A stretch of 64,000 nucleotides of DNA from an uncultured Verrucomicrobiales bacterium. Its GTDB lineage: Bacteria > Verrucomicrobiota > Verrucomicrobiia > Verrucomicrobiales > Akkermansiaceae. Position 1 is the stretch's first letter, and each line of letters opens with the position of its first letter. The notes beneath the pieces were generated by a model. It ran no database searches, was not told where the DNA came from, and worked only from the letters and a program-made list of their open reading frames with translations. The DNA is taken from contig CALFVF010000001.1 of NCBI GenBank assembly GCA_937928735.1, positions 186,001 to 250,000 of the forward strand, given 5' to 3'. Positions 1 through 64,000 of the stretch are shown here, piece after piece. The position numbers and the translations under genes are program-made.

Positions 1-248
1 CTTTTTGCCAAATTTCTTTTGAAAAAGCGTTTGATTTTGCAAGCACTTTGTAGAGAAGCAGAGTTTGATCACCATAGTGGGTGAAATCACCAGCTGTTTT
101 ATTGGGGTGATAGTTACTGATTGGTGGAGAATAAGTGTCTATGCCATTGGGGTAGAGGCGTTTGAGTTTAGACTGATTGTAGACCCAGTGAGGGCCTAGA
201 GAGAGAGCATCTGCGACGAGTGCTGTTTGGGTGTAGATGGATTGCATA
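1..248 (-). CDS. ADP-ribosylglycohydrolase family protein, N-terminal part (runs off window)
   Basis: Reading the minus strand from an ATG at 248-246 gives 82 residues with no stop before the window edge, so the gene continues to the left. The start is MQSIYTQTALVADALSLGPHW, followed further on by GDFTHYGDQTL. The DAL-LG-HW pattern and the later Y-H-K-GDFTHYGDQ pattern match the N-terminal region of ADP-ribosylglycohydrolase-like proteins, which hydrolyse ADP-ribosyl bonds using two Mg ions. The catalytic acidic residues of the rest of the protein cannot be seen. It is divergent from the ECF sigma gene at 335, with an 86-bp shared promoter region. The family call is recalled from conserved blocks, and substrate is unknown. 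Confidence 0.7.
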
Positions 249-334
249 TTCTTATGAGAATGAAACCTCTTGTAGATTCCTTATGAAAAGTTTTGGAATA
301 AGGATCTCGCGGAGGCGTCCTATTCTTTACAACC

Positions 335-874
335 ATGAAAGATGAATTTCAACAACTGGTCGATGATCATTACCAACCTCTTTATCGTTTTGCATATTCG
401 CTGGCGAAAAGTTCTGATCGAGCAGCTGACCTTGTCCAACAAGTGTATTGTGTGTGGGCCCAAAAAGGCCACCAACTTAAGGACAGGAGTAAGGCGAAGA
501 CTTGGTTGTTTACAACATTGTATCGTGAGTTCCTAGGGCAGGCGAGACGCAGAAATCGCTTCCCTGAAGAAGATATTGAGGAATCAGAGTATCAACTTTC
601 ATCCGAAGAGACAGATACACCTAGGCACATGGATGCGAAGTATGCTGTGGAGCTCCTCTCTAACTTAGATGAAACATTTCGTGCCCCCCTTATGCTGTTT
701 TACCTCCAGCAGCATAGCTACAAAGAAATTTCGGAGATCTTAGATATTCCGATCGGAACTGTCATGTCTCGTATTTCTAGAGGCAAAGAGCAGCTTCGTA
801 AGAAAATGAAAGATGTCGTAGCAGGAGAGAAGGTTGTGGAGATTAACACTAACGAATTCAGAAAAAATGGATAA
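335..874 (+). CDS. RNA polymerase sigma factor, ECF (sigma-70) family
   Basis: 179 residues, a normal size for an ECF sigma factor. Region 2 lies at about residues 8-75 (DDHYQPLYRFAYSLAKSSD, then AKTWLFTTLYREF, the -10 recognition part). Region 4 lies at about 110-160 and carries a helix-turn-helix (YKEISEILDIPIGTVMSRIS) for -35 recognition. There is no region 1 or 3. The stop overlaps the start of the next gene by 8 bp, the usual arrangement of an ECF factor with its anti-sigma partner. It would direct core RNA polymerase to a small envelope- or stress-related regulon. The signal sensed cannot be read from sequence. The start is preceded by a GGAGG 20 nt upstream, too far to be a normal ribosome-binding site. 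Confidence 0.93.
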   Translation: MKDEFQQLVDDHYQPLYRFAYSLAKSSDRAADLVQQVYCVWAQKGHQLKDRSKAKTWLFTTLYREFLGQARRRNRFPEEDIEESEYQLSSEETDTPRHMDAKYAVELLSNLDETFRAPLMLFYLQQHSYKEISEILDIPIGTVMSRISRGKEQLRKKMKDVVAGEKVVEINTNEFRKNG

Positions 875-1862
875 AGAACAAGCTAAATTTGTTTTGCAAA
901 GCTTTCGACCTGATGGCGCTGATGCTAAGGATCTTAGTTTTGCCAATGCACTTAAACTAGCCACTGAAGACAGAGAACTAGGAGAGTGGTTGGCGAATAG
1001 ACGAGCTGAAGACGCTGAGTTTGCAGCCGCGCTGAGTTCGATTCAGATCCCGAATACTTTGAGAGGTGAGATATTGGATATATTGAAGTTTGATGGTAAT
1101 CGTCATGAGGATGCGGATGACGCTATATTCATAGGCGCTCTTGCAAGTGTACCTGTACCAGAGAATTTGCGTGAGCAGATCTATAGTGCCCTCGAAGTGG
1201 AGCTAGCAGGAGGTCAGAAGAGGTCTAAAATTATTCCATTTCCTTTTTTTTCGCTACTTGGTGGAGTGGCAGCGGCAGCGGCCTTGGGATTCAGCGCTTA
1301 TTTAGTGTTCTCTCCACAAGAAGAGGCTAGCCAAATAGCTGGAGTGGATTCACCAGGAGGGACAAATTATGTTGAGCGTGTTGAGCTTTCTCAAGCGATT
1401 GTCCCGGTGGCACTCAATTCTATGTCCGCGCAGATGGAGATGGGTATGTCACTAAAGACTTCTATCAAGAATATCGACTTTGGTTACACCCCACAGCCAG
1501 GAGAAGGCATCGAGCAGGTGAACTCGTGGCTTAGTGGTCAACATCACCCAGTGCCGTCTTCTCTGCCGAATGGTTTAGAAAACGCACCTATATTAGGCTC
1601 TAAGCAGGTGATTTTAACCACAGGTCATAAGGCGTCCTTAGTGTCTTTCCATAAGGAGAACATGGGGGAGATGCACATGGTGATTTTAGACCTAGAGAGT
1701 GTTGAAGATCTTAAGAACTTCGAGACCATGGATAAAGTAGGTCTTAAGAGCTGTAAGACATGTCCGGTGTCTGAGTTCTTAATCACACGCTGGCGTGATA
1801 GCTCGAATGCTTATATGCTCTTATCTCACGCGAAGCCGCTAGAGATTAAGACCATCTTTTAA
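867..1862 (+). CDS. Transmembrane anti-sigma-factor-like protein
   Basis: 331 residues if started at ATG 867 (MDKEQAKF), preferred over an upstream in-frame start because it gives the typical 8-bp overlap with the sigma gene. Residues 1-115 are a charged, probably cytoplasmic domain. A single membrane span lies near 124-146 (PFFSLLGGVAAAAALGFSAY). The C-terminal ~185 residues would be periplasmic. Near the C-terminus is a CKTC pair (C296, C299), a possible redox or metal site. I see no canonical zinc-binding anti-sigma HxxxCxxC motif, so membership of a named anti-sigma family is not shown. The role as partner of the preceding sigma factor is inferred from overlap and topology. Confidence 0.7.
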   Translation: MDKEQAKFVLQSFRPDGADAKDLSFANALKLATEDRELGEWLANRRAEDAEFAAALSSIQIPNTLRGEILDILKFDGNRHEDADDAIFIGALASVPVPENLREQIYSALEVELAGGQKRSKIIPFPFFSLLGGVAAAAALGFSAYLVFSPQEEASQIAGVDSPGGTNYVERVELSQAIVPVALNSMSAQMEMGMSLKTSIKNIDFGYTPQPGEGIEQVNSWLSGQHHPVPSSLPNGLENAPILGSKQVILTTGHKASLVSFHKENMGEMHMVILDLESVEDLKNFETMDKVGLKSCKTCPVSEFLITRWRDSSNAYMLLSHAKPLEIKTIF

Positions 1863-1865
1863 ATG

Positions 1866-1940
1866 ATTTTATGTTGAGGGTAAGTAGAGTGGACTGAGAG
1901 AAAGGTTGGATCGCATTTCATAGTTCTCAGTTCACTCTAC
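1866..1940. repeat. Structured intergenic repeat, copy A (hairpin)
   Basis: Begins with ATTTTATGTTGAGGGTAA and continues into a 17-bp stem (arms 1884-1900 and 1924-1940, with two G-U pairs) around a 23-nt loop. A second copy lies at 2052-2124. It sits just after the anti-sigma-like gene and may act as its terminator or mRNA 3' stabiliser. There is no T-run after the stem on the plus strand. Confidence 0.75.
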
Positions 1941-2051
1941 ACTTCGACAGCCTAATTTGACTCTTTTCTCAGTATCTCAATGCTAGACAGAGTGCGAGGT
2001 GGAGAATGAGTCTAAGAACCATAACTACGTAGGGGTGGTTCGTTTACACGA

Positions 2052-2124
2052 ATTTTATGTTGAGGGTAAATAGAGTGGGTTGAGAATACGATTGGATGTA
2101 TCCATAGTTCTCAGCTCACTCTAT
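2052..2124. repeat. Structured intergenic repeat, copy B (hairpin overlapping yicC stop)
   Basis: Same 18-nt leader as copy A, then a stem with arms 2070-2086 and 2108-2124. Compared with copy A, at least three stem positions differ while pairing is kept (G-C to A-U at the outer end, A-U to G-C, C-G to U-G), and the 21-nt loop is different. The right arm contains the yicC stop codon (2116-2118). Confidence 0.75.
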
Positions 2125-2991
2125 ATTTTGTACCTGTTCGCGGACTTTCTCTAGCTCTGTTTTTCCTGAGACGACATCAAATGTAATCTCTGAGCTATGT
2201 GATTTAGAACCGATCGTGTTGAACTCCCTATTGATCTCTTGGCAGAGGAAGTCCAGAGAGCGGCCAATAGGCTCAGAGTATCCTAACATATCTAAAAAAC
2301 GCTGAAGGTGGGCATTGAGCCGAGTGATTTCTTCTGAGATGTCACAGCGCTCCGTAAAGATAGCGATTTCCTTAAGGACTCTATCATCGGAGGGGTCAAG
2401 TTCTAGCCCCGCGTCTGTGAGTCGGCGCAGGAGGCTTTGTTTCTGGTACTCCACAAGACCTGTGGAATTGGTCTCGATGCGCGTAACGAGCTCTTGGAGT
2501 GTCTGGAGGCGCTCTAGTAGATCTTCTTTGAGGTCTTTGCCCTCCGCTGCCCGCATAGAAATTAAGTTGGCAGTGGCTTGTTGAAGAGCTGGTAAAATGG
2601 CCTCCCAGACTTCTTGGGTGCCGAGCTGGTTCTCCTCAAAGTGAATCACACCCTCAGCACGCAGGAGATCTGTGGCACTTAGTTGGCAGGATTGGCCGAT
2701 GTGCTCAGAGATCTCTTCGAGCGCTAGACTAAGAGCCTTTGCTTTTGCTAGGTCGATTTTTGTGGAACGAACAGACTGAGATGTCGGTTCTATGTGAATG
2801 GAGGCCTGAATTCGCCCCCTAGTGAGGTGGCTAAGGAGGTGCTTTTTAATCGCGGGTTCTAGTTCACTGTAGGCACGTGGTATCTGAGTGACCACCTCTC
2901 CCTGCTTACGGTTGACAGAGCCGAGTTCGACTCTGGCGATAAGGTGCTGGGCTGTGTGCTCTGCACGGCCAAATCCGGTCATCGAGTGCAT
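2116..2991 (-). CDS. yicC: YicC/YloC family endoribonuclease
   Basis: 291 residues, the family's usual length. The N-terminus MHSMTGFGRAE is the family signature. The C-terminal part carries the second signature (EINREFNTIGSKSHSSEI, then VSGKTELEKVREQVQNIE). YicC proteins are reported RNases linked to small-RNA turnover and stationary-phase survival. The middle is acidic and helical, including a likely coiled coil around 160-220. It lies 9 bp after the tatC stop on the other side of 2991, so it is not obviously co-transcribed beyond tatC-yicC order on the minus strand. The stop codon falls inside hairpin copy B. Confidence 0.92.
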   Translation of the reverse strand: MHSMTGFGRAEHTAQHLIARVELGSVNRKQGEVVTQIPRAYSELEPAIKKHLLSHLTRGRIQASIHIEPTSQSVRSTKIDLAKAKALSLALEEISEHIGQSCQLSATDLLRAEGVIHFEENQLGTQEVWEAILPALQQATANLISMRAAEGKDLKEDLLERLQTLQELVTRIETNSTGLVEYQKQSLLRRLTDAGLELDPSDDRVLKEIAIFTERCDISEEITRLNAHLQRFLDMLGYSEPIGRSLDFLCQEINREFNTIGSKSHSSEITFDVVSGKTELEKVREQVQNIE

Positions 2992-3000
2992 GGTCTGTAT

Positions 3001-4887
3001 CTAGTCTTTGGGTGGGCGAGGTTTAGGGACATGAGGACGATGATCAGGAGACTCGGTCTTTGTATTAGGGCTTCCTGTGTCTAGCTGTTTTTCCTGTTTA
3101 CTGAGTTCTTCGATTTCGCGATTAGCGTCTTCGAGTATTTGATGGCAGGATTCTGTGTCATTTTCACCCGTTTCGCTGGTAGGGTGGGCATGTTCTTTGT
3201 CCTCATCGTCAAGACGATTTGACTCAGGGTGGTTCACCCGAGTCGGGTCGACGTAGTCGGGGTCTTGCTCTCCATTCGGGTACTGCTCAGCATTAGGTTC
3301 ACCAGAAACTTCAGCTTCATGTTCATCATGATAAGGCTGATACTCTGATGCTGCTTTTGAGTGAGAAATGAGGCGTCCGTGCTCATCATGGTCTTTGTCA
3401 TAATCAATGAGGTGGCCGTGTTCATCGTGATAAGGATCATGATGAGGGTCTAGAGGGTGACCATGTTCATCGTGATCTGGATAGATGAGGCGTCCGTGCT
3501 CATCATGGTTTCTATCATAATCAATGGGGTGGCCATGATCATCATGATATGGGTCATGGTGAGGGTCTATAGGGTGGCCATGTTCATCATGGTCTGGGTA
3601 GATGAGGCGTCCCAATTCATCATGATTTCGATCATAATCAATAGGGTGATCGTGTTGGTCATGATAGGGGTCGTGATCAGGACTAGGGTCTGTGTGAGAG
3701 TGAGAGCTCTCCACCACTCCCGCTGGACTATTGAGCCTAGGCTTTGAGGAGCTTTGCCATTCTGCCGCTTCTTTGGCTTCTTCACGTAATTGCTTCTTGT
3801 AGTCAAAGTAAGCGAACCAAATACAGCACTCATAGAGTACACACATGGGGAGGGCTAGCAGCATGAGTGTGAAGGCATCCCCTGTGGGTGTGATGACAGC
3901 AGCCACGACGACTATGGTCAGAACCGCATAGGCGCGACTATTACTCATTGTCGGGTAGTTGAGTAGTCCTAGCTTCACAAGTGTCATAACAATGACTGGG
4001 AGCTCAAAGGAGAGTCCAAAGATCAGCGTGAACTGAGTGGCGAAGGTGATGTAGTCACCAATTCTCCATTCATTTTCCACATCCATGCCTTTACTGAATT
4101 CATAGAAGAAGTCGAGTGTACGGGGCAGGACAAAGAAGTAGGCGAAGCAGACACCGAGAAGGAAGAGCCCAAAGCCAACAGTCATTGCAGGCCAGAGTGT
4201 CTTCTTTTCATTTTCCTTCAGACCGGGGAGAATGAACTGCAAGATGAAATAGAGCAGTAGGGGAAATGAGATGACAATCGCCGCAAAGAAAGAAAGCTTA
4301 AGTGCCAGCATGAATGTCTCTGTGGGTTTGAGAGAGCGCATGTAGACGACTTTGTCTTTGGCATTGGGTGTGGCGTCTGGCTGTTTTTCTATGAGGGAGA
4401 GAATGGTTTCTTTGAGCTCGGAATCGAGGGCGAGACTGCGGATGTAGTCAGCCTCCTTTTTCTGATTTTTTTCGTCCGAAGCCTTAGGGTCATTGAGCAG
4501 CTTAGCTGTACGGTAGTACTGAGCGGCGTGGATATGTTTCTCAAGGATTGGGTCATTGAGTTGGGCGAAGAACTTCGTCTGGTGTTTCTCCTCAAGCCCT
4601 TGGATGCCAACAGCCATTTTTTTGGCTGTTTCCCAACGATCTGTATCGAAGTTTTTGGGTAGTCTGGATTGTTGTTTGAGCTGCCATACTTCCTCAATAG
4701 GACGACGCAGCACTTCCATGAGTTCACTGTGGAAAATATAGCAACCAATTGTTGCGACTAAGAGGGTGAGGACGATTTTTGTAATCGTGTCACGCAGATC
4801 TTCTAAATGCTCAAGAAATGGCTTTTCAGCGGCATCACTAGAGGCCGTTGTGTTTCGGAAGTTAAAGACTTTTTTAAGTAAGAACAT
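3001..4887 (-). CDS. tatC: Sec-independent translocase TatC with large loop insertion and His/Asp-rich repeat tail
   Basis: 628 residues, about two and a half times a standard TatC (~250). Residues 1-35 carry the TatC entry motif (FLEHLEDLRDTI). Span 1 is near 35-55. The next ~130 residues are a soluble charged insertion in what is normally a short periplasmic loop. Residues about 190-370 hold the other five spans with family features (ILPGLKENEKKTLWP, GLSFELPVIVM, ITPTGDAFT). After the last span a ~250-residue hydrophilic tail follows, with eight 13-residue units of type xxxHDEHGxPIDx at 406-509. The first 370 residues are enough for twin-arginine substrate binding. The tail would face the cytoplasm in the known topology. 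No tatA gene is adjacent. The tail function is unknown. Confidence 0.93.
   Translation of the reverse strand: MFLLKKVFNFRNTTASSDAAEKPFLEHLEDLRDTITKIVLTLLVATIGCYIFHSELMEVLRRPIEEVWQLKQQSRLPKNFDTDRWETAKKMAVGIQGLEEKHQTKFFAQLNDPILEKHIHAAQYYRTAKLLNDPKASDEKNQKKEADYIRSLALDSELKETILSLIEKQPDATPNAKDKVVYMRSLKPTETFMLALKLSFFAAIVISFPLLLYFILQFILPGLKENEKKTLWPAMTVGFGLFLLGVCFAYFFVLPRTLDFFYEFSKGMDVENEWRIGDYITFATQFTLIFGLSFELPVIVMTLVKLGLLNYPTMSNSRAYAVLTIVVVAAVITPTGDAFTLMLLALPMCVLYECCIWFAYFDYKKQLREEAKEAAEWQSSSKPRLNSPAGVVESSHSHTDPSPDHDPYHDQHDHPIDYDRNHDELGRLIYPDHDEHGHPIDPHHDPYHDDHGHPIDYDRNHDEHGRLIYPDHDEHGHPLDPHHDPYHDEHGHLIDYDKDHDEHGRLISHSKAASEYQPYHDEHEAEVSGEPNAEQYPNGEQDPDYVDPTRVNHPESNRLDDEDKEHAHPTSETGENDTESCHQILEDANREIEELSKQEKQLDTGSPNTKTESPDHRPHVPKPRPPKD
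3361..3672 (-). repeat. Tandem repeat in tatC encoding His/Asp-rich 13-residue units
   Basis: The DNA has an exact 117-bp period (the string ATGAGGCG recurs at 3368, 3485 and 3602). Each 117-bp unit encodes three related 13-residue units, giving eight units in all and about 30 histidines. Copies differ by scattered substitutions, so the array is fairly recent or kept uniform. Confidence 0.9.
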
Positions 4888-5090
4888 CGCTTGCGTGCGG
4901 TTTTACTGCTAGTGCGGGCAATGAGAAAGGTTTTTTGTTCTTTTCTTCGTTGTATCAACGAGTTCTCTGGCATAAGTAGCTGTATCCCGCAGCAGGATAG
5001 TGATTGTTTCTTGGTAAAACGCTTAACTGCCACGACTGATGGAGAGGTTTTGAAACAGTGGTCTGAGAGTGGGCGCTTTTTAGAGAAAAC

Positions 5091-5450
5091 ATGATAATGA
5101 AAATAGAAGGACTCGAACTAGCCAAAGCTTGTGCACAGCTTGCGGAAGATGTGCAGGCAGAAAATATCCGTGTGCTAGATCTGCGCGGCTTATCCTCACT
5201 GACTGATTACATGATCGTGTGCACAGGTCTTTCACAACCACACTTGAAAGCTGTGCTGCGAGACGTGGCAGAGGGACTGCTGGAGAAATACTCAGCGAAA
5301 CCACATGAATCAGAAGGAGCCCCATCGAGTCGCTGGGTGATTCTTGATTTTATCGATGTCATGCTCCATGTGATGGATGCAGACATGCGAGAGCTCTATA
5401 GTTTAGAGACTCTTTGGGGAGATGCGAAGGAGGTCGACTGGAAGAGTTAG
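5091..5450 (+). CDS. rsfS: Ribosome silencing factor RsfS (Iojap/YbeB)
   Basis: 119 residues, normal for RsfS. The family core is visible: LSSLTDYMIVCTGLSQPHLKA near residues 33-53, a conserved W in SSRWVILDFIDVMLHVM near 81-97, and the end block LYSLETLWGDA. RsfS binds ribosomal protein L14 and blocks subunit joining when nutrients are low. ATGs at 5091 and 5097 are both possible starts. It is monocistronic here: tatC is divergent upstream and an insertion sequence begins 80 bp downstream. A GAGTTAGC/GCTAACTC inverted repeat overlaps the stop (5444-5466) but lacks a T-run. Confidence 0.95.
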   Translation: MIMKIEGLELAKACAQLAEDVQAENIRVLDLRGLSSLTDYMIVCTGLSQPHLKAVLRDVAEGLLEKYSAKPHESEGAPSSRWVILDFIDVMLHVMDADMRELYSLETLWGDAKEVDWKS

Positions 5451-5582
5451 CCTGCGGAGCTAACTCATAGGCTTATAAATTGGCCTTTTCTTAGGTAATG
5501 CCTTATTTTTGAACTTACCCCTTGCCTTAGGTAGTGTCGTCACAAGTTGACAAACTTATCTAAGTTATGTTAACTAATCAGT

Positions 5583-6092
5583 ATGAAACCGCCTTACGCC
5601 TATCAAAGACATGACCTTAAGGACGCCACTTGGAAACTTTTAGAACCTCATTTACCAGGCCGAAAAGGCTCCTGGGGAGGTGTCGCCAAGAATAATCGGC
5701 TTTTTATTAACGCGGTTCTATGGATTTTGCGCACAGGTGCTCCGTGGAGAGATTTACCTCCTTCCTACGGAGATTGGAAAAACACTCATCGGCGATTTAC
5801 TAGGTGGCGAGATCGCGGAATCTGGGAAAAGTTGCTCAATATATTGATTGAGAATCCCGATTTTGAATGGCTAATGATAGACGCGAGCCATGTGAAAGTT
5901 CATCCTCAAGCCACAGGTGCTCAGGGAGGAAACGAAGCTATGAGCAAGACAAAAGGGGGCTCAACACCAAAATACATCTTTCCGTGGATGCGCATGGTAT
6001 GCCGGTTCGAGCCCTTATCACAAAAGGCACCACTGCTGATTGTTCCAAAGGTATTGAGCTTATCGAAAACTTCGATGCCCAACATCTTCTAG
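5583..6092 (+). CDS. IS5-family transposase, first frame (orfA)
   Basis: 169 residues. The N-terminal half is the DUF4096-type domain found at the start of these transposases (WKLLEPHLPGRKGSWGG, then ILRTGAPWRDLPPSYGDW). It includes the first catalytic aspartate in WLMIDASHVKVHP. After about residue 125 the reading departs from family sequence (KYIFPWMRMVCRF), and the family sequence resumes in the -1 frame. The join falls at AAAAGGGGGC (5951-5960). The full enzyme would arise by -1 slippage there, as in other two-frame members of this group. Confidence 0.9.
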   Translation: MKPPYAYQRHDLKDATWKLLEPHLPGRKGSWGGVAKNNRLFINAVLWILRTGAPWRDLPPSYGDWKNTHRRFTRWRDRGIWEKLLNILIENPDFEWLMIDASHVKVHPQATGAQGGNEAMSKTKGGSTPKYIFPWMRMVCRFEPLSQKAPLLIVPKVLSLSKTSMPNIF

Positions 6093-6352
6093 CAGATCGA
6101 GGGTATGATACCGATAAAATCGTTGAATTCGCCAAACAGTCAGGCATGAAGCCTGAGATTCCCCCGAAGAAAAACCGGAAAGAGCAACGAGAGTTCGACC
6201 GGCATCTCTATAAAATCAGGCATCTCGTAGAGAACGCGTTCAATGAGTTGAAGCGCTGGAGAGGTGTAGCAACTCGCTATGCCAAACGAGAGAGTTCCTT
6301 CTTAGCTGTGGTTCAAATAGCTTGTATGTGGCGTTGGTTGAAAATCTTGTGA
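5867..6352 (+). CDS. IS5-family transposase, second frame (orfB)
   Basis: The useful part begins where this frame joins orfA near 5951. From there it reads GLNTKIHLSVDAHGMPVRAL, a family block, then LADRGYDTDKIV (second catalytic Asp) and RHLVENAFNELKRWRGVATR (catalytic Glu), completing a DDE set. The upstream portion (from 5867) is a shadow of orfA. No stop or deletion breaks the frame before 6352, so with one -1 frameshift the transposase is complete, and the element is probably still mobile. Confidence 0.88.
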   Translation: MANDRREPCESSSSSHRCSGRKRSYEQDKRGLNTKIHLSVDAHGMPVRALITKGTTADCSKGIELIENFDAQHLLADRGYDTDKIVEFAKQSGMKPEIPPKKNRKEQREFDRHLYKIRHLVENAFNELKRWRGVATRYAKRESSFLAVVQIACMWRWLKIL

Positions 6353-6477
6353 CGACACTTCCTAAGGAAACTTAAAAAAGCATCTATTTGCATTCACTCT
6401 ATGTATCGAGCGCTCGCCATATTCATAGCACGGGCGAGCGCTTCTATACTCTCAATCACATCCCACCTATTTATCCT

Positions 6478-7086
6478 ATGGCTCAGCGTTTCATGCACAC
6501 CGTTCTGACTCCTTCTGTCCTAGAAGCCGAAGAGTTTTATTACGGGCGAACTTATCCGATTCTAGAGGAGACTCCCCCCATGGATCCATTGACTCAGCAA
6601 GAGATCGACTTCATTCACGCTAGAGACTCCTTCTATCTTTCCTCGATCACAGAAACTGGCTGGCCTTATATTCAAGCACGCGGCGGCCCAGCTGGATTCC
6701 TCAAAGTCACCTCCCCTCACCAAGTCGCATTCTGTGACTACGGAGGGAATCGCCAGATGGTATCCGTTGGTAATGTGTCACAGACAAATCGAGTCGCACT
6801 CTTTCTTATCGACTATCCGCGCCGCCACAGGCTCAAAGTACTTGCTCATGCGACAGTGCTCGATGCAAGAGAGCATCCTGAAAAAGCAGAATCACTTCTC
6901 CCTCCTGGTGGGCACGGCGCCACTCCTGAGCGGATCTTTGAACTCGATATTGTTTCTTATGATTGGAACTGCCCAAAATTCATCACCCCCAGATACACAA
7001 AGCCTGAGATCAACGAAGCCATGGAGCCACTGAAAAAACGAATTGCCGAGTTAGAGGCAGCTCTCAAGGAAGCCAAACGGTCTTGA
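6478..7086 (+). CDS. Pyridoxamine 5'-phosphate oxidase-related FMN-binding protein
   Basis: 202 residues from ATG 6478 (MAQRFMHTVLTPSV). An upstream in-frame ATG at 6388 would add 30 residues unlike the family. The split-barrel flavin domain spans about 45-160: FIHARDSFYLSSITETGWPY, then GGPAGFLKV, then DYGGNRQMVSVGNV. The C-terminus is a short coiled coil (PLKKRIAELEAALKEAK). These proteins bind FMN or similar cofactors, and most are uncharacterised. It stands alone, just after the insertion sequence (115 bp from its right end). The insertion may have altered its upstream region. Confidence 0.85.
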   Translation: MAQRFMHTVLTPSVLEAEEFYYGRTYPILEETPPMDPLTQQEIDFIHARDSFYLSSITETGWPYIQARGGPAGFLKVTSPHQVAFCDYGGNRQMVSVGNVSQTNRVALFLIDYPRRHRLKVLAHATVLDAREHPEKAESLLPPGGHGATPERIFELDIVSYDWNCPKFITPRYTKPEINEAMEPLKKRIAELEAALKEAKRS

Positions 7087-7161
7087 CCCCTTTCTCATGA
7101 CCTCTTTCTCATGACCAAAGCCTGATCTCAAATTTCTCGCTAAAGGGCACCTCTAATAGAT

Positions 7162-7914
7162 CTACGATAAGCTCTTGAGCTGATTGCGATACACTCTGGG
7201 TGACACCCGCATTTCGCGCTTAAAGGAGCGGCTAAAAACGACAGCATCAGAGAAGCCCATGAGATCCGCTATGTGATTGATACTGTAGGAAGGCTCAGCG
7301 AGCAACTCACAAGCTCTCGACATTCGCACCTGTGCAATGAAGCGGCCAGGACTCGTATCAAAATGCTTCTTAAAATAACGCTCCAGACTACTAATGGAGA
7401 GTCCACAGGCGGCAGCTAGCTCATCGACACTAACTGGTGTGTCGACATTTTCATACACATACTCCACGGCTTTTGATACAGACTGCATTGGCCCTGCTAT
7501 ACCGTCCGCTCCTGGTATTTTTGAAGGGTAAGACAGAGCTGCCACACCGACAACGAGATCGTTCTCATCATAAATAGGGATTTTTGAAGTAATATACCAG
7601 CGCACGATCCCTGGTCGATATGTCACGAGCTCTGACTTCGACAACATAGATTTCTCAGAGGTCATGACAAATTTATCATCCTGCACGTACACCCTCGCGA
7701 GCTCAGCTCCAAAGAGCTCTTCATCCGTACAGCCCACTATCTTTTCTGCTGGTTTTTGAAGCGTTGCTGCAAACGCGTGATTCACGTGAACATACACACT
7801 CTCTAAGTTCTTAATGCACATGATGGTATCAGGCAGCATATCGAGTAAATTCGTGGAAATTTGCCCTGGTTTGATACGGTTTAAGAAGTCGTCTTGTGTG
7901 ATTAGTTTAGCCAT
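7162..7914 (-). CDS. AraC-family transcriptional regulator with N-terminal PAS-like domain
   Basis: 250 residues from ATG 7914 (MAKLITQDDF). An alternative in-frame ATG is at 7956. Residues about 20-130 resemble a PAS/fold-4 sensor (LPDTIMCIKNLESVYVHVNH, GCTDEELFG). Residues about 155-250 hold two helix-turn-helix motifs of AraC type (VDELAAACGLSISSLERYFK; SINHIADLMGFSDAVVFSRS). A sensor-plus-AraC layout suggests a cytoplasmic ligand-responsive activator. Its target is unknown. It is convergent with the flavin protein and its promoter faces trmL, 171 bp away. Confidence 0.9.
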   Translation of the reverse strand: MAKLITQDDFLNRIKPGQISTNLLDMLPDTIMCIKNLESVYVHVNHAFAATLQKPAEKIVGCTDEELFGAELARVYVQDDKFVMTSEKSMLSKSELVTYRPGIVRWYITSKIPIYDENDLVVGVAALSYPSKIPGADGIAGPMQSVSKAVEYVYENVDTPVSVDELAAACGLSISSLERYFKKHFDTSPGRFIAQVRMSRACELLAEPSYSINHIADLMGFSDAVVFSRSFKREMRVSPRVYRNQLKSLS

Positions 7915-8085
7915 AAAAGTTTCTTTTTTATCACCTAGGAATTCATAATAATACATAAGCTACGCTGACGCAAATCATCACTTTTCAAAAATAAATCATT
8001 TTTTTTGATTCAAAGCGTCATTCTAGGCGAATATGCCTAGCGCCAGCACCGTGCTCGTAGAGGCGTGGGTGACACTCATCTTATT

Positions 8086-8571
8086 ATGTTTCACATCGTT
8101 TTACTCAATCCAGAAATCCCTCACAATACAGGAGCTGCTGGCCGCCTCGCATTAGCCACTGGCTCAAAGCTACACCTAGTGAAGCCTCTTGGCTTCGAGC
8201 TAAGTGACAGAGCCCTTAAGCGCGCAGGACTTGATTACTGGAAAGATGTGGATCTAGAAATCTGGGAGAACTGGGAAGCATTCTGCACGGAACTGCCAGC
8301 CAAGAGTCGATTATTCCCACTCACCACCAAAGCGAAAAAAGCCCACTGGGATGCTTCCTTTCAAAAAGGAGATTATCTACTTTTTGGCCGTGAGACTAAG
8401 GGCCTTCCCGAAGCAATCATTGAGCAACACAAAGAGAATGCGCTGAGGATTCCTATGCGAGAAACCAGCACACGTAGCCTGAACTTAGCCACCTCCATTA
8501 GTATCGTCCTCTATGAGGCACTAAGACAATCCTCTAACACATCCGAGGACGGCACCTACCTTGCCGACTGA
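8086..8571 (+). CDS. trmL: tRNA (cytidine/uridine-34 2'-O)-methyltransferase TrmL
   Basis: 161 residues from ATG 8086 (MFHIVLLNPEIPHNTGAAGR). The SPOUT-fold markers are present: NPEIPHNTGAAGRLALATG at the N-terminus, DYLLFGRETKGLP near 105-120, and the knot segment IPMRETSTRSLNLATSISIV near 128-147. TrmL methylates the ribose at the wobble position of tRNA-Leu isoacceptors using SAM. The gene is single and convergent with the 5-oxoprolinase gene, whose end is 40 bp away. Confidence 0.93.
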   Translation: MFHIVLLNPEIPHNTGAAGRLALATGSKLHLVKPLGFELSDRALKRAGLDYWKDVDLEIWENWEAFCTELPAKSRLFPLTTKAKKAHWDASFQKGDYLLFGRETKGLPEAIIEQHKENALRIPMRETSTRSLNLATSISIVLYEALRQSSNTSEDGTYLAD

Positions 8572-8610
8572 TGGTTCGCTGCCACCCTTCCCCCTCCTTG
8601 AGGACAAACT

Positions 8611-11600
8611 CTACGAAGGCGGTTTCTTTCCATACCCGCCACCACCTGGTGTCTCTATACGTATACGGTCACCTTTCTGCACTTGCTGGGAAAATCGAGT
8701 TGGGAGTCTCGTCGTCTGCTCGCCACGGATGAGACATTGCTTTCCAGCTTTCCCCTCACCACCACCAGCGAGCCCCTTGGCTCCATTCTTGCGGCGATTA
8801 GAGAGCATGGAGACTTCCATAGACTCTAAGAATTCGAGCTCTCGAATCACACCATCCCCTCCCCTTTGCTGACCTTCTCCACCAGATCCAGCCCTTTGGC
8901 TAAATTGAAGCACACGCACTGGATAGCGCCACTCCATGAGCTCAGGGTCTGTCATCGCGGTATTGGTCATATGCACCTGTCTGGCACTCGTCCCAGGCTT
9001 ATGAGAACTCGCACCAGCACCACCAGCGATCGTCTCATAGTAGCCAAACGCCTCATTTCCAAAGAGAAGGTTATTCATCGTCCCCTGGCTCTGCGCTTGT
9101 ATTCCTAACAAAGAGACTAACAGATCCACAAGCTGCTGACTCACCTCCACATTCCCGCCTACCACAGCAGGGCACTCCTCAGGCCGAATACTAAAGTCAG
9201 GATTTAAAAATGAACTCGGTAAATGCAGGGTCACATTTCTTAGCAATCCTTCATTGAGCGGCAGTGAATCATCCACCCACAGTCGAATCACATAGAGAAC
9301 CACACTACGCACAATCGCCTCTGTGGCATTCAGGTTACTCTTCTGTTCTACTGAACTCCCTGTAAAATCAAAGTGGAGACGTTGACCATCACTCTCTATG
9401 CTCACCCTGATTTGCGCCCCACAGTCTAGCTCTGTCTGCCCACTGAGGCAGAACTCTCCTACCTGCTGGATTCTCAGGCTAGCGAGTCGCTGTGCTCGGT
9501 CCATCAGCTCGCTCATATGCTGTGACACCCGCACTGTACCCTCTTTGGATTCACAGAGAGCTTGAAATTGCTTCACGCCCAATACATTGGCCGCAGCTTG
9601 CGCTCTAAGATCTGCTAGATTATCTTCGACATTACGACTTGGATACTCCGAACTAGCAAATAATTCTCTAATCGAGTCAAAGCACTCCTTACCGCGTCGG
9701 AAGAGATAACAAGGGGGAATCACCACACCTTCTTGCGCTAGATTCTTCGCGGCCGCAGGCATAGAGCCCGGTGAGAGCCCTCCTACCTCTGCATGATGAG
9801 CCCGATTTGCAACCCAAGCCACGATCTCAGAAAAGACAAAGACAGGGCTAATCACTGTAATATCTGGCAGGTGAGACCCACCATAACCAGGGTGATTCAC
9901 CACAATCATATCCCCCTGCTCGATCTCCTCGCCATCCTTGCTCTGGAAATACTCGATCACCCTTCTCACACAAACACCCAGTGCCCCGAGATGCACAGGA
10001 ATGTGTGGTGCATTCACAATAAGCTCACCTGCGGCATTGAGTAGCGCGCAGGAGTAATCGAGACGTTCCTTGATATTGGTCGAAATAGCCGTCCTTCTGA
10101 GCTGCTCACCCATATGGGACACCACCGCCTCAAACCTCCCTCGGTAGAGTTCCACTTCCACATCATTCGCCGAATTTCGCACTAAATGTTGAGCTCGGTT
10201 TTCTTCTTTCTCTCTCGAATTATACTGGAGAAGCATCGTCCCCCGACTCCCCCTCTTCATAGACCAGCCCGGCGCCAATACACATGTGCTATAGACATCC
10301 TGTATCAGATGCGGTCTAAAATTATTAGAACCTATTTGATCGGAGCCAGTTTGATCAGAACCTCTTATTTCATGCGCCACTTCTTCTGCCCATTCAGCAG
10401 GAAAGATCTCTTTTTCGCTATCCAGCTCTGCTTCACGAAGAATCAAACGCAAAGACACGACCTCTAGCTGAGCGTGCTTTAGGCGATAACCATAAATGTC
10501 CTCATACTTGTCTAAAAAGTCATCTTCTAGACACTCAGAATAGACGAGTTCCATCGCCGTCTCTTGACCACGCAGACGCAATTCCACAAGGTGGCGCACA
10601 GAGAGTTCCTGAGCTTCAATCTCACCCAGATCACTAACAGAGCGGGCACATTGCTCCAGCTCTCGCCACCAGACCTCCCAGTGATCTGTGCATTTATCAA
10701 GTAGCTTGAGAATTGTCTTGGTCTCTCTGTACTCACGCTTTGCGCAGTGTAGCCCATATGCACTTAGTAGCCCACAGTCCGCAGGTACAAGAACTTGCTC
10801 CACACCCAGACACTCTGCAAGTTCGCAGGCATGCTGTGGCCCCGCACCACCAAAGGCTAATAAAGCATGCTCTGCTGGATCAAAGCCCTCTCTCACTGAC
10901 ACTGTGCGAATCGCATCCGCCATACGCTCAATGGCAATCTGGCGTAAGCCTCCTAACAAATCTTGATCATTCGGTAGTTCCTTAACATCTCGCTGCATAC
11001 ATTCACGTAGGTCTTGATACGCTGCCTGCGCCGCTGAGACACTCAGAGGAATCGCCGCCTTAGTCGCATCCATATAACCTAACAGTAAATTCACATCTGT
11101 GAGAGTGAAGGGGCCACCACGCCCATAACAAGCTGGCCCAGGAAACGCTCCTGCACTCTCTGGCCCCACCTCTAGAGCACCGCGCCGCCACTGGCATATG
11201 GAGCTACCACCCGCAGCGACTGTCTCTATGGGTAAACTCGCCCCTAGCACATAGGCAGAGCCTATCTCCTGCTCATAGCGGTAGCTCACATCGGCACTTA
11301 ATCGAGCCACATCCGTACTCGTACCACCCATATCAAAGGTCAAAACAGACTCAAACCCAGCACTGCGAGCCACAGCACCAGCCCCTACCATACCACCAGC
11401 TGGCCCACTAAGAAGACTGTCTTTTGGGTGGAAATTCTCAACAGACTCTAGACTCCCAGCACTCGTCATGAGCCAAGGCTCTTGTCCTCCTAGTGGCGCT
11501 CTCAGGCGCTCCACAAAGTGCTCCATCACAGGTGATAGCCAAGCATCGGCAGCGGCTGTCTCCATTCTTGGCAGAAGCTTTAAACTCGCCGCTATCTCAG

Positions 11601-12348
11601 AGGAGCTACGTACGATCTCAAAGCCCTCTTCTCTAAGAAGTGTCGCTATTCGCTGCTCATGTTCGCCGTTTTGATAGCTGTGAAGTAGTGCGACTGCCGC
11701 GACTTCTATGCCTGCGGTTCGAGCCTCCCGGGCTTGCTCTCTCACTTGCTGCTCCTCTAGTGGGACAATCTCATTTCCTTCTGCATCCAGTCTAGCCCTC
11801 ACTGAATACACCTTCTCAGCAAGGATTTCCCGAGGAGGCTCAGTGTGATCAAATAGATCGGCGCGTCTCTGATCACGAATTTCTAACAAATCTTCTAATC
11901 CTTCATTAGTCCACAGCGCAAGGCGCGCGCCCTTTCCCTCCAGCAGAGCGTTTGTCCCCCTCGTTGTCGCCACTCTGAGATCCATTTTAGGAAATGCCTC
12001 CCCCATAGCTACGCCACTGAGTAAACGCACCGCAAGTACTGGAGCTTCTTCTCCTGTACTAAGTTCAATCACATCAGCTTGTGCTTCCCCTAACGGCTCT
12101 GAAAGTTCTAACCACCCCTCTCGCTGACTCAGCACCTCCCCACCTCCAGTGACTAGAAAACCCACTAACTGAGCACTCTCTGGTAGCCCTTCCTCGCGAA
12201 TCTTCACGCGCAGCCCTTGCGCATCTCTACCCATAATCGCAAAGCGCAAATGACCGCTTGAGAGCACTTTCACCCTGCTCTCCTTTCCCTGTGCATCATA
12301 GCAGCACGCATCTGTAAATGTACCCCCAGTGTCGACTCGTATTTGCAT
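8611..12348 (-). CDS. Fused 5-oxoprolinase / hydantoinase A-B (OPLAH type)
   Basis: 1245 residues from ATG 12348 (MQIRVDTGGTFTDACC). The N-terminal ~690 residues are the HyuA part, with an ATP-binding RVDTGGTFTD start, TTRGTNALLEGKGARLALW near 140, and TFDMGGTSTDVA near 345. From about 715 the HyuB part follows (PHIPVHLGALGVCVR, VNHPGYGGSHLPDITV, ETIAGGAGASSHKPGTS, IETPGGGGYGKK at the end). Single-chain fusions of this kind include eukaryotic OPLAH, which hydrolyses 5-oxoproline to glutamate with ATP. Substrate could instead be a hydantoin. It is a single gene with no adjacent transport genes. Confidence 0.92.
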   Translation of the reverse strand: MQIRVDTGGTFTDACCYDAQGKESRVKVLSSGHLRFAIMGRDAQGLRVKIREEGLPESAQLVGFLVTGGGEVLSQREGWLELSEPLGEAQADVIELSTGEEAPVLAVRLLSGVAMGEAFPKMDLRVATTRGTNALLEGKGARLALWTNEGLEDLLEIRDQRRADLFDHTEPPREILAEKVYSVRARLDAEGNEIVPLEEQQVREQAREARTAGIEVAAVALLHSYQNGEHEQRIATLLREEGFEIVRSSSEIAASLKLLPRMETAAADAWLSPVMEHFVERLRAPLGGQEPWLMTSAGSLESVENFHPKDSLLSGPAGGMVGAGAVARSAGFESVLTFDMGGTSTDVARLSADVSYRYEQEIGSAYVLGASLPIETVAAGGSSICQWRRGALEVGPESAGAFPGPACYGRGGPFTLTDVNLLLGYMDATKAAIPLSVSAAQAAYQDLRECMQRDVKELPNDQDLLGGLRQIAIERMADAIRTVSVREGFDPAEHALLAFGGAGPQHACELAECLGVEQVLVPADCGLLSAYGLHCAKREYRETKTILKLLDKCTDHWEVWWRELEQCARSVSDLGEIEAQELSVRHLVELRLRGQETAMELVYSECLEDDFLDKYEDIYGYRLKHAQLEVVSLRLILREAELDSEKEIFPAEWAEEVAHEIRGSDQTGSDQIGSNNFRPHLIQDVYSTCVLAPGWSMKRGSRGTMLLQYNSREKEENRAQHLVRNSANDVEVELYRGRFEAVVSHMGEQLRRTAISTNIKERLDYSCALLNAAGELIVNAPHIPVHLGALGVCVRRVIEYFQSKDGEEIEQGDMIVVNHPGYGGSHLPDITVISPVFVFSEIVAWVANRAHHAEVGGLSPGSMPAAAKNLAQEGVVIPPCYLFRRGKECFDSIRELFASSEYPSRNVEDNLADLRAQAAANVLGVKQFQALCESKEGTVRVSQHMSELMDRAQRLASLRIQQVGEFCLSGQTELDCGAQIRVSIESDGQRLHFDFTGSSVEQKSNLNATEAIVRSVVLYVIRLWVDDSLPLNEGLLRNVTLHLPSSFLNPDFSIRPEECPAVVGGNVEVSQQLVDLLVSLLGIQAQSQGTMNNLLFGNEAFGYYETIAGGAGASSHKPGTSARQVHMTNTAMTDPELMEWRYPVRVLQFSQRAGSGGEGQQRGGDGVIRELEFLESMEVSMLSNRRKNGAKGLAGGGEGKAGKQCLIRGEQTTRLPTRFSQQVQKGDRIRIETPGGGGYGKKPPS

Positions 12349-12466
12349 AGCTCTGTGATGCGCCACCTCGGCGGTGATTTCCAGCTAAAGTGTAGAAAGG
12401 GCACCTCCAATACCCTAAAAGAGCTCTATCTTTGAACATTTCTAATTCACAGGGTTCTTAGATACT

Positions 12467-13579
12467 ATGCAGCACTGTGATCTCGCCATTGTTGGAGGAG
12501 GCTATGCGGGCCTAGCGTGTGCACGCTCCGCAGCCATAGCAGGCCTAAATGTCAGGGTTTTGGACCGTAAACGAGATCTGGGAGAGCGTATTCGCACCAC
12601 TGGATTACTTGTGAAAGAAGCCGCTGAGCTTATGCATCAGCCCAGCCACCTCGTACGCCCTATTCCTAATGTCAAACTCTACGGCCCTGATTTAAAATCT
12701 GTCTCACTCCACTCCCCGAATTATAACTTCTGGGCAGTCAATACCCCCGACTACATGCGCTGGCTCGGCCGCCGTGCCGAAGACGCAGGTGCTACATTCC
12801 AGTACCAGAGTAATATCTCCCAGCTACAGACCGATAAAAAACAGCGCTGGATCCTACCAGAGGCCGAGCTCCACTCCGAGTTCCTAGTCGGCGCAGATGG
12901 CGCACGCTCTAATATAGCGCGCTTACTCCAACTTGGCCAAAATCGGGATTTCCTCATTGGAGCGGAAGTCGAAATGACAGGAGTCATCGGCTTTGACTCT
13001 GAGAGTCTGCATGTCTTCTTAGATAAAGAGCTCGCACCCGGCTATATTGGCTGGGTCGTCCCGGGTGTCGGCGTCACCCAAATCGGCCTAGCTGTCAGAA
13101 AACCCAGAAAGCCCAACCTCGATAAGTTTCTTCACAAGCTCAGAGGTCTCGCAGATTTCTCAAACGCCAAAATCGTGGAGCGCAGAGGTGGTCTGATCCC
13201 TTGTGGCGGCATCGTCCCTAAGTGGCACAGAGAGCGCGCTCTACTACTGGGTGATTCCGCTGGATGTGTTTCACCTCTCACCGCAGGAGGTATCCAGCCC
13301 GCTCTTGAGCTCGGGCTACAGACTGGCCAATGGATCAAAGACGAGCTCAACCAAGGTGAACCTGCCCACAAAAAAATCGAGCAGATCATGCCCCAATTCT
13401 CCCAAAAAATCTGGCTCAGGCGCGCCATGGATCACCTCCAGCCTGAGAACTGGATGATGAACCTCGCCATCACAAATCCCCTATTCCAAAGGGTCGCCCA
13501 AGTCGTCTTTTACCATAACAGAGGGCTCAAAAGCACCGAGGCTTGGCGAGATCTACTCCTCGGTTGTCCTGAAGTTTAA
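12467..13579 (+). CDS. FAD-dependent oxidoreductase, geranylgeranyl-reductase-like
   Basis: 370 residues. FAD-binding Rossmann start is DLAIVGGGYAGLACARSA (GxGxxG near residues 9-14). A second FAD contact FLVGADGARSNIARL lies near 140-155. The C-terminal third has ALLLGDSAGCVSPLTAGGIQ near 258-277, typical of the geranylgeranyl reductase / p-hydroxybenzoate hydroxylase group. Such enzymes reduce isoprenoid double bonds or hydroxylate substrates. A polyprenyl diphosphate synthase gene follows 206 bp downstream on the same strand, which suggests an isoprenoid or quinone role but does not prove it. Confidence 0.85.
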   Translation: MQHCDLAIVGGGYAGLACARSAAIAGLNVRVLDRKRDLGERIRTTGLLVKEAAELMHQPSHLVRPIPNVKLYGPDLKSVSLHSPNYNFWAVNTPDYMRWLGRRAEDAGATFQYQSNISQLQTDKKQRWILPEAELHSEFLVGADGARSNIARLLQLGQNRDFLIGAEVEMTGVIGFDSESLHVFLDKELAPGYIGWVVPGVGVTQIGLAVRKPRKPNLDKFLHKLRGLADFSNAKIVERRGGLIPCGGIVPKWHRERALLLGDSAGCVSPLTAGGIQPALELGLQTGQWIKDELNQGEPAHKKIEQIMPQFSQKIWLRRAMDHLQPENWMMNLAITNPLFQRVAQVVFYHNRGLKSTEAWRDLLLGCPEV

Positions 13580-13785
13580 GCCATCCAATGAAGAGCTCAC
13601 CCCTATCTCTATCAGCTAAATATCCACCCTCAGAATTCCCTACTTTTTCACATTTCACCATTTAAATTCATAATTATTTTATAAATTCAGTAAAAACTGA
13701 AAATAAAATCATTTAAGTAAGGATTGCATTTGCATGGAGTTCCTATCTATGACAAGCTCTGCTTGTAGGAAACACTCTTAATTGC

Positions 13786-14793
13786 ATGGCTCTACTCAAA
13801 TCATTCACAGAATCAAAAGGGCGAATCCCCTTTGAGCTGGTTCGACCCGAAATCAATCGAGTCGAAGCACAGATCCGCGAACAAGTACGTGCTTTTGACC
13901 CCTCTGTTGAGCCCTACATTGACTACATTTGTAACACGAGTGGTAAGCGAATTCGCCCGGCCCTGGCTATTCTCACAGGTGGAGCTTGTGGAGAAGTGTT
14001 CGATGAGCATATCAAAATCGGGGTCATCCTTGAGCTCATTCACATGGCGACACTCGTGCACGATGATATCATCGATGGTGCAGACACTAGGCGCAAGGCT
14101 CCCACTGCCAATGCCAAATGGGGTAATGGCCTCGCTGTCCTACTCGGAGACGCTCTCTTCTCACACGCGCTGATGCTTGCCACAGAATTTGACAGCATCG
14201 ATATCTGCCGAAAGGTTGGCCAAGCCTCACGCGACGTCTGCGAAGGCGAAGTGATGCAGACACAGCGCCGCTTTGACGCTAGCCTCACTAAAGCCGACTA
14301 TTTCACCATTATTGAGAAGAAGACTGGTGCTCTCTTCGCGGCAGCTGCCGGTATTTCTGCCCAGCTCTCTAAGCAGACAGAAGAGACCCAAGAGCAACTC
14401 CACGCCTATGGCATGAAGCTGGGCACGGCCTACCAGATCTATGACGACTGCCTCGATCTTGTGGGTACTGAAGACGCTGTCGGCAAGACTCTCGGAACAG
14501 ACCTCGAGAAGGGCAAACTCACGCTCCCAATGTTCTTGCTGCTAGAGCGCGCAAGTCGTGACCAAGTGAAAATCATCCACACGCGTATCTCTGGACAGGA
14601 AAACCTAGACTTCATCGGTCTCATGGGAGAAGAACCCTACACAGAGGCGATTGAGGACTCACTCGCGACAGCCGAGACACTCAACCAAGAGGCGAGAGAC
14701 TGCCTCGCTGTTCTCGAAAACTCTAAGTACAAGACAGGGCTGGAGCAAATCACCCACTACCTAGATGGCTTACTGAGTAAAGTCAGCTTCTAG
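13786..14793 (+). CDS. Polyprenyl diphosphate synthase (IspB-type)
   Basis: 335 residues, usual for long-chain trans-prenyl synthases. The first Asp-rich motif is in HDDIIDGADTRRKAPTAN (near 90-106), the second in YQIYDDCLDLVGTED (near 218-232). SGKRIRPALAILTGG is the conserved substrate-binding block. It would condense isopentenyl diphosphate units to a C35-C45 chain for a quinone side chain. Exact chain length cannot be read from sequence. The 206 bp upstream are AT-rich without recognisable features. Confidence 0.93.
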   Translation: MALLKSFTESKGRIPFELVRPEINRVEAQIREQVRAFDPSVEPYIDYICNTSGKRIRPALAILTGGACGEVFDEHIKIGVILELIHMATLVHDDIIDGADTRRKAPTANAKWGNGLAVLLGDALFSHALMLATEFDSIDICRKVGQASRDVCEGEVMQTQRRFDASLTKADYFTIIEKKTGALFAAAAGISAQLSKQTEETQEQLHAYGMKLGTAYQIYDDCLDLVGTEDAVGKTLGTDLEKGKLTLPMFLLLERASRDQVKIIHTRISGQENLDFIGLMGEEPYTEAIEDSLATAETLNQEARDCLAVLENSKYKTGLEQITHYLDGLLSKVSF

Positions 14794-14989
14794 CTGCCTT
14801 CTACCTGCCTCATCGACTCACTAGCCCTCTCGAATTCCTCAGACATGGGCTCAGAATCGATGGCTAGAAGCCGATGTTCTGGCGAATCGACTGTACTGCT
14901 AGAAGACTGTTCTTAAGGAATAGAGTCATGCCTTTCACCTCTGACTATCAACCCTTTGTTCTACGACCCACTATCGTAGAGAATCTATC

Positions 14990-15127
14990 ATGACACAACG
15001 CCTCATAGGATTGACACTACTATTCGTCGGCTTTGGTGCCTGTTTCTTTGGCAGGCCAGGGCTACTTGTCGCCATGCTTGCTTGGGTCTTAGGGACAATG
15101 ATGTTTGCCAAATCATTTGTGGAATGA
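14990..15127 (+). CDS. Small two-span membrane protein, 45 residues
   Basis: Starts at ATG 14990 (MTQRLIGLTLLFVGFGACFF) and ends at TGA 15125-15127. Two hydrophobic stretches are visible: residues 5-20 and 24-41, joined by GRPG. The end KSFVE is polar. I do not recognise a family. The frame is open, starts with a plausible ATG, and its composition is typical of small inner-membrane proteins. It lies between the prenyl synthase and peroxiredoxin genes. It could still be a chance reading frame. Confidence 0.5.
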   Translation: MTQRLIGLTLLFVGFGACFFGRPGLLVAMLAWVLGTMMFAKSFVE

Positions 15128-15139
15128 CCCAAGTGCCTA

Positions 15140-15154
15140 TACCAATGAGGAAAA
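15140..15154 (+). repeat. Left-end fragment of the 25-bp palindrome element family
   Basis: TACCAATGAGGAAAA, identical to the first 15 bp of the long element at 38285. The match stops there and no right end is found nearby, so this is a decayed or truncated copy, or a chance match of moderate length. Confidence 0.5.
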
Positions 15155-15202
15155 GTCTCAGGATGACTTTTAGTGCTCGATTGTTGTTTCAGCACCCCTA
15201 AA

Positions 15203-15217
15203 TTAGAATTATTCTAA
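15203..15217. promoter_or_regulatory. PerR/Fur-type operator upstream of peroxiredoxin gene
   Basis: TTAGAATTATTCTAA is a perfect 7-1-7 inverted repeat. It matches the PerR-box form TTATAAT-n-ATTATAA with one symmetric change per arm. It lies 111 bp before the peroxiredoxin ATG, a position fitting repression by a peroxide-sensing Fur-family protein. No perR gene is in the window. Confidence 0.72.
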
Positions 15218-15328
15218 TTTTGATTTGCCAAAGTTTCACAACCAGTTTAACAGCACGCAGTGCAATTATGTGAGTACAGACTCACAGCACATTCACCACA
15301 GATAAATACAAAATTTACTTATAAACCA

Positions 15329-15955
15329 ATGGCAGTACTCGTCGGAAAACAAGCACCCTCTTTCTCTGCAAAAGCAGTCAAAGGAGAAACCATCATCGAA
15401 AACTTTAACCTTGAGCAGTTCAAAGGCGAAAAATACGTCGTCCTCTTCTTCTACCCGAAGGACTTCACATTTGTCTGCCCTACTGAGCTCCACCGCTTCC
15501 AGGAAGAGCTCTCTGAGTTCGAGTCTCGCAATGTCCAAGTTGTTGGCTGCTCCACAGACTCTGAGTTCTCTCACTGGGCGTGGCTCCAGACCCCTAAGAA
15601 CAAGGGTGGTATCCAAGGTGTCAACTACCCACTCGTCGCTGACATCAATAAAACAATTGCCGAGGACTATGATGTTCTCGCAGGTGACCTCATTGTTGAT
15701 GAAAATGGTGATGCCACTGTCGAGGGTGAACTCGTCTCCTATCGTGGACTCTTCCTCATCGATAAAGACGGTAAGGTACGTCACCAAGTGGTGAACGACA
15801 TGCCACTTGGCCGCTCAATTCGTGAGTGCCTCCGCGTGATCGATGCCCTTCAGCACTTCGAGGAGCATGGTGAAGTCTGCCCAATGGACTGGGAAAAAGG
15901 TGCAGATGCGATGACAGCAGACCACCAAGGTGTCTCAAGCTATCTTTCTAAGTAG
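15329..15955 (+). CDS. Peroxiredoxin, typical 2-Cys (AhpC/Prx1 type)
   Basis: 208 residues from ATG 15329 (MAVLVGKQAPSF). The frame extends upstream without family similarity. Peroxidatic Cys50 is in PKDFTFVCPTEL, and the resolving Cys184 in EVCPMDWEKG, near the C-terminus. The arrangement reduces H2O2 and alkyl hydroperoxides in the cytoplasm, recycled by thioredoxin or AhpF, neither of which is nearby. A PerR-like operator lies upstream and an intrinsic terminator follows, so it is a single-gene unit probably induced by peroxide. Confidence 0.95.
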   Translation: MAVLVGKQAPSFSAKAVKGETIIENFNLEQFKGEKYVVLFFYPKDFTFVCPTELHRFQEELSEFESRNVQVVGCSTDSEFSHWAWLQTPKNKGGIQGVNYPLVADINKTIAEDYDVLAGDLIVDENGDATVEGELVSYRGLFLIDKDGKVRHQVVNDMPLGRSIRECLRVIDALQHFEEHGEVCPMDWEKGADAMTADHQGVSSYLSK

Positions 15956-15978
15956 TCACGCTTACATCTACTTTCAAA

Positions 15979-16010
15979 AGCCCAGCTGGTGAAAATCCGC
16001 TGGGCTATTT
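15979..16010 (+). terminator. Intrinsic terminator after peroxiredoxin gene
   Basis: Stem AGCCCAGC (15979-15986) pairs with GCTGGGCT (15999-16006), loop of 12 nt, followed by ATTTTATT. It begins 24 bp after the stop. Confidence 0.85.
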
Positions 16011-16053
16011 TATTCTCCACCTATAGATCTTAGAGCTTCTTTACTGGTAGGTA

Positions 16054-16605
16054 TTACACGCCGAAGTTTAATCTCAACCCTCCCTGCTCCACACGCATCG
16101 ATTGCAGTAGACCGACACCAAAGGTATCTGATAGCTCAAAGACAGGGTGTCGTGTGAGGTATTCTCTGCCCACGAGATTGGTGATTTGGCGAAATCCCTG
16201 CGTCCATTGACTCGGGACACCAGCTAGCTGGAATTGCTCAAGTTGGCTATTCTCCAGATAAATCGCGCGATTCTCTGGTTGATAACGCAGTCCACAGGCA
16301 AGTAGACAATTTCCACCCACTTGACGGCCTAGTCCAGCCGCTAGAGTAGAGAGCCCTACCCGCACTTGATTGGTCTGCGGGGACATCGCCAGTATTGGCT
16401 GGGAGAATTGTAGAGAAGCCAAGCCCTGATAGTCTCTCCTCAAGGGAAAATGAGGTCTGAGCCGACTCAGTAACATCGCTGGACTCACCAGAAACGAAGG
16501 CCGTAGACCAGGCCCTAGTGACACACCCGCACACTGGCTGAGTAATCCTCCCACAGCCACTATGCCTGCCCCATGAATAAAATCTCGTCGACTAATGTTA
16601 CGCAT
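16054..16605 (-). CDS. DUF1439 (YceB-like) predicted Tat-exported lipoprotein
   Basis: 183 residues. The N-terminus carries a twin-arginine pattern (MRNISRRDFIHGAGIVAVGG) followed by a lipobox LLSQC near residue 25. This predicts Tat export and lipid attachment to the envelope. The remainder has the weak repeats of beta-strands seen in E. coli YceB-type proteins (SPAMLLSRLRPHFPLRRDY; FQLAGVPSQWTQGF). Function of the family is not established. It is transcribed toward the peroxiredoxin terminator. A diverged non-coding repeat (16676-16840) lies upstream. Confidence 0.75.
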   Translation of the reverse strand: MRNISRRDFIHGAGIVAVGGLLSQCAGVSLGPGLRPSFLVSPAMLLSRLRPHFPLRRDYQGLASLQFSQPILAMSPQTNQVRVGLSTLAAGLGRQVGGNCLLACGLRYQPENRAIYLENSQLEQFQLAGVPSQWTQGFRQITNLVGREYLTRHPVFELSDTFGVGLLQSMRVEQGGLRLNFGV

Positions 16606-16675
16606 GGATAACCATAAAAAGAGAAGGCAACTTTGGCAACCCTTGCAGACAGAGAACTACTCTCAGAGCTCTCTA

Positions 16676-16840
16676 GGGCACTTCTGGAAACCTGCTTTTG
16701 GTAAAAAATGCCGTCAGATTGTTTCAGATCAAGGTAAACACAATCACTTTTGAATGTATTCATAAGGATTGTGGATAACGCAAAGATGGAGCAATCTGGT
16801 GGTATTTTCAAAAATGAGGGTTTCAGAGGTAACCTCTAAA
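16676..16840. repeat. Diverged intergenic repeat, copy 1
   Basis: Shares several blocks with 19859-20016: AGGGCAC-TCTGG, then GAT-AAGGT-AACAC-ATC, then AAGATGGAG-AATCTG-GGTA, in the same order and nearly the same spacing. Overall identity looks about 65-70 percent by eye. It lies between the DUF1439 gene and the TauE gene end. Confidence 0.6.
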
Positions 16841-17573
16841 AGAACAACAAACGAATCCCCGCAAAGAGCGCAAAGCACACCACCATCCACTCAAAGAGAA
16901 GCTGGGGAACTTTCTGTAATAGACTACGCCCAAAGAACACGCCAATGGCCACAAAGGGCACTAGAATAAGCCCAGTTTTCAGTGTCTCTGCACTCATCAA
17001 ATTCAGCTTCGCATTGAGAGGTAACTTCACAAGGTTCACCACCAGAAATAACCTAGCTCCCACTCCAATCAGCTCCATTTTCTCCATCTTACGCGATAAG
17101 AGGAAAAGCTGGGTGATTGGCCCCGCGGCATTGGCAAGGACAGTCGCCACACCACCAGAACCCGCACAAAAGTATGCAAACACAGGAGACTGCGCCATGC
17201 CCTCGACTTCCGCCTTCCAGCGCGCACGTGCGAACTGCAGTAATACCATAATCAGAATCACCACGCCAATAAGCTGGCGCATCAACACATCGGACACCTC
17301 GACTAGAATCCACACAGCCAATACCATCCCAAGTCCTGTCGGCAAAAACAGAGGCCAAACTTGAGACCATGACCCATACTTACGAAATGCGGGGTAGAGC
17401 ATGAGATCCGCGACTATGAGTAGTGGCAACATCACTCCGAGAGAGGTCTTCGCCCCATACATATCTACAAAGAGAAAGACTGAAATTAAAGAAACACCAG
17501 AAAACCCGGCCTTGGAAAAGCCAATGCAAAGAGCAGCCAAAATCATAAGAGGCCATTGCCAATCCATCTCCAT
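16836..17573 (-). CDS. Sulfite exporter TauE/SafE family membrane protein
   Basis: 245 residues with about eight hydrophobic spans. Family features are the N-terminal ILAALCIGFSKAGFSGVSLIS and the mid-protein GSGGVATVLANAAGPITQLF, corresponding to the two repeat halves. TauE/SafE proteins carry sulfite, sulfonates or other organic anions across the inner membrane. A sulfur role is plausible since a sulfate-assimilation operon lies in the same window, but it is 28 kb away. ATG choices at 17573 and 17567 are equally possible. Confidence 0.85.
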   Translation of the reverse strand: MEMDWQWPLMILAALCIGFSKAGFSGVSLISVFLFVDMYGAKTSLGVMLPLLIVADLMLYPAFRKYGSWSQVWPLFLPTGLGMVLAVWILVEVSDVLMRQLIGVVILIMVLLQFARARWKAEVEGMAQSPVFAYFCAGSGGVATVLANAAGPITQLFLLSRKMEKMELIGVGARLFLVVNLVKLPLNAKLNLMSAETLKTGLILVPFVAIGVFFGRSLLQKVPQLLFEWMVVCFALFAGIRLLFF

Positions 17574-17715
17574 ATACTTCCTCCTTCTCTCCGCACGATC
17601 AAGTGTGAATCACTCTTCAATGACAGTTTACGCTTCACGAAATCTCACTTCGATGGCGATCAGCTTAAAGGCCTACACCAGCGAGAAAGAAACTCAGTTC
17701 GACCAGCAATCGCTC

Positions 17716-17747
17716 AAAAGAAAAACCGAGAAGGAAACCCTTCTCGG
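17716..17747 (-). terminator. Intrinsic terminator of the PEP-CTERM/TIGR02597 unit
   Basis: On the minus strand, CCGAGAAG pairs with CTTCTCGG (17740-17747 and 17726-17733, 6-nt loop), followed by TTTTTCTTTT. It begins 45 bp after the PEP-CTERM gene stop. Confidence 0.85.
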
Positions 17748-17791
17748 CTTGAAAAACTTGATCTGTAGCGATCGCTAAATAAGCAGCGATA

Positions 17792-18442
17792 TTAGCGACG
17801 ACGACGGATCACAAAACCAACTACACCTAAACCAAGTAAGGCTATAGATGATGGTTCTGGAACTGCTGTTCCTGATAGCCCAACTAAGTTAAATGCTGAT
17901 TGTTCTCCAGCGCCAAAATCGTGTGTAAAATTATTAAATCCACCTACTCCTCCGGCAATATCTCCGTTTCCTTGTGTCGCAGTGGACACCACAAGGCCAT
18001 CCGTTGGTGCAGGCCCGGGTACAAAATCTACTGTATGCCTGAAGATGAAAAACTGATCAGACGTAGCTATTGTACTACCATTAGCAATTACAGTGTACGC
18101 AGTTTGACCACCAAAAAGTCCAGTTGGATCTGGGTCGTTTTGTCCACCTGTCGTAAAAAGGCCATCAATGGAGGAACCAGCACCAAAAGTTGCTGATGAG
18201 CCCAATAAATTAAAGTCGTTTTCAAGCTCACTAGCACTGGAAGTTATTAAATTAGCATCCGAAATAGACGAGAAAAAGCCTATCCCGATAAAGCCTGTTC
18301 CAGACGCTAAGACAGTACCTGTGTTGTCGACAAAAGCGCTGGTAGACGAATCAAATCCTACTAAATTTGTCGATGATACATTAACTGCTTGTACAACACT
18401 TGAAGAAACCAACACTATTATTGGAAAAATAATTTTTTTCAT
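17792..18442 (-). CDS. PEP-CTERM sorting domain protein
   Basis: 216 residues from ATG 18442 (MKKIIFPIIVLVSSSVVQA), a signal peptide. The C-terminus is PEPSSIALLGLGVVGFVIRR plus a short arginine run: PEP motif, membrane span and basic tail, the signal recognised by exosortase in Gram-negative bacteria. The rest is low-complexity, Ser/Gly/Ala/Asp-rich, with FNLVGLSGTAVPEP shortly before the PEP. This resembles the FNLIGLTV motif of the upstream protein, so the two are likely related. The gene starts 11 bp after its stop, so they form one operon. It would be exported and anchored at the outer surface. Function is unknown. Confidence 0.88.
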   Translation of the reverse strand: MKKIIFPIIVLVSSSVVQAVNVSSTNLVGFDSSTSAFVDNTGTVLASGTGFIGIGFFSSISDANLITSSASELENDFNLLGSSATFGAGSSIDGLFTTGGQNDPDPTGLFGGQTAYTVIANGSTIATSDQFFIFRHTVDFVPGPAPTDGLVVSTATQGNGDIAGGVGGFNNFTHDFGAGEQSAFNLVGLSGTAVPEPSSIALLGLGVVGFVIRRRR

Positions 18443-18453
18443 AAATCTGTATA

Positions 18454-19434
18454 TTATAAGCTCCATGCAGGAGGAACATTAATTCCCGCTGTAGAGGTAG
18501 TAGAAGACAATCTTCTAACAATGATTCCACTCGGTATTTCCACACCACTTTGATCAGCAGAACCAGCACCGTCTAATCTCCAACCTGTACCAAAAAATCC
18601 ACCGTTGGAGAAATAATATTGATCAAAACTGGTACCGTTAAAAATTAAAATCGCATCTGCCGTTGTAGCTGAAGGTCCTGCTTGTAGAGTACCTTCTAAA
18701 CCACTTGACCCTAGGGTCGAACCAACAGGATAAACTCCGCTAAGATAAGAAAATTCTCCACTTAAGGCAAAACTAGTATCTGTTGTTTTAACCGCACCAC
18801 TAATAACTAAATCCATTTCTGCACCTCGTCTAAAAACAAAAAAGGCATCTGTCTGGAAAAGAACAGCATTTGACATATCCGTAGCGCCTTGGCCATCTTG
18901 TCTCCAACCTGTACCAAAGAAACCTCCGTTAGAGTAAAAGAATTGATCGAATTGTCCAGAATCGTCAGGCACAAGTATTGTATCAGCTACAGTAGCGGAT
19001 GCACCTTCTTGTAGACCTGCCTCATTACTCTCACCAAAAACATCAGATAAGGTAGAAGCTCTACGTAAAGTGTAGCTATCGGAGTTAGTCAACTGACCAG
19101 AAAGGTCATCTGGTGTAGTGATGGAGTTCGCATTGAAGGTTGTGATTTCCTGAACAGCACCTTCAGCAGCTCCTGAGGTAATCTCTAGGATATAAGTTGA
19201 TCCTGCTTGTAAACCAGCAAATGCTCCTGCTGAAGTCAATGTCGTCCCTGATACTGTGTCGAACGTACCAGCTACTTCAACAGACTGGTGCACAGTGAGA
19301 CCGATCAAGTTAAACTGTCCAGCTCTGAGAGTCTCTGTCACATAGCCGGTTGGGTTTGAGAAGGCCTGAGCGGATACCGTAGGCGCGGCCGCTAAGGCAA
19401 TGGCAGCGGCGGCTGCGAGTGCAAGTGATTTCAT
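18454..19434 (-). CDS. TIGR02597-type secreted protein
   Basis: 326 residues from ATG 19434 (MKSLALAAAAAIALAAAPTV), a signal peptide ending near VSAQA. The mature start has PTGYVTETLRAGQFNLIGLT, the pattern I associate with the TIGR02597 group of Verrucomicrobia. Two related blocks occur: FYSNGGFFGTGWRQDGQGATD near 187 and YFSNGGFFGTGWRLDGAGSAD near 288, so the protein has an internal duplication. It lacks its own PEP-CTERM tail, which the next gene supplies. The surface role is inferred and no enzyme motif is seen. Confidence 0.75.
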   Translation of the reverse strand: MKSLALAAAAAIALAAAPTVSAQAFSNPTGYVTETLRAGQFNLIGLTVHQSVEVAGTFDTVSGTTLTSAGAFAGLQAGSTYILEITSGAAEGAVQEITTFNANSITTPDDLSGQLTNSDSYTLRRASTLSDVFGESNEAGLQEGASATVADTILVPDDSGQFDQFFYSNGGFFGTGWRQDGQGATDMSNAVLFQTDAFFVFRRGAEMDLVISGAVKTTDTSFALSGEFSYLSGVYPVGSTLGSSGLEGTLQAGPSATTADAILIFNGTSFDQYYFSNGGFFGTGWRLDGAGSADQSGVEIPSGIIVRRLSSTTSTAGINVPPAWSL

Positions 19435-20164
19435 AATTCGTGTCTTTCTGTGTATTAAGTTTATTGCCGATAACTTCTTATCGTATGTGACCAAAAACTT
19501 AGACTGGAATTAATTTAGGAATTCTTTTCCCCAATGCAACAAGAATATGAACAGTGATTTCGTAATCCTTGTCGCCTTGGTGAACGAGAGGCCCTGGGGT
19601 CTTAAATACGTATGTCTTTTTTGGCTGCTAGGCTATAAGTTATCTAAATCTACGCGGACTAGCAACATTAAATATTCATAATTATTCTTATCCCCCTTAT
19701 TTTTTCTATTCTTGTTGATTTTACAGAAATATCGTGCTGAATTCCTATTTTATTTGATTCTTTCCTGCGATGTTTTGTCATTTTCCCCACCACTTCCGCT
19801 GAGAAGCTAGAATTCGCTCCCGTCTTAGTAACCCTTTGAGGTTCGTTTTTTCTTATGCAGGGCACCTCTGGTAATCTCCTTCCGATAAAAACCGCTCTCC
19901 AATTACTTTAGATTAAGGTGAACACTATCTCTCCCGCATAAATCTATAAGAATTACGGGCAACGCTAAGATGGAGAAATCTGAGGGTACTTTAGGCATGA
20001 AGTCACCAGAGATACTCTTAAATGACGTTCTTTTCTGAAAAAATCTTGCCTTATTGAGAGAAGGGCATTAATTCAGCTGCAGTTCGCTAATGCGGAGCGG
20101 CTATCTCTACATACTCTCTCTGCAACAGTAACTTCAAGAATGGTTCTTGATCTCTTATATTTAA
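19435..20164. other. Long non-coding interval before tRNA-Ala
   Basis: 730 bp with no credible gene on either strand. It contains the promoter region of the TIGR02597 unit at its left end, copy 2 of the diverged repeat (19859-20016), and AT-rich sequence (19660-19780). Candidate -10-like boxes occur but none is compelling. Confidence 0.6.
19859..20016. repeat. Diverged intergenic repeat, copy 2
   Basis: Second copy of the repeat at 16676. Matching blocks are AGGGCACCTCTGG, GATTAAGGTGAACACTATC and AAGATGGAGAAATCTG. It has no long open frame. Confidence 0.6.
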
Positions 20165-20240
20165 GGGGCATTAGCTCAGTTGGTAGAGCACTTGCATGGC
20201 ATGCAAGGGGTCAACGGTTCGAATCCGTTATGCTCCACCA
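20165..20240 (+). tRNA. tRNA-Ala (GGC anticodon)
   Basis: 76 nt with the CCA end encoded. Acceptor GGGGCAT pairs with ATGCTCC (one G-U). The anticodon stem CTTGC/GCAAG encloses ATGGCAT, anticodon GGC. The D loop TAGCTCAGTTGGTAGAGC and T loop GGTTCGAATCC are standard. Confidence 0.97.
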
Positions 20241-20368
20241 TTCTTGATTCGAGGTACCATAGAGTTCTACTTAGGCCTTCGCCAAAAAAACCTTGAATCT
20301 TCCCTATAACCGAGATTGACTGCGCCAGCCACGCTCTGTGGCTCTCTTCACAGTACTTTAGGGATATT

Positions 20369-21610
20369 ATGGCTCTTATTGTTCAAAAATACGGCGGCAC
20401 CTCAGTGGGTTCTTTAGATAGAATTCGCAATGTGGCGCAGCGCATCAAACGCCTCAAGGATGAGGGAAATCAAGTCGTGGCTGTGGTCTCAGCGATGGGT
20501 GGTGTGACCAATAAACTTATTGAAATGGCCAATGAACTCAGCAGTGACCCTGCGGAGCGCGAGCTCGATGTCTTACTCTCTACGGGGGAACAGCAGTCTA
20601 TAGCCCTTGTCTCTATGGCTCTGCATGAGCTCGGTGTGGAGGCAGCCTCTGTGACAGGTAGGCAAGCTGGTATCACAACAACCGGGAATCACACTCGTGG
20701 CCGTATCACAGATATGGAGCCAGCTCTCATGCAGCAGTACTTAGAGGAGGGTAAAGTGGTGATTTGTGCGGGTTTCCAAGGTATTCGGGATGATGGTCTC
20801 ATCCATACGCTTGGCCGCGGTGGTTCTGATCTCACAGCGATTGCTGTGGCTGCAGCTCTGAAGGCAGATCTCTGCCAGATTCTTACCGATGTGGATGGTG
20901 TCTATACGAGTGACCCCCGCGTGGTGAAAGATGCACGTAAGATCCCTGAGATTTCTTATGATGAAATGCTTGAGATGGCTTCTTCTGGCTCAAAGGTCAT
21001 GCAGTCACGCTCAGTCGAATTTGCAAAAAAATATGGGGTGGTCTTTGAAGTCCGCTCTAGTCTCAATGACAACCCTGGAACGATAGTAACCGAAGAACAC
21101 GATCAAATGGAATCTGTAGTAATCCGCGGCGTCTCCATCGAGCGCTCACAAGCACGCGTCACCGTCACCGGTATTCCTGACACACCAGGAATGTCCGCTC
21201 GTATTCTCTCCTGCCTCGCAGAAGCGGAGACAAATATTGATATGATTATCTCAAACATCGCCCACGATGGTCTCGCACGTCATTCTTTCACAATGCACAG
21301 CAATGACCTTGGCCGCGTGCAGGCAGCGCTGAAGCCCGTACTTGCTGAAATCGGTGAGAATTCTCAAGTCGAGACAGAAGCCGGCATCGCCAAGCTCTCC
21401 TGTGTGGGAATCGGCATGCGCTCTCACTCCGGTGTGGCGGCTAAGATGTTTGAAGCCCTCGGTGCAGCGGGTATTAATATCGGCATGATCACGACCTCTG
21501 AGATCAAGATTGCGGTGACTGTGGAGGAGAGTGAAATCGAGCGTGCGGCGAATGTCGTGCACAATGCCTTTGGCCTTGAGGGCACTCCTGGCAAGCTGAA
21601 TCCTTCCTAG
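20369..21610 (+). CDS. lysC: Aspartate kinase
   Basis: 413 residues, usual length of a monofunctional aspartokinase. The kinase start IVQKYGGTSVGSLDRIRN, the mid-protein TLGRGGSDLTAIAVAAALKA and DVDGVYTSDPR are the family's nucleotide and aspartate-binding blocks. Residues about 265-400 hold two ACT domains (VTGIPDTPGMSARILS; SCVGIGMRSHSGVAAKMFEA), the site of lysine/threonine feedback. It catalyses the first step of lysine, methionine and threonine synthesis. It follows tRNA-Ala by 128 bp. Start ATG 20369 is preceded by a weak AGGGAT. Confidence 0.96.
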   Translation: MALIVQKYGGTSVGSLDRIRNVAQRIKRLKDEGNQVVAVVSAMGGVTNKLIEMANELSSDPAERELDVLLSTGEQQSIALVSMALHELGVEAASVTGRQAGITTTGNHTRGRITDMEPALMQQYLEEGKVVICAGFQGIRDDGLIHTLGRGGSDLTAIAVAAALKADLCQILTDVDGVYTSDPRVVKDARKIPEISYDEMLEMASSGSKVMQSRSVEFAKKYGVVFEVRSSLNDNPGTIVTEEHDQMESVVIRGVSIERSQARVTVTGIPDTPGMSARILSCLAEAETNIDMIISNIAHDGLARHSFTMHSNDLGRVQAALKPVLAEIGENSQVETEAGIAKLSCVGIGMRSHSGVAAKMFEALGAAGINIGMITTSEIKIAVTVEESEIERAANVVHNAFGLEGTPGKLNPS

Positions 21611-21739
21611 GGAATTTAGAAGTTTCATTTGGGGATTCTCGGGAATCCTCACTTCAGCGACCTTATGACTAGAATATCTCTCTGGTGGTATTCTGGTATT
21701 TGAGGATTGCTGTGCGCCTTCATTTGGTTAGAAAAGAGT

Positions 21740-22123
21740 ATGAACTTTCGTACTCTTAGCTTTAGCTTTCTCCTAGCCACATCTTTTAGCCTTATTCTTA
21801 GCTCTAGTGATCTGCAGGCGCAGAGTCAGGCAGAGATGAACCAAGCTGCCCTCTCTGAGCTAGAAGCCACTGACAAAGAACTCAATAAAGTCTACAAACA
21901 GCTCATCGCGGCTAATAGCGGTGACGCTGACTTTCAATCGAACCTAAAGAAAGCGCAGCGCGCTTGGCTGCAATACGTAGAACTCCACCTACAGACAGTC
22001 CTCCCTGTCGCGGAAGGCGAGAATCCTAATGACCTTTATGGTTCTAGCTACGCTGCGGATCATGCTGCGGAGAAAACACAGCTTTTTGTACAGCGTGTAG
22101 CATTGCTGAAACGTATGCTGTAG
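21740..22123 (+). CDS. LprI-like (DUF1311) secreted protein
   Basis: 127 residues from ATG 21740 (MNFRTLSFSFLLATSFSLIL), a signal peptide ending at about LQAQS. The mature part matches the LprI N-terminal domain pattern: EMNQAALSELEATDKELNKV, then LKKAQRAWLQYVELH. Related proteins inhibit lysozyme or bind envelope targets. The usual cysteine pair of the family is absent here. It is probably periplasmic, and is separated by 60 bp from a lipoprotein gene on the same strand. Confidence 0.75.
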   Translation: MNFRTLSFSFLLATSFSLILSSSDLQAQSQAEMNQAALSELEATDKELNKVYKQLIAANSGDADFQSNLKKAQRAWLQYVELHLQTVLPVAEGENPNDLYGSSYAADHAAEKTQLFVQRVALLKRML

Positions 22124-22183
22124 AGGGGTTCATTCATGTTTTAATCTAAGCTTAGGGAGAGTAGTTTCGTTTATACGAAAACC

Positions 22184-22765
22184 ATGAAACTCACACTCAT
22201 ATCTCTCTTCGCTGTAGTTTTATTCTCATGTGAGAAGAAAAGCGAAACGTATGTGGAATCTGATCTTAAAATATTCACAGATACTTCATCAATAGAGCGC
22301 AAACTATCTTCTCTTTCTATATCACTCAATCCATCAGGCGGAGCACCACACCATGCTCTCTTTCATGACTCTGGAACTTTGGTTGGCAACCCAAGCTACC
22401 GAACACTCGATGGAGCGCCAATGGATGTGGCCGTGGAATTAACTCAAAGGGAATTAGAAGAATTGCGAGTGATCATCAATGAGGCTTATCGCTTTTCAAA
22501 CATTGAATCCTTCGTGGGCACTCGCTCCCCAGACACTTCTATCAAAGCTCCAGATTTGCCAAAAATCGAAGTCATGCTTGCTCGCAAGCAACAATACGCC
22601 CTTCAAATCCGCTCTGGCAGTATTTACAAGGACGCTTTCTACATCGATGAATTTGCGAGTATTGCTGAAGAATCTCACGCTGATGGTTTTTTACAAAAAC
22701 TACAGACTCGTATACGCAATAAGAAAGCTAATGATGCTCTACAGCAGCTAATCAATAGACATTAG
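22184..22765 (+). CDS. Hypothetical lipoprotein
   Basis: 193 residues. The N-terminus MKLTLISLFAVVLFSCEKKS has a lipobox ending at Cys16, predicting a lipid-anchored periplasmic or outer-membrane protein. I do not recognise the remainder. It has a Ser/Pro-rich stretch (SISLNPSGGAPHHALFHDSG) and several charged helical segments at the C-terminus. It may be co-transcribed with the preceding LprI-like gene. Confidence 0.6.
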   Translation: MKLTLISLFAVVLFSCEKKSETYVESDLKIFTDTSSIERKLSSLSISLNPSGGAPHHALFHDSGTLVGNPSYRTLDGAPMDVAVELTQRELEELRVIINEAYRFSNIESFVGTRSPDTSIKAPDLPKIEVMLARKQQYALQIRSGSIYKDAFYIDEFASIAEESHADGFLQKLQTRIRNKKANDALQQLINRH

Positions 22766-22823
22766 ATTAAAGAAGATACCTTTAGACCACGCCTCGTCTA
22801 ACAGTATCATTATTTCAAAACCC

Positions 22824-23555
22824 ATGCATACTCCACTCAAAGACAAATCGACAATCGCAGATATACAGACCCGTTTTGACAGTGATGTGGAGCGTTTTTC
22901 TAATCTAGAGACTGGTCAGGCAGCAACAATTAATGCGCCACTTGCTATGGAGCTCATCACCCAAGCAGCGATCTCAGCGACACCGACGATCAAGAGATGT
23001 TTGGATATTGGCTGTGGAGCGGGAAATAATACGATCAAACTACTCAGAGAGTACTCTGGGGATTTTGACTGTGATTTGTGCGATCTCAGTGAGCCAATGC
23101 TCCAGAAAGCAGAAGACAGGCTTTCCTCTGAGACATCTGGAACTATTCGTAAATTTCACGGCGACATCAGAGAACTCCCTCTACCAGAAGAGGGCTACGA
23201 CGTGATTCTCGCAGCAGCGGTTCTTCACCATCTGAGAGAAGAGGATGACTGGGAATCTACCTTTCAGAAACTCTACTCCCTCTTGCGACCCGGTGGCTCT
23301 ATCTGGGTGAGCGATATGGTCACACACGAGAACCCGAAGATTCATGCATTGATGTGGCAGCGCTACGCAGACTATCTCACCGAACTTGGAGGTGAAGAAT
23401 ACCAGCAGAATGTCTTCGCCTACATTGACAAGGAAGACTCCCCTCGCCCTGTGACCTTCCAGCTCGATCTGTTTCAAAAAGTGGGGTTTGAAACAACAGA
23501 GATTCTGCACAAGAACTCATGCTTTGCGGCCTTTGGAGCTATTAAGGGGAAATAG
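22824..23555 (+). CDS. Class I SAM-dependent methyltransferase
   Basis: 243 residues. SAM-binding motif I is CLDIGCGAGNNTIKLL near 57-72, motif II CDLCDLSEPMLQKAED near 82-97, and a GDIREL motif near 112-117. The mid-part has LAAAVLHHLREEDDWE, typical of methyltransferase 12/25-type folds acting on small molecules. The substrate cannot be assigned. It follows the lipoprotein gene by 58 bp on the same strand. Confidence 0.85.
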   Translation: MHTPLKDKSTIADIQTRFDSDVERFSNLETGQAATINAPLAMELITQAAISATPTIKRCLDIGCGAGNNTIKLLREYSGDFDCDLCDLSEPMLQKAEDRLSSETSGTIRKFHGDIRELPLPEEGYDVILAAAVLHHLREEDDWESTFQKLYSLLRPGGSIWVSDMVTHENPKIHALMWQRYADYLTELGGEEYQQNVFAYIDKEDSPRPVTFQLDLFQKVGFETTEILHKNSCFAAFGAIKGK

Positions 23556-23728
23556 GATAGCTTCAGCTGCTCTTCCCCTCTTTGCCGTCTACTTGGGTGA
23601 TCATTTTGTATTCGATCAACACTTGGCTAACTTTTCTCACTCCTTGGTTTCCTCCACAGTTCCTCCACTCAGATCTCTCTTGAAAAAGCTTTTGCTAATT
23701 CACTGGATTCCCACTACATCCTCTGGCC

Positions 23729-24343
23729 ATGGAGGAAGCTACCCAACCGCGCCAGCCAGAGCCCTGTGAGTTTATGCCAGAGGACTATTTTTCTCGTCTG
23801 GATCCTTCCTCGATTTTTGAGAACGAGAAGCCTCTAGAGATTGACCTCGGCTGTGGGGATGGCTCGTTTCTCAATGCTATGGCGGCTCACTATCCTGAGC
23901 GTAATTTCCTCGGTGTGGAGCGCCTGCTAGGGCGTGTGAAGAAGGTGGCAAAGAAGGCTCACCGTGCGGGACTCACGAACTGTAAGGTGCTGCGCTTAGA
24001 GAGTAAGTACACCATTGAGTGGCTTTTCCCTGAGGCGTCCATTGATCGCCTGCATTTGCTCTGCCCTGATCCGTGGCCAAAGGCAAAGCACCACAAGCGC
24101 CGCTTGGTGCAGCAAGACTTTCTGGAAGTTCTCTTCCGCGTGCTGAAGCCTGGTGGGGAGTTCTGCTTTAAGACAGACCATCCTGAGTACTTCGAGTGGG
24201 TGGAGGAGGAGATGAAGACATTTGGTAAGTTCACCCAGCTTGAGTGGAATGAGGATACGTTTTATTACCCTAAGACAGATTTTCAGATCCAGTGGGAGGC
24301 TGAGGGCAAGAGTATGCACCAGCTGCGTTTCCTGCGCCCCTAG
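23729..24343 (+). CDS. trmB: tRNA (guanine-46 N7)-methyltransferase TrmB
   Basis: 204 residues, as expected. SAM-binding motif is IDLGCGDGSFLNAMAAHYPE near 40-59. The family signature HLLCPDPWPKAKHHKRRLVQ is near 109-128, followed by FLEVLFRVLKPGGEFCFKTD. It adds m7G46 to many tRNAs. It is likely co-transcribed with thiH 65 bp downstream. Confidence 0.95.
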   Translation: MEEATQPRQPEPCEFMPEDYFSRLDPSSIFENEKPLEIDLGCGDGSFLNAMAAHYPERNFLGVERLLGRVKKVAKKAHRAGLTNCKVLRLESKYTIEWLFPEASIDRLHLLCPDPWPKAKHHKRRLVQQDFLEVLFRVLKPGGEFCFKTDHPEYFEWVEEEMKTFGKFTQLEWNEDTFYYPKTDFQIQWEAEGKSMHQLRFLRP

Positions 24344-24408
24344 TCATCGGAGCACGATCTAGTACATTTTTCACCTTTTTCACCTTTTTCATTCTACTAT
24401 CTGACTTT

Positions 24409-25548
24409 GTGAGCTTCGTTGATACATTCAATCGCCTTTCTGAGGAGAAATCTCCCTTACTGCGTAAGTTCGAGTCTCTGATCACGCCTGTGGGCGATGC
24501 TCAGCTAGAGACGATGGCGAGAGAAAGTCAGCGGCTCACTCAGCAGTATTTTGGCAAGACGATGCGGCTCTTCGCCCCTCTGTATGTCTCGAATGAATGC
24601 GTGAATAACTGCAGCTACTGCGGATTCTCACGCGATAATGCGGATATCCTGCGTACGACCCTCACTGTCCCCCAAGTGGTCACCGAGGCGAAGCATCTCT
24701 ATGATTTAGGATTTCGAAATATTCTTCTCGTGGCTGGTGAGCACCCGAAATTCGTCTCTGATGGCTATCTTCAGGAGTGTATCGAGGCTATTAAGTCCTT
24801 TATTCCTACAGTCGCCATTGAGGTAGGGCCGATGGAGGATCACCAGTACGCGGAGATCGTCCAACATGGCGGTGAGGGGCTCATTGTGTATCAGGAAACC
24901 TACCAGCGTGAGGTCTATAAGAACCTCCACACGGCGGGGCCGAAGAAGAAGTTTGACTGGCGCCTAGAGTGCCCTGAGCGCGCCTATGCTGGGGGATTTC
25001 GCCGTATTGGAATTGGCGCTCTCTTTGGCCTGGCTCCTTGGAAACAAGAGGCGCTCGCTCTAGCAGCTCATTTAGAATACCTCTACAAGCACTGCTGGAA
25101 GGCGCAGTTCTCCATCGCCTTCCCGCGCATGCGCCCTTATGCGGGAAATTACCAGTACAGCCCTGATCCTGAGCTCTATCTGAGTGATCGCGCTCTGGTT
25201 CAGCTCACGGCGGCCTTCCGTATTTGTTTCCCCAAGGTCAGTATTGTACTGAGCACCAGAGAGCCTGCAGGGCTCAGGGACTCGATTTATCATCTCGGCT
25301 TCACGCACATGAGTGCTGGCTCAGCCACAGAACCCGGTGGCTACACAGGTGCTGGTAGTGATGATCTCCACCATACCATTAAGGGGAGGCGCTTCGAGCT
25401 GACGGACACCTCACCCTGTCAAAAGGCCACTGAGCAGTTCCAAATTGACGATAAGCGCAGTCCCGCGCAAATCGCTTCCTTCTTAGCTCAACGTGGCTAT
25501 GATCCTGTCTGGAAGGACTGGGATGAAGCCATTCTTTCGACGAACTAA
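24409..25548 (+). CDS. thiH: 2-iminoacetate synthase ThiH (radical SAM)
   Basis: 379 residues from a GTG at 24409. The radical SAM cluster motif is ECVNNCSYCGFSRDN, with Cys64, Cys68 and Cys71. Other ThiH blocks are RNILLVAGEHPKFV and IYHLGFTHMSAGSATEPGGY near 297. It cleaves tyrosine to dehydroglycine for the thiazole ring of thiamine in the cytoplasm. The next gene, thiS, is 14 bp away. thiG and thiF are not in the window. I see no TPP riboswitch in the 65-bp upstream gap, so any riboswitch control would lie elsewhere. Confidence 0.95.
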   Translation: MSFVDTFNRLSEEKSPLLRKFESLITPVGDAQLETMARESQRLTQQYFGKTMRLFAPLYVSNECVNNCSYCGFSRDNADILRTTLTVPQVVTEAKHLYDLGFRNILLVAGEHPKFVSDGYLQECIEAIKSFIPTVAIEVGPMEDHQYAEIVQHGGEGLIVYQETYQREVYKNLHTAGPKKKFDWRLECPERAYAGGFRRIGIGALFGLAPWKQEALALAAHLEYLYKHCWKAQFSIAFPRMRPYAGNYQYSPDPELYLSDRALVQLTAAFRICFPKVSIVLSTREPAGLRDSIYHLGFTHMSAGSATEPGGYTGAGSDDLHHTIKGRRFELTDTSPCQKATEQFQIDDKRSPAQIASFLAQRGYDPVWKDWDEAILSTN

Positions 25549-25562
25549 TATCCTACTGACTC

Positions 25563-25772
25563 ATGCCTGATATTTCTATCCAACTTCAGGGGAAACCCCA
25601 CCAAATTTCTAGTGGCAGCTCTATCCAAGATCTGCTGGAACAAGTCGGCCTAGGCTCGAAGCCTGTGGTGGTAGAAAGAAATAAAATCGCGCTCTTTCCG
25701 CGTGATTACGTAGACACGCTCCTAGAAGATGGAGATTCTATCGAGCTGATTACGATCGCAGCTGGTGGGTAA
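25563..25772 (+). CDS. thiS: Sulfur carrier protein ThiS
   Basis: 69 residues ending in the required Gly-Gly (ELITIAAGG). Ubiquitin-like pattern is visible: ISIQLQGKPHQISSGSSIQD, then LLEQVGLGSKPVVVERN, and DGDSIEL. It carries sulfur as a C-terminal thiocarboxylate for thiazole formation and pairs directly with thiH upstream. Confidence 0.94.
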   Translation: MPDISIQLQGKPHQISSGSSIQDLLEQVGLGSKPVVVERNKIALFPRDYVDTLLEDGDSIELITIAAGG

Positions 25773-26175
25773 CTGACTTCCATGCACCCCAGAGCACTAC
25801 TCCCTGCACCACTATGAGTAGAATATTAGTCGATTTCACCAAATAGTTATTTGAGTTGGTATTATTTTCTTTTTTACCACTGAGACCCCTAGCTGTCTTA
25901 GCTGTCTTAGCTATCTTCATTCCCCCTCTCCGTAGACGCTCCTTTGTCAGCTATTTAATTATAAATTGTTGATTTTATTCAAAATTTTAATAACTTCATC
26001 GCGGCAATCTATTTGCACACTTTCAGAAAAATACATCTATTCATGTTTGTGTTTTTATGTTCCGATATTCTTATCAAATATAAGAAATACAGCTCCATAA
26101 ATCCTTACGAAAAACCACAACCTTCCTATCTAAAAAACTGTGAACGCTAAGTTAAACCAACGAACAGCAAGAAAT
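25773..26175. other. AT-rich gap between thiS and DUF1800 gene
   Basis: About 400 bp, mostly AT-rich, particularly 25860-26110. It contains one solo copy of the 25-bp palindrome (25837-25861). I see no credible gene, RNA or terminator in it. The promoter of the downstream secreted protein probably lies here. Confidence 0.6.
25837..25861 (+). repeat. Solo 25-bp palindrome, degenerate copy
   Basis: Begins CACCAAATAG instead of TACCAGATAG and ends TTTGAGTTGGTA. It is followed by TTA, while the left flank is TTT, so the duplication has one mismatch. Confidence 0.6.
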
Positions 26176-29100
26176 ATGATCCAATTTTGCTTCAAAAACC
26201 TCCTAAGTCCATTATCTCGCAAAGTCCATGTGAGGAATGCTTCGATAATTATACTTGCAAGCTTACCGTCTGCACTTGGCGCACAAAGTGTGAGCTTCAG
26301 CACCGCTGAAGGGTATTCGTCAGGAAATCTTGGAACGCATCCAGACTGGCTAACAAGAAATGGCGTGAATATGAACGCGGCACAAGGCCGTGCCGTACTC
26401 ACTAGTGGTGGATTCGCCGAAGCTATCTTTGGCAACCCACAACCAGTTATCACCAACGATATTTACACAACGCAGATTGAATTCACTTTCATAGCGGGCA
26501 ACCAAAACTCTGTCAACAACACTCCATTTCGTGATGTCTTAAATGCCTCTTTTTATGGATTTAATGACACTGCAGGCAGCAGACTCAAGTTAAGTATTAA
26601 TCGCAATACCAATGCCTACACAATATCTTTGCAGGACGAGCCTCTGCTAAACCAGAGTGAACTGGATTTTACAGATACAGGATCGGTCAGTAGTAATGCA
26701 GTGCTACCCAGTGCACTAGGCATTAATCGCAACTCTGATTTGCAGTCCGATTTGCTACGTCTCAGAATGACTGCAATTCGAGGCGCTACAGAGAACGATT
26801 GGGAAGTGACAGGAGAACTATTCAACAATCTAAATTCTGGAGGAACTCTCATTGCTTCTGTGAATTTATCGGGAGTGACTTTCCCCACTAGTAACAACCT
26901 CAGAGCTGGGTTTGGCTCCGCTCAAAGTGATAGCAATGCAGGCTTTTCCAATCGATTTATTGAGTCTTTTTCCTTCGAGCGTGAAAACCGCTCTCCTGTA
27001 CCAACACCGACTTCGAGCGGAGTGGTTTTAGGCTCTCTAGATGTGAATCGAAATGGAATCGCTGATTTGGCAGAACTAACTTCTCCTCAAATAGCCCAGC
27101 TACCAACCACGGAAGACTCCGATGGAGATGGCGTCTCCAACATTACAGAAGCGAGCAGTGGCACAGACCCTTTTGATGCCAATTCCTATCTTCGTAGCCG
27201 TAATTTCTCCAGAGCGACCTTGGCTAGTGGTGACACTGTGGACTTTACTTTTACAAGTACCCCAGGGGTGAGATACCGCATTGAGCACTCAAACTCACTA
27301 GAAGCTAGTGACTGGACAAGGCTCAGGTCAGTTAATGCAAATGGAACAGAGACAACAGTCACTATTCCCCTAACTGGCCTCGATCTCGAGCGCTGCTTCT
27401 TTAGAGCAAGCGTGGCTCGTGCACTAGATTCTGATTCCGATGGTCTCGAAGACAACATTGAGCTCTATCTCGGCTTTGATCCTAACAATGCCAACAGCGT
27501 AAATAGTGCCGCAGCAGGAGGTGATTTTGCCCAGTTCACAAGACTCTTTAATGGAGCAAGCGCAAATGGTGGTGAATTTAATGGCAGCTCAGCGGGAGTG
27601 CCCTCTGCTGAACAAACCAGCCGATTCCTAACTCAGGCAGCTTTTGGCCCTAGTGAAGATCTCATTGATTCCATAAGAGCACTCGGCGACAATGCCTTTA
27701 GTACATGGATAGATGATCAAGTGAATACTCCCGCTACTTTAATGGAGCCTTACAGAAGACTTCTTGAGAACCGAGGGGAGGCTGATGCGCGTGGATTAAG
27801 TTCATTTGTTAATCCCAACGTGCGCTACTATGGCACTAGATTTGGCGACGTTGAGACTAGAAACGCAGAAACAGCCTGGATGAGACAAGCATTGTTTGCC
27901 CCAGATAAGCTGCGCCAACGAGTTGCTTGGGTCTTAGCTCAGATACTCGTAGCAAGTAGTGAGAATACTCGCCACGGATCTGCCCAAATGAGGTATTATG
28001 ACTTACTTATTGAACACGCTCTGGGTAATTATGAAGATCTACTCTATGAAGTATCCGTAAATCCTCTCATGGGTAGATATTTATCCAGTCTGGGTAATCG
28101 CCGTGCAGACCCTTCAGAAGGTCGCTTCCCTGATGAAAACTATGCCCGAGAAATCATGCAGCTCTTCTCCATTGGCTTATGGGAGCTCAATCTCGACGGA
28201 ACTATGATTTTAGATTCCAGCGGCAATCCAATCCCGACATACTCGAATGAAGATATTGTTCAAGTCGCTCGAGTGTTCACCGGCCTAGATTTTTCAAGAG
28301 GAGGAGACTTCCCCCTAAGACTAGCTGCCCACCCCATGCAGATGAGGGAAGATCGTCACGACCAAGGAGGCGCGGTGAGCGTCAGTGTCTACGGCTCTGG
28401 TGAAAAAGAATTCTTACAGAGCTTCCGCTACACTCCAGATCCTTTACCCGTATTTGGACGCAGTAGCCGCTCTGGATTAGACGACATCAGAGATACAGTG
28501 AGCATACTCTTTAATCATCCTAATTGTGCTCCATTCATCTCAAGAAACATGATTCAACACCTCGTGACTTCTAACCCTACTCCAGCTTATGTGAGACGTG
28601 TGGCTGAAGTATTTGAAAACGACGGCACAGGCACAAGAGGGAATCTTGCAGCAGTTACAAAAGCCATTCTTCTAGATGAAGAGGCCAGATCGTTAAGCTT
28701 CCAGCTGGCGAATACACCAGGGCGCCTAAAGGCTCCGATGCTAAGATTAACCTCATTGGCCACTGCCTTTGAAGCTGGGGTAGATAATCCCTCATTGCAT
28801 GATCTCGATGGAGTGCAGTTCTATCAGCACCCTGATCCTAATGATCGAGCATTTGAGTCCTTCTTAGAATATCCATTTAATCACCCCTCAGTGTTCAACT
28901 TTTATGAGCCAGGTTATGCTCACCCAGGCACGATTCGTAGTTCAGGCCTGCTAAGCCCAGAGTTTCAGATCTTAAACTCGCTCACAGCAGTAAACATGCC
29001 CAATCAATTCTACGGATTCATTGATGATCGATTCCACACTCGTACCAATGCCGGCACACCAAGGTTTGCTATAAATACTGATGATTACATCAGTGATGCA

Positions 29101-29289
29101 CGAGATAACCCAGAACGACTTGTAGACAGATTAAACTTACTACTCTGCCACGGCAGACTGTCAGCAAGAACCAGAACTATCATTCTAGACAGTCTTCAGA
29201 GACTCAGCTCTAGTACCAATAACCGTAGAAAAGTAGAACACGCGATCTATCTTATGATGACATCGCCAGATGGTGCACTGCTTCGATAA
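26176..29289 (+). CDS. DUF1800 domain secreted protein with thrombospondin type 3-like repeats
   Basis: 1037 residues from ATG 26176 (MIQFCF). A GTG at 26140 is an alternative start. A signal peptide core lies near IIILASLPSALGAQ. The first ~300 residues are an all-beta, Ser/Asn-rich region. Two calcium-type Asp-rich segments follow: DSDGDGVSNITEASSG near 314 and DSDSDGLEDNIELYLGFDP near 418. From about 480 the DUF1800 domain runs to the end (SRFLTQAAFGPSEDLIDSI; WVLAQILVASSENTRHGSAQ; DENYAREIMQLFSIGLWELN; NRRKVEHAIYLMMTSPDGAL). Function of DUF1800 is unknown. It is followed by a DUF1501 gene 31 bp later, the usual pairing. Confidence 0.9.
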   Translation: MIQFCFKNLLSPLSRKVHVRNASIIILASLPSALGAQSVSFSTAEGYSSGNLGTHPDWLTRNGVNMNAAQGRAVLTSGGFAEAIFGNPQPVITNDIYTTQIEFTFIAGNQNSVNNTPFRDVLNASFYGFNDTAGSRLKLSINRNTNAYTISLQDEPLLNQSELDFTDTGSVSSNAVLPSALGINRNSDLQSDLLRLRMTAIRGATENDWEVTGELFNNLNSGGTLIASVNLSGVTFPTSNNLRAGFGSAQSDSNAGFSNRFIESFSFERENRSPVPTPTSSGVVLGSLDVNRNGIADLAELTSPQIAQLPTTEDSDGDGVSNITEASSGTDPFDANSYLRSRNFSRATLASGDTVDFTFTSTPGVRYRIEHSNSLEASDWTRLRSVNANGTETTVTIPLTGLDLERCFFRASVARALDSDSDGLEDNIELYLGFDPNNANSVNSAAAGGDFAQFTRLFNGASANGGEFNGSSAGVPSAEQTSRFLTQAAFGPSEDLIDSIRALGDNAFSTWIDDQVNTPATLMEPYRRLLENRGEADARGLSSFVNPNVRYYGTRFGDVETRNAETAWMRQALFAPDKLRQRVAWVLAQILVASSENTRHGSAQMRYYDLLIEHALGNYEDLLYEVSVNPLMGRYLSSLGNRRADPSEGRFPDENYAREIMQLFSIGLWELNLDGTMILDSSGNPIPTYSNEDIVQVARVFTGLDFSRGGDFPLRLAAHPMQMREDRHDQGGAVSVSVYGSGEKEFLQSFRYTPDPLPVFGRSSRSGLDDIRDTVSILFNHPNCAPFISRNMIQHLVTSNPTPAYVRRVAEVFENDGTGTRGNLAAVTKAILLDEEARSLSFQLANTPGRLKAPMLRLTSLATAFEAGVDNPSLHDLDGVQFYQHPDPNDRAFESFLEYPFNHPSVFNFYEPGYAHPGTIRSSGLLSPEFQILNSLTAVNMPNQFYGFIDDRFHTRTNAGTPRFAINTDDYISDARDNPERLVDRLNLLLCHGRLSARTRTIILDSLQRLSSSTNNRRKVEHAIYLMMTSPDGALLR

Positions 29290-29320
29290 AAAACAATTTC
29301 ACGTTAACCAGAAATATTCA

Positions 29321-30778
29321 ATGAAACGTCGTAATTTTTTAACCAAAGGTAGCCTAGCCGCCATTGGATCCTCGAGTCTAGCTAACACTATACTTAACCT
29401 CAAACTAATGACGAATGCCGTGGCCGCTCCAGTGGAGAGCGAGTACCGCGCACTAGTCTGTGTCTTTCTTGCTGGAGGTTCTGATTCTTACAACATGTTA
29501 GTGCCAACCACTGGTAGCGCTACCAGTGGGGAGTACGCAAACTACGCGAACATGCGCTCAGGGCTCGCACTACCATTCCCTGGCACAGGGGGAACTGACG
29601 AGCTCTTACCTCTCTCGATACGTCGCTCTGGGGGTAGATCTTACGGTTTGCACGGTGCTATGCCAGGCTTAGCGAGTCGAATCAACGAAGGAAATGCGAC
29701 AATGGTCGCTAACGTTGGAACACTAGCAGCTCAAGTAACAGCTCAGCAAGTGCGAAACGGTAGCGCTGCTGCTGCGGGTCTCTTGCCACGAGCACTATTC
29801 TCGCACAATGACCAACAAGTCACATGGCAAACTGGTTTAACTCGGACCGGTTCGCCAACTGGTTGGGGAGGGCGCCTTGCTGACCGTCTACTTTCAAGAA
29901 ACATCTCCAACGAAGTTTCAATGAACATCTCCCTAGCTGGGAACCGAACCCTTTTAGTCGGGGATAGTACAATTTCATACACCATCGGAGAGAATGGAGC
30001 AGAAACGCTTACAGGCATTAACTCGAATAATATTTTTGATCGAGAACGTGTCGCTGCTGCACGCTCTATTGTTGAAGGGTCTAGCGAACATTTGCTATTG
30101 CAATCATTTGCAGAAGAGAAACAACTAGCTTTTGACAGCTCAGAGGCCTTCTCAGAAGCCTTTAATCGAGTAAGAGTCAATGCCAACTTTGGAGGTGACC
30201 GCTTTGGGCGGGAACTAAGAGCTGTAGCGAGGACAATTGGTTCAAGCAGAGACCTAGGCCTCAGACGCCAGATCTTTTTTGTCGAGCTAGGTGGCTTCGA
30301 CCATCACGCAGAGCTTGCAGGAAGCTTACGCGGGCGTTTAGGAATTCTGGATGACGGTCTCGCTGGTTTCTGGGAGGCACTTGGTGAAGTTCAAGCACAA
30401 GACAATGTTGTGACTTTTACTTGTTCTGATTTTGGACGAACATTACGCTCTAATGGAGGAGGTACAGATCACGCATGGGGAGGTAATGCCATTGTTATGG
30501 GCGGCCCTGTCCGTCAGAGACTTAGAAATGATGGCGTGAATAGTGGATCTAGAATTTATGGATCATACCCCGATGAGAGTGAATTAAGAGTGGGTACTGG
30601 CCTTGATACTGGTGATAACGGCAGAATGCTACCTACCACATCTACAGATGAGTACTTTGCAGAACTATCACTATGGCTTGGCCTTAGTCGTAATGAATTA
30701 GTCGATGTACTACCTAATATTGGTACTTTCTACTCGCCGACATCCACTGGGACTCCATTAGGCATGCTACCTACCTAG
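29321..30778 (+). CDS. DUF1501 family protein with Tat-like signal
   Basis: 485 residues from ATG 29321, which gives MKRRNFLTKGSLAAIGSSS, a twin-arginine-type leader. An earlier in-frame start would overlap the upstream gene and lose this leader. The family start ALVCVFLAGGSDSYNMLVPT and the C-terminal NVVTFTCSDFGRTLRSNGGG and TDHAWGGNAIVMGG blocks are those of DUF1501, a sulfatase-like fold group. It forms an operon with the preceding DUF1800 gene and ends at a good terminator. The pair is common in Verrucomicrobia and Planctomycetes. Its role is unknown. Confidence 0.9.
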   Translation: MKRRNFLTKGSLAAIGSSSLANTILNLKLMTNAVAAPVESEYRALVCVFLAGGSDSYNMLVPTTGSATSGEYANYANMRSGLALPFPGTGGTDELLPLSIRRSGGRSYGLHGAMPGLASRINEGNATMVANVGTLAAQVTAQQVRNGSAAAAGLLPRALFSHNDQQVTWQTGLTRTGSPTGWGGRLADRLLSRNISNEVSMNISLAGNRTLLVGDSTISYTIGENGAETLTGINSNNIFDRERVAAARSIVEGSSEHLLLQSFAEEKQLAFDSSEAFSEAFNRVRVNANFGGDRFGRELRAVARTIGSSRDLGLRRQIFFVELGGFDHHAELAGSLRGRLGILDDGLAGFWEALGEVQAQDNVVTFTCSDFGRTLRSNGGGTDHAWGGNAIVMGGPVRQRLRNDGVNSGSRIYGSYPDESELRVGTGLDTGDNGRMLPTTSTDEYFAELSLWLGLSRNELVDVLPNIGTFYSPTSTGTPLGMLPT

Positions 30779-30801
30779 TTAGCTCAAAAAACGTCTTTAC
30801 C

Positions 30802-30843
30802 AAGGGTGCCTTCCGAATCATCAGTCCGGAGGTACCCTTTTTT
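30802..30843 (+). terminator. Intrinsic terminator after DUF1800-DUF1501 operon
   Basis: AAGGGTGCC and GGTACCCTT form the outer stem with inner CCTTCCG/CCGGAGG pairing, followed by a six-T run. It starts 24 bp after the stop. Confidence 0.85.
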
Positions 30844-30847
30844 GTTA

Positions 30848-30872
30848 TACCAGTTAATTTTTTGAGTTGGTA
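30848..30872 (+). repeat. Solo 25-bp palindrome with TTA flanks
   Basis: Starts TACCAGTTA, has a T-run, ends GAGTTGGTA. TTA is present directly on both sides (30845-30847 and 30873-30875). It matches the right end of the long element at 38285 (38416-38440) with three mismatches. Confidence 0.85.
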
Positions 30873-30901
30873 TTACCAGGCCATCTAGGGTTTCCGTATA
30901 G

Positions 30902-31844
30902 ATTAGGGCTTCCTTAAAAACAGCTCATCCTGCCTGAAATCTAGCCTTTTGTGAGATTATGGATGCATAAGGTGCGCGGGTTTGGTAAAAACCCTCTCAA
31001 TAACCTTGCACCTACATGATCAGAAATCATCCTAATCAGACTGAATTCATTGACTTTATTCACCCTTTTGGAGGGCGCCTCCCCACGTCTAACAGATGGG
31101 TCAAACTTAGTCACTTGATTCCATGGGATAGCGTGGAGAGAAATTACACCAAGAGCTTTAAGAAAACAAAAACAGGAGCTCCCGCACTCTCTGGAAGAAT
31201 TGCCTTTGGTGCTCTCATCATCAAGGAGAGGCTACGTTGCACCGATGAAGAAACTCTCGCTCAAATTCAAGAAAATCCATTTCTCCAATACTTCTTAGGA
31301 CTTTACCAGTACAAGGAAGAACCCCTTTTTGATCCCTCCATGATGGTGCATTTCAGAAAACGATTTGGACAAAAAGCACTAGATGAAATCAACTCTAGCA
31401 TCATTGATGACGCCCTAAGCCATCAGAGTGCCCCGAACAAAAAAGACGATAATCAAGAGCCTCCTCAACCACCTAGTCACGGAGAAACCCCCTTGGACGT
31501 CCTAAGAAAGAAACGGAATCGAACAAGGAAGAGCTTAAGAGGAAGAAAAAACAAAGACAACAAGACGAGAAAGATCGCATACCAGTAGAGGGAAAATTTG
31601 AAAACCTCAACTGAGGAGGAAACCCAGAGCGCATCATGGCAAAACGCAGTCACACAGCGGAAAGTGTCATTCATATCGCAATAATCGTGCTCAATCTGAA
31701 CAAATACCTCCGCGAGGCACTTTGTTACCTACTGCAAGCTTACCGAAATTACCGAAATGCACTCAAACCAGCCAATTATAACCATTTCATCCATCAGATT
31801 ATTGGCCAGGCAGCATGATGGCATAGTTTTCAGGAAGCCCTAAT
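30902..31844 (+). mobile_element. Internally deleted insertion sequence remnant (DUF772-type)
   Basis: 943 bp. Ends are inverted: left ATTAGGGCTTCCTTAAAA, right (reverse complement) ATTAGGGCTTCCTGAAAA, one mismatch over 18 bp. The transposase inside keeps its N-terminal and C-terminal parts but has lost the catalytic middle. It cannot transpose alone but retains both ends, so it could be mobilised by a full-length relative. Confidence 0.85.
31016..31818 (+). pseudogene. Broken DUF772-type DDE transposase
   Basis: The first 160 or so codons match the DUF772 N-terminal domain (GRIAFGALIIKERLRCTDEE; NPFLQYFLGLYQYKEEPLFD; SMMVHFRKRFGQ) and the linker PPQPPSHGETPLD. Near 31500 the sequence jumps to what in the family is the region just before the C-terminal helix: another frame reads DEKDRIPVEGKFENLN, a stop, then GGNPERIMAKRSHTAESVI. 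The middle with the catalytic aspartates is missing, there is a frameshift at the junction, and a TGA interrupts the C-terminal part. The gene is therefore dead. Confidence 0.85.
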
Positions 31845-31877
31845 TCCAGACACCCTGCTCTCCCTTAGCCTCTGCCT

Positions 31878-32516
31878 ATGACACCCACTCAATTAGACAA
31901 TCTCAAGCAGCGCTGGACACGCTTTAGCCAGCGTGCACTTCTACCCTGCCATGAGAGGCTCTGGAGTGCCATAGAGAGTCTCCACACCGAGGCTAGTCGT
32001 CACTACCACACCCTTGAGCATGTCGCAGACTGTTTAGCCCGGCTGGATGCTTGGCCTCAGACACGAGCGAATCGCCAGCTCATTGAAATAGCGATCTGGT
32101 TTCATGACATCATCTATGATCCACGCCGCGCTGACAATGAAGAGTCTAGTGCCGCGCTCCTCACTTCTCTCATCCGTGGTCACCACCTCGCCACAGATGC
32201 TAAGGCTCTGATCCTCTGCACGCGCCACAAGGAGACCAAAGGCATGGAAGCTGAGACCATTCTCTGTGATATCGATATCGGTATCCTCGGGGCCGATGCT
32301 CCTACCTATGATCAATATGCTCAAGGCATTCGTCGTGAGTACCACTTTGTCTCAGAGGAAGAATACTGTGAAGGTCGATCCAGAGTTCTTGAGAATTTTC
32401 TACGCCGAGACTCGATGTACCAGACTGCACATTACAGAGCGCTCTACGAGGAGACTTCCAGAGAGAATCTCCAGAGAGAGCTCCAGCAGCTCCAGGGCTC
32501 ACTCGCCAAGCTCTAG
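31878..32516 (+). CDS. HD-domain phosphohydrolase-like protein
   Basis: 212 residues. The HD-superfamily pattern is visible: HYHTLEHVADC near 40 and the IAIWFHDIIYDPRR block near 74-87, which supply histidine and HD metal ligands, with an IDIGILGADAPTYDQYAQGI block near 136-155. It resembles predicted metal-dependent HD hydrolases sometimes labelled NMDA-receptor-subunit-like by error. The substrate is unknown and it is probably cytoplasmic. It lies just after the dead IS and 94 bp before a LysR gene. Confidence 0.8.
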   Translation: MTPTQLDNLKQRWTRFSQRALLPCHERLWSAIESLHTEASRHYHTLEHVADCLARLDAWPQTRANRQLIEIAIWFHDIIYDPRRADNEESSAALLTSLIRGHHLATDAKALILCTRHKETKGMEAETILCDIDIGILGADAPTYDQYAQGIRREYHFVSEEEYCEGRSRVLENFLRRDSMYQTAHYRALYEETSRENLQRELQQLQGSLAKL

Positions 32517-32610
32517 AGTGATCACAGAAGCAATCTCCTCCTCGATATTAGATTCCTAAGTTTAGTTGGCACAAAACTTGCTTACCGTATGATGGGAACT
32601 CTTTGCTTTT

Positions 32611-33564
32611 ATGATCACCTTACCAGACATCCGTCAAATCCGTATTTTTATCGCCTTGGAGGAAACACGCTCTTTCACGGGAGCGGCCCAAGAAGTGCAC
32701 GTCACCCAATCTGCGGTCAGTCACTCCATTAAATCTCTAGAGCGTTTGCTAGACTGCTCGCTCATTGAGAGAATGGGGAAAAAAATCGCCCTCACTCCTC
32801 AGGGAGAGGTCTTCCTCCACCATGCGAAGCGCTGTATGAGTGAGTTAGAGAGCAGTGTGCTCAAGCTAGAGACTCTCAAACGCTGGGGCTACTCGATGAT
32901 TCGCCTAGGAGCCAGTGATGCTGTCTGCCAGTATTTCCTGCCTGCTTCTCTGAAGGCCTTCTCCAATCTTCATGAAAAATGTGAACTCGTCCTCACCCCC
33001 GCAGACACGCCTGAGCAGCTCGAAGGGCTGCGAAAAGGCGAGCTCGACCTCGCAGTGGGTATCTATTCTAGTATGAATGAGGTGGAACACCGCTTCATCC
33101 CACTCTGTGATGACGAGCTCGTACTAGTCGCCCACCCTGATCACCCAGCGGTGCAGCAAGGCAGCCAACTTGACCTCAGCAATACCCGCCTACTACTCTA
33201 CAGTGAAAAAAGTGCCACCACGAGGCTACTTCACGACCACCTCTCTCAGCGAGGCATCGTTCCCAGGCACTCTCTGAATCTAGGAAACCTCAATGCCATC
33301 ATTGAGATGACACGTCTCCAGCTCGGCGTCGGAGTGGCTCCCGCGTGGTTTTTAGATGCCTTTGAGCCGAATTCAAATCTCGTGACTATCCCTATCTCAA
33401 ACCCAGCGCCTAAGCGAACTTGGGGCGTGTATATGAACAAAGGAAAAACCCTCTCACTGCCAGAAGAAACTCTCGTCACAGTACTTAAAGAACAGATCAA
33501 TGCCGTCTGCTGTCCACAGGAAAGGCCCGAAAATGTATCACCTATTCAACAGGCCCTTTCTTGA
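32611..33564 (+). CDS. LysR-family transcriptional regulator
   Basis: 317 residues, typical for LysR. The N-terminal winged helix is RQIRIFIALEETRSFTGAAQ followed by HVTQSAVSHSIKSLERLL. The co-inducer domain spans about 95-300 (IRLGASDAVCQYFLPASLKA; LDLAVGIYSSMNE; LQLGVGVAPAWFL). The target is unknown: the usual divergent partner is absent, since upstream on the same strand is the HD gene. Confidence 0.95.
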   Translation: MITLPDIRQIRIFIALEETRSFTGAAQEVHVTQSAVSHSIKSLERLLDCSLIERMGKKIALTPQGEVFLHHAKRCMSELESSVLKLETLKRWGYSMIRLGASDAVCQYFLPASLKAFSNLHEKCELVLTPADTPEQLEGLRKGELDLAVGIYSSMNEVEHRFIPLCDDELVLVAHPDHPAVQQGSQLDLSNTRLLLYSEKSATTRLLHDHLSQRGIVPRHSLNLGNLNAIIEMTRLQLGVGVAPAWFLDAFEPNSNLVTIPISNPAPKRTWGVYMNKGKTLSLPEETLVTVLKEQINAVCCPQERPENVSPIQQALS

Positions 33565-33647
33565 ATAGACTTTCTTAAATAGACCTTCTTGAATAAACCT
33601 TCTTAAATAGACCTCCTCAACAGCACATCGAAAACTGACCACTGAGC

Positions 33648-34097
33648 TCACTCCAACTCTAGGCAAAAGAAATCCTTCATCACAGAGCGAAAGACGTCTC
33701 GTTTAAACTCTGGAGCCCACTCGAGCTCGAACTGAAAGGGGTAAATCCAGGAGTACGCCTGAAATTCTTGATTTTTCTGGGCTAAATCAGGCTCTGGAGC
33801 GTGCTGATCGAGTCTGAGTAGAAAGTACGTTTGCTCCTGCCCATCGTACTTTTTTTTCTCTGGAGTAGGGTACAAATAGCGATATCCAGAGCACTTCTCC
33901 ACAATCGAGTAATGCTCTGGCCTATAACCCACTTCCTCCCAGACTTCCCGCTCCATCGCCACTCGAAGGCTCTCTCCCTTATCCACTCCTCCTTGGGGGA
34001 ACTGCCACGCCCCATCCTGCCCACTGCGTTCACAGACCAGTAACTTCCCTTTGGCATTCACAATCAATGCCGCTACATTTTGTCGATAATGTTTCAC
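33648..34097 (-). CDS. NUDIX hydrolase, RNA pyrophosphohydrolase-like
   Basis: 149 residues if started at GTG 34097, which gives MKHYRQNVAALIVN, aligning with the YRPNV start of E. coli RppH. The frame stays open upstream to 34256, but that stretch crosses the solo 25-bp palindrome at 34174 and is unlike the family, so I take it as non-coding. The NUDIX box is GGVDKGESLRVAMEREVWEE plus VGY, complete. The block SGQDGAWQFPQGGVDKG and the C-terminal EFKRDVFRSVMKDF match RppH. It would remove 5' pyrophosphate from RNA, or hydrolyse dinucleotide polyphosphates. It is divergent from the secreted protein gene at 34268. Confidence 0.85.
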   Translation of the reverse strand: MKHYRQNVAALIVNAKGKLLVCERSGQDGAWQFPQGGVDKGESLRVAMEREVWEEVGYRPEHYSIVEKCSGYRYLYPTPEKKKYDGQEQTYFLLRLDQHAPEPDLAQKNQEFQAYSWIYPFQFELEWAPEFKRDVFRSVMKDFFCLELE

Positions 34098-34173
34098 TAA
34101 ATAGAAATAGAACCAGCCATTCTCCTTCAGGTCAATATCCTGAGTGAGAGATTTGTGATCTCTCCCAGGGTTA

Positions 34174-34198
34174 TACCAACTCAAAAAACTAACTGGTA
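34174..34198 (-). repeat. Solo 25-bp palindrome with TTA flanks (inverted)
   Basis: Read on the minus strand it starts TACCAGTTAG and ends GAGTTGGTA, one mismatch from the copy at 30848. TTA flanks both sides on the plus strand (34171-34173 and 34199-34201). It lies in the divergent promoter region of the NUDIX gene. Confidence 0.85.
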
Positions 34199-34267
34199 TT
34201 AGAGGAAATTTCGCAGTAACCATACTCCATTGACACCGTAGTGAAGCTTCACACACACTACACTACC

Positions 34268-34816
34268 ATGATGCATCGTCACTCACATTCTCCTCTCACC
34301 AAAGTAAAGCTCTTCACCTTGCTAGGTAGCCTACTGATCCCTTTCACCCTAACCTCAGAAATTCAGGCACAAGACAACCAACCTACTGCGAAACCCGTCT
34401 TGTGGAAAGCCACTCTCCCAGGCGGGAACTACATGGTCTCTCTGAGCACTATCACCTCTGTGAGTTATCACCAATATATCATCGAGAGTACACTTGTGGT
34501 GGATGAAGTCACTATAGACACCACTGGAAACTCACTGGTGAGATTCTACAGTATCAGCCCGATTAGTGATATTATCGAGAGCGATACCAATACATTGACC
34601 CCTAATCTATTCAACCAAAGTGAAGGCCCTCTCGATAAAGCCGATGATACCACAGGTATCAATCTCAATGACATGGTAGTGAAGCAGCACCCTCTGACCA
34701 CTCACGCAAAAACAGTGGAATTCCGCCTCAAGAATAAAGCCACCGTGGAGTCTATCTATAAATCCATCTCTCAGTCATGGGAGGGAGGCCGCCGAGGGAA
34801 CTTCACTGCCAACTAA
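34268..34816 (+). CDS. Hypothetical secreted protein
   Basis: 182 residues from ATG 34268 (MMHRHSHSPLTKVKLFTLLG), followed by a hydrophobic segment LLIPFTLTSEIQAQ that reads as a signal peptide. The mature part is Ser/Thr-rich with beta-strand-like alternation (STITSVSYHQYIIESTLVVD). I do not recognise a family. Charge and lack of membrane spans suggest a periplasmic or outer protein. The KamA gene follows 100 bp downstream on the same strand but need not be linked. Confidence 0.6.
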   Translation: MMHRHSHSPLTKVKLFTLLGSLLIPFTLTSEIQAQDNQPTAKPVLWKATLPGGNYMVSLSTITSVSYHQYIIESTLVVDEVTIDTTGNSLVRFYSISPISDIIESDTNTLTPNLFNQSEGPLDKADDTTGINLNDMVVKQHPLTTHAKTVEFRLKNKATVESIYKSISQSWEGGRRGNFTAN

Positions 34817-34917
34817 GAACTCACCCTCTCCCTCCATTCTCACACAGTAATTTGTCCCCACACATATCGTAAAGCCACTTTGACAAAGAGAAGTCGTTGC
34901 TTATAGTCCCCGCACTG

Positions 34918-36150
34918 ATGAGTTACCAAGATGCGACTGAAGCGCTTATGGAGGGCCAAACAATAAAAGGCCAAAATAAGGCTGACAATGAGGATAAGAG
35001 CAAATCCTACAACAAAGCCACAACATTCCGCTCCCACGCGCCCGGAGCATGGGCTGGCGAAGAAAAGTGGGATGACTACAAGTGGCAGCTCAGAAATCGT
35101 ATCAATTCTCTCCAAGAGCTCGAAGCTCACATGGAGCTCACCACCGAGGAGCGCCAAGGCATCATTCTCTCAGGCATGCGCCTCGCGATGTCCATCACAC
35201 CACATTTTTTCAATCTGATTGATAAAAATGACCCTGAGTGCCCGATTCGCAAGCAGATCATCCCCCGTGAGGAAGAATCTCAGCTCGACCCCCAAGAACT
35301 CTCCGACCCCTGTGGCGAAGACTCTCATATGCCTGTCCCCGGGCTCGTCCATCGCTACCCAGATCGCGTGCTCTTTCTAGTCACAGATCGCTGTGCTTCC
35401 TACTGCCGCTACTGCACGCGCAGCCGAGTCGTCTCTGGTGTCGGCGAGCAGCGACTCGAACTCCAGTGGGAGCAAGCCTTCCGCTACCTCGAGGATAACC
35501 CCCAGATTCGTGATGTCCTACTCTCTGGCGGAGATCCCCTCCTGCTCTCTGACAAGCTCCTCAAGCGCCTGCTCACTCGCCTGCGCTCTATCCCGCATAT
35601 TCAGTTCGTCCGCATTGGCTCAAGAATCCCAATATTCCTGCCCCAGCGCATTACACCGGAGCTCTGCAGTATGCTGCGAGAATTCCACCCACTCTTTATT
35701 TCCATCCACGCCAACCACCCAAAGGAACTCACCACAGAGGTCAAAGCAGCACTGGAGCGCCTCGCCGACGCTGGTATCCCTATGGGAAACCAAAGTGTGT
35801 TACTCAAAGGTATCAATGATGACGTCGAGACCCAGAGAGCACTCGTTCACAAGCTCCTGATGTGCCGCGCCCGCCCCTACTACCTCTACCAGTGCGACCT
35901 GATTAAAGGCTCGAAGCACCTGAGAACCAGTGTGCGCAAGGGGATCGAAATCATCGAAGGTCTGCGCGGACACACCACTGGCTACGCCATCCCACAATAC
36001 GTGATCGATGGCCCTGGAGGTGGTGGCAAAATACCAGTGAATCCCGACTATGTCACAGAGCACGGTGACCAACAAATCGAGCTGCGCAACTACGAGGGCA
36101 AGACATTCATCTACCCAGAGCCAGAATCAGATTCGATGTCTTCGTCATAG
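34918..36150 (+). CDS. KamA-family radical SAM aminomutase (lysine 2,3-aminomutase-like)
   Basis: 410 residues from ATG 34918 (MSYQDATEALMEGQ). The iron-sulfur motif DRCASYCRYCTRSR has Cys159, Cys163 and Cys166. PLP and substrate blocks are present (LLSGGDPLLLSDKLLKRLL; SIHANHPKELTTEV; IDGPGGGGKIPVNPDY). The glycine-rich C-terminal motif IDGPGGGGKIPV is typical. It may convert L-lysine to beta-lysine, or serve as EpmB, modifying elongation factor P. An epmA gene is not visible. It is 94 bp upstream of hemL, on the same strand. Confidence 0.9.
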   Translation: MSYQDATEALMEGQTIKGQNKADNEDKSKSYNKATTFRSHAPGAWAGEEKWDDYKWQLRNRINSLQELEAHMELTTEERQGIILSGMRLAMSITPHFFNLIDKNDPECPIRKQIIPREEESQLDPQELSDPCGEDSHMPVPGLVHRYPDRVLFLVTDRCASYCRYCTRSRVVSGVGEQRLELQWEQAFRYLEDNPQIRDVLLSGGDPLLLSDKLLKRLLTRLRSIPHIQFVRIGSRIPIFLPQRITPELCSMLREFHPLFISIHANHPKELTTEVKAALERLADAGIPMGNQSVLLKGINDDVETQRALVHKLLMCRARPYYLYQCDLIKGSKHLRTSVRKGIEIIEGLRGHTTGYAIPQYVIDGPGGGGKIPVNPDYVTEHGDQQIELRNYEGKTFIYPEPESDSMSSS

Positions 36151-36244
36151 AAACTATCTAGTCTCTATCAGAACTCTCTGCTAACTCACTGCTCCTATTC
36201 CAAGTTTTCACACTCATTTTTACCACATTTTACTGCATTCACCA

Positions 36245-37528
36245 ATGATCGGCCCCACTTCTAAAAAACTATTCGACGCTGCCAAAGAAATCATCCCCGG
36301 AGGAGTCAACTCACCAGTCAGAGCCTTTAAAAATGTCGACGGTGATCCCTTCTTTGTGCGCAAGGCCAGCGGCGCGCGCATCACTGACGTCGACGATAAG
36401 ACCTACATCGACTACATCGGCACCTGGGGCCCAGCTATTCTCGGCCACGCCCCCATCGTCATCACCCAGACCATTCACGAAGTCGCCAAGCAAGGTGTTT
36501 CCTTTGGCACGCCTAATCCCTGGGAAATCCAGATGGCACGCACCATTGTCGACTGGGTACCTTCTGTAGAAAAAGTCCGCATGGTGAACTCTGGCACAGA
36601 AGCCACAATGTCAGCGATTCGTCTCGCACGTGGCTTCACCAAGCGCAATAAAGTCATCAAATTCGAGGGCTGCTACCACGGACATGTCGACCATCTCCTG
36701 GTCGCTGCTGGTTCTGGAGCACTGACACACGGTGAGCCTGATTCTGCGGGCGTGCCCAAAGACTTCGCTAATCACACCATTACCCTTCCCTTTAATGACC
36801 CGGAGAAACTCACCGCGGTCTTTGAGGAAATCGGAGAGGAAATCGCCGCGGTCATTCTAGAACCATTCCCAGCGAATGCCGGTCTCATCTTCCCACAAGA
36901 AGGTTTTCTCCAGCATATCCGTGATATCACGAAGAAATACGGCACCGTACTCATTTTTGACGAAGTCATGACAGGCTTCCGCGTCGCTCGAGGTGGCGTG
37001 CAAGAACTCGTCGGTATCACACCAGATCTCACAGCGATGGGGAAAGTCATCGGTGGCGGCCTCCCAGTGGGTGCCTTTGGTGGCCGTGCGGATATCATGG
37101 ATCACCTTGCTCCCAATGGCCCCGTCTACCAGGCGGGAACTCTGAGTGGAAACCCCCTCGCTATGGCAGCAGGCCTCGCCCAGCTGCGCGAGCTCGATAA
37201 AGTAGACGGCTGGAGAGCGCTCGAAGTCCTCGGAGCTCGCCTCGAGAGCGGTATTCGTGCCCTTCTCGCACAGAAAGGCCTCGACTTCACCTTCCACCGG
37301 ACAGGATCGATGTTCTGCCTCTTCTTCACTGAGCAGAAAATCATGAATCTCGACTCCGTGAGTGGTGCCGATATGGAAGCCTTTAAGCGCTTCTTCTGGT
37401 CACTTCTGGATCAAGGCGTCTACTTCGCCCCAAGTCCCTATGAGACTGGATTCATCAGCCTAGCGCACAGTGCTGGTGATATTGACGAGACACTCGAGTG
37501 TGTCGAGAAAGCTCTGCAAGCTGTGTAG
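36245..37528 (+). CDS. hemL: Glutamate-1-semialdehyde 2,1-aminomutase
   Basis: 427 residues, usual length. Start block KLFDAAKEIIPGGVNSPVRA is diagnostic. YIGTWGPAILGHA and GCYHGHVDHLLVAAGSGA bind substrate and PLP. PLP lysine is Lys267 in MGKVIGGGLPVGAFGG, preceded by LIFDEVMTGFRV. It makes 5-aminolevulinate for heme from glutamate-1-semialdehyde, so the organism uses the C5 route. The neighbouring KamA gene upstream is also PLP-dependent but the link is unclear. Confidence 0.97.
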   Translation: MIGPTSKKLFDAAKEIIPGGVNSPVRAFKNVDGDPFFVRKASGARITDVDDKTYIDYIGTWGPAILGHAPIVITQTIHEVAKQGVSFGTPNPWEIQMARTIVDWVPSVEKVRMVNSGTEATMSAIRLARGFTKRNKVIKFEGCYHGHVDHLLVAAGSGALTHGEPDSAGVPKDFANHTITLPFNDPEKLTAVFEEIGEEIAAVILEPFPANAGLIFPQEGFLQHIRDITKKYGTVLIFDEVMTGFRVARGGVQELVGITPDLTAMGKVIGGGLPVGAFGGRADIMDHLAPNGPVYQAGTLSGNPLAMAAGLAQLRELDKVDGWRALEVLGARLESGIRALLAQKGLDFTFHRTGSMFCLFFTEQKIMNLDSVSGADMEAFKRFFWSLLDQGVYFAPSPYETGFISLAHSAGDIDETLECVEKALQAV

Positions 37529-37611
37529 TTTCAAAAACTCATTATCGGACACAACTCGGATAAACAAATACAATAACCCGACAACAGTCTCATAGTCTGT
37601 TCGCTGAAGAA

Positions 37612-37920
37612 ATGAAAAGAATAAGAGATTTAGCTACTTGTGCGTGGGCGGGCATGGGAGCGACCATCATCTATGTTATTTTTCTTGTTACAACCAAATC
37701 TCCAAGAATTGAAGATGGAAACCTCACTATGGGCGAAATGAACATTATTGAAGGTTCAATTTTCCTATTTAGCTGGGTCACCATGTTCATTTTCTGGTTC
37801 TACACAGTTTACAAAGCCTACAGGTCTAGACGTTTTGGATGGTTAGCATTTTCAGCCTTCTTGTGGCCGCTATATCCAATTTACCTATGGAGATTTGCAC
37901 ATGAATCAGAGAGTGTTTGA
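37612..37920 (+). CDS. Small membrane protein, hypothetical
   Basis: 102 residues with three hydrophobic segments: 14-27 (AGMGATIIYVIFLV), 50-68 (SIFLFSWVTMFIFWFYTVY) and 80-95 (LAFSAFLWPLYPIYLW). The linkers are basic. I recognise no domain. It stands between hemL and tRNA-Arg with no partner. Confidence 0.55.
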   Translation: MKRIRDLATCAWAGMGATIIYVIFLVTTKSPRIEDGNLTMGEMNIIEGSIFLFSWVTMFIFWFYTVYKAYRSRRFGWLAFSAFLWPLYPIYLWRFAHESESV

Positions 37921-38048
37921 ATGCAGCAGCACACACAAATCCACTACCCCCTCTGAGCCGAAATCTATATGCCAATTACAAATCTTAACCTGAAATCAAA
38001 ACTCGCCTTCCAGTAGTGGGTGGATGACTTTGGACGTTAGTAACAAAA

Positions 38049-38120
38049 TAGGCTCACTAGGAGTCGAACCTAGATCTATGGCTTCGGAGGCCACCATTCT
38101 ATCCATTGAACTATGAGCCC
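38049..38120 (-). tRNA. tRNA-Arg (CCG anticodon)
   Basis: 72 nt without an encoded CCA. On the minus strand the acceptor GGGCTCA pairs with TGAGCCT (one G-U), the anticodon stem GTGGC/GCCAT encloses CTCCGAA (anticodon CCG), and the T arm is CTAGG/CCTAG with loop TTCGACT. Confidence 0.93.
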
Positions 38121-38284
38121 CTATTTGTCTGATGGAGATTGTTACTTTGGCTGAAAACAAAGGTCAAGTGGGATCGCTGGATTCTTCCCAACTGTGTGCT
38201 AAGACATTCTCTAAAGCTAACATCTGCAATAAAATGAGGGGCTAAATAGGGAAACCTATCCGTGAAAAATCCCTCCATTCCTTA

Positions 38285-38440
38285 TACCAATGAGGAAAAC
38301 TAACTGGTTGAAAGCGCGAAGAGATTTGGTGGGAGATCAAGGCGGAACCCATCGGTGATGCGAGCATCACCGATGAGTGACAACGATGGTATCTCGTCAA
38401 AGATCTAGCGAATTCTACCAGTTATTTTTTCGAGTTGGTA
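38285..38440 (+). repeat. Long (156-bp) palindrome-bounded element, copy 1, with TTA flanks
   Basis: Each end is one copy of the 25-bp palindrome in opposite orientation (38285-38309 and 38416-38440). The core has a perfect 12-bp inverted repeat CATCGGTGATGC/GCATCACCGATG with 2-nt spacer. TTA flanks both sides (38282-38284 and 38441-38443). It encodes no protein and lies between tRNA-Arg and the SulP gene. Confidence 0.85.
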
Positions 38441-38509
38441 TTAATCAAGGATTGCCAGTGAGCGGAGTTCCGACTAGGGCTCTGCTCGTTAACTTGACTA
38501 CAACACATT

Positions 38510-40117
38510 ATGTTTGAACTCTTTCGCAAGAAAAACGGCAACTACAAAGACGACATTCTCTCTGGAGTGACCGTTTCTCTCCTGCTTGTCCCTGAGGCCA
38601 TCGCCTTTTCCTTCATCGCAGGCGTGAACCCTATGGTGGGCCTCTGGTCAGCGGTGTTTGTCGGCTTCATTACTGCAGCCTTCGGTGGGCGCCCAGGCAT
38701 GATCTGCGGTGCCACAGGTGCGATTGCCATTGTTGCCGCTCAAGCTGTCCATCTCGGAAAAGCGACAGGTGAGGGTATGGATATGGGTATGAAGTACCTC
38801 GTGGTGGCACTACTCTTTGCGGGGGTGATTCAGATACTCATTGGAGTCTTTAAGTTCGGGCGATTTATCCGCCTCATTCCCCATCCCGTGATGATGGGCT
38901 TTGTCAATGGACTGGCCATTGTGATCGCACTCGGGCAGTTGTTATTCTTCAAGTCCTCCGTATTTTTTGATGATGAAGGCAATATGGTCTCTGAGTGGCT
39001 CGCGACACCAGCACTCCTCACTATGATAGGGCTGATTCTGCTCACTATGGGCATTATTGTGTTTTTGCCCAAACTCACCAAAGCTGTCCCCCCTACACTC
39101 ATCGCGATTCTAGCGATCGCTGGTATCACCTACTTCATCCCGGGCTCTCGCGACATCAGTGACATTCTCACCATGCTCACTGGCAAAACTGCTGAAATCA
39201 GTAGTGCGTTCCCCCTCCCTACTGATCTCTCTGGTATTCCCTGGGACGATAAAGATTTCTACCTCGCTATCCTTCCAATTTCCGTGACCATTGCTCTAGT
39301 GGGTCTCATCGAGTCTCTACTCACCCTACAGCTGATTGATGAAATCACCGAAACTCGTGGTCAGGGTAATCGTGAATGCCTCGCGCAGGGAGCCGCAAAT
39401 ATCGCCTCTGGTATGTTCGGCGGTATGGGTGGATGTGCCACCATTGGCCAATCTCTCATCAATATGAAAAACGGTGGTAGAGGCCGCACTTCAGGTATAG
39501 TTGGTGCCATCACTCTGCTCATTCTCATTATGTTTGGTAGTGAAATCATCATGCAGATCCCCGTGGCTGCTCTCGTGGGTGTAATGTTTATGATCGTCAT
39601 TAGCACCTTTGAGTGGTCGACATTTAAAACCATCGGCAAAGTCCCCAAATCAGAGCTACTCGTCATTCTCGCCGTCACCCTTGTGACTGTGTTTATGCAC
39701 AACTTAGCCCTAGCCGTTGCTGTCGGGGTGATTCTCTCCGCTCTCGTCTTCGCGGCGAAAACATCCACTCATATCACCACAGAAATCGTCAAAGACTCTG
39801 AGGACGAGCGCATTTATGCCCCAGAGGGCCTACTCTACTTCGCCTCTGTGCAGGATTTTCAAGAGCAATTCACAGCTAGTAGCGACAGGAAAAACATCGT
39901 CATCGACTGTGAGAAGCTCCGAGTGTGTGACATGTCAGGGCTAGAAGCTCTTAACTCTATCGCGACCAAGTACCGTAAAGCAGATAAGAATTTACGTTTA
40001 CGCCACCTCTCTGCGGACTGCCGTGATATGCTGAAAAAAGCGGGCTCACTCATTGAAGTTGAAATTCTCCCAGATGATCCGACCTATAGTGTTGCCAGAT
40101 TAAGAGCTAACAGCTAA
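38510..40117 (+). CDS. SulP-family anion transporter with STAS domain
   Basis: 535 residues. The transport domain has about 12-14 hydrophobic segments (SGVTVSLLLVPEAIAFSFIA; GGRPGMICGATGAIAIVAAQ; ANIASGMFGGMGGCATIGQS). The C-terminal STAS domain spans roughly 425-530 (NIVIDCEKLRVCDMSGLEAL). Family members carry sulfate, bicarbonate or other anions with H+ or Na+. Sulfate is a candidate substrate because a cys operon lies 6 kb downstream, but SulP bicarbonate transporters look similar. A Gre-like gene follows by 33 bp. Confidence 0.9.
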   Translation: MFELFRKKNGNYKDDILSGVTVSLLLVPEAIAFSFIAGVNPMVGLWSAVFVGFITAAFGGRPGMICGATGAIAIVAAQAVHLGKATGEGMDMGMKYLVVALLFAGVIQILIGVFKFGRFIRLIPHPVMMGFVNGLAIVIALGQLLFFKSSVFFDDEGNMVSEWLATPALLTMIGLILLTMGIIVFLPKLTKAVPPTLIAILAIAGITYFIPGSRDISDILTMLTGKTAEISSAFPLPTDLSGIPWDDKDFYLAILPISVTIALVGLIESLLTLQLIDEITETRGQGNRECLAQGAANIASGMFGGMGGCATIGQSLINMKNGGRGRTSGIVGAITLLILIMFGSEIIMQIPVAALVGVMFMIVISTFEWSTFKTIGKVPKSELLVILAVTLVTVFMHNLALAVAVGVILSALVFAAKTSTHITTEIVKDSEDERIYAPEGLLYFASVQDFQEQFTASSDRKNIVIDCEKLRVCDMSGLEALNSIATKYRKADKNLRLRHLSADCRDMLKKAGSLIEVEILPDDPTYSVARLRANS

Positions 40118-40150
40118 GCTCTTACACCAAACACGTTAGAACATAGTCAC

Positions 40151-40627
40151 ATGCCGCAGAAGCAGCAGAAGAGAAACCTGATTGCTCAAATCGAGAGCGA
40201 ACTCCAGACCCAACTCAGCACCCTCAAGTCAGCGGCTCTCGAGTCGCACAAGAGCTCCACGGGTGAGGAAAGCAAGGCGGAGGGTAAATATGACACCCGA
40301 GGACTCGAAGCCTCCTACCTTGCTGAAGCGCAGGCCGAGCAAGTCACATTACTTGAGGAACAACTCGGCCGCCTCAAGCTCATGGAAATCCCCGAGGAAC
40401 CTGACTCTGTGTTACTGGGCTCTCTGGTTCTCGTCGCTGGAGAAGAGGACGAGCTCGGTTACTTCATCCTTCCTGTGGGCGCGGGCAAGCATATCGAGAT
40501 GGAGGGGCAGACCTTTACAGTCATCACCCCAGAGTCCCCCGTCGGCCAGTCTATCTTTGGCAAACAAGAGGGTGAATTCATCAGCCACCCAGTACTCTCA
40601 GAAGCCTTTATTTCTGAGATCTGGTAG
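40151..40627 (+). CDS. GreA/GreB-family transcription elongation factor-like protein
   Basis: 158 residues. The N-terminal half is a predicted coiled coil (RNLIAQIESELQTQLSTLKS; AKAEGKYDTRGLEASYLAEA reads like the tip region). The C-terminal globular part has SVLLGSLVLVAGEEDELGYF and TPESPVGQSIFGKQEGE, matching the Gre C-terminal domain. Gre factors enter the RNA polymerase secondary channel and stimulate transcript cleavage. Whether the tip acidic residues needed for cleavage are preserved is uncertain. The 3' end overlaps the convergent gene at 40598 by 30 bp. Confidence 0.8.
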   Translation: MPQKQQKRNLIAQIESELQTQLSTLKSAALESHKSSTGEESKAEGKYDTRGLEASYLAEAQAEQVTLLEEQLGRLKLMEIPEEPDSVLLGSLVLVAGEEDELGYFILPVGAGKHIEMEGQTFTVITPESPVGQSIFGKQEGEFISHPVLSEAFISEIW

Positions 40628-42052
40628 CCACTCAGAGAGAGAAATCCACTCCGCTCCTTGCTGGAGCTTCCACTGACCCAGCGGCCCCTCCACATGGAGG
40701 TCCCTGTACTTACGATCTGGTGTCTGGAAGTCTGCCCACCAGTCCTGCACGGGAATCTCTGGGTGAAGGCGCAGTTTGATAAAATCCGCCACTTCTGGAG
40801 AGCCAATGAGACGCAGCACCGCACAGGCAAAACCATCACTCTGCAAGTAGCCATTGCCCAGTAGCGATAAATCCTCACTACGCAGCTCCACACTCGGAGC
40901 TATGAGTCTACCTTGTGTACAGAACAGCTGCACTCCACCTCTCTCAAAACTCACCTGCCCAGTACCGTCTCTCGCATGAATCCCTTCTGCCCGACCTATC
41001 CACTGACCACGCCAGCTCGCTGGTTGATCGAGGCGGCCAGAGAGCTGCCCCTGCGCCATAGCATGCTCAATCACATAAGATACTCCCTGAGCGACCTCAT
41101 TCTCCCCCGCACCATGCTCGAAACTCTGCTGCGGTGCATTCATCAGCAGGCTAAACAAACGATGACGCAGATGAAAATGCGCCGCCCACTGAAAACGAAA
41201 TCCACCCAGTGTAACCTCCCTCGGTTCGACACTTACAACTCCGCCTCGACAGATCACAGGAACACGCAGTGACTCTGCAAATGGCTCTCCTAACAATTTC
41301 ACTTCATTCAGTGAGACATAGCCCTTCTGCACAGTATCTGCTAGAGAGAGCTGGAGACTGACCCCGCCGAGACTGAGTATTTCTTTCCCACCTTTCTGTA
41401 GGCGAAATGCACCTTCCCTCAAGTTCACCTGTACGGGCTGCTTGGCGACTTGTGGCGCAGCTGATTTCTTAGGCGCTTCAGTAGGAGTTTTCCGTTTTGG
41501 TGTCTCTGCTTTCGCTGTAGCACCATTGGGAACTTCCTCCCCTTTGATTTCCTCTCCTTGCACCGCTTCTTTCACATTCTCAGGAGTAGGGGCAGCCAAT
41601 GCTTCTGGTACGACTTGCGGCTGTATCTGTGGCACGACTTGTTGCTCTGACTCAAGCAGCTCTCTCTGCCTATCTAGAAGACTCTCAAGGTCATCTAAAT
41701 CAACGACAACCTCAGGTTGCTGAATCTCCAGCTCGCGAATCTTAAGGCGCTTTTCTAACAAATCTCCCCACGAAATCTGTACAAAGACCTTTCCCACTTG
41801 GAGCTGGGTCTCCTCCTGCTCAGACACTCGACTCTTTAGCCCCCAGACATGGCAGCCAATCCCCGGCCACCACCAAGCACCGGCAATCTCACAGGGCACA
41901 CCAGCTCTCTCGCTGAGTTTTTGCCCAAGCTTCGCTCTCCCCCACGGACTAATCAGCCAGAGATTAGAGAGCAGCCAGAGGACAACGCCAAGAAGGCATA
42001 GAGTAAAGGGGGCTCGCCATAACCACTTGCGCAGGCTGCACCACCGAGCCAC
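40598..42052 (-). CDS. AsmA-like envelope protein, hypothetical
   Basis: 484 residues. One membrane span lies near residues 12-33 (LWRAPFTLCLLGVVLWLLSN), followed by LGQKLSERAGVPCEIAGAWW and KVFVQISWGDLLEKRLKIRE, which have the flavour of AsmA-family N-terminal domains. A Pro/Lys/Glu/Ala-rich linker runs about 135-205. The rest is beta-rich. AsmA relatives act in envelope lipid traffic. The family call is weak. It is 4 bp downstream of the gene at 42057, so they are one operon. The last 30 bp overlap the convergent gre-like gene. Confidence 0.55.
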   Translation of the reverse strand: MARWCSLRKWLWRAPFTLCLLGVVLWLLSNLWLISPWGRAKLGQKLSERAGVPCEIAGAWWWPGIGCHVWGLKSRVSEQEETQLQVGKVFVQISWGDLLEKRLKIRELEIQQPEVVVDLDDLESLLDRQRELLESEQQVVPQIQPQVVPEALAAPTPENVKEAVQGEEIKGEEVPNGATAKAETPKRKTPTEAPKKSAAPQVAKQPVQVNLREGAFRLQKGGKEILSLGGVSLQLSLADTVQKGYVSLNEVKLLGEPFAESLRVPVICRGGVVSVEPREVTLGGFRFQWAAHFHLRHRLFSLLMNAPQQSFEHGAGENEVAQGVSYVIEHAMAQGQLSGRLDQPASWRGQWIGRAEGIHARDGTGQVSFERGGVQLFCTQGRLIAPSVELRSEDLSLLGNGYLQSDGFACAVLRLIGSPEVADFIKLRLHPEIPVQDWWADFQTPDRKYRDLHVEGPLGQWKLQQGAEWISLSEWLPDLRNKGF

Positions 42053-42056
42053 TGGT

Positions 42057-42755
42057 TTATTTCTGTTTGATTGGGAAGCGAATCACCACGCTACGATCAA
42101 TAATTGGTCTGCCCGAAGAGGTGACTTCTTGTAAGCGGTAGATCAGTAGCCCGTAGTGCTTAGTCTTCATCTTACCAATCGCTAAATTCTCCTTCACCTG
42201 ACCAAGAACTGTGTCTTCCTCATACTTCCACTCATGCCCAGTCCAGCCGCCTAGAATGCTGCGCTCTTTCGCATCGATATCCTCTATCGCCACGAGTTCA
42301 CCATTCGGGGAACGGAAAGAATCATCTTTAAAACGCATGAGAGAAATTGGCGTGCCTGCACCACTCACACGAATCGACCACTCACCTTCCTTGGCCTCAT
42401 CCAGATGAATGATCACATCTTCCACTTTCTGAAAATCGCGCGCATCCCAGAGCTTATTGTACTCCTCAAATTCTTCCTGTGTGAGACCGAGGTTCTCGTG
42501 AAAAGGCAGTGGTAATCCAGGCTCCAGAGTCTTTGAAAATTCACGAAACCACTCGGGCTGAGACTTGGCCGCAGCCTCTACTTTCGCTAGGTAGACCTGA
42601 ATTTCCTGTGGAGGCTTCACTATCACCACTTCACCACGAATCGTCTCCCCCGCTGGCAGGGCGGATAATTTCTTAGGAGCCTCTTTGGCCTTTTGAGAAT
42701 ACGCCAGTGGGCTCAGAGCGGCAAAGCAGAGAGCCAGTACAGAAATCGTTTTCAT
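42057..42755 (-). CDS. Hypothetical secreted protein
   Basis: 232 residues from ATG 42755 (MKTISVLALCFAALSPLAYS), a signal peptide. The mature part is charged, with EVVIVKPPQEIQVYLAKVEA near 45, and ends in a basic stretch (SVVIRFPIKQK). I recognise no domain. Tight spacing to the AsmA-like gene (4 bp) suggests a shared envelope role. Confidence 0.6.
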   Translation of the reverse strand: MKTISVLALCFAALSPLAYSQKAKEAPKKLSALPAGETIRGEVVIVKPPQEIQVYLAKVEAAAKSQPEWFREFSKTLEPGLPLPFHENLGLTQEEFEEYNKLWDARDFQKVEDVIIHLDEAKEGEWSIRVSGAGTPISLMRFKDDSFRSPNGELVAIEDIDAKERSILGGWTGHEWKYEEDTVLGQVKENLAIGKMKTKHYGLLIYRLQEVTSSGRPIIDRSVVIRFPIKQK

Positions 42756-42859
42756 GGTTCGAGAAATCATCTAGAGAAGAACTTAGGGAAAGACAAAAAT
42801 CTTTCAACCTTGATTATCTCATAGAGTTCATCGCATCGAATCTCCCTCATCGAATTCCT

Positions 42860-44428
42860 CTACTCCACGACATCTTCACTCGCTACTTCCTCAGTCGATT
42901 CGATCTCTGTGTTCTCCTCTAGTTCTTCCTCGATTTCTTCAGTAACAGCGAGACGGTCTTCCCATGACTCCAGACTCACGGACTCTCCGAGGCCGCCGAT
43001 TTCCTCAATCAATTCTCGACAGCGCACCCGCCAAGCCTCGTAATTGGGTGGTTTCTTCACTTTATCACGGCTATTACTAAAGACGAGGTAGGTCACCGTA
43101 AGGTCAGAAACAGGCCGACTATAGGGACTCGCATTTTCATTGAGCCGTTTTGCCATTCTTAGAGAAGCTTCTCCAATCTTAAAGGTAGGGCCCCCATCAC
43201 CGACGATCGCAGGATAGATCTTATCCTGATAAATCACCGCAGCATAGTCACCAGCCCGACCTGCATAGGGGTCACGGGAATTGGTGAGGATATTCACAGG
43301 AAGAACAATAAAGGGATCATGCTCCGCGATTAAAAAGCTCCGGTAGGTCATATCCTCGATTCCACGCTGGAGCATTTTCTTTCTCTCTCGCAGCCACGTC
43401 CTACGAGCAGCAGTGGTCGATGACTGCGCAATCTCACGATCAGCATTCCCAATGCGTTTCTTCCAGCCTGCAATCATCGGATTAGGTGTCGATGTCTGCT
43501 TCTTCCATCCATAGCTGGTGAATGGCTGATAGTGTGTCGAATTCACGATCTCCTCTGGCATGGTCGCTAGTCGATCACCGTCTGATCCATCTGAGACAAC
43601 ATCCATATCTCCTTGCAGCAGAAGAACTCTGCGCCCGCTCGTCGGATCTTTGAGATTCAAAATCGTCTCACAATCAAAGAAATTATGCCTTGTCGTCAGC
43701 ACTGAGAGATTGGTCGCATTGCGTTTTAGCCGCTCCACCTTATTGCGGTAAAGCTGATCATAAAAGGGAGAAACTTCCGCAGTACTGAGCAACTCAGCCA
43801 TCCCGGGTAGCAGCTCGCTGAGATGCGGGCTCACACTCTCTAACTCCTCTATAGTCTGCGCGGCAGCAGGCAGCTTCACCTCAAGTCGATAACTCGCACT
43901 ATACGCACTAGCCTCTTCTCTCACCACAGACGCTCTAGCAGAAGGAGTGACCTCCACATGAGTCTCTAGCTGGATGCCCTTAGAAAGCTTACGAATATCC
44001 CCACCAGAGGTAATCGGCTCCACCTTAGGAACTGGCAGTGGCCGAGCTTCTAACTCAGCCACGACATCATCTGGACCAACAGCATCAAGTCCTCTCTCTA
44101 CTTCTACTGGCGCCGACACTGCAGCCTCACCATTTTCACTCTCTTCATTCACAGAAAGTCCAGCAACCTCCTCCTCTAATAACTCACCCGATACTGCACG
44201 ATCTGGCACAGGCTCTCCAGCAGCAGGTACCGCACTACTTCGCCATGCTCTGACCAGCTCTTTTGCCTCTTTGAGTAAAACTGCGCGCAGAGGCGTGAGC
44301 ACCATAATACAGAGTAAAATGACCAATAAGAGAGCCGCAGCACGAAGATAAGGAAACACCCTCAGTGGAGAGGTTTTCGAGTCACTATTCTGAGTGTTTG
44401 ATGAGCTAGGATGACTGGGTTCAACCAT
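42860..44428 (-). CDS. Hypothetical membrane-anchored protein
   Basis: 522 residues. A membrane span is near residues 26-48 ([20 protein letters not shown]). It is followed by an acidic, proline-containing stretch (about 70-130) and a globular region with [20 protein letters not shown] near 268, [20 protein letters not shown] near 365 and [20 protein letters not shown] near 395. The C-terminus is Glu-rich. I do not recognise the family. A 104-bp gap separates it from the next gene downstream (42755). The three genes 44428-40598 may be one unit. Confidence 0.55.
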
Positions 44429-44655
44429 ACAAACACGCTAGCGGAAAAGCAGCAGCAGCGTCGAACCAAATTGTCCCACCACCGTGAAAAATCCTCCAAA
44501 AAGATGAATTTTTAATGGACACAGCGAAGCAAGGTGATTAGCGTCCCGCTCCAGAGAGAAATTGTGAATGTCTCTAGAGTGCAGATGCCTGAAACACCAC
44601 GCATGTCTGTACGATGAGATGAAGCACAGTGGCTTTCGACACATCATTTTATAAT

Positions 44656-44730
44656 GGCACGATAGCTCAGTGGTAGAGTAGAGGACTCATAAGCCTTTGG
44701 TCCCGGGTTCAAATCCCGGTCGTGCTACCA
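44656..44730 (+). tRNA. tRNA-Met (CAT anticodon)
   Basis: 75 nt with CCA encoded. Acceptor GGCACGA pairs with TCGTGCT (one G-U at the end). The anticodon loop CTCATAA gives CAT. The innermost anticodon-stem pair is A-G (mismatch). The T arm CCGGGTTCAAATCCCGG is standard. The absence of initiator features (acceptor starts with a pair, few G-C pairs in the anticodon stem) suggests elongator Met, but an Ile-lysidine role cannot be excluded. Confidence 0.9.
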
Positions 44731-44737
44731 ATTTTTA

Positions 44738-44775
44738 AAAAGCCCCGAATCTTTCTGATCAGATTCGGGGCTTTT
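44738..44775. terminator. Strong intrinsic terminator (both strands) after tRNA-Met
   Basis: A perfect 15-bp stem, AAAAGCCCCGAATCT (44738-44752) and its complement (44761-44775), followed by TGTTTT on the plus strand. On the minus strand a TTTT run also follows, so it may end cysK transcription from the other side. Confidence 0.9.
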
Positions 44776-44894
44776 GTTTTCTCTTATTCGAGTTTCCAAT
44801 GCCTAACGCAATAAGGCTCTCAACTCATTCCTGAGCGAGAGCCTTAAAAAGAATAGTTAGAACGAGCACCCTCGCCTATCTTCACTCTGAAATT

Positions 44895-45860
44895 TTAGAC
44901 ATCGTGCACTGGGAGCTTCGCCACTTCTTCGCGGACTTTCTCAGCGAGTGGTGTGGAGAGATAGCGCTCTGTGGAGGAGGCGGCGATCACGACAATGCGC
45001 TTTCCTTCCATCTCTGGGCGTTTAGCGAGCTCAATGGCACAGTGAATTGCACCACCACTGGAGATTCCAGCTGGTAGACCTTCTAACTGAGCTAACTGCT
45101 GAGCCATATGAAATGCTTCGTCATTATCCACGGTGAGGACTTCATCAATGATATCGACATTAAGATTACCCGGGATAAAGCCTGCCCCAATACCCTGAAT
45201 CTTATGAGGCCCTGGTGTACCACCACCAATCACTGGTGAGTTCGTGGGCTCGACAGCGTAAGTCTTCATATCACAGCGTGATTTCAGTACTTCAGAGACT
45301 CCTGTGATCGTTCCACCTGTACCAACACCTGCGACAAAGGCATCGATTCTGCCTTCTGTAGCTTCCCAGATTTCCTCGGCTGTGGTCTGGCGGTGAACTT
45401 CTGGGTTCGCTGGGTTCTCGAACTGGCCGGGGCCAAAGGCATCATCTCCTGATTCTTCGATCAGTTGTTTCGCCTTGGCAATCGCGCCTCCCATGCCCTT
45501 AGGTCCAGGTGTGAGGACAATCTCGGCTCCAAGCATGCTGAGGAGTACGCGGCGCTCGATAGACATCGTTTCTGGCATTGTCAAAATGCAGCGATAGCCT
45601 TTCGCTCTTGCCACAAAGGCGAGTCCGATACCTGTATTTCCAGAAGTCGGCTCAATGATAACGCCTCCCGGCTTGAGCGACCCATCTCGCTCCGCAGCCT
45701 CGATCATGGCTTTTCCGATCCTGTCTTTAACACTAAAGAGAGGGTTGAAAAATTCACATTTCACAAGGACTTCCGCCTTGAGACCTTCTGCTAATTTATT
45801 GAGTTTCACCAAGGGTGTATTCCCTATGGTATCCACCATGCTGTTTGCCACTGTGCTCAT
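44895..45860 (-). CDS. cysK: Cysteine synthase A
   Basis: 321 residues. PLP lysine Lys45 is in NPLFSVKDRIGKAMIEAAE, the substrate loop is EPTSGNTGIGLAFVA near 70-84, and the phosphate-binding block is AGVGTGGTITGVSEVLKSRC. It makes cysteine from O-acetylserine and sulfide. It is the last gene of a minus-strand run cysJ-cysI-cysH-cysK, 57 bp after cysH, and probably ends at the bidirectional hairpin near 44738. Confidence 0.96.
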   Translation of the reverse strand: MSTVANSMVDTIGNTPLVKLNKLAEGLKAEVLVKCEFFNPLFSVKDRIGKAMIEAAERDGSLKPGGVIIEPTSGNTGIGLAFVARAKGYRCILTMPETMSIERRVLLSMLGAEIVLTPGPKGMGGAIAKAKQLIEESGDDAFGPGQFENPANPEVHRQTTAEEIWEATEGRIDAFVAGVGTGGTITGVSEVLKSRCDMKTYAVEPTNSPVIGGGTPGPHKIQGIGAGFIPGNLNVDIIDEVLTVDNDEAFHMAQQLAQLEGLPAGISSGGAIHCAIELAKRPEMEGKRIVVIAASSTERYLSTPLAEKVREEVAKLPVHDV

Positions 45861-45917
45861 ATCTGTGTGTAATTAAATAACTGCAGATACCATCGACCAG
45901 TCGCCAGCCCAGAGCAA

Positions 45918-46658
45918 TTAAATATTATAATTTTGCACACCTGAGGAGAGGTGGAGTCCGCACTCGTACTTATTGCCACCGTAGCGTGTCTGCTCGGCAC
46001 TCACGCCATCAGAGACAGGAACTGTGGAGTGCTTATCCCCCATTGTCACATAACCTTCTGACTCTAAAGGGTGGCGCAGAATCTCATGCTCCGCAAAATA
46101 CGCCTGAACTTGGGCATCCGCCCAATCAAGAATCGGGTAGACTTTAATAGTCTTACTCTGCTGCTCCGCAAAAGCGCGGTCGGAGCGGGTGCTCGACTGC
46201 GAGCGGCGCACGCCACTGATCCAAATATCCGCACCGATCTCATCGAGAGCGCGACTCATGGGCTCAATTTTATTGATCACCGCATAGCGCTGGGCGGCTT
46301 CTTCTGAGCCTTCCCAGAGTTTGCCATAGAGAGCCTCTTGGCGTGCTGCGGAAATTTTGGGATTATAGACCCTGAGATCTACATCGAATTTCTGCATTAA
46401 CTGCTCGGCATAGCGGTAGGTTTCATCAAACAGGTAGCCCGTATCGACAAAGACCACCGGGATCTTAGGGGCATGTGTGCTGATGAGGTGCAGCATCACT
46501 GCTGCCTGTAGGCCGAAGCTCGTACTCGCGACAACACGATCTCCGTAGGTCTCATAGAGCCAGGCGAGTCTCTCCCCGGCCTTTTTTGCCTCGAGCTCGC
46601 TGGCTATAGTTTGATCTATCTTTGTCGTTATCTCATCGATTGTATTCACTTCTGACAT
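45918..46658 (-). CDS. cysH: Phosphoadenylyl-sulfate (PAPS) reductase
   Basis: 246 residues. The PP-loop type start VVASTSFGLQAAVMLHLIST (about 40-60), VVFVDTGYLFDETYRYAEQL, and the C-terminal catalytic KYECGLH (Cys233) identify it. It lacks the CC and CxxC cysteines of APS-type reductases, so PAPS is the likely substrate. It yields sulfite and PAP using thioredoxin. It is 12 bp after cysI. Confidence 0.93.
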   Translation of the reverse strand: MSEVNTIDEITTKIDQTIASELEAKKAGERLAWLYETYGDRVVASTSFGLQAAVMLHLISTHAPKIPVVFVDTGYLFDETYRYAEQLMQKFDVDLRVYNPKISAARQEALYGKLWEGSEEAAQRYAVINKIEPMSRALDEIGADIWISGVRRSQSSTRSDRAFAEQQSKTIKVYPILDWADAQVQAYFAEHEILRHPLESEGYVTMGDKHSTVPVSDGVSAEQTRYGGNKYECGLHLSSGVQNYNI

Positions 46659-46670
46659 ACCTATGCTGTG

Positions 46671-48389
46671 CTATAAGGCGGCCTGAGCAGGCAAGTTCAA
46701 ATGGAAGTCTTTGCCGTTCACTGTGGCCTTGATGTAGCCTGCGCGAATCACAAAGTCTCCGAACTTCTCACCTTCGGTTCTATTTTTTGCGTAATCTTCT
46801 ATAAGAGGCTTGAGCGTGGGAATAATTTCATCGCGAGTGATTGCTTCGCGATAAAGTTTATTCAGACGGTCTCCAGCATGGCCTCCGCCAAGGTAGAGAT
46901 TGTACTTTCCAGGGGCACGGCCAACAAAGGCGATCTCTGATAAAAACGGTCTACCACAGCCATTCGGGCAGCCTGTCATACGAATGGTAATCGCATCATG
47001 GCGTAGGCCACAGGCCTCAATGACTTCCTCGATCTCACTCACAGCTGTGGGCAGATAGCGCTCCGCTTCCGCGAGGGCGAGTCCACATGTCGGTAGTGAA
47101 ACACAAGCAATGGAGTTAAGGCGCAGGCCTGAGCGGTGTACGGAATCTGCCATTTTATATTCATCCATGAGAGCTTGCACCTTCGGGCGCTGCTCGGGAG
47201 AAACATTGGCAATCTGGAGATTCTGATTCGCTGTAAGGCGGAAGTCTCCGGTGTGGATTTCTGCAATTTTACGTAATCCTGTGCGCAGATCATAGCCGTC
47301 TTTATCAACGACACGGCCGCCTTCCACAAAGAGCGTGAAGTGGCTATTACCATTGGCATCTTCCACCCAGCCGAAGCGGTCTCCATTGTCATCAAAGACA
47401 AAATCACGCGCAGGCTCGATATCATAGCCTAAGTATTCATTGAGCTTCTCAGTGAACCAGTCAGCTCCACGGTCATCAATGGTGTACTTTAAGCGGGCAT
47501 GCTTACGGTTTGTGCGATCACCGAAATCACGCTGCACCATCACGACCTTCTCCGCTGCATCTAGTACCTTATCAGGTGTGACAAAGCCGATGATATCTGC
47601 GAGGCGCGGGTAGGTTTCTACCACACCATGAGTCATTCCCATGCCACCGCCTACGGCGATATTGTATCCAACAAGTTTTCCTTCTTCTACAATAGCGACA
47701 AAGGAGAGGTCATTGGCGTGGATGTCGACGTCATTGGAAGGAGGGACGGCAACGGCGATTTTAAACTTACGTGGCAGGTAGGTCTTTCCGTAAATAGGTT
47801 CTTCTTCGTCTTTAGAATCGACGACTTTTTCACCATCTAACCAGATTTCATGATAGGCACCTGTTCTTGGTGTTAGATGTGCGGAGAGATCCTCAGACAT
47901 TTTCAGCACCTCAGCGTGCACCTCACTCTGGTGAGGATTCGGGTTACACATGACATTGCGGTTCACGTCACCACAGGCAGCAATTGTGTCCATTGCTGCG
48001 TCATTGATTTCTTTGATCGTGCGCTTCAGCTGAGTCTTGATCACGCCGTGAAGCTGGAAGGCCTGGCGAGTTGTCAGCTTGATGGTGTGATTAGCAAATT
48101 CTGTGGAGAGACGATCCATCTCGATCCACTGCTTTGGTGTGGCGACACCACCAGGTACACGAATACGAATGAGGAAACTGTAGGCTTTCTCGAGCTTGTG
48201 CTTGCGGCGATTGGCACGCAGGTCACGGTCATCCTGCTGATAGCAACCGTGGAATTTAAGAAGCTGCTGTTCGTCTTCTGTGAGACCACCTGTGGAGGTA
48301 TTTGCGAGGCCTTCTGCGAGAGTACCACGGAGGTAGTTACTCTCGATTTTGAGATATTCGTTGGAGGCGAGTTTCTTTTCTTCGCTCAT
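46671..48389 (-). CDS. cysI: Sulfite reductase (NADPH) hemoprotein beta-component
   Basis: 572 residues, as in enteric CysI. Siroheme and Fe-S ligands are in [18 protein letters not shown] and [18 protein letters not shown], near the C-terminal third. The N-terminal substrate domain has [18 protein letters not shown] and [11 protein letters not shown]. It reduces sulfite to sulfide with electrons from CysJ, the preceding gene. Spacing to cysH is 12 bp. Confidence 0.97.
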
Positions 48390-48485
48390 AATGATTTCTT
48401 TCTTTGCGGCTCTGCTGAGCCAGAGTTTAGGGGATCGTTTTTAATATTTTCTTCGTTGACTAGTCTATGTTCGCTCTCAAGTGCC

Positions 48486-50261
48486 TTAGTAGACGTCACG
48501 CTGATAGCGCTTCTCTTTCTTAAGTACATCCACGTAGGCTTCTGCTTCTTCTTGTGATTTTTTGCCTTGCTCTGCCACGACTTCCACCAGGGCATCATGC
48601 ACATCACTCGCCATACGAGAGGCATCACCACAGACATAGAAGTGCGCACCCTTCTCTAACCAAGTGTAGAGTTCGGCGGCTTGTTCACGGATCTTATCCT
48701 GCACGTAGACTTTCTCCGGCTGGTCTCTAGAGAAGGCCACATCGAGCTTGGTCAGTGCTCCTGATTTTAAATGATCTTGGAGCTCGAGCTGATAGAGGAA
48801 GTCAAAGGTGTATTTCTGATCGCCAAAGAACAACCATGTTCCCCCCTTAGCTTCTAACTCACCACGCTCTTCAATGAAGGCGCGGAATGGTGCAATACCA
48901 GTACCTGGCCCTACCATAATCACTGGCACATCACCACTCTCTGGTAGGCGGAAGTTCTTATTTTTGTGCACATACACAGCGACTTTCTCACCCACCTTCG
49001 CCTCATCCGCGATATAGGTGGAGGCCACACCCTTACGAGCACGCTCATGCGCATCATAGCGAACCGCGGCCACTGTGAGGTGGACTTCTCCAGGGTGTGC
49101 CTTAGGACTTGAGGCAATGGAGTAGAGACGTGGTGGTAACTTTCGCAGTACACTCACGAGCTGCTGCTCACTGAGCTCTTTCGCAGGAAAGCTCTCAAGA
49201 GCATCGATGACTTGGCGACCCCACATCCAGTCCTTGAGCGCTTCTTTCGCATCATCAGCGAGGAGCTTTTCGAGCTCTTCTGACTGTGCGATTGCTTGAT
49301 ATTTCTTTAGCACGGCACGCGAGAGCGCTGTGATATCGAGGTGACTCGCAAGTGCTTCTTTAAAACTGACTTTCTCCCCACCTTTGAGCTCCACCTCTGC
49401 GTCACCACTGAGCTTGGTGAGACTGAGAATATCAGCCACGACTTGGGCGCAGTTTTCTGGAACAACAGCGAGGGCATCACCAGCTTCGTACTCTAGGCCT
49501 GAGCCTTCTAGTGAGAGTTCGATATGTACTGTTTCCTTTGCAGAGCCTTCGCCGTTCAGTAGCACACTCTCTAGTACCTCTGAGGGGAAAGGATTTTTCT
49601 TTGAGTACTCCACTCCTCCTACCGCAAAAGCGCCAAAGTCCATCATAGCAGGTGCTACCTCAGGAGCAGCAGGCGCGAGTATGGTAAATGCCTCCTTCTC
49701 CCAGGCTGCATAGCTATCATCAAAATCAACATCGCAGTCCACACGAGCAAGCACGCGCTCTGCTCCCAGAGTCTCGAAGCGTGCATCCATTTCCTTACCT
49801 GTCTCACAGAACTTATCGTAGGACGTATCTCCTAGAGCGCAGACAGAATACTTGAGACCTTTGAGATCCACGGTCTTGGTCATCAGCTCTTTGTAGAAGG
49901 CTTCTGCACTCTCTGGTGGTTCGCCATCTCCCCAAGTGCTAACGATTACTAGGAGATTCTCTGCTTTTGCGAGTGATGCGGGCTCAATTTCGGCCATGTT
50001 CTTCATCACCGCCTTGAAGCCTTTTTTCTTCGCGGTTTTTGTCAACTTATCCGCAAGGCCTTCGGCATTTCCAGACTCTGTGCCATAGAGCACGGTCAAG
50101 GGTGTGGACTGGGCTGGTGCTGCTGCCGCTGAAGTGCCTGCAGTCGCTCCCGCAGCCAAGTAACCACTCAGCCATACCTTCTGCATAGGCTGCAAGCTGG
50201 ATAGAACCGTGGACAAGGCTGCGCGTTGGTTCGCATCGAGGGGTGCGTGTTCTGGAAACAT
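48486..50261 (-). CDS. cysJ: Sulfite reductase (NADPH) flavoprotein alpha-component
   Basis: 591 residues. FMN-binding flavodoxin domain is about 55-195 (TVLYGTESGNAEGLADKLTK; VSTWGDGEPPESAEAFYKEL). FAD and NADPH domains follow (PRLYSIASSPKAHPGEVHLT; MVGPGTGIAPFRAFIEERGE; YVCGDASRMASDVHDALVEV). The end EKRYQRDVY is typical. It passes electrons from NADPH to CysI. It is first in the operon. The 160-bp upstream region holds small repeats that may be its control site. Confidence 0.97.
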   Translation of the reverse strand: MFPEHAPLDANQRAALSTVLSSLQPMQKVWLSGYLAAGATAGTSAAAAPAQSTPLTVLYGTESGNAEGLADKLTKTAKKKGFKAVMKNMAEIEPASLAKAENLLVIVSTWGDGEPPESAEAFYKELMTKTVDLKGLKYSVCALGDTSYDKFCETGKEMDARFETLGAERVLARVDCDVDFDDSYAAWEKEAFTILAPAAPEVAPAMMDFGAFAVGGVEYSKKNPFPSEVLESVLLNGEGSAKETVHIELSLEGSGLEYEAGDALAVVPENCAQVVADILSLTKLSGDAEVELKGGEKVSFKEALASHLDITALSRAVLKKYQAIAQSEELEKLLADDAKEALKDWMWGRQVIDALESFPAKELSEQQLVSVLRKLPPRLYSIASSPKAHPGEVHLTVAAVRYDAHERARKGVASTYIADEAKVGEKVAVYVHKNKNFRLPESGDVPVIMVGPGTGIAPFRAFIEERGELEAKGGTWLFFGDQKYTFDFLYQLELQDHLKSGALTKLDVAFSRDQPEKVYVQDKIREQAAELYTWLEKGAHFYVCGDASRMASDVHDALVEVVAEQGKKSQEEAEAYVDVLKKEKRYQRDVY

Positions 50262-50423
50262 TGTTTAGTAAATTACTTAGTATTAAAAGATATTGACGCG
50301 CAGAATTTTGCAGAATTTTTCTAAATCGCAATACTTTTTAGGTTTTTTAGGGGAAATCAGTGCGATTTACAGCAATTTCATACCATAGCATATGACTCAA
50401 GTATAACGAGTTTTTGCTACTTT
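50262..50423 (-). promoter_or_regulatory. Upstream region of the cys operon with direct and inverted repeats
   Basis: A 10-bp direct repeat (CAGAATTTTG, CAGAATTTTT at 50301-50320) abuts an inverted repeat AAATCGCA (50323-50330) / TGCGATTT (50361-50368). All lie within 110 bp upstream of the cysJ start. They could be operator sites for a cys regulator, or the inverted repeat could be the dinB transcript end (dinB stops at 50424). No regulator is identified. Confidence 0.35.
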
Positions 50424-51506
50424 CTAGGCTTCAAACATCTCTAGTTGCTCATCCTTCAAGTCACTTTCTAAGCGGACACCAAAGCCCAGTAAACGCACAG
50501 ACTTCCCCTCTCCCCTGCTCCAGCCTTCCTCAAGGAGTAATTCTGCCAGTTCACCAACAATCACTGTTGAGGCACGCTCCGCAGTCGTCTGGCTGAAGTC
50601 ATCAAACTTCAGCTTCACCACCAGGGCCTTGATTTTCCTGTGCGGGTAGCTCTGCTCCATGGTCTCACGCACACCTTCGAGCAGTTCCAGTAAAATGGGC
50701 CTCAGATCCGCACTCTGGCGCGCGTCCTCTGAGAGTGTGGTCTCCTGACTCACTGATTTCCTCACTCGGTGTGGCTGCACGATTCTGTGATCCACACCTC
50801 GACTCATCTCATAGAGCTCCGCGCCCCAGCGGCCCAGTTTCTCAATCACCTCCCAGCGATCACTACGACTGATCTGCCCGCAGGTCTTATAGCCAGCAGC
50901 TGCGAGACGCTCTTGGCTCTTCTTCCCCACTCCCCAGAGCTTCCCGATAGGCAGCGTACTCATAAAGGAACTCACTTCTTCTGTGGTCAGTTCAAACTGG
51001 CCATTGGGCTTCTCCATATCACTGGCGATTTTTGCGAGCATTTTATTGGGCGCGATCCCAGCAGATGCTGTGAGCTGAGTTTCCTCTAGTATCTGCCCGC
51101 GAATCTCACGAGCTATGGCGGCAGCCTGACTCTGCCAATGACTGACATCCAGATAGGCCTCATCCAGAGAGAGAGGCTCAATCTGGGAGGTGAAGCGCTC
51201 AAACACAGCTCTCACCTGTGCTGAAACAGCACGATACAAATCAAACTGCACAGGCACGATAATGAGCTCCGGACAGAGCTCTTTGGCCTTAAACACCGGC
51301 ATCGCTGAGCGGCAGCCAAATTCTCTCGCCTCATAGTTCGCCGTGCAGAGTACACCGCGTCGGCTACTGCCACCCACAGCCACAGGCTTCCCCACTAGAT
51401 CTGGATTCTCACGCATCTCAATGGCCGCGTAGAAACAATCCATATCAATATGGATAATTTTGCGTGGTGTTTCCACCAAATCAGACTCTAGCGCTTCCTC
51501 AGCCAT
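50424..51506 (-). CDS. dinB: DNA polymerase IV
   Basis: 360 residues, normal for DinB. The N-terminal catalytic start IIHIDMDCFYAAIEMRENPD carries the first Asp, and the second acidic motif LSLDEAYLDVS lies near 113. The little-finger domain follows. A translesion Y-family polymerase. Its start overlaps the end of the lipoate-ligase-like gene by 19 bp, so the two are translationally coupled. I see no LexA-type box upstream. Confidence 0.95.
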   Translation of the reverse strand: MAEEALESDLVETPRKIIHIDMDCFYAAIEMRENPDLVGKPVAVGGSSRRGVLCTANYEAREFGCRSAMPVFKAKELCPELIIVPVQFDLYRAVSAQVRAVFERFTSQIEPLSLDEAYLDVSHWQSQAAAIAREIRGQILEETQLTASAGIAPNKMLAKIASDMEKPNGQFELTTEEVSSFMSTLPIGKLWGVGKKSQERLAAAGYKTCGQISRSDRWEVIEKLGRWGAELYEMSRGVDHRIVQPHRVRKSVSQETTLSEDARQSADLRPILLELLEGVRETMEQSYPHRKIKALVVKLKFDDFSQTTAERASTVIVGELAELLLEEGWSRGEGKSVRLLGFGVRLESDLKDEQLEMFEA

Positions 51507-52207
51507 GCTCGATCAGCGTACCTCAGCTCCATGAGTTGCTCAACAGCCATTGGATCTATTTCCACCTCAGCCACCTCTCGCTGATACGCCAGTGCTTCCA
51601 CAAAGAGAGACTGACAAGACACTACCCCTTCATCACTGTCTTTCTTCACACTACTTTTAGCCACACTTCCTTGGTGCAAGAGCCCGTACTTCGTTCGTCG
51701 CTGGCCAGCACCTGCGAGCTTCATCCCCTTATGATCGAGCACATCATGCTCTACTGGACTGCGAAAACACGCAGGATCTGCACCTTCAGACTCCCTGTCT
51801 ATTTGTAAATTCACCTGCTCACCATGCTGCCTCATAGCCACACCGAGTGCTTGATGAATGCGCCGGTAACTACCAGCACCACGCATACGCTCAAGAGAAT
51901 GCCCTCGTGGAATCACCAGCGTGTAGGTCCAGTCCACACGATGATCCACCACCCCGCCACCAGTCCACCTGCGGACATAGTGAAGCTTCTCACCCGAGCT
52001 ACACGATTGCTGCGGAAAACACGCTAAAGTCTCCGCATAAGTCGAAAAATAACCAAAACTCACCGTCGGCTCAGACCATTTGTAAAATCGAAGCAGAGGA
52101 GTCTCACGAGGTTGCTTCAGCAAATACTCATCTACTGCCATGTTCTCAGCTCCCGACCTCGCAGTGGGGTCGATCCAGAGAGCTAGTCTTGAGAACACCT
52201 TGTCCAT
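51488..52207 (-). CDS. Lipoate-protein ligase A family protein
   Basis: 239 residues from ATG 52207 (MDKVFSRLALWIDPTARSGA). The lipoate/biotin ligase fold is shown by GAENMAVDEYLL, the RRWTGGGVVDHRVDWTYTLV block (residues ~72-92) and KLAGAGQRRTKYGLLHQGSV, with the catalytic Lys in GMKLAGAGQRR. It may ligate lipoate or octanoate to target proteins, or be an octanoyltransferase. Downstream dinB overlaps by 19 bp. Confidence 0.85.
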   Translation of the reverse strand: MDKVFSRLALWIDPTARSGAENMAVDEYLLKQPRETPLLRFYKWSEPTVSFGYFSTYAETLACFPQQSCSSGEKLHYVRRWTGGGVVDHRVDWTYTLVIPRGHSLERMRGAGSYRRIHQALGVAMRQHGEQVNLQIDRESEGADPACFRSPVEHDVLDHKGMKLAGAGQRRTKYGLLHQGSVAKSSVKKDSDEGVVSCQSLFVEALAYQREVAEVEIDPMAVEQLMELRYADRAWLRKR

Positions 52208-52273
52208 AGAAATTCTCAAGCTCGCTATGCCTCAAGCATTCTCAACCTTCACCACCCTATCCCCTGAACAATC

Positions 52274-52984
52274 CTAGGCGATATTAGTAAAGACCTTCTG
52301 TACGTCTTCATCATCTTCTAGCTTATCGATCAGACTCTCGATCTCTGCCACTTGCTCTTCACTAAACTCAGCGGGTTGGCTAGCGATTCTCTCTAAGTTC
52401 GCCTTCACGACTTCGAGCCCGAGCTCCTCGACACCTTGTTGCAGGGTATTAAAGCTAGTGAAGTCTCCATAGGCCACAGCTGTCTCATCGAGCACTTCGA
52501 GTTCCTCCAGTCCCGAGTCAATGAGCTCTAGCTCATACTCCTCTGCATCCGCCCCTTCTTTGAGCTTAAATTCCACCACAGCCTTGCGGTTAAACATGAA
52601 GTTGAGCGCCCCACTTGTCATCAGCTCGCCACCATTTTTATTAAAAATCGTGCGGACATTGGAGAAGGTACGTGTGTTATTATCTGTCGCGCATTCCACC
52701 CAGAGAAGTACGCCGTATGGGCCTTTGCCCTCATAGTTCACTTCATCATAGTTCGCGGCGTCCTTACCGTCGGCGCGTTTGATCGCCTTATCGATATTGT
52801 CCTTAGGCATGTTCTGCGCCTTAGCGTTCATGATCGCTGTGCGCAGTTTTGTATTACTCTCAGGGTCAGAGCCACCCTCTTTCGCAGCAATGGTAATCAC
52901 ACGACCAAGCTTTGGAAAAAGCTTAGACATCTTATCCCAGCGGGCTTCCTTACTGGCTCTTCGGTATTCAAATGCGCGTCCCAT
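52274..52984 (-). CDS. YebC/PmpR-family transcriptional regulator
   Basis: 236 residues, normal for the family. Start [20 protein letters not shown] is the conserved YebC N-terminus, slightly altered. [20 protein letters not shown] and [18 protein letters not shown] follow. The acidic C-terminus ([20 protein letters not shown]) matches. Recent work on the family points to roles in translation of proline-rich stretches as well as DNA binding. It is followed on the minus strand by the lipoate ligase-like gene, 66 bp away. Confidence 0.94.
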
Positions 52985-53096
52985 TCTATTTTAATGCTCT
53001 ATTTTAAATTTTCTAAATATCCTAACAAAAAGTCTCACCTCTCTAGAGAAGTGCCCATGGCGAAGACAATTAGGCTAGTGCCTTCCCTCTCGACTC

Positions 53097-54134
53097 TCAA
53101 GCGCCGATTTCCTGTAGTTTCCTCAAGGCTTCAAGTGCCGCTCCATTATCAATCAGCTCTTGAGCTCTTGCGACCCCAGCCTCCATACTTGGAGCAATAC
53201 CAGCGCAGCACAGACCTGCTGCGGCATTTAGCACCACCATATGGCGCTTCGCCCCACGGTCTTTCGCAGAGAGAATATCTTCAAGAATCTTCTTATTGCA
53301 CTGCGCATCACCACCGATTAGCTCCGCCACATCCGCGGTCTCAAGGCCGTAGTCTTCGGGCCCTATCGTGACCGTCTCTGAGTCCACAGCTGTTTTCACA
53401 ATGCGGGTAGAACCCATCAGGCTGCACTCATCCACCGAGCGCCCATCCGCTGTCTTCCCATGGACGATCCAAGTGCGCTCTCGCCCGAGACGCTGTAGAA
53501 TATCCCCGTAGATTTCAGCCAGTGCTTCATCACAGATGCCTACGAGCTGAGTCTGCGGGCGCGCAGGATTCAGCAGTGGCCCTATGAGATTAAAGATTGT
53601 TCTCACACCTTCCTTAGCAAGCTGCGCACGCACAGGCCCCACAGCCTTAAAGGCGGGGTGATACTTCTGCGCGAATAAGAAACCTACGCCTGCCTGCTCG
53701 ATACAGCGGCAAAACTGCTCCTCGGGCATCGACAAATTAATTCCTAAGGCCTCAAGCACATCAGCACCACCGCTCTTTGAGGTAATGCCACGGTTCCCGT
53801 GTTTCACCACATTGGCACCACCCGCCGCAATGACAAACATACTCGTGGTAGACACATTAAATAAATTAAGCTTATCCCCACCAGTGCCGCAGACATCAAT
53901 CGTCACACCAGAGAGTGCTGTTTGATCGAGCCCAGGGTCGAGAGAGCGCTCTAGGAATGCCTCCACAAAGGTGGCTATCTCCTGCGCTGTCTCCCCTTTT
54001 TGGGTCAGAGCCTTTAGAAACTCCGCCTTCTCATCGACCGCCTGCGATTCTTCGAGCAGATAATCGGCTGCTAGGTAGATCTGTTTACTAGAAAGCTCTT
54101 CGCCCGCGCGAAGTTGTTGAGTCAGCTGCTGCAT
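53097..54134 (-). CDS. trpD: Anthranilate phosphoribosyltransferase
   Basis: 345 residues from ATG 54134 (MQQLTQQLRAGEELSSKQI). The GTGGD PRPP-binding motif is in TIDVCGTGGDKLNLFNVSTT. KHGNRGITSKSGGADVLEAL is the anthranilate-binding stretch, and VRTIFNLIGPLLNPARPQTQ follows. It transfers phosphoribosyl to anthranilate, the second step from chorismate in tryptophan synthesis. No other trp gene is beside it. Confidence 0.95.
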   Translation of the reverse strand: MQQLTQQLRAGEELSSKQIYLAADYLLEESQAVDEKAEFLKALTQKGETAQEIATFVEAFLERSLDPGLDQTALSGVTIDVCGTGGDKLNLFNVSTTSMFVIAAGGANVVKHGNRGITSKSGGADVLEALGINLSMPEEQFCRCIEQAGVGFLFAQKYHPAFKAVGPVRAQLAKEGVRTIFNLIGPLLNPARPQTQLVGICDEALAEIYGDILQRLGRERTWIVHGKTADGRSVDECSLMGSTRIVKTAVDSETVTIGPEDYGLETADVAELIGGDAQCNKKILEDILSAKDRGAKRHMVVLNAAAGLCCAGIAPSMEAGVARAQELIDNGAALEALRKLQEIGA

Positions 54135-54220
54135 GCTTACGGTGTACAAAATCTAGCCCTGCTTCAGCAATAAGGAAACTCGCGGATTCTTAAAATCTCG
54201 TCTCGCATCATTCTCCGTGG

Positions 54221-54595
54221 TTACATCAGTCCGTCTGAATATCCAAAACCTAGTAGACGTTGATTCGCTATGTAAAACACGGTTTTCGTAAACCCATCAA
54301 ATGATTCTAGCAGGCAATACTTCATCTTTCCTCCTCCTGAAGAGGAGAATTCACGGCGACCAAATGTTATGACGACGTCTCCTTCATAAAAATCATCCGT
54401 AAAGAATTCCTTATACAAGAGGTCTGTCTCGGCAATATCGTACACAAGAAAAAGACCATCTGTGTACTCTACTTTCTTACCTTTACTGAGTTCCTTTAGA
54501 TTCAACCCAAAACTGTCGATTAGTAAGTGGTCTTCATCAAACCGCGTACACGATACTATTCCTAAAAAAATAATAAGAATGGCAACCAGCTTCAT
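54221..54595 (-). CDS. Small hypothetical lipoprotein
   Basis: 124 residues from ATG 54595 (MKLVAILIIFLGIVSC), which gives a lipobox ending at Cys16. An upstream in-frame ATG (54622) would lengthen the leader. The mature part is mostly polar with an EFFTDDFYEGDVVITFGRRE stretch. I recognise no domain. It is probably anchored in the envelope. Confidence 0.55.
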   Translation of the reverse strand: MKLVAILIIFLGIVSCTRFDEDHLLIDSFGLNLKELSKGKKVEYTDGLFLVYDIAETDLLYKEFFTDDFYEGDVVITFGRREFSSSGGGKMKYCLLESFDGFTKTVFYIANQRLLGFGYSDGLM

Positions 54596-54754
54596 TTTTT
54601 CTAACAGGAAACTAAAAACCACTCACAGCTGACCATCAGCGGCAAGTGACTCACAAAAATAACACCAAAAATTATCTTGTCACTTAGAAAAGGCCACGAG
54701 ATCAGTGGTCGAATGAGCCGTTTTGTTAGTCATTAAACCTGAGTGAATTATTTC

Positions 54755-55051
54755 TCATTTTACAAGAAATTGCGCCACCTCAAAAGTGCAGAAAATTATG
54801 ACTCCTCCACTGGTTATCATCGCTACAAGTGAAAATATGGGATAAGCGACAAAGGCAAGCTGATGGTCGGACTCCAGAAGAAAATAACTGAATCTTCCCG
54901 AGACAAAAGCCAAAATAAAAGCAATTATTACTCCAAGAGTTAGAAGTATAGGATAATGCCACCATACGCTGTTCATTTCGTGGGCCGCTATCGGTCCGCT
55001 CACACATCCGAAAATAGCAATGATTACGGCAGTCAGATCTGCAAGGTTCAT
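54755..55051 (-). CDS. Small membrane protein, hypothetical
   Basis: 98 residues with three hydrophobic stretches: 5-20 (LTAVIIAIFGCVSGPI), 30-48 (YPILLTLGVIIAFILAFVS) and 68-95 (AYPIFSLVAMITSGGVIIFC). No domain recognised. Its start is 54 bp downstream of the DUF6607 stop on the same strand. Confidence 0.5.
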   Translation of the reverse strand: MNLADLTAVIIAIFGCVSGPIAAHEMNSVWWHYPILLTLGVIIAFILAFVSGRFSYFLLESDHQLAFVAYPIFSLVAMITSGGVIIFCTFEVAQFLVK

Positions 55052-55104
55052 TCTGATTTCACTTAGTCATCAATGCCGGGATACGGACAAAAATTTCAAC
55101 CGAA

Positions 55105-56334
55105 CTACTCCACTCCCTCACTCACCTCTTTCAAAAAAGCATCAATCGTCTCACGCGCATGTTTTATACCTTCTTGCTCATTCCAGCCGTCTTTGGAGAC
55201 CTTGGCCGCGTAGCCGAAATGGTGCTGCCAGAGTTTCTTGCCATCGACCTTTTCCTGAAGGTGAAACGTCTCTGAACTCGCCTGCACTTCTGCCCACTTT
55301 GCACGCACTGCTGCCCAGTATGGCGCTGTTTTCTCCAGACTCTCAGCACCTGCTGCTAGATCTGGTGAGGTGATTTCCTCATAGCGATTGATCCCGTATT
55401 CTTTGCCAACACTCTTCATGCTCTTCGTGCCCGTCGGCTCGTCATTGCTTAGAGCTAGCTTGTCATTCTGCTGCGTATGCACCCAGCCATTAGGTGTGAT
55501 CGTGATTTCGTGTCTGCCCTGGAGCACTTGGTAGTCATCTCGCACGGAAAATTCCCTTCTCGGCAGAGGCCGCCACATCGGCTCACTCTTCCAGCTAGAG
55601 ACTCCTCCGCTATGCTCCCAGCGTCCCTGTACCTCATAGCGCGGTGAGTCATCCACTTGATAGACCGCTTGTGTCCAAGTTCTCTCTCTAGATTCGAGTT
55701 GCTCTCTTTCCCAAGTCGTCGCACCCCTGTAGACATGCGCCTCGGTGTCCTCATAGCGCCAGTCTTGGCGCCAGTGCTTCATCACATGAGGGCCTATTTG
55801 CTTCCCCTCTTTGTCCTTAAAATACATCACCAGTGCGTGCTGCAGACTGATGAAATCCTCTGAGTCCTCAAGCACGACAACTAGCTCTGTGCCCCAAGAA
55901 AAATACGGCTTTGGCGGCGTATAGTCAGCCTGAAATCCTGCGATTTCCACAAAGTCAAAACTCACTCGGTAAGAACCCGCCATCGCAAGAATCGCTAAGC
56001 GGTCTTTTTCCTTCTGGGATACACCCTCTGCTTGGAGTTTCTCCCACGAAGGCTTTTGCCCCTTCATGAGTGTGACCTCTGTACCTCGAGATGTCCCACC
56101 CCTGGGCTGCATCGCTTCTGTTTCTAGAAACGGCCAGGCAAACACATGCCCTTGTACCACAGGCTTTGCATCAGCGGGTTTAGACTCAGCATCATGATTT
56201 TCAGCCGGTTTTTCTACCTTCGCAGAAATTTGCTCGGCCTTCTGAGTCCCTTCTTTCTCGTAAGCGCAGAGTGTGAGAGAACAGCTCAGTGAGAGCAGCC
56301 AAGTACTGAAGTTCGTGAATCGAGTTATCATCAT
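55105..56334 (-). CDS. DUF6607-type secreted protein
   Basis: 409 residues. The leader MMITRFTNFSTWLLSLSCSL contains a hydrophobic stretch and reads as a signal peptide, with cysteines that could be a lipobox (SCSLTLC). The conserved core starts with HVFAWPFLETEAMQPRGGTS, then AILAMAGSYRVSFDFVEIAG and YFSWGTELVVVLEDSEDFIS. The tail has a helical IKHARETIDAFLKEVSEG. I recall DUF6607-type proteins with this FAWPF and SWGTE pattern. Function is unknown. Two ATGs (56334, 56331) are possible starts. Confidence 0.7.
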   Translation of the reverse strand: MMITRFTNFSTWLLSLSCSLTLCAYEKEGTQKAEQISAKVEKPAENHDAESKPADAKPVVQGHVFAWPFLETEAMQPRGGTSRGTEVTLMKGQKPSWEKLQAEGVSQKEKDRLAILAMAGSYRVSFDFVEIAGFQADYTPPKPYFSWGTELVVVLEDSEDFISLQHALVMYFKDKEGKQIGPHVMKHWRQDWRYEDTEAHVYRGATTWEREQLESRERTWTQAVYQVDDSPRYEVQGRWEHSGGVSSWKSEPMWRPLPRREFSVRDDYQVLQGRHEITITPNGWVHTQQNDKLALSNDEPTGTKSMKSVGKEYGINRYEEITSPDLAAGAESLEKTAPYWAAVRAKWAEVQASSETFHLQEKVDGKKLWQHHFGYAAKVSKDGWNEQEGIKHARETIDAFLKEVSEGVE

Positions 56335-56496
56335 ACCTTAGTTGAAATACCCTAGTTTGTTTTCATAGAGAAAATGCAGTCAGGCTCACAGTTTGTCTTC
56401 ATCTCTGTGAAATCCCGACTCCTTCTCTCGTGATTCTTCATCCGTTACGTTTCTGAGAACGTTCGTTTCCAAATGACTCTCTCAATGACTCTTCTG

Positions 56497-59019
56497 TTAC
56501 GCCTTAGCGGCTTCACCAGATTTCCCCTTCCCTCTGGGCTTAGTCGGCTTAAAGGTGAGTTCTTTGGCGTCTTTACGGCGTGATACTTTCACAAGGTTTT
56601 CTTCTTTGATCTCGCCTCTCAGTAGAGCTTCGGCGAGTGGATCCTCCAGATAGCGCTCCACAGCACGGCGCATAGGACGCGCGCCATAGGCAGGCTCATA
56701 GCCTTTTTCGATCAAGAAGTCTCTAGCTGTCGCTTCTAGCTTGAGCTTGATACCCTTCTCCTCGAGGCGCTCAAAGAGCTTCGCGCTCTCCAGATCAACG
56801 ATTTTCTCGAGATCTTTCTTCCCTAACATATGGAAGACAACGAGCTCATCGAGACGGTTCAAAAACTCTGGCCGGAAGAAGCGCTTTGATTCCTCAAGAA
56901 TCTTCGCCTTCATGCCATCAAAGTCAGACTCCTCGGCCTGCATTGCGCCAAAGCCGAGTGAAGTCTGCGCCTTCGCCACAGAAGCACCCACATTGGAGGT
57001 TAGAATAATGATGGTGTTACGGAAATCCACCTTGCGGCCAAAGCTGTCTGTGACAACACCTTCTTCTAACACCTGCAGTAATAAATTCATCACATCAGGG
57101 TGAGCCTTCTCCACCTCATCAAAAAGAATCACAGAGTAGGGACGTCGGCGCACAGCTTCTGTGAGCTGGCCACCTTCATCATAGCCCACGTAGCCTGGAG
57201 GGGAGCCAATCAGACGACTTGTGGAGAACTTCTCCATGTACTCAGACATGTCGATTTGAATCAGAGCCTCTGAATCACCAAACATGAATTCAGCGAGATT
57301 TCTCGCGAGGTAGGTCTTACCGACACCTGTGGGCCCAAGGAAGAGGAAAGAACCAATCGGGCGGCGTGGATCCTTCAGATCAGCACGGGAGCGGCGAAGA
57401 GCTTTGGAAATCGCTACCGCTGCGGCATCTTGGCCGATCACTCGACTCTGGAGATCTTTCTCCATGTTGAGCAGTCGCTCTGTCTCTTTCTGCTCCATGC
57501 GCTGAAGTGGCACTCCTGTCCACTTCGAGATCACAGCCATCATGTCTTCCTCACCCACGGTGACGAAGTTCTCCTCACTAGCTTGCTTCCAGTTCGCGAG
57601 CATATCTTCGAGCTCTTGCTTCGCGGCTTTTTCTTCATCTCGAAGAGCGGCGGCTTTCTCGAAATCTTGCTCGTTAATGGCAGCTACTTTCTGAGTACTA
57701 ATGTCAGAAATTTTAGCTTCGAGTCCTTTCACCTCTGGTGGACGAGTCATCTGACTAATACGTGCGCGCGCACCAGCTTCATCGAGAACATCGATCGCCT
57801 TGTCTGGTAGATAGCGGCCTGTGAGATAGCGAGAAGAGAGCTTCACGGCTGTCTCTATAGCTTCATCGGTAAATTTCGCCTTGTGGTGGCTTTCGTACTT
57901 CTCCTGAAGTCCATGGAGAATGGCGATGGCATCATCCTCGGATGGCTCATCGACTTTGACCTGCTGGAAACGGCGATCAAGGGCGGAGTCTTTCTCAATA
58001 AACTTCCTGTACTCATTCATCGTGGTCGCCCCCATGCACTGGAGTTCAGCACGGCTGAGAGCAGGCTTAATGATATTAGAAGCATCCATAGCGCCCTCTG
58101 CTGATCCTGCACCCACAATCGTGTGAAGCTCATCAATGAAAAGAATCACGTTCTTCACCTTGCGAATCTCATCCATCACAGCCTTGATACGCTCCTCAAA
58201 CTGGCCACGGTACTTCGTGCCTGCCACCATGAGTGCGAGATCTAGGGTAATGACGCGCTTATCGCGCAGAAGCTCGGGGACATTGCCAGCTTCGATCTCT
58301 TGAGCGAGGCCTTCCACAATCGCGGTCTTACCCACACCGGCTTCTCCGACGAGCACTGGATTGTTCTTGGTGCGGCGGCAGAGAATCTGCACAACGCGCT
58401 CAATCTCCTCCGCACGGCCAATCACAGGATCAAGTTCACCGTCTTTGGCTTGTTTGGTCAAATCACGCCCAAAGGCCTTGAGCGCTGGTGTCTTGCCTTT
58501 TCCTTCTGTAGGAGCGCTCCCGACCTCAGCTTCTTCCTCGAAGCCTTCAAAATCATCGTCATCATCCACGTCATCGGGATTAAAATTCGGATCGATTTCC
58601 GCTAAAATTTCCTGTCTTGTGCGCTGAATATCCACGTCAAGACTCTGCAGCACACGTGCCGCGACCCCTTCGCCCTCGCGCAGTAATCCAAGTAACAAGT
58701 GCTCAGTGCCCACATAGGAGTGATTGAGCTGCTTGGCTTCTTTATTTGCTAGTGCTAGCACCTTTTTCACCCTCGGAGTGTAGGGAATACTATCTGTCAG
58801 TGGCTGCTCAGGGCCTGATCCGACCTGATTTTCGACCTCCACGCGAACCGTTTCTAACTCGAGGCCCATGCGTTCGAGGACATTCACAGCCACGCCCTGC
58901 CCGAGCTTAATTAATCCCAACAATAAGTGCTCTGTCCCTACATAGTTATGCTTGAAGCGCTGAGCTTCTTTACGCGATAGCGTTAGCACTTGTTGTGCTC
59001 TTGGGGTAAAATTATTCAT
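56497..59019 (-). CDS. clpC: ATP-dependent unfoldase ClpC
   Basis: 840 residues. N-domain (about 1-145, two Clp repeats: [39 protein letters not shown]). AAA1 Walker A is GEAGVGKTA. The middle region has a UVR-like coiled coil ([20 protein letters not shown]). AAA2 Walker A is [20 protein letters not shown]. The C-terminus is basic ([14 protein letters not shown]). It unfolds substrates for ClpP in Firmicutes, where McsB-marked arginine is the tag. It is third in the operon mcsA-mcsB-clpC, overlapping mcsB by 4 bp (ATGA). Confidence 0.97.
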
Positions 59020-60146
59020 GAATCCATAAAGGTTTGTTGCCCATCCTCATCGGACAGTGTTTTATATGTTATACCCTTAGCAGGGGCTGGGAAGCTTTGC
59101 AACTTCTCTCGAATGATTTCAGCGCGAATTTCATCACGCTTCTCTGGCTCTAGCTCCTCACCCGCTCTGAGCTGGAGGTGGCCAGGTTGTATGTTCATCA
59201 GTAAAGCGTCACAGGCGGAGATCATTGGCTTCTCAAAGTAGCCCACATCCGCCCCAAGTCTCAGTAAAGAAATCAGATCAAACGCTTCTTTCGAGTCAAT
59301 CATCTGCGCGTAACTCAGCAGCCCGTAGGCACGCCCGATCTTATCAGCGACCATCCCTGGTTTATCTTCGAGGAGCTTCAGGCGCGCGTTCTTCTCATGA
59401 TTAACAACTTGCTGGAGCACCTTCTCAAGATGGCGCATAATCGCCTGCTCAGACTGCCCCAGTGTGGACTGATTGGATATCTGAAACAAATGCCCCAGTG
59501 ACTCTGTCCCCTCACCAAAGAGCCCTCTCACCGCGAGACCTATCTTAGAGACTGCTTGTAATGTCTGTGTCAGATGCTCACCACTTAGCGCTAGCGCTGG
59601 CAAATGCAACATAGCAGAAGCTCGCATACCAGTGCCCAGATTCGTCGGGCAAGCTGTCAAATAACCCAGCTGCGCATCAAAGGCAAAATCAAGCTGCTTC
59701 TCCAGCTCACTATCCACTTGCTGGAGTGGCTCATAGGCACCACTGAGATCTAGGCCTGCACGAATCGACTGCATCCGCAAATGATCTTCTTCGTTAATCA
59801 TCAAGCTCAAGCCCTGCTTACGATCCACGACCATAGCACAGCCCTCTCCCCGTGCTGCCTGCTCCCTACTAATAAGATGGCGCTCCACGAGTACTTGCTT
59901 CTGTAGAGATGTGAGATCATTGAGCTCACGAGAAAACCCCTTCGACATCACACCGAGAGCATCGACTGCTGGGCGTATTGCCTCCAGTGCCTCACAGCGC
60001 TGGGCTTTCTTCGCCCAGCCAGGGAACACAGCACCTTGGATATTTCTCGCAAGACGGATCCGACTAGTGAGAACCACAGCATTGTCCGTGTTCTTGCCTG
60101 TCATCCAGTCTGCTGGGTGCTTCACGAGAGTCTTAAAGCGCATCAT
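59016..60146 (-). CDS. mcsB: Protein arginine kinase McsB
   Basis: 376 residues. The ATP:guanido phosphotransferase fold is shown by VVLTSRIRLARNIQGAVFPG, MINEEDHLRMQSIRAGLDL and the Cys166 block LTACPTNLGTGMRASAMLHL. The C-terminal RDEIRA (residues 337-342) is the RDxxRA phospho-arginine-binding motif known in Bacillus McsB, at the same residue numbers. It phosphorylates arginine on proteins, marking them for ClpC. The start overlaps mcsA by 4 bp. Confidence 0.95.
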   Translation of the reverse strand: MMRFKTLVKHPADWMTGKNTDNAVVLTSRIRLARNIQGAVFPGWAKKAQRCEALEAIRPAVDALGVMSKGFSRELNDLTSLQKQVLVERHLISREQAARGEGCAMVVDRKQGLSLMINEEDHLRMQSIRAGLDLSGAYEPLQQVDSELEKQLDFAFDAQLGYLTACPTNLGTGMRASAMLHLPALALSGEHLTQTLQAVSKIGLAVRGLFGEGTESLGHLFQISNQSTLGQSEQAIMRHLEKVLQQVVNHEKNARLKLLEDKPGMVADKIGRAYGLLSYAQMIDSKEAFDLISLLRLGADVGYFEKPMISACDALLMNIQPGHLQLRAGEELEPEKRDEIRAEIIREKLQSFPAPAKGITYKTLSDEDGQQTFMDS

Positions 60147-60751
60147 GACACAGCCTCCATCTCTGTTTTTAGAACACGAATTTCATCCCGCAGCTTCACA
60201 GCATCCTCGTAAGCTTCACGCTCAATGGCCTTTCCGAGTTCACTCTCTAACTGCTTGAGCTGCTCCACTTGGCGGATTCTTGAGAGACTGCCCTCTGGTG
60301 CCTTCCCCTCGTGCTTCACACCCTTGTGCATGCTCTCAAGCATAGGCGCCATCGCCACTCGGAATGACCCATAACATTCTGGGCATCCCAGACGGCCGAG
60401 CTTCCTGAGCTCCGTGATCGTAAAACCGCACTGATCACAGACCAGATCCATCTCCGCAACCGAAGGCAAGTGATGATCTCCCTCGCCCTGCGCTCCCTCA
60501 TCATCAAACATCTCTTCCTCAGAGAAGTCATCTTCTTGAGAACCATCATCAGAGACATCATCCTGATCTGAGGAATCATTCTTCATCGAACTCTGGAAAA
60601 TAGCATCAAGGGAAAAGTTCTGTGGATGAGCCACCCCATGCTGCTCCGCACAAGCACTGCAAAGAGCCATTTTTTTGACTTTCCCGTCCACCAGCTGCTC
60701 TAGGAACACGGTGGCTGTTTCTTCACAAATGTTGCACTTCATTGTTGCCAA
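60143..60751 (-). CDS. mcsA: McsA-type activator of protein arginine kinase
   Basis: 202 residues. Zinc-binding CxxC pairs occur at CNIC (residue 5), CSAC (about 31), CDQC (about 105) and CPEC (about 126). The C-terminus has a UVR motif (EREAYEDAVKLRDEIRVLKT). In Bacillus, McsA binds and activates McsB. Between the zinc modules is an acidic Ser/Asp/Glu-rich stretch (about 55-92). It is first in mcsA-mcsB-clpC. The upstream 157-bp palindrome element at 60829 is 77 bp away. Confidence 0.93.
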   Translation of the reverse strand: MATMKCNICEETATVFLEQLVDGKVKKMALCSACAEQHGVAHPQNFSLDAIFQSSMKNDSSDQDDVSDDGSQEDDFSEEEMFDDEGAQGEGDHHLPSVAEMDLVCDQCGFTITELRKLGRLGCPECYGSFRVAMAPMLESMHKGVKHEGKAPEGSLSRIRQVEQLKQLESELGKAIEREAYEDAVKLRDEIRVLKTEMEAVS

Positions 60752-60828
60752 TCACCCTAGACAGGCTCTCGAAAAAAGCGAAAGCAATTTCCAAAAAATC
60801 AGTACATCATCTCGACAAATTCGCCTAA

Positions 60829-60985
60829 TTCCAATGAGGAAAACTGAAGTGGTAGAAGGCGCAAAGGGATTTGGTGGGAGACCAAGGCGGAACCCATCGG
60901 TGATGCGAGCATCTCCGATGAGTGACAACGATGGTATTTCGTCAAAGATCTAGCGAATTCTACCAGATAGTTTTTTGAGTTGGTA
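60829..60985 (+). repeat. Long (157-bp) palindrome-bounded element, copy 2, with TAA flanks
   Basis: About 88 percent identical by eye to 38285-38440, with the same inverted 25-bp ends and a core hairpin CATCGGTGATGC/GCATCTCCGATG (one mismatch). The left tip is TTCCA instead of TACCA. TAA flanks both sides (60826-60828, 60986-60988). It lies between the mnmA stop and the mcsA start. Confidence 0.85.
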
Positions 60986-61010
60986 TAATATCCGTAATTT
61001 TTAGCCGTTC

Positions 61011-62096
61011 TCACACTCCCTCTATCTTCTCAAAAACACCCCCACCCAAGAGGACACCATTCTCATAGAAAGCACAGATTTGACCCGGTGTGAGCGCTCG
61101 CTGTGGACGGATAAACTCGACCTCATAGCCCCCATTTTCTAGAGGAGTCACCCAGACAGGCTCACCCTTCGCCCTATAGCGAGGCTGAGCCTCCACCTTC
61201 CTTCGAGTAGAAATCGGGCGATTCACCCAAGACACTGACCCCACCTGCGCGCGCCGCGTATAGAGCCCTGATGTCTCCCCCTCATCATAGCCGACAATGA
61301 GCTGATTCTGCTCCTGATCCTTCCCCACTACCACGTAGGCCACACCCTCTCTGGGCGAGGCCACACCATGCCCCTTGCGCTGGCCAAGTGTGTAGAGATG
61401 AAGACCACGGTGGCGGCCTCTCACCCGCCCCTCTGTGTCAACGATTTCTCCAGGTCTATCTGGCACATAGTGACTTAAGAAATCACCCATCTTAATATTC
61501 CCAATAAAACAAATCCCCTGACTATCCTTTTTCTGCGCCGTTGGCAGCTGCAAGGAAGCGGCAAGATCTCTCACCTCAGGCTTCTGCATTTCCCCACAAG
61601 GGAAGAGCGCGCGTGAGGCCTGATGCTGCTCCATGAGAGCCAGAAAATAGCTCTGGTCTTTATTCGTATCTGCTCCACGCAGAATGTCAGAAGTCCCATC
61701 TTCTCGCACACGCTTTCTGGCATAGTGCCCCGTGCCCACACTATCAAAGCCCTGCGACAGCGCATAATCCAGAAAGACGCCAAACTTCATCTCACGATTA
61801 CAGTACACATCAGGATTTGGCGTGATACCCTTCTGATAGCCATCCAGTAGATAATCGACAATTCTCTCCTTGTACTGATCCAGCAGATCAATCACCCGGA
61901 ACTCAATACCCAGCACCTTCGCCACCGCGTGAGCATCCTCCACATCTTGCTCCCAAGGGCAGTCACCGGGCAGATTCTCCGTATTGATCCAGTTCTTCAT
62001 GTAGCCACCCACTACCTCGTGCCCCTGCTGCTGCAGAATCGCCGCAGCCACACTGGAATCCACCCCGCCTGAGAGGCCTACTAGTACCTTCGCCAT
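61011..62096 (-). CDS. mnmA: tRNA 2-thiouridine(34) synthase MnmA
   Basis: 361 residues. PP-loop motif VGLSGGVDSSVAAAILQQQG is at the start. Catalytic Cys99 is in PNPDVYCNREMKFGVFLDYA, and the second catalytic Cys lies in KKDSQGICFIGNIKMGDFL. The C-terminal domain has HRGLHLYTLGQRKGHGVASP. It inserts sulfur at U34 of tRNA Lys/Glu/Gln. The gene stands alone. A palindrome element lies just after its stop. Confidence 0.96.
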   Translation of the reverse strand: MAKVLVGLSGGVDSSVAAAILQQQGHEVVGGYMKNWINTENLPGDCPWEQDVEDAHAVAKVLGIEFRVIDLLDQYKERIVDYLLDGYQKGITPNPDVYCNREMKFGVFLDYALSQGFDSVGTGHYARKRVREDGTSDILRGADTNKDQSYFLALMEQHQASRALFPCGEMQKPEVRDLAASLQLPTAQKKDSQGICFIGNIKMGDFLSHYVPDRPGEIVDTEGRVRGRHRGLHLYTLGQRKGHGVASPREGVAYVVVGKDQEQNQLIVGYDEGETSGLYTRRAQVGSVSWVNRPISTRRKVEAQPRYRAKGEPVWVTPLENGGYEVEFIRPQRALTPGQICAFYENGVLLGGGVFEKIEGV

Positions 62097-62220
62097 ACGC
62101 GCAGCCTAAGAGGCTTCCCCACAAGTCACCATCTTTTTTCGCCACATAGATCAAATTTCAAATCAATTTTAACAATCCCCACAAGCACTCCTGTACTAGA
62201 CCCGTGAAACTAGAAAACGA

Positions 62221-63264
62221 TCACTCAAGCCGCAAGCGAATGAACCCAACACCCTCTGGAGAATCAGGAAGACTCAGCACCTCATCTCCACTCTGCCCAA
62301 CCTCAATCACCCCCACATCAGCCATGATCTCTGATAGCGGGCGAAATGGTGTGGCCAAATCTGGTGAATACTCCACGGCAAGATCACGCTGAAACCCCAC
62401 AGCAGGCGCCACCACAGTGGCAGTAGGCGAGCCATCCACCTGCTGGCTGAATTCCACAACATCCAGATCTGCGGTCTCCACAGGCAGATCCAGTGCATGC
62501 AAGAGCCGGTGCTCAATGCCCGCAGCATTCTGCGCTGTCTCTAACCCAGCAGCCACGCCATTCTCCCTCGCCCACGCACCATAAGAAGACTCCACAGCCA
62601 CTTGGGCATTCGCCACTACAGTACCACTTTCAGCAGTTCCAAAAGAAAACGCAGAATTAGGACCAGCCACTAGAGTGTTCTCTGTAAAACTAAGTATGAT
62701 TGTTAAATCTAGTACAAATCGTTCTGCCGTAGATAGTGCATTCCTTCTGAATCTCAATGCTATCTGCCCAGAGTCCAGCACCTGTGCATCACTCGACACG
62801 CTGTAATCTCGAAACAGGGAAATCGGGTGAAACAAAGTCCCACTATAGAACTCCATAGTTGCTCCAGTCATAGCAAGCAAACCACTCGGATCTGTCGGAG
62901 AATCATAAACCACCGTCGTATCCAGCGCTCCATTTCGGAATCGACGAACCGCATTCGTCTTCTGAAACGCAATATTCCCCACACCAATAAAAGGAAACAC
63001 CTGAAGAAAATCTGAGCTAGACACTACCCCATCCGTAAGCTCAAGCGAACTCACCCTACCTAAAGTCGAATCAACCACCACGTTCGCTGTCAGAGTCCCC
63101 GCATAATCCACATCAGAATTAAACGACCCCAGAATCAATCCAGCACCACTCCCCGTCACCGTCCCACTCGAAGAAGAGCTAGAACTCACAGTAAACACCA
63201 CAGACTGCTGCGCGTAGGCAGAGTAGCAGCAGGTGTAAAATAGCATCAGTAAAACACATTTCAT
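62221..63264 (-). CDS. Hypothetical secreted protein, Ser/Val-rich
   Basis: 347 residues from ATG 63264 (MKCVLLMLFYTCCYSAYAQQ), a signal peptide. The mature part has a serine run (VFTVSSSSSSSGTVTGSGAG) followed by beta-rich, acidic sequence and ends PDSPEGVGFIRLRLE. I do not recognise a domain. It may be an outer-surface or cell-wall protein. A start further upstream at 63339 exists but lacks a signal peptide at its N-terminus. Confidence 0.6.
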   Translation of the reverse strand: MKCVLLMLFYTCCYSAYAQQSVVFTVSSSSSSSGTVTGSGAGLILGSFNSDVDYAGTLTANVVVDSTLGRVSSLELTDGVVSSSDFLQVFPFIGVGNIAFQKTNAVRRFRNGALDTTVVYDSPTDPSGLLAMTGATMEFYSGTLFHPISLFRDYSVSSDAQVLDSGQIALRFRRNALSTAERFVLDLTIILSFTENTLVAGPNSAFSFGTAESGTVVANAQVAVESSYGAWARENGVAAGLETAQNAAGIEHRLLHALDLPVETADLDVVEFSQQVDGSPTATVVAPAVGFQRDLAVEYSPDLATPFRPLSEIMADVGVIEVGQSGDEVLSLPDSPEGVGFIRLRLE

Positions 63265-63409
63265 GGTATGATGAGAACTACAGGAATATCGGTTTATGTA
63301 AATAATGTTCCAATGAAATAACAAAAAATCATCAAACATAATTTATGCACAATATACCCCAAGTGATGAGAAATAAAACCCCTTGGATTCAAACTAAAAA
63401 GAACACGCA

Positions 63410-63973
63410 TCAAGGAAGCTTAAGGTTCATGATAGCTTCCGAAAACGGTGGGAAAAACAAACGCGTGTACTCCACATACAGCATTCCCTGTTCAACATTT
63501 TTACCTTCTTTTTTCAGAGTCTCTATTTCTTTCAGAATATTGTCAGCTGAAGCTTTGATCAAAGTTTCAAAGCCTTCCGGCCTTACATCTTCACCAACAA
63601 CTTCGTTCACATAAGATTGAATATCTTCACCATATAGACGCTCAATACAGTAAACCGCTCTTCTTTTTAAATACTGATTATCTACTGATAGAGCATACTC
63701 GACTAATAAAGGAATAATATTTTCATCGTAATTTTTTATTATATAACCAATTGCAGGAACCTTATTTTCTATAGTCACCAGTAATTCAGTATCTACATGA
63801 TATTTCATGAGGCTAATGATTCCCTTAGAATTTCCACCTTCATCTATAGCATCTAGTTTCTTCTGAAGAGACACAGAACTTATCTTTTCAACTTTCGCTT
63901 CTGAAAGTTCTTCTGCATTTAAAAAAGAAACAAACAAACCGAAAGCCGAAAAATATATTTTCATTTTTTTCAT
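63410..63973 (-). CDS. Hypothetical secreted protein
   Basis: 187 residues. Start MKKMKIYFSAFGLFVSFLNA is a signal peptide, cut near AEELS. The remainder is helical and charged, with SKGIISLMKYHVDTELLVTI near 50 and RRAVYCIERLYGEDIQSY near 104, in the style of HEAT-type helical repeats. It lies 27 bp from the window edge and is complete. No family recognised. Confidence 0.55.
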   Translation of the reverse strand: MKKMKIYFSAFGLFVSFLNAEELSEAKVEKISSVSLQKKLDAIDEGGNSKGIISLMKYHVDTELLVTIENKVPAIGYIIKNYDENIIPLLVEYALSVDNQYLKRRAVYCIERLYGEDIQSYVNEVVGEDVRPEGFETLIKASADNILKEIETLKKEGKNVEQGMLYVEYTRLFFPPFSEAIMNLKLP

Positions 63974-64000
63974 TTTTTAAAAATTAGTTACTTGTTACTG

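Follow-up and report, generated by a model that had tools for sequence, protein, structure and literature searches.

TatC proteins of the order Verrucomicrobiales bear long acidic arms at their C-terminal ends that seem undescribed, and in the uncultured species sampled by the window (the whole 64,000-nucleotide stretch of DNA analysed here) the arm carries in addition an array of eight His- and Asp-rich units. The copies of the repeat have diverged mostly by silent changes, which is the strongest single evidence that the array peptide matters. We favour, tentatively and short of an even chance, an electrostatic and tethering role for this long, disordered and polyanionic cytosolic arm, with metal-capable His/Asp modules as accessories.

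A long-tailed TatC and its repeat array

The features used below, with positions in the window, are as follows.

3001..4887, minus strand: tatC, encoding a long-tailed TatC of 628 aa (open reading frame; Pfam TatC PF00902, E=4.6e-63; Foldseek matches to solved TatC)
3847..4812, minus strand: TatC domain, aa 26-347, six transmembrane helices (Pfam; AlphaFold2 pLDDT mostly about 80-98)
4342..4680, minus strand: large helical insert in the first periplasmic loop, about aa 70-182 (alignment to solved TatC; high-pLDDT helices)
3004..3759, minus strand: C-terminal cytoplasmic tail, aa 377-628, acidic, His-rich and predicted disordered (composition; aa 393-577 mostly with pLDDT below 50)
3553..3669, minus strand: repeat copy 1, aa 407-445, PYHDQHDHPIDYDRNHDELGRLIYPDHDEHGHPIDPHHD
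3436..3552, minus strand: repeat copy 2, aa 446-484, PYHDDHGHPIDYDRNHDEHGRLIYPDHDEHGHPLDPHHD (13 of 17 codon changes relative to copy 1 silent)
3364..3435, minus strand: partial repeat copy 3, aa 485-508, PYHDEHGHLIDYDKDHDEHGRLIS
3319..3336, minus strand: isolated degenerate unit PYHDEH, aa 518-523
3082..3156, minus strand: predicted C-terminal helix near the end of the tail, aa 578-602 (AlphaFold2 helix, pLDDT about 83-86)
2116..2991, minus strand: yicC, the next gene downstream of tatC (Pfam)

The PF00902 profile was matched over the whole domain (positions 1-208 of 208, 213 bits against a cut-off of 25.1), and the open reading frame (3001-4887, minus strand) stays in frame to its stop codon. 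An AlphaFold2 model, built with an alignment of 43 TatCs, gave a confident TatC body, the last helix of which reaches residue 384, and this body has the six-helix TatC fold of the solved structures 4b4a, 4hts, 9e02 and 9dzz (Foldseek, TMt 0.74-0.84). Because TatC has six transmembrane helices with both its N- and C-termini in the cytoplasm (PMC10197872), the tail is assigned by homology to the cytoplasm, where the first-pass annotation had also placed it. Periplasmic inserts are present in the TatCs of Nitratifractor and Myxococcus (PMC13323110). The insert in the first loop of the window's TatC (4342-4680) is predicted by AlphaFold2 to be well ordered; in the related loci L099-L105, where the matched stretch is shorter, it may be small or missing.

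The 252-residue tail contains 36 His, 64 Asp/Glu and 20 Lys/Arg, of which 25 His and 30 Asp/Glu fall within the 109 residues of the array; the roughly 30 His of the first-pass annotation are corrected accordingly. That annotation was right about the number of units, eight, and about their place after the last membrane span. They follow the pattern HD[EQD][HL][GD][HR][PL][IL] and occupy aa 409-508 (window 3364-3663), with starts at residues 409, 422, 433, 448, 461, 472, 487 and 500. The units are not all 13 residues long, as had been claimed; the spacings between their starts are 13, 11, 15, 13, 11, 15 and 13, so that the array has a period of 39 aa or 117 bp with three units in each. The three units per 117 bp thus stand, but the DNA repeat, described earlier as exact, is exact in length and not in sequence, since copies 1 and 2 are only 82% identical in DNA (90% in protein). 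Tandem Repeats Finder (TRF) reported a repeat at 3368-3681 with a period of 117, 2.7 copies, a score of 423 and 83% matches. Of the unit motif proposed earlier, xxxHDEHGxPIDx, the HDEHG core was retained, but Pro and Leu are equally common (four each) at the position given as Pro, and the consensus is HDEHG[HR][PL]I.

The tail continues well beyond the array, up to aa 628. Nearly all of aa 393-577 has pLDDT below 50 in the AlphaFold2 model, so the array is predicted to be unstructured; repeats often receive low AlphaFold confidence. His residues of the array are clustered with Asp at regular spacing, as expected of a His-rich metal-binding tail, and the densest 60-residue stretch of this TatC contains 18 His, far more than chance would give in the window, as opposed to 7 in its next best open reading frame. 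A protein search of the genome (E<=10) detected no second such sequence, and the genome encodes DPYHD at three sites, all within the array. DPYHD was considered as a genome-wide motif and rejected, matches outside TatC being about as frequent as those of reversed-pattern controls and mostly located in short chance frames. No known domain or repeat family was found in the tail by searches of Pfam (E<=10), the PDB, plasmids and phages. EF-hand, dockerin and RHS/YD repeats, the last suggested by the likeness of DEHGxxI to a YD-type turn, were likewise set aside because none of the three has profile support.

The neighbours of tatC are yicC and rsfS, and no metal-related neighbour was seen; yicC lies beside tatC in 37 fetched TatC loci, the window's included (some genomes are counted twice). 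Elsewhere in this region, two copies of an intergenic element of about 78 bp (window 1866-1944 and 2052-2128) are 84% identical, with no further copies in the genome by BLAST, and two overlapping open reading frames beside rsfS (5583-6352) resemble, by eye, an IS5-type transposase split by a frameshift.

Selection on the repeat copies

Repeat copies 1 and 2 differ at 17 codons, and 13 of these differences are silent. The 21 nucleotide differences are split 4, 2 and 15 over codon positions 1, 2 and 3, corresponding to a dN of 0.071 and a dS of 1.72 (Nei-Gojobori). Only four codons changed their meaning, whereas about 14 would be expected from 21 random changes, and none of 5,000 simulations gave four or fewer. 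In the other five reading frames, almost every one of these differences is non-silent (13-16 changes). Copies 1 and 3, compared over 72 nt, also differ non-randomly (P=0.0004 at kappa 2, 0.003 at kappa 6), and copies 2 and 3 alone gave no significant signal of selection (P=0.10). The test compares copies inside a single gene, for which strain data would be a better source. Since most changes between copies 1 and 2 are silent, it is the array peptide, and not the DNA alone, that has been maintained, and since the repeated part has been kept by natural selection, the array is probably functional. The mixed use of His codons (18 CAC, 18 CAT) and Asp codons (20 GAT, 18 GAC) fits old repeats and not recent slippage; a chance or slippage origin is also disfavoured by the codon test on copies 1 and 2.

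Acidic tails among the relatives

A TatC turned up in 55 of the 58 related genomes searched and at 80 named loci, mostly from Akkermansiaceae and other Verrucomicrobiales (Rubritalea, Persicirhabdus, Luteolibacter, Haloferula, Roseibacillus, Prosthecobacter), as well as in 136 of 141 genomes of a class-wide sample, from which further loci were read. Removal of near-duplicates left 135 complete TatCs of the class. Of these, 94, including that of the window, have a long tail, defined here as 50 aa or more beyond the last helix, so the idea that the tail is peculiar to the window's species was rejected. The first-pass annotation had named two refuting conditions, a tail missing or frame-disrupted in close relatives and a location outside the cytoplasm; relatives do carry a tail, that of the window is not frame-disrupted and its location is cytoplasmic by homology, so neither condition applies. 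All 94 long tails are net acidic, with a median of 32% Asp+Glu and 10% Lys+Arg. Their His content has a median of 4.8% (1.4% in the TatC bodies), reaching at least 5% in 43 tails and zero in 12.

On a quick maximum-likelihood tree of the TatC bodies, the long tail changes state 5 times, where shuffling leads one to expect 35, and almost all long tails fall within one clade of 98 members (support 99). For His-richness, 26 changes were counted (shuffle mean 32, minimum 25). The acidic arm is therefore old and stable and His-richness labile. Accordingly, His content is not conserved among orthologues, as illustrated by family f4, which from the named loci L099-L105 we judge to be Prosthecobacter-like: its members keep the arm, with a word of their own, DNENYNPW, and only 0-1 His. 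A class-wide distribution of the tail was rejected, since the TatCs sampled in other orders mostly extend 7-46 aa past the last helix, with L167, L168 and L176 as exceptions. Inside the clade, gut Akkermansia-type TatCs (L093-L097, L114-L123, L136) have mostly lost the long tail and retain 4-31 aa, with one of 55; environmental relatives of these genomes retain the long tail. L176, a TatC from another family (f45), has a His/Asp/Tyr cluster of its own, HYHDDHYHREH, which may have been gained independently.

Several short words recur among the tails, which are related by descent, so that neither word counts nor His-spacing counts are independent. Seven tails contain HDPYH and 11 contain DPYH, versus about 0 and 0.44 in shuffled tails. 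A word of at least five residues is shared with the window's tail by 25 tails, versus a mean of 8.7 and a maximum of 15 in shuffles. The longest shared words are HDPYHDDH (L047) and DEHGHLI (L161, from another family), but word lengths of at least 8 and at least 7 were reached in 1 and 9 of 200 shuffles, respectively, so the single matches are suggestive and only the count of 25 tails is firm. In tails with at least six His, pairs of His with a spacing of 2-8 are enriched about 2-fold over chance, HD is enriched 1.8-fold and YH 2.95-fold, and KH/RH occur at 0.25-0.37 of expectation.

Other tails have different elements. EHAHL is found in 8 tails (about 0 expected), and the word (R)EHAHL/Y in L012, L083, L089, L091, L098, L146, L148, L150 and L159, which span several families. 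The tails of L108 (3013-4509) and L112 (2941-4302) end in a ComEA-like helix-hairpin-helix (HhH) domain (PF12836, E=4e-11 and 9e-13) preceded by a His-rich linker; L158-L162 are alike by sequence, and a literature search found no description of a TatC-HhH fusion. Those of L107, L109 and L110 end in a helical-looking segment, YYSGPTEELKxxLxxELKxE..., which follows a His/Asp-rich stretch; for L110, Pfam gave no match other than TatC. Tandem repeats of other kinds are present in the tails of L050 (DAPADAPTP), L057 (DVS), L061 (DPS) and L065 (EPT). The L066 tail is basic, with 23 Lys/Arg versus 7 Asp/Glu, and resembles a frame-shifted version of an L050-like repeat, whether by assembly error or in reality.

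Role of the arm and comparison with known systems

A single TatA-family gene was found in the genome (86 aa; 62 bits, above the cut-off), located away from tatC, in agreement with the report that in Verrucomicrobia tatC lies apart from tatA (PMC3827258). Among 58 genomes from the order, 47 have exactly one such gene. Probable Tat substrates, recognized by the TAT_signal profile, include DUF1552 (HXXSHH) proteins, DUF1501 proteins, Gfo/Idh/MocA proteins and a molybdopterin oxidoreductase; the genome has six HXXSHH genes.

In the electrostatic reading that we favour, the arm would be a polyanionic, intrinsically disordered extension at TatC's cytoplasmic end that is the rule throughout the order Verrucomicrobiales. 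Its common role would most likely be electrostatic and tethering, because acidity is universal among the tails and His is not. At the mouth of the translocon, near the signal-peptide site, it could concentrate positively charged partners such as twin-arginine precursors and the amphipathic helix of the usually single TatA; that it may also replace the long cytosolic tail of the missing TatB is a guess. His/Asp/Tyr modules with words of the HDPYHD type would have been added in several lineages and, in the window's species, multiplied to the eight units, which are kept by protein-level selection. Metal binding by the array of this species is plausible from its composition: the modules would most likely be reversible, modest-affinity binders of divalent transition metal, and binding would make the arm stiffer or cancel part of its charge and might thereby couple docking to metal status. 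Metal binding cannot be the common role of the arm, because the arm persists in f4 with hardly any His. Two points count against the electrostatic reading: relatives that lack the tail (gut Akkermansia-type genomes and other orders) retain TatC, and the C-terminus of TatC tolerates added sequence, since E. coli strains with C-terminally tagged TatC serve in export assays (PMC13323110).

A possible, if unlikely, alternative is that the arm is a multivalent docking platform, its units being repeated short linear motifs for a chaperone, TatA or a class of substrates, in which His is merely part of the motif and terminal modules (here the helix; in other families, HhH domains or helical ends) serve as further hooks. 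The conservation of Gly, Pro/Leu and Ile positions besides His and Asp, more than a pure chelator requires, is in line with this, as are the conserved words of other tails (EGEExDDGExED, REHAHL, GDDGW, DNENYNPW), the HhH ends of L108 and L112 and the predicted helix at aa 578-602. However, outside the window's species the unit occurs only as fragments, DEHGHLI in L161 and HDPYHDDH in L047.

Metal buffering, the function suggested in the first-pass annotation, fares worse as the arm's purpose. In a strong form of this idea, the array would keep Zn, Ni, Cu or Fe in place at the translocon, either to load Tat substrates with metal ahead of their export or to make export depend on the supply of metal. 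This would be compatible with the array's 25 His and 30 Asp/Glu in 109 aa, the regular HDEHGH spacing, the selection on the peptide and likely substrates such as molybdopterin oxidoreductase, DUF1501 and DUF1552/HXXSHH proteins. Yet the trait conserved in the 94 TatCs is the acidic disordered arm, the 26 changes in His-richness are little below the shuffle mean of 32, and tatC is adjoined by yicC and rsfS rather than by a metal-related gene. Tail His is only weakly and non-significantly correlated with the number of DUF1552 genes (Spearman 0.22-0.23, p 0.10-0.13; for gene density p 0.04, uncorrected), and f4 genomes have 8-17 DUF1552 genes each with 0-1 His in the tail; for these two reasons we consider a dedicated metallation device improbable. 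Cofactor insertion, moreover, normally depends on dedicated chaperones. More doubtful still is a metal-responsive Tat regulator, in which metal would alter both charge and shape of the acidic arm and so open or close precursor docking; if true, export of folded proteins would be tied to cytosolic metal status. Least probable of all is a functionless product of neutral slippage in a disordered tail that freely gains and loses simple repeats, as the unrelated tandem repeats of L050, L057, L061 and L065 and the basic, possibly frame-shifted end of L066 might indicate, because the divergence of copies 1 and 2 is strongly silent-biased (0 of 5,000 simulations), 94 of 94 tails are still acidic and tail presence is phylogenetically stable (5 changes versus 35).

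The first-pass annotation knew of no TatC with such a tail, and our literature search, which covered few subscription papers, likewise found no description of long or His-rich TatC tails, Verrucomicrobia included. Among solved proteins, the best match in both sequence and fold is the TatC of Nitratifractor salsuginis (PDB 9e02/9e07), which shares a large periplasmic-loop insert and a short acidic C-terminal stretch, EEKEDDEEEEEDEF. Its insert, however, is disordered in cryo-EM (PMC13323110), whereas that of the window is predicted to form ordered helices, and it lacks a long His-rich tail. E. coli TatC (PDB 9dzz, 9e01) has the same six-helix fold (Foldseek E 6.8e-07 to 2.4e-06), cytoplasmic termini (PMC10197872) and, by alignment, a short acidic C-terminal end, GKGRNREEENDAEAES, but its tail is only about 20 aa long and free of His repeats, it lacks the first-loop insert, and it works with both TatA and TatB.

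His-rich metal-binding segments are known from HypB, SlyD and the cytosolic loops of ZIP/CDF transporters. Like the array they are His/Asp-rich, disordered and cytosolic, but no sequence relation to them was found (Pfam E<=10; PDB) and metal binding by the array is putative. TatB, which has a more extended cytosolic tail (PMC10197872), offers a parallel as a long unstructured cytosolic extension at the translocon, with the difference that TatB is a separate protein, while here the extension is on TatC itself in a genome with one TatA-family gene. TatC counts as the conserved and compact core of the Tat system; throughout this order it bears a cytosolic arm that can reach about 250 residues, is always acidic and has lineage-specific modules, on translocons mostly with a single TatA-family protein, and the silent-biased divergence of the repeats marks the array as more than slippage debris. 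The order is thus a natural system for asking what cytosolic extensions, elsewhere represented by the tail of TatB, do in Tat docking, and whether protein export responds to metal status.
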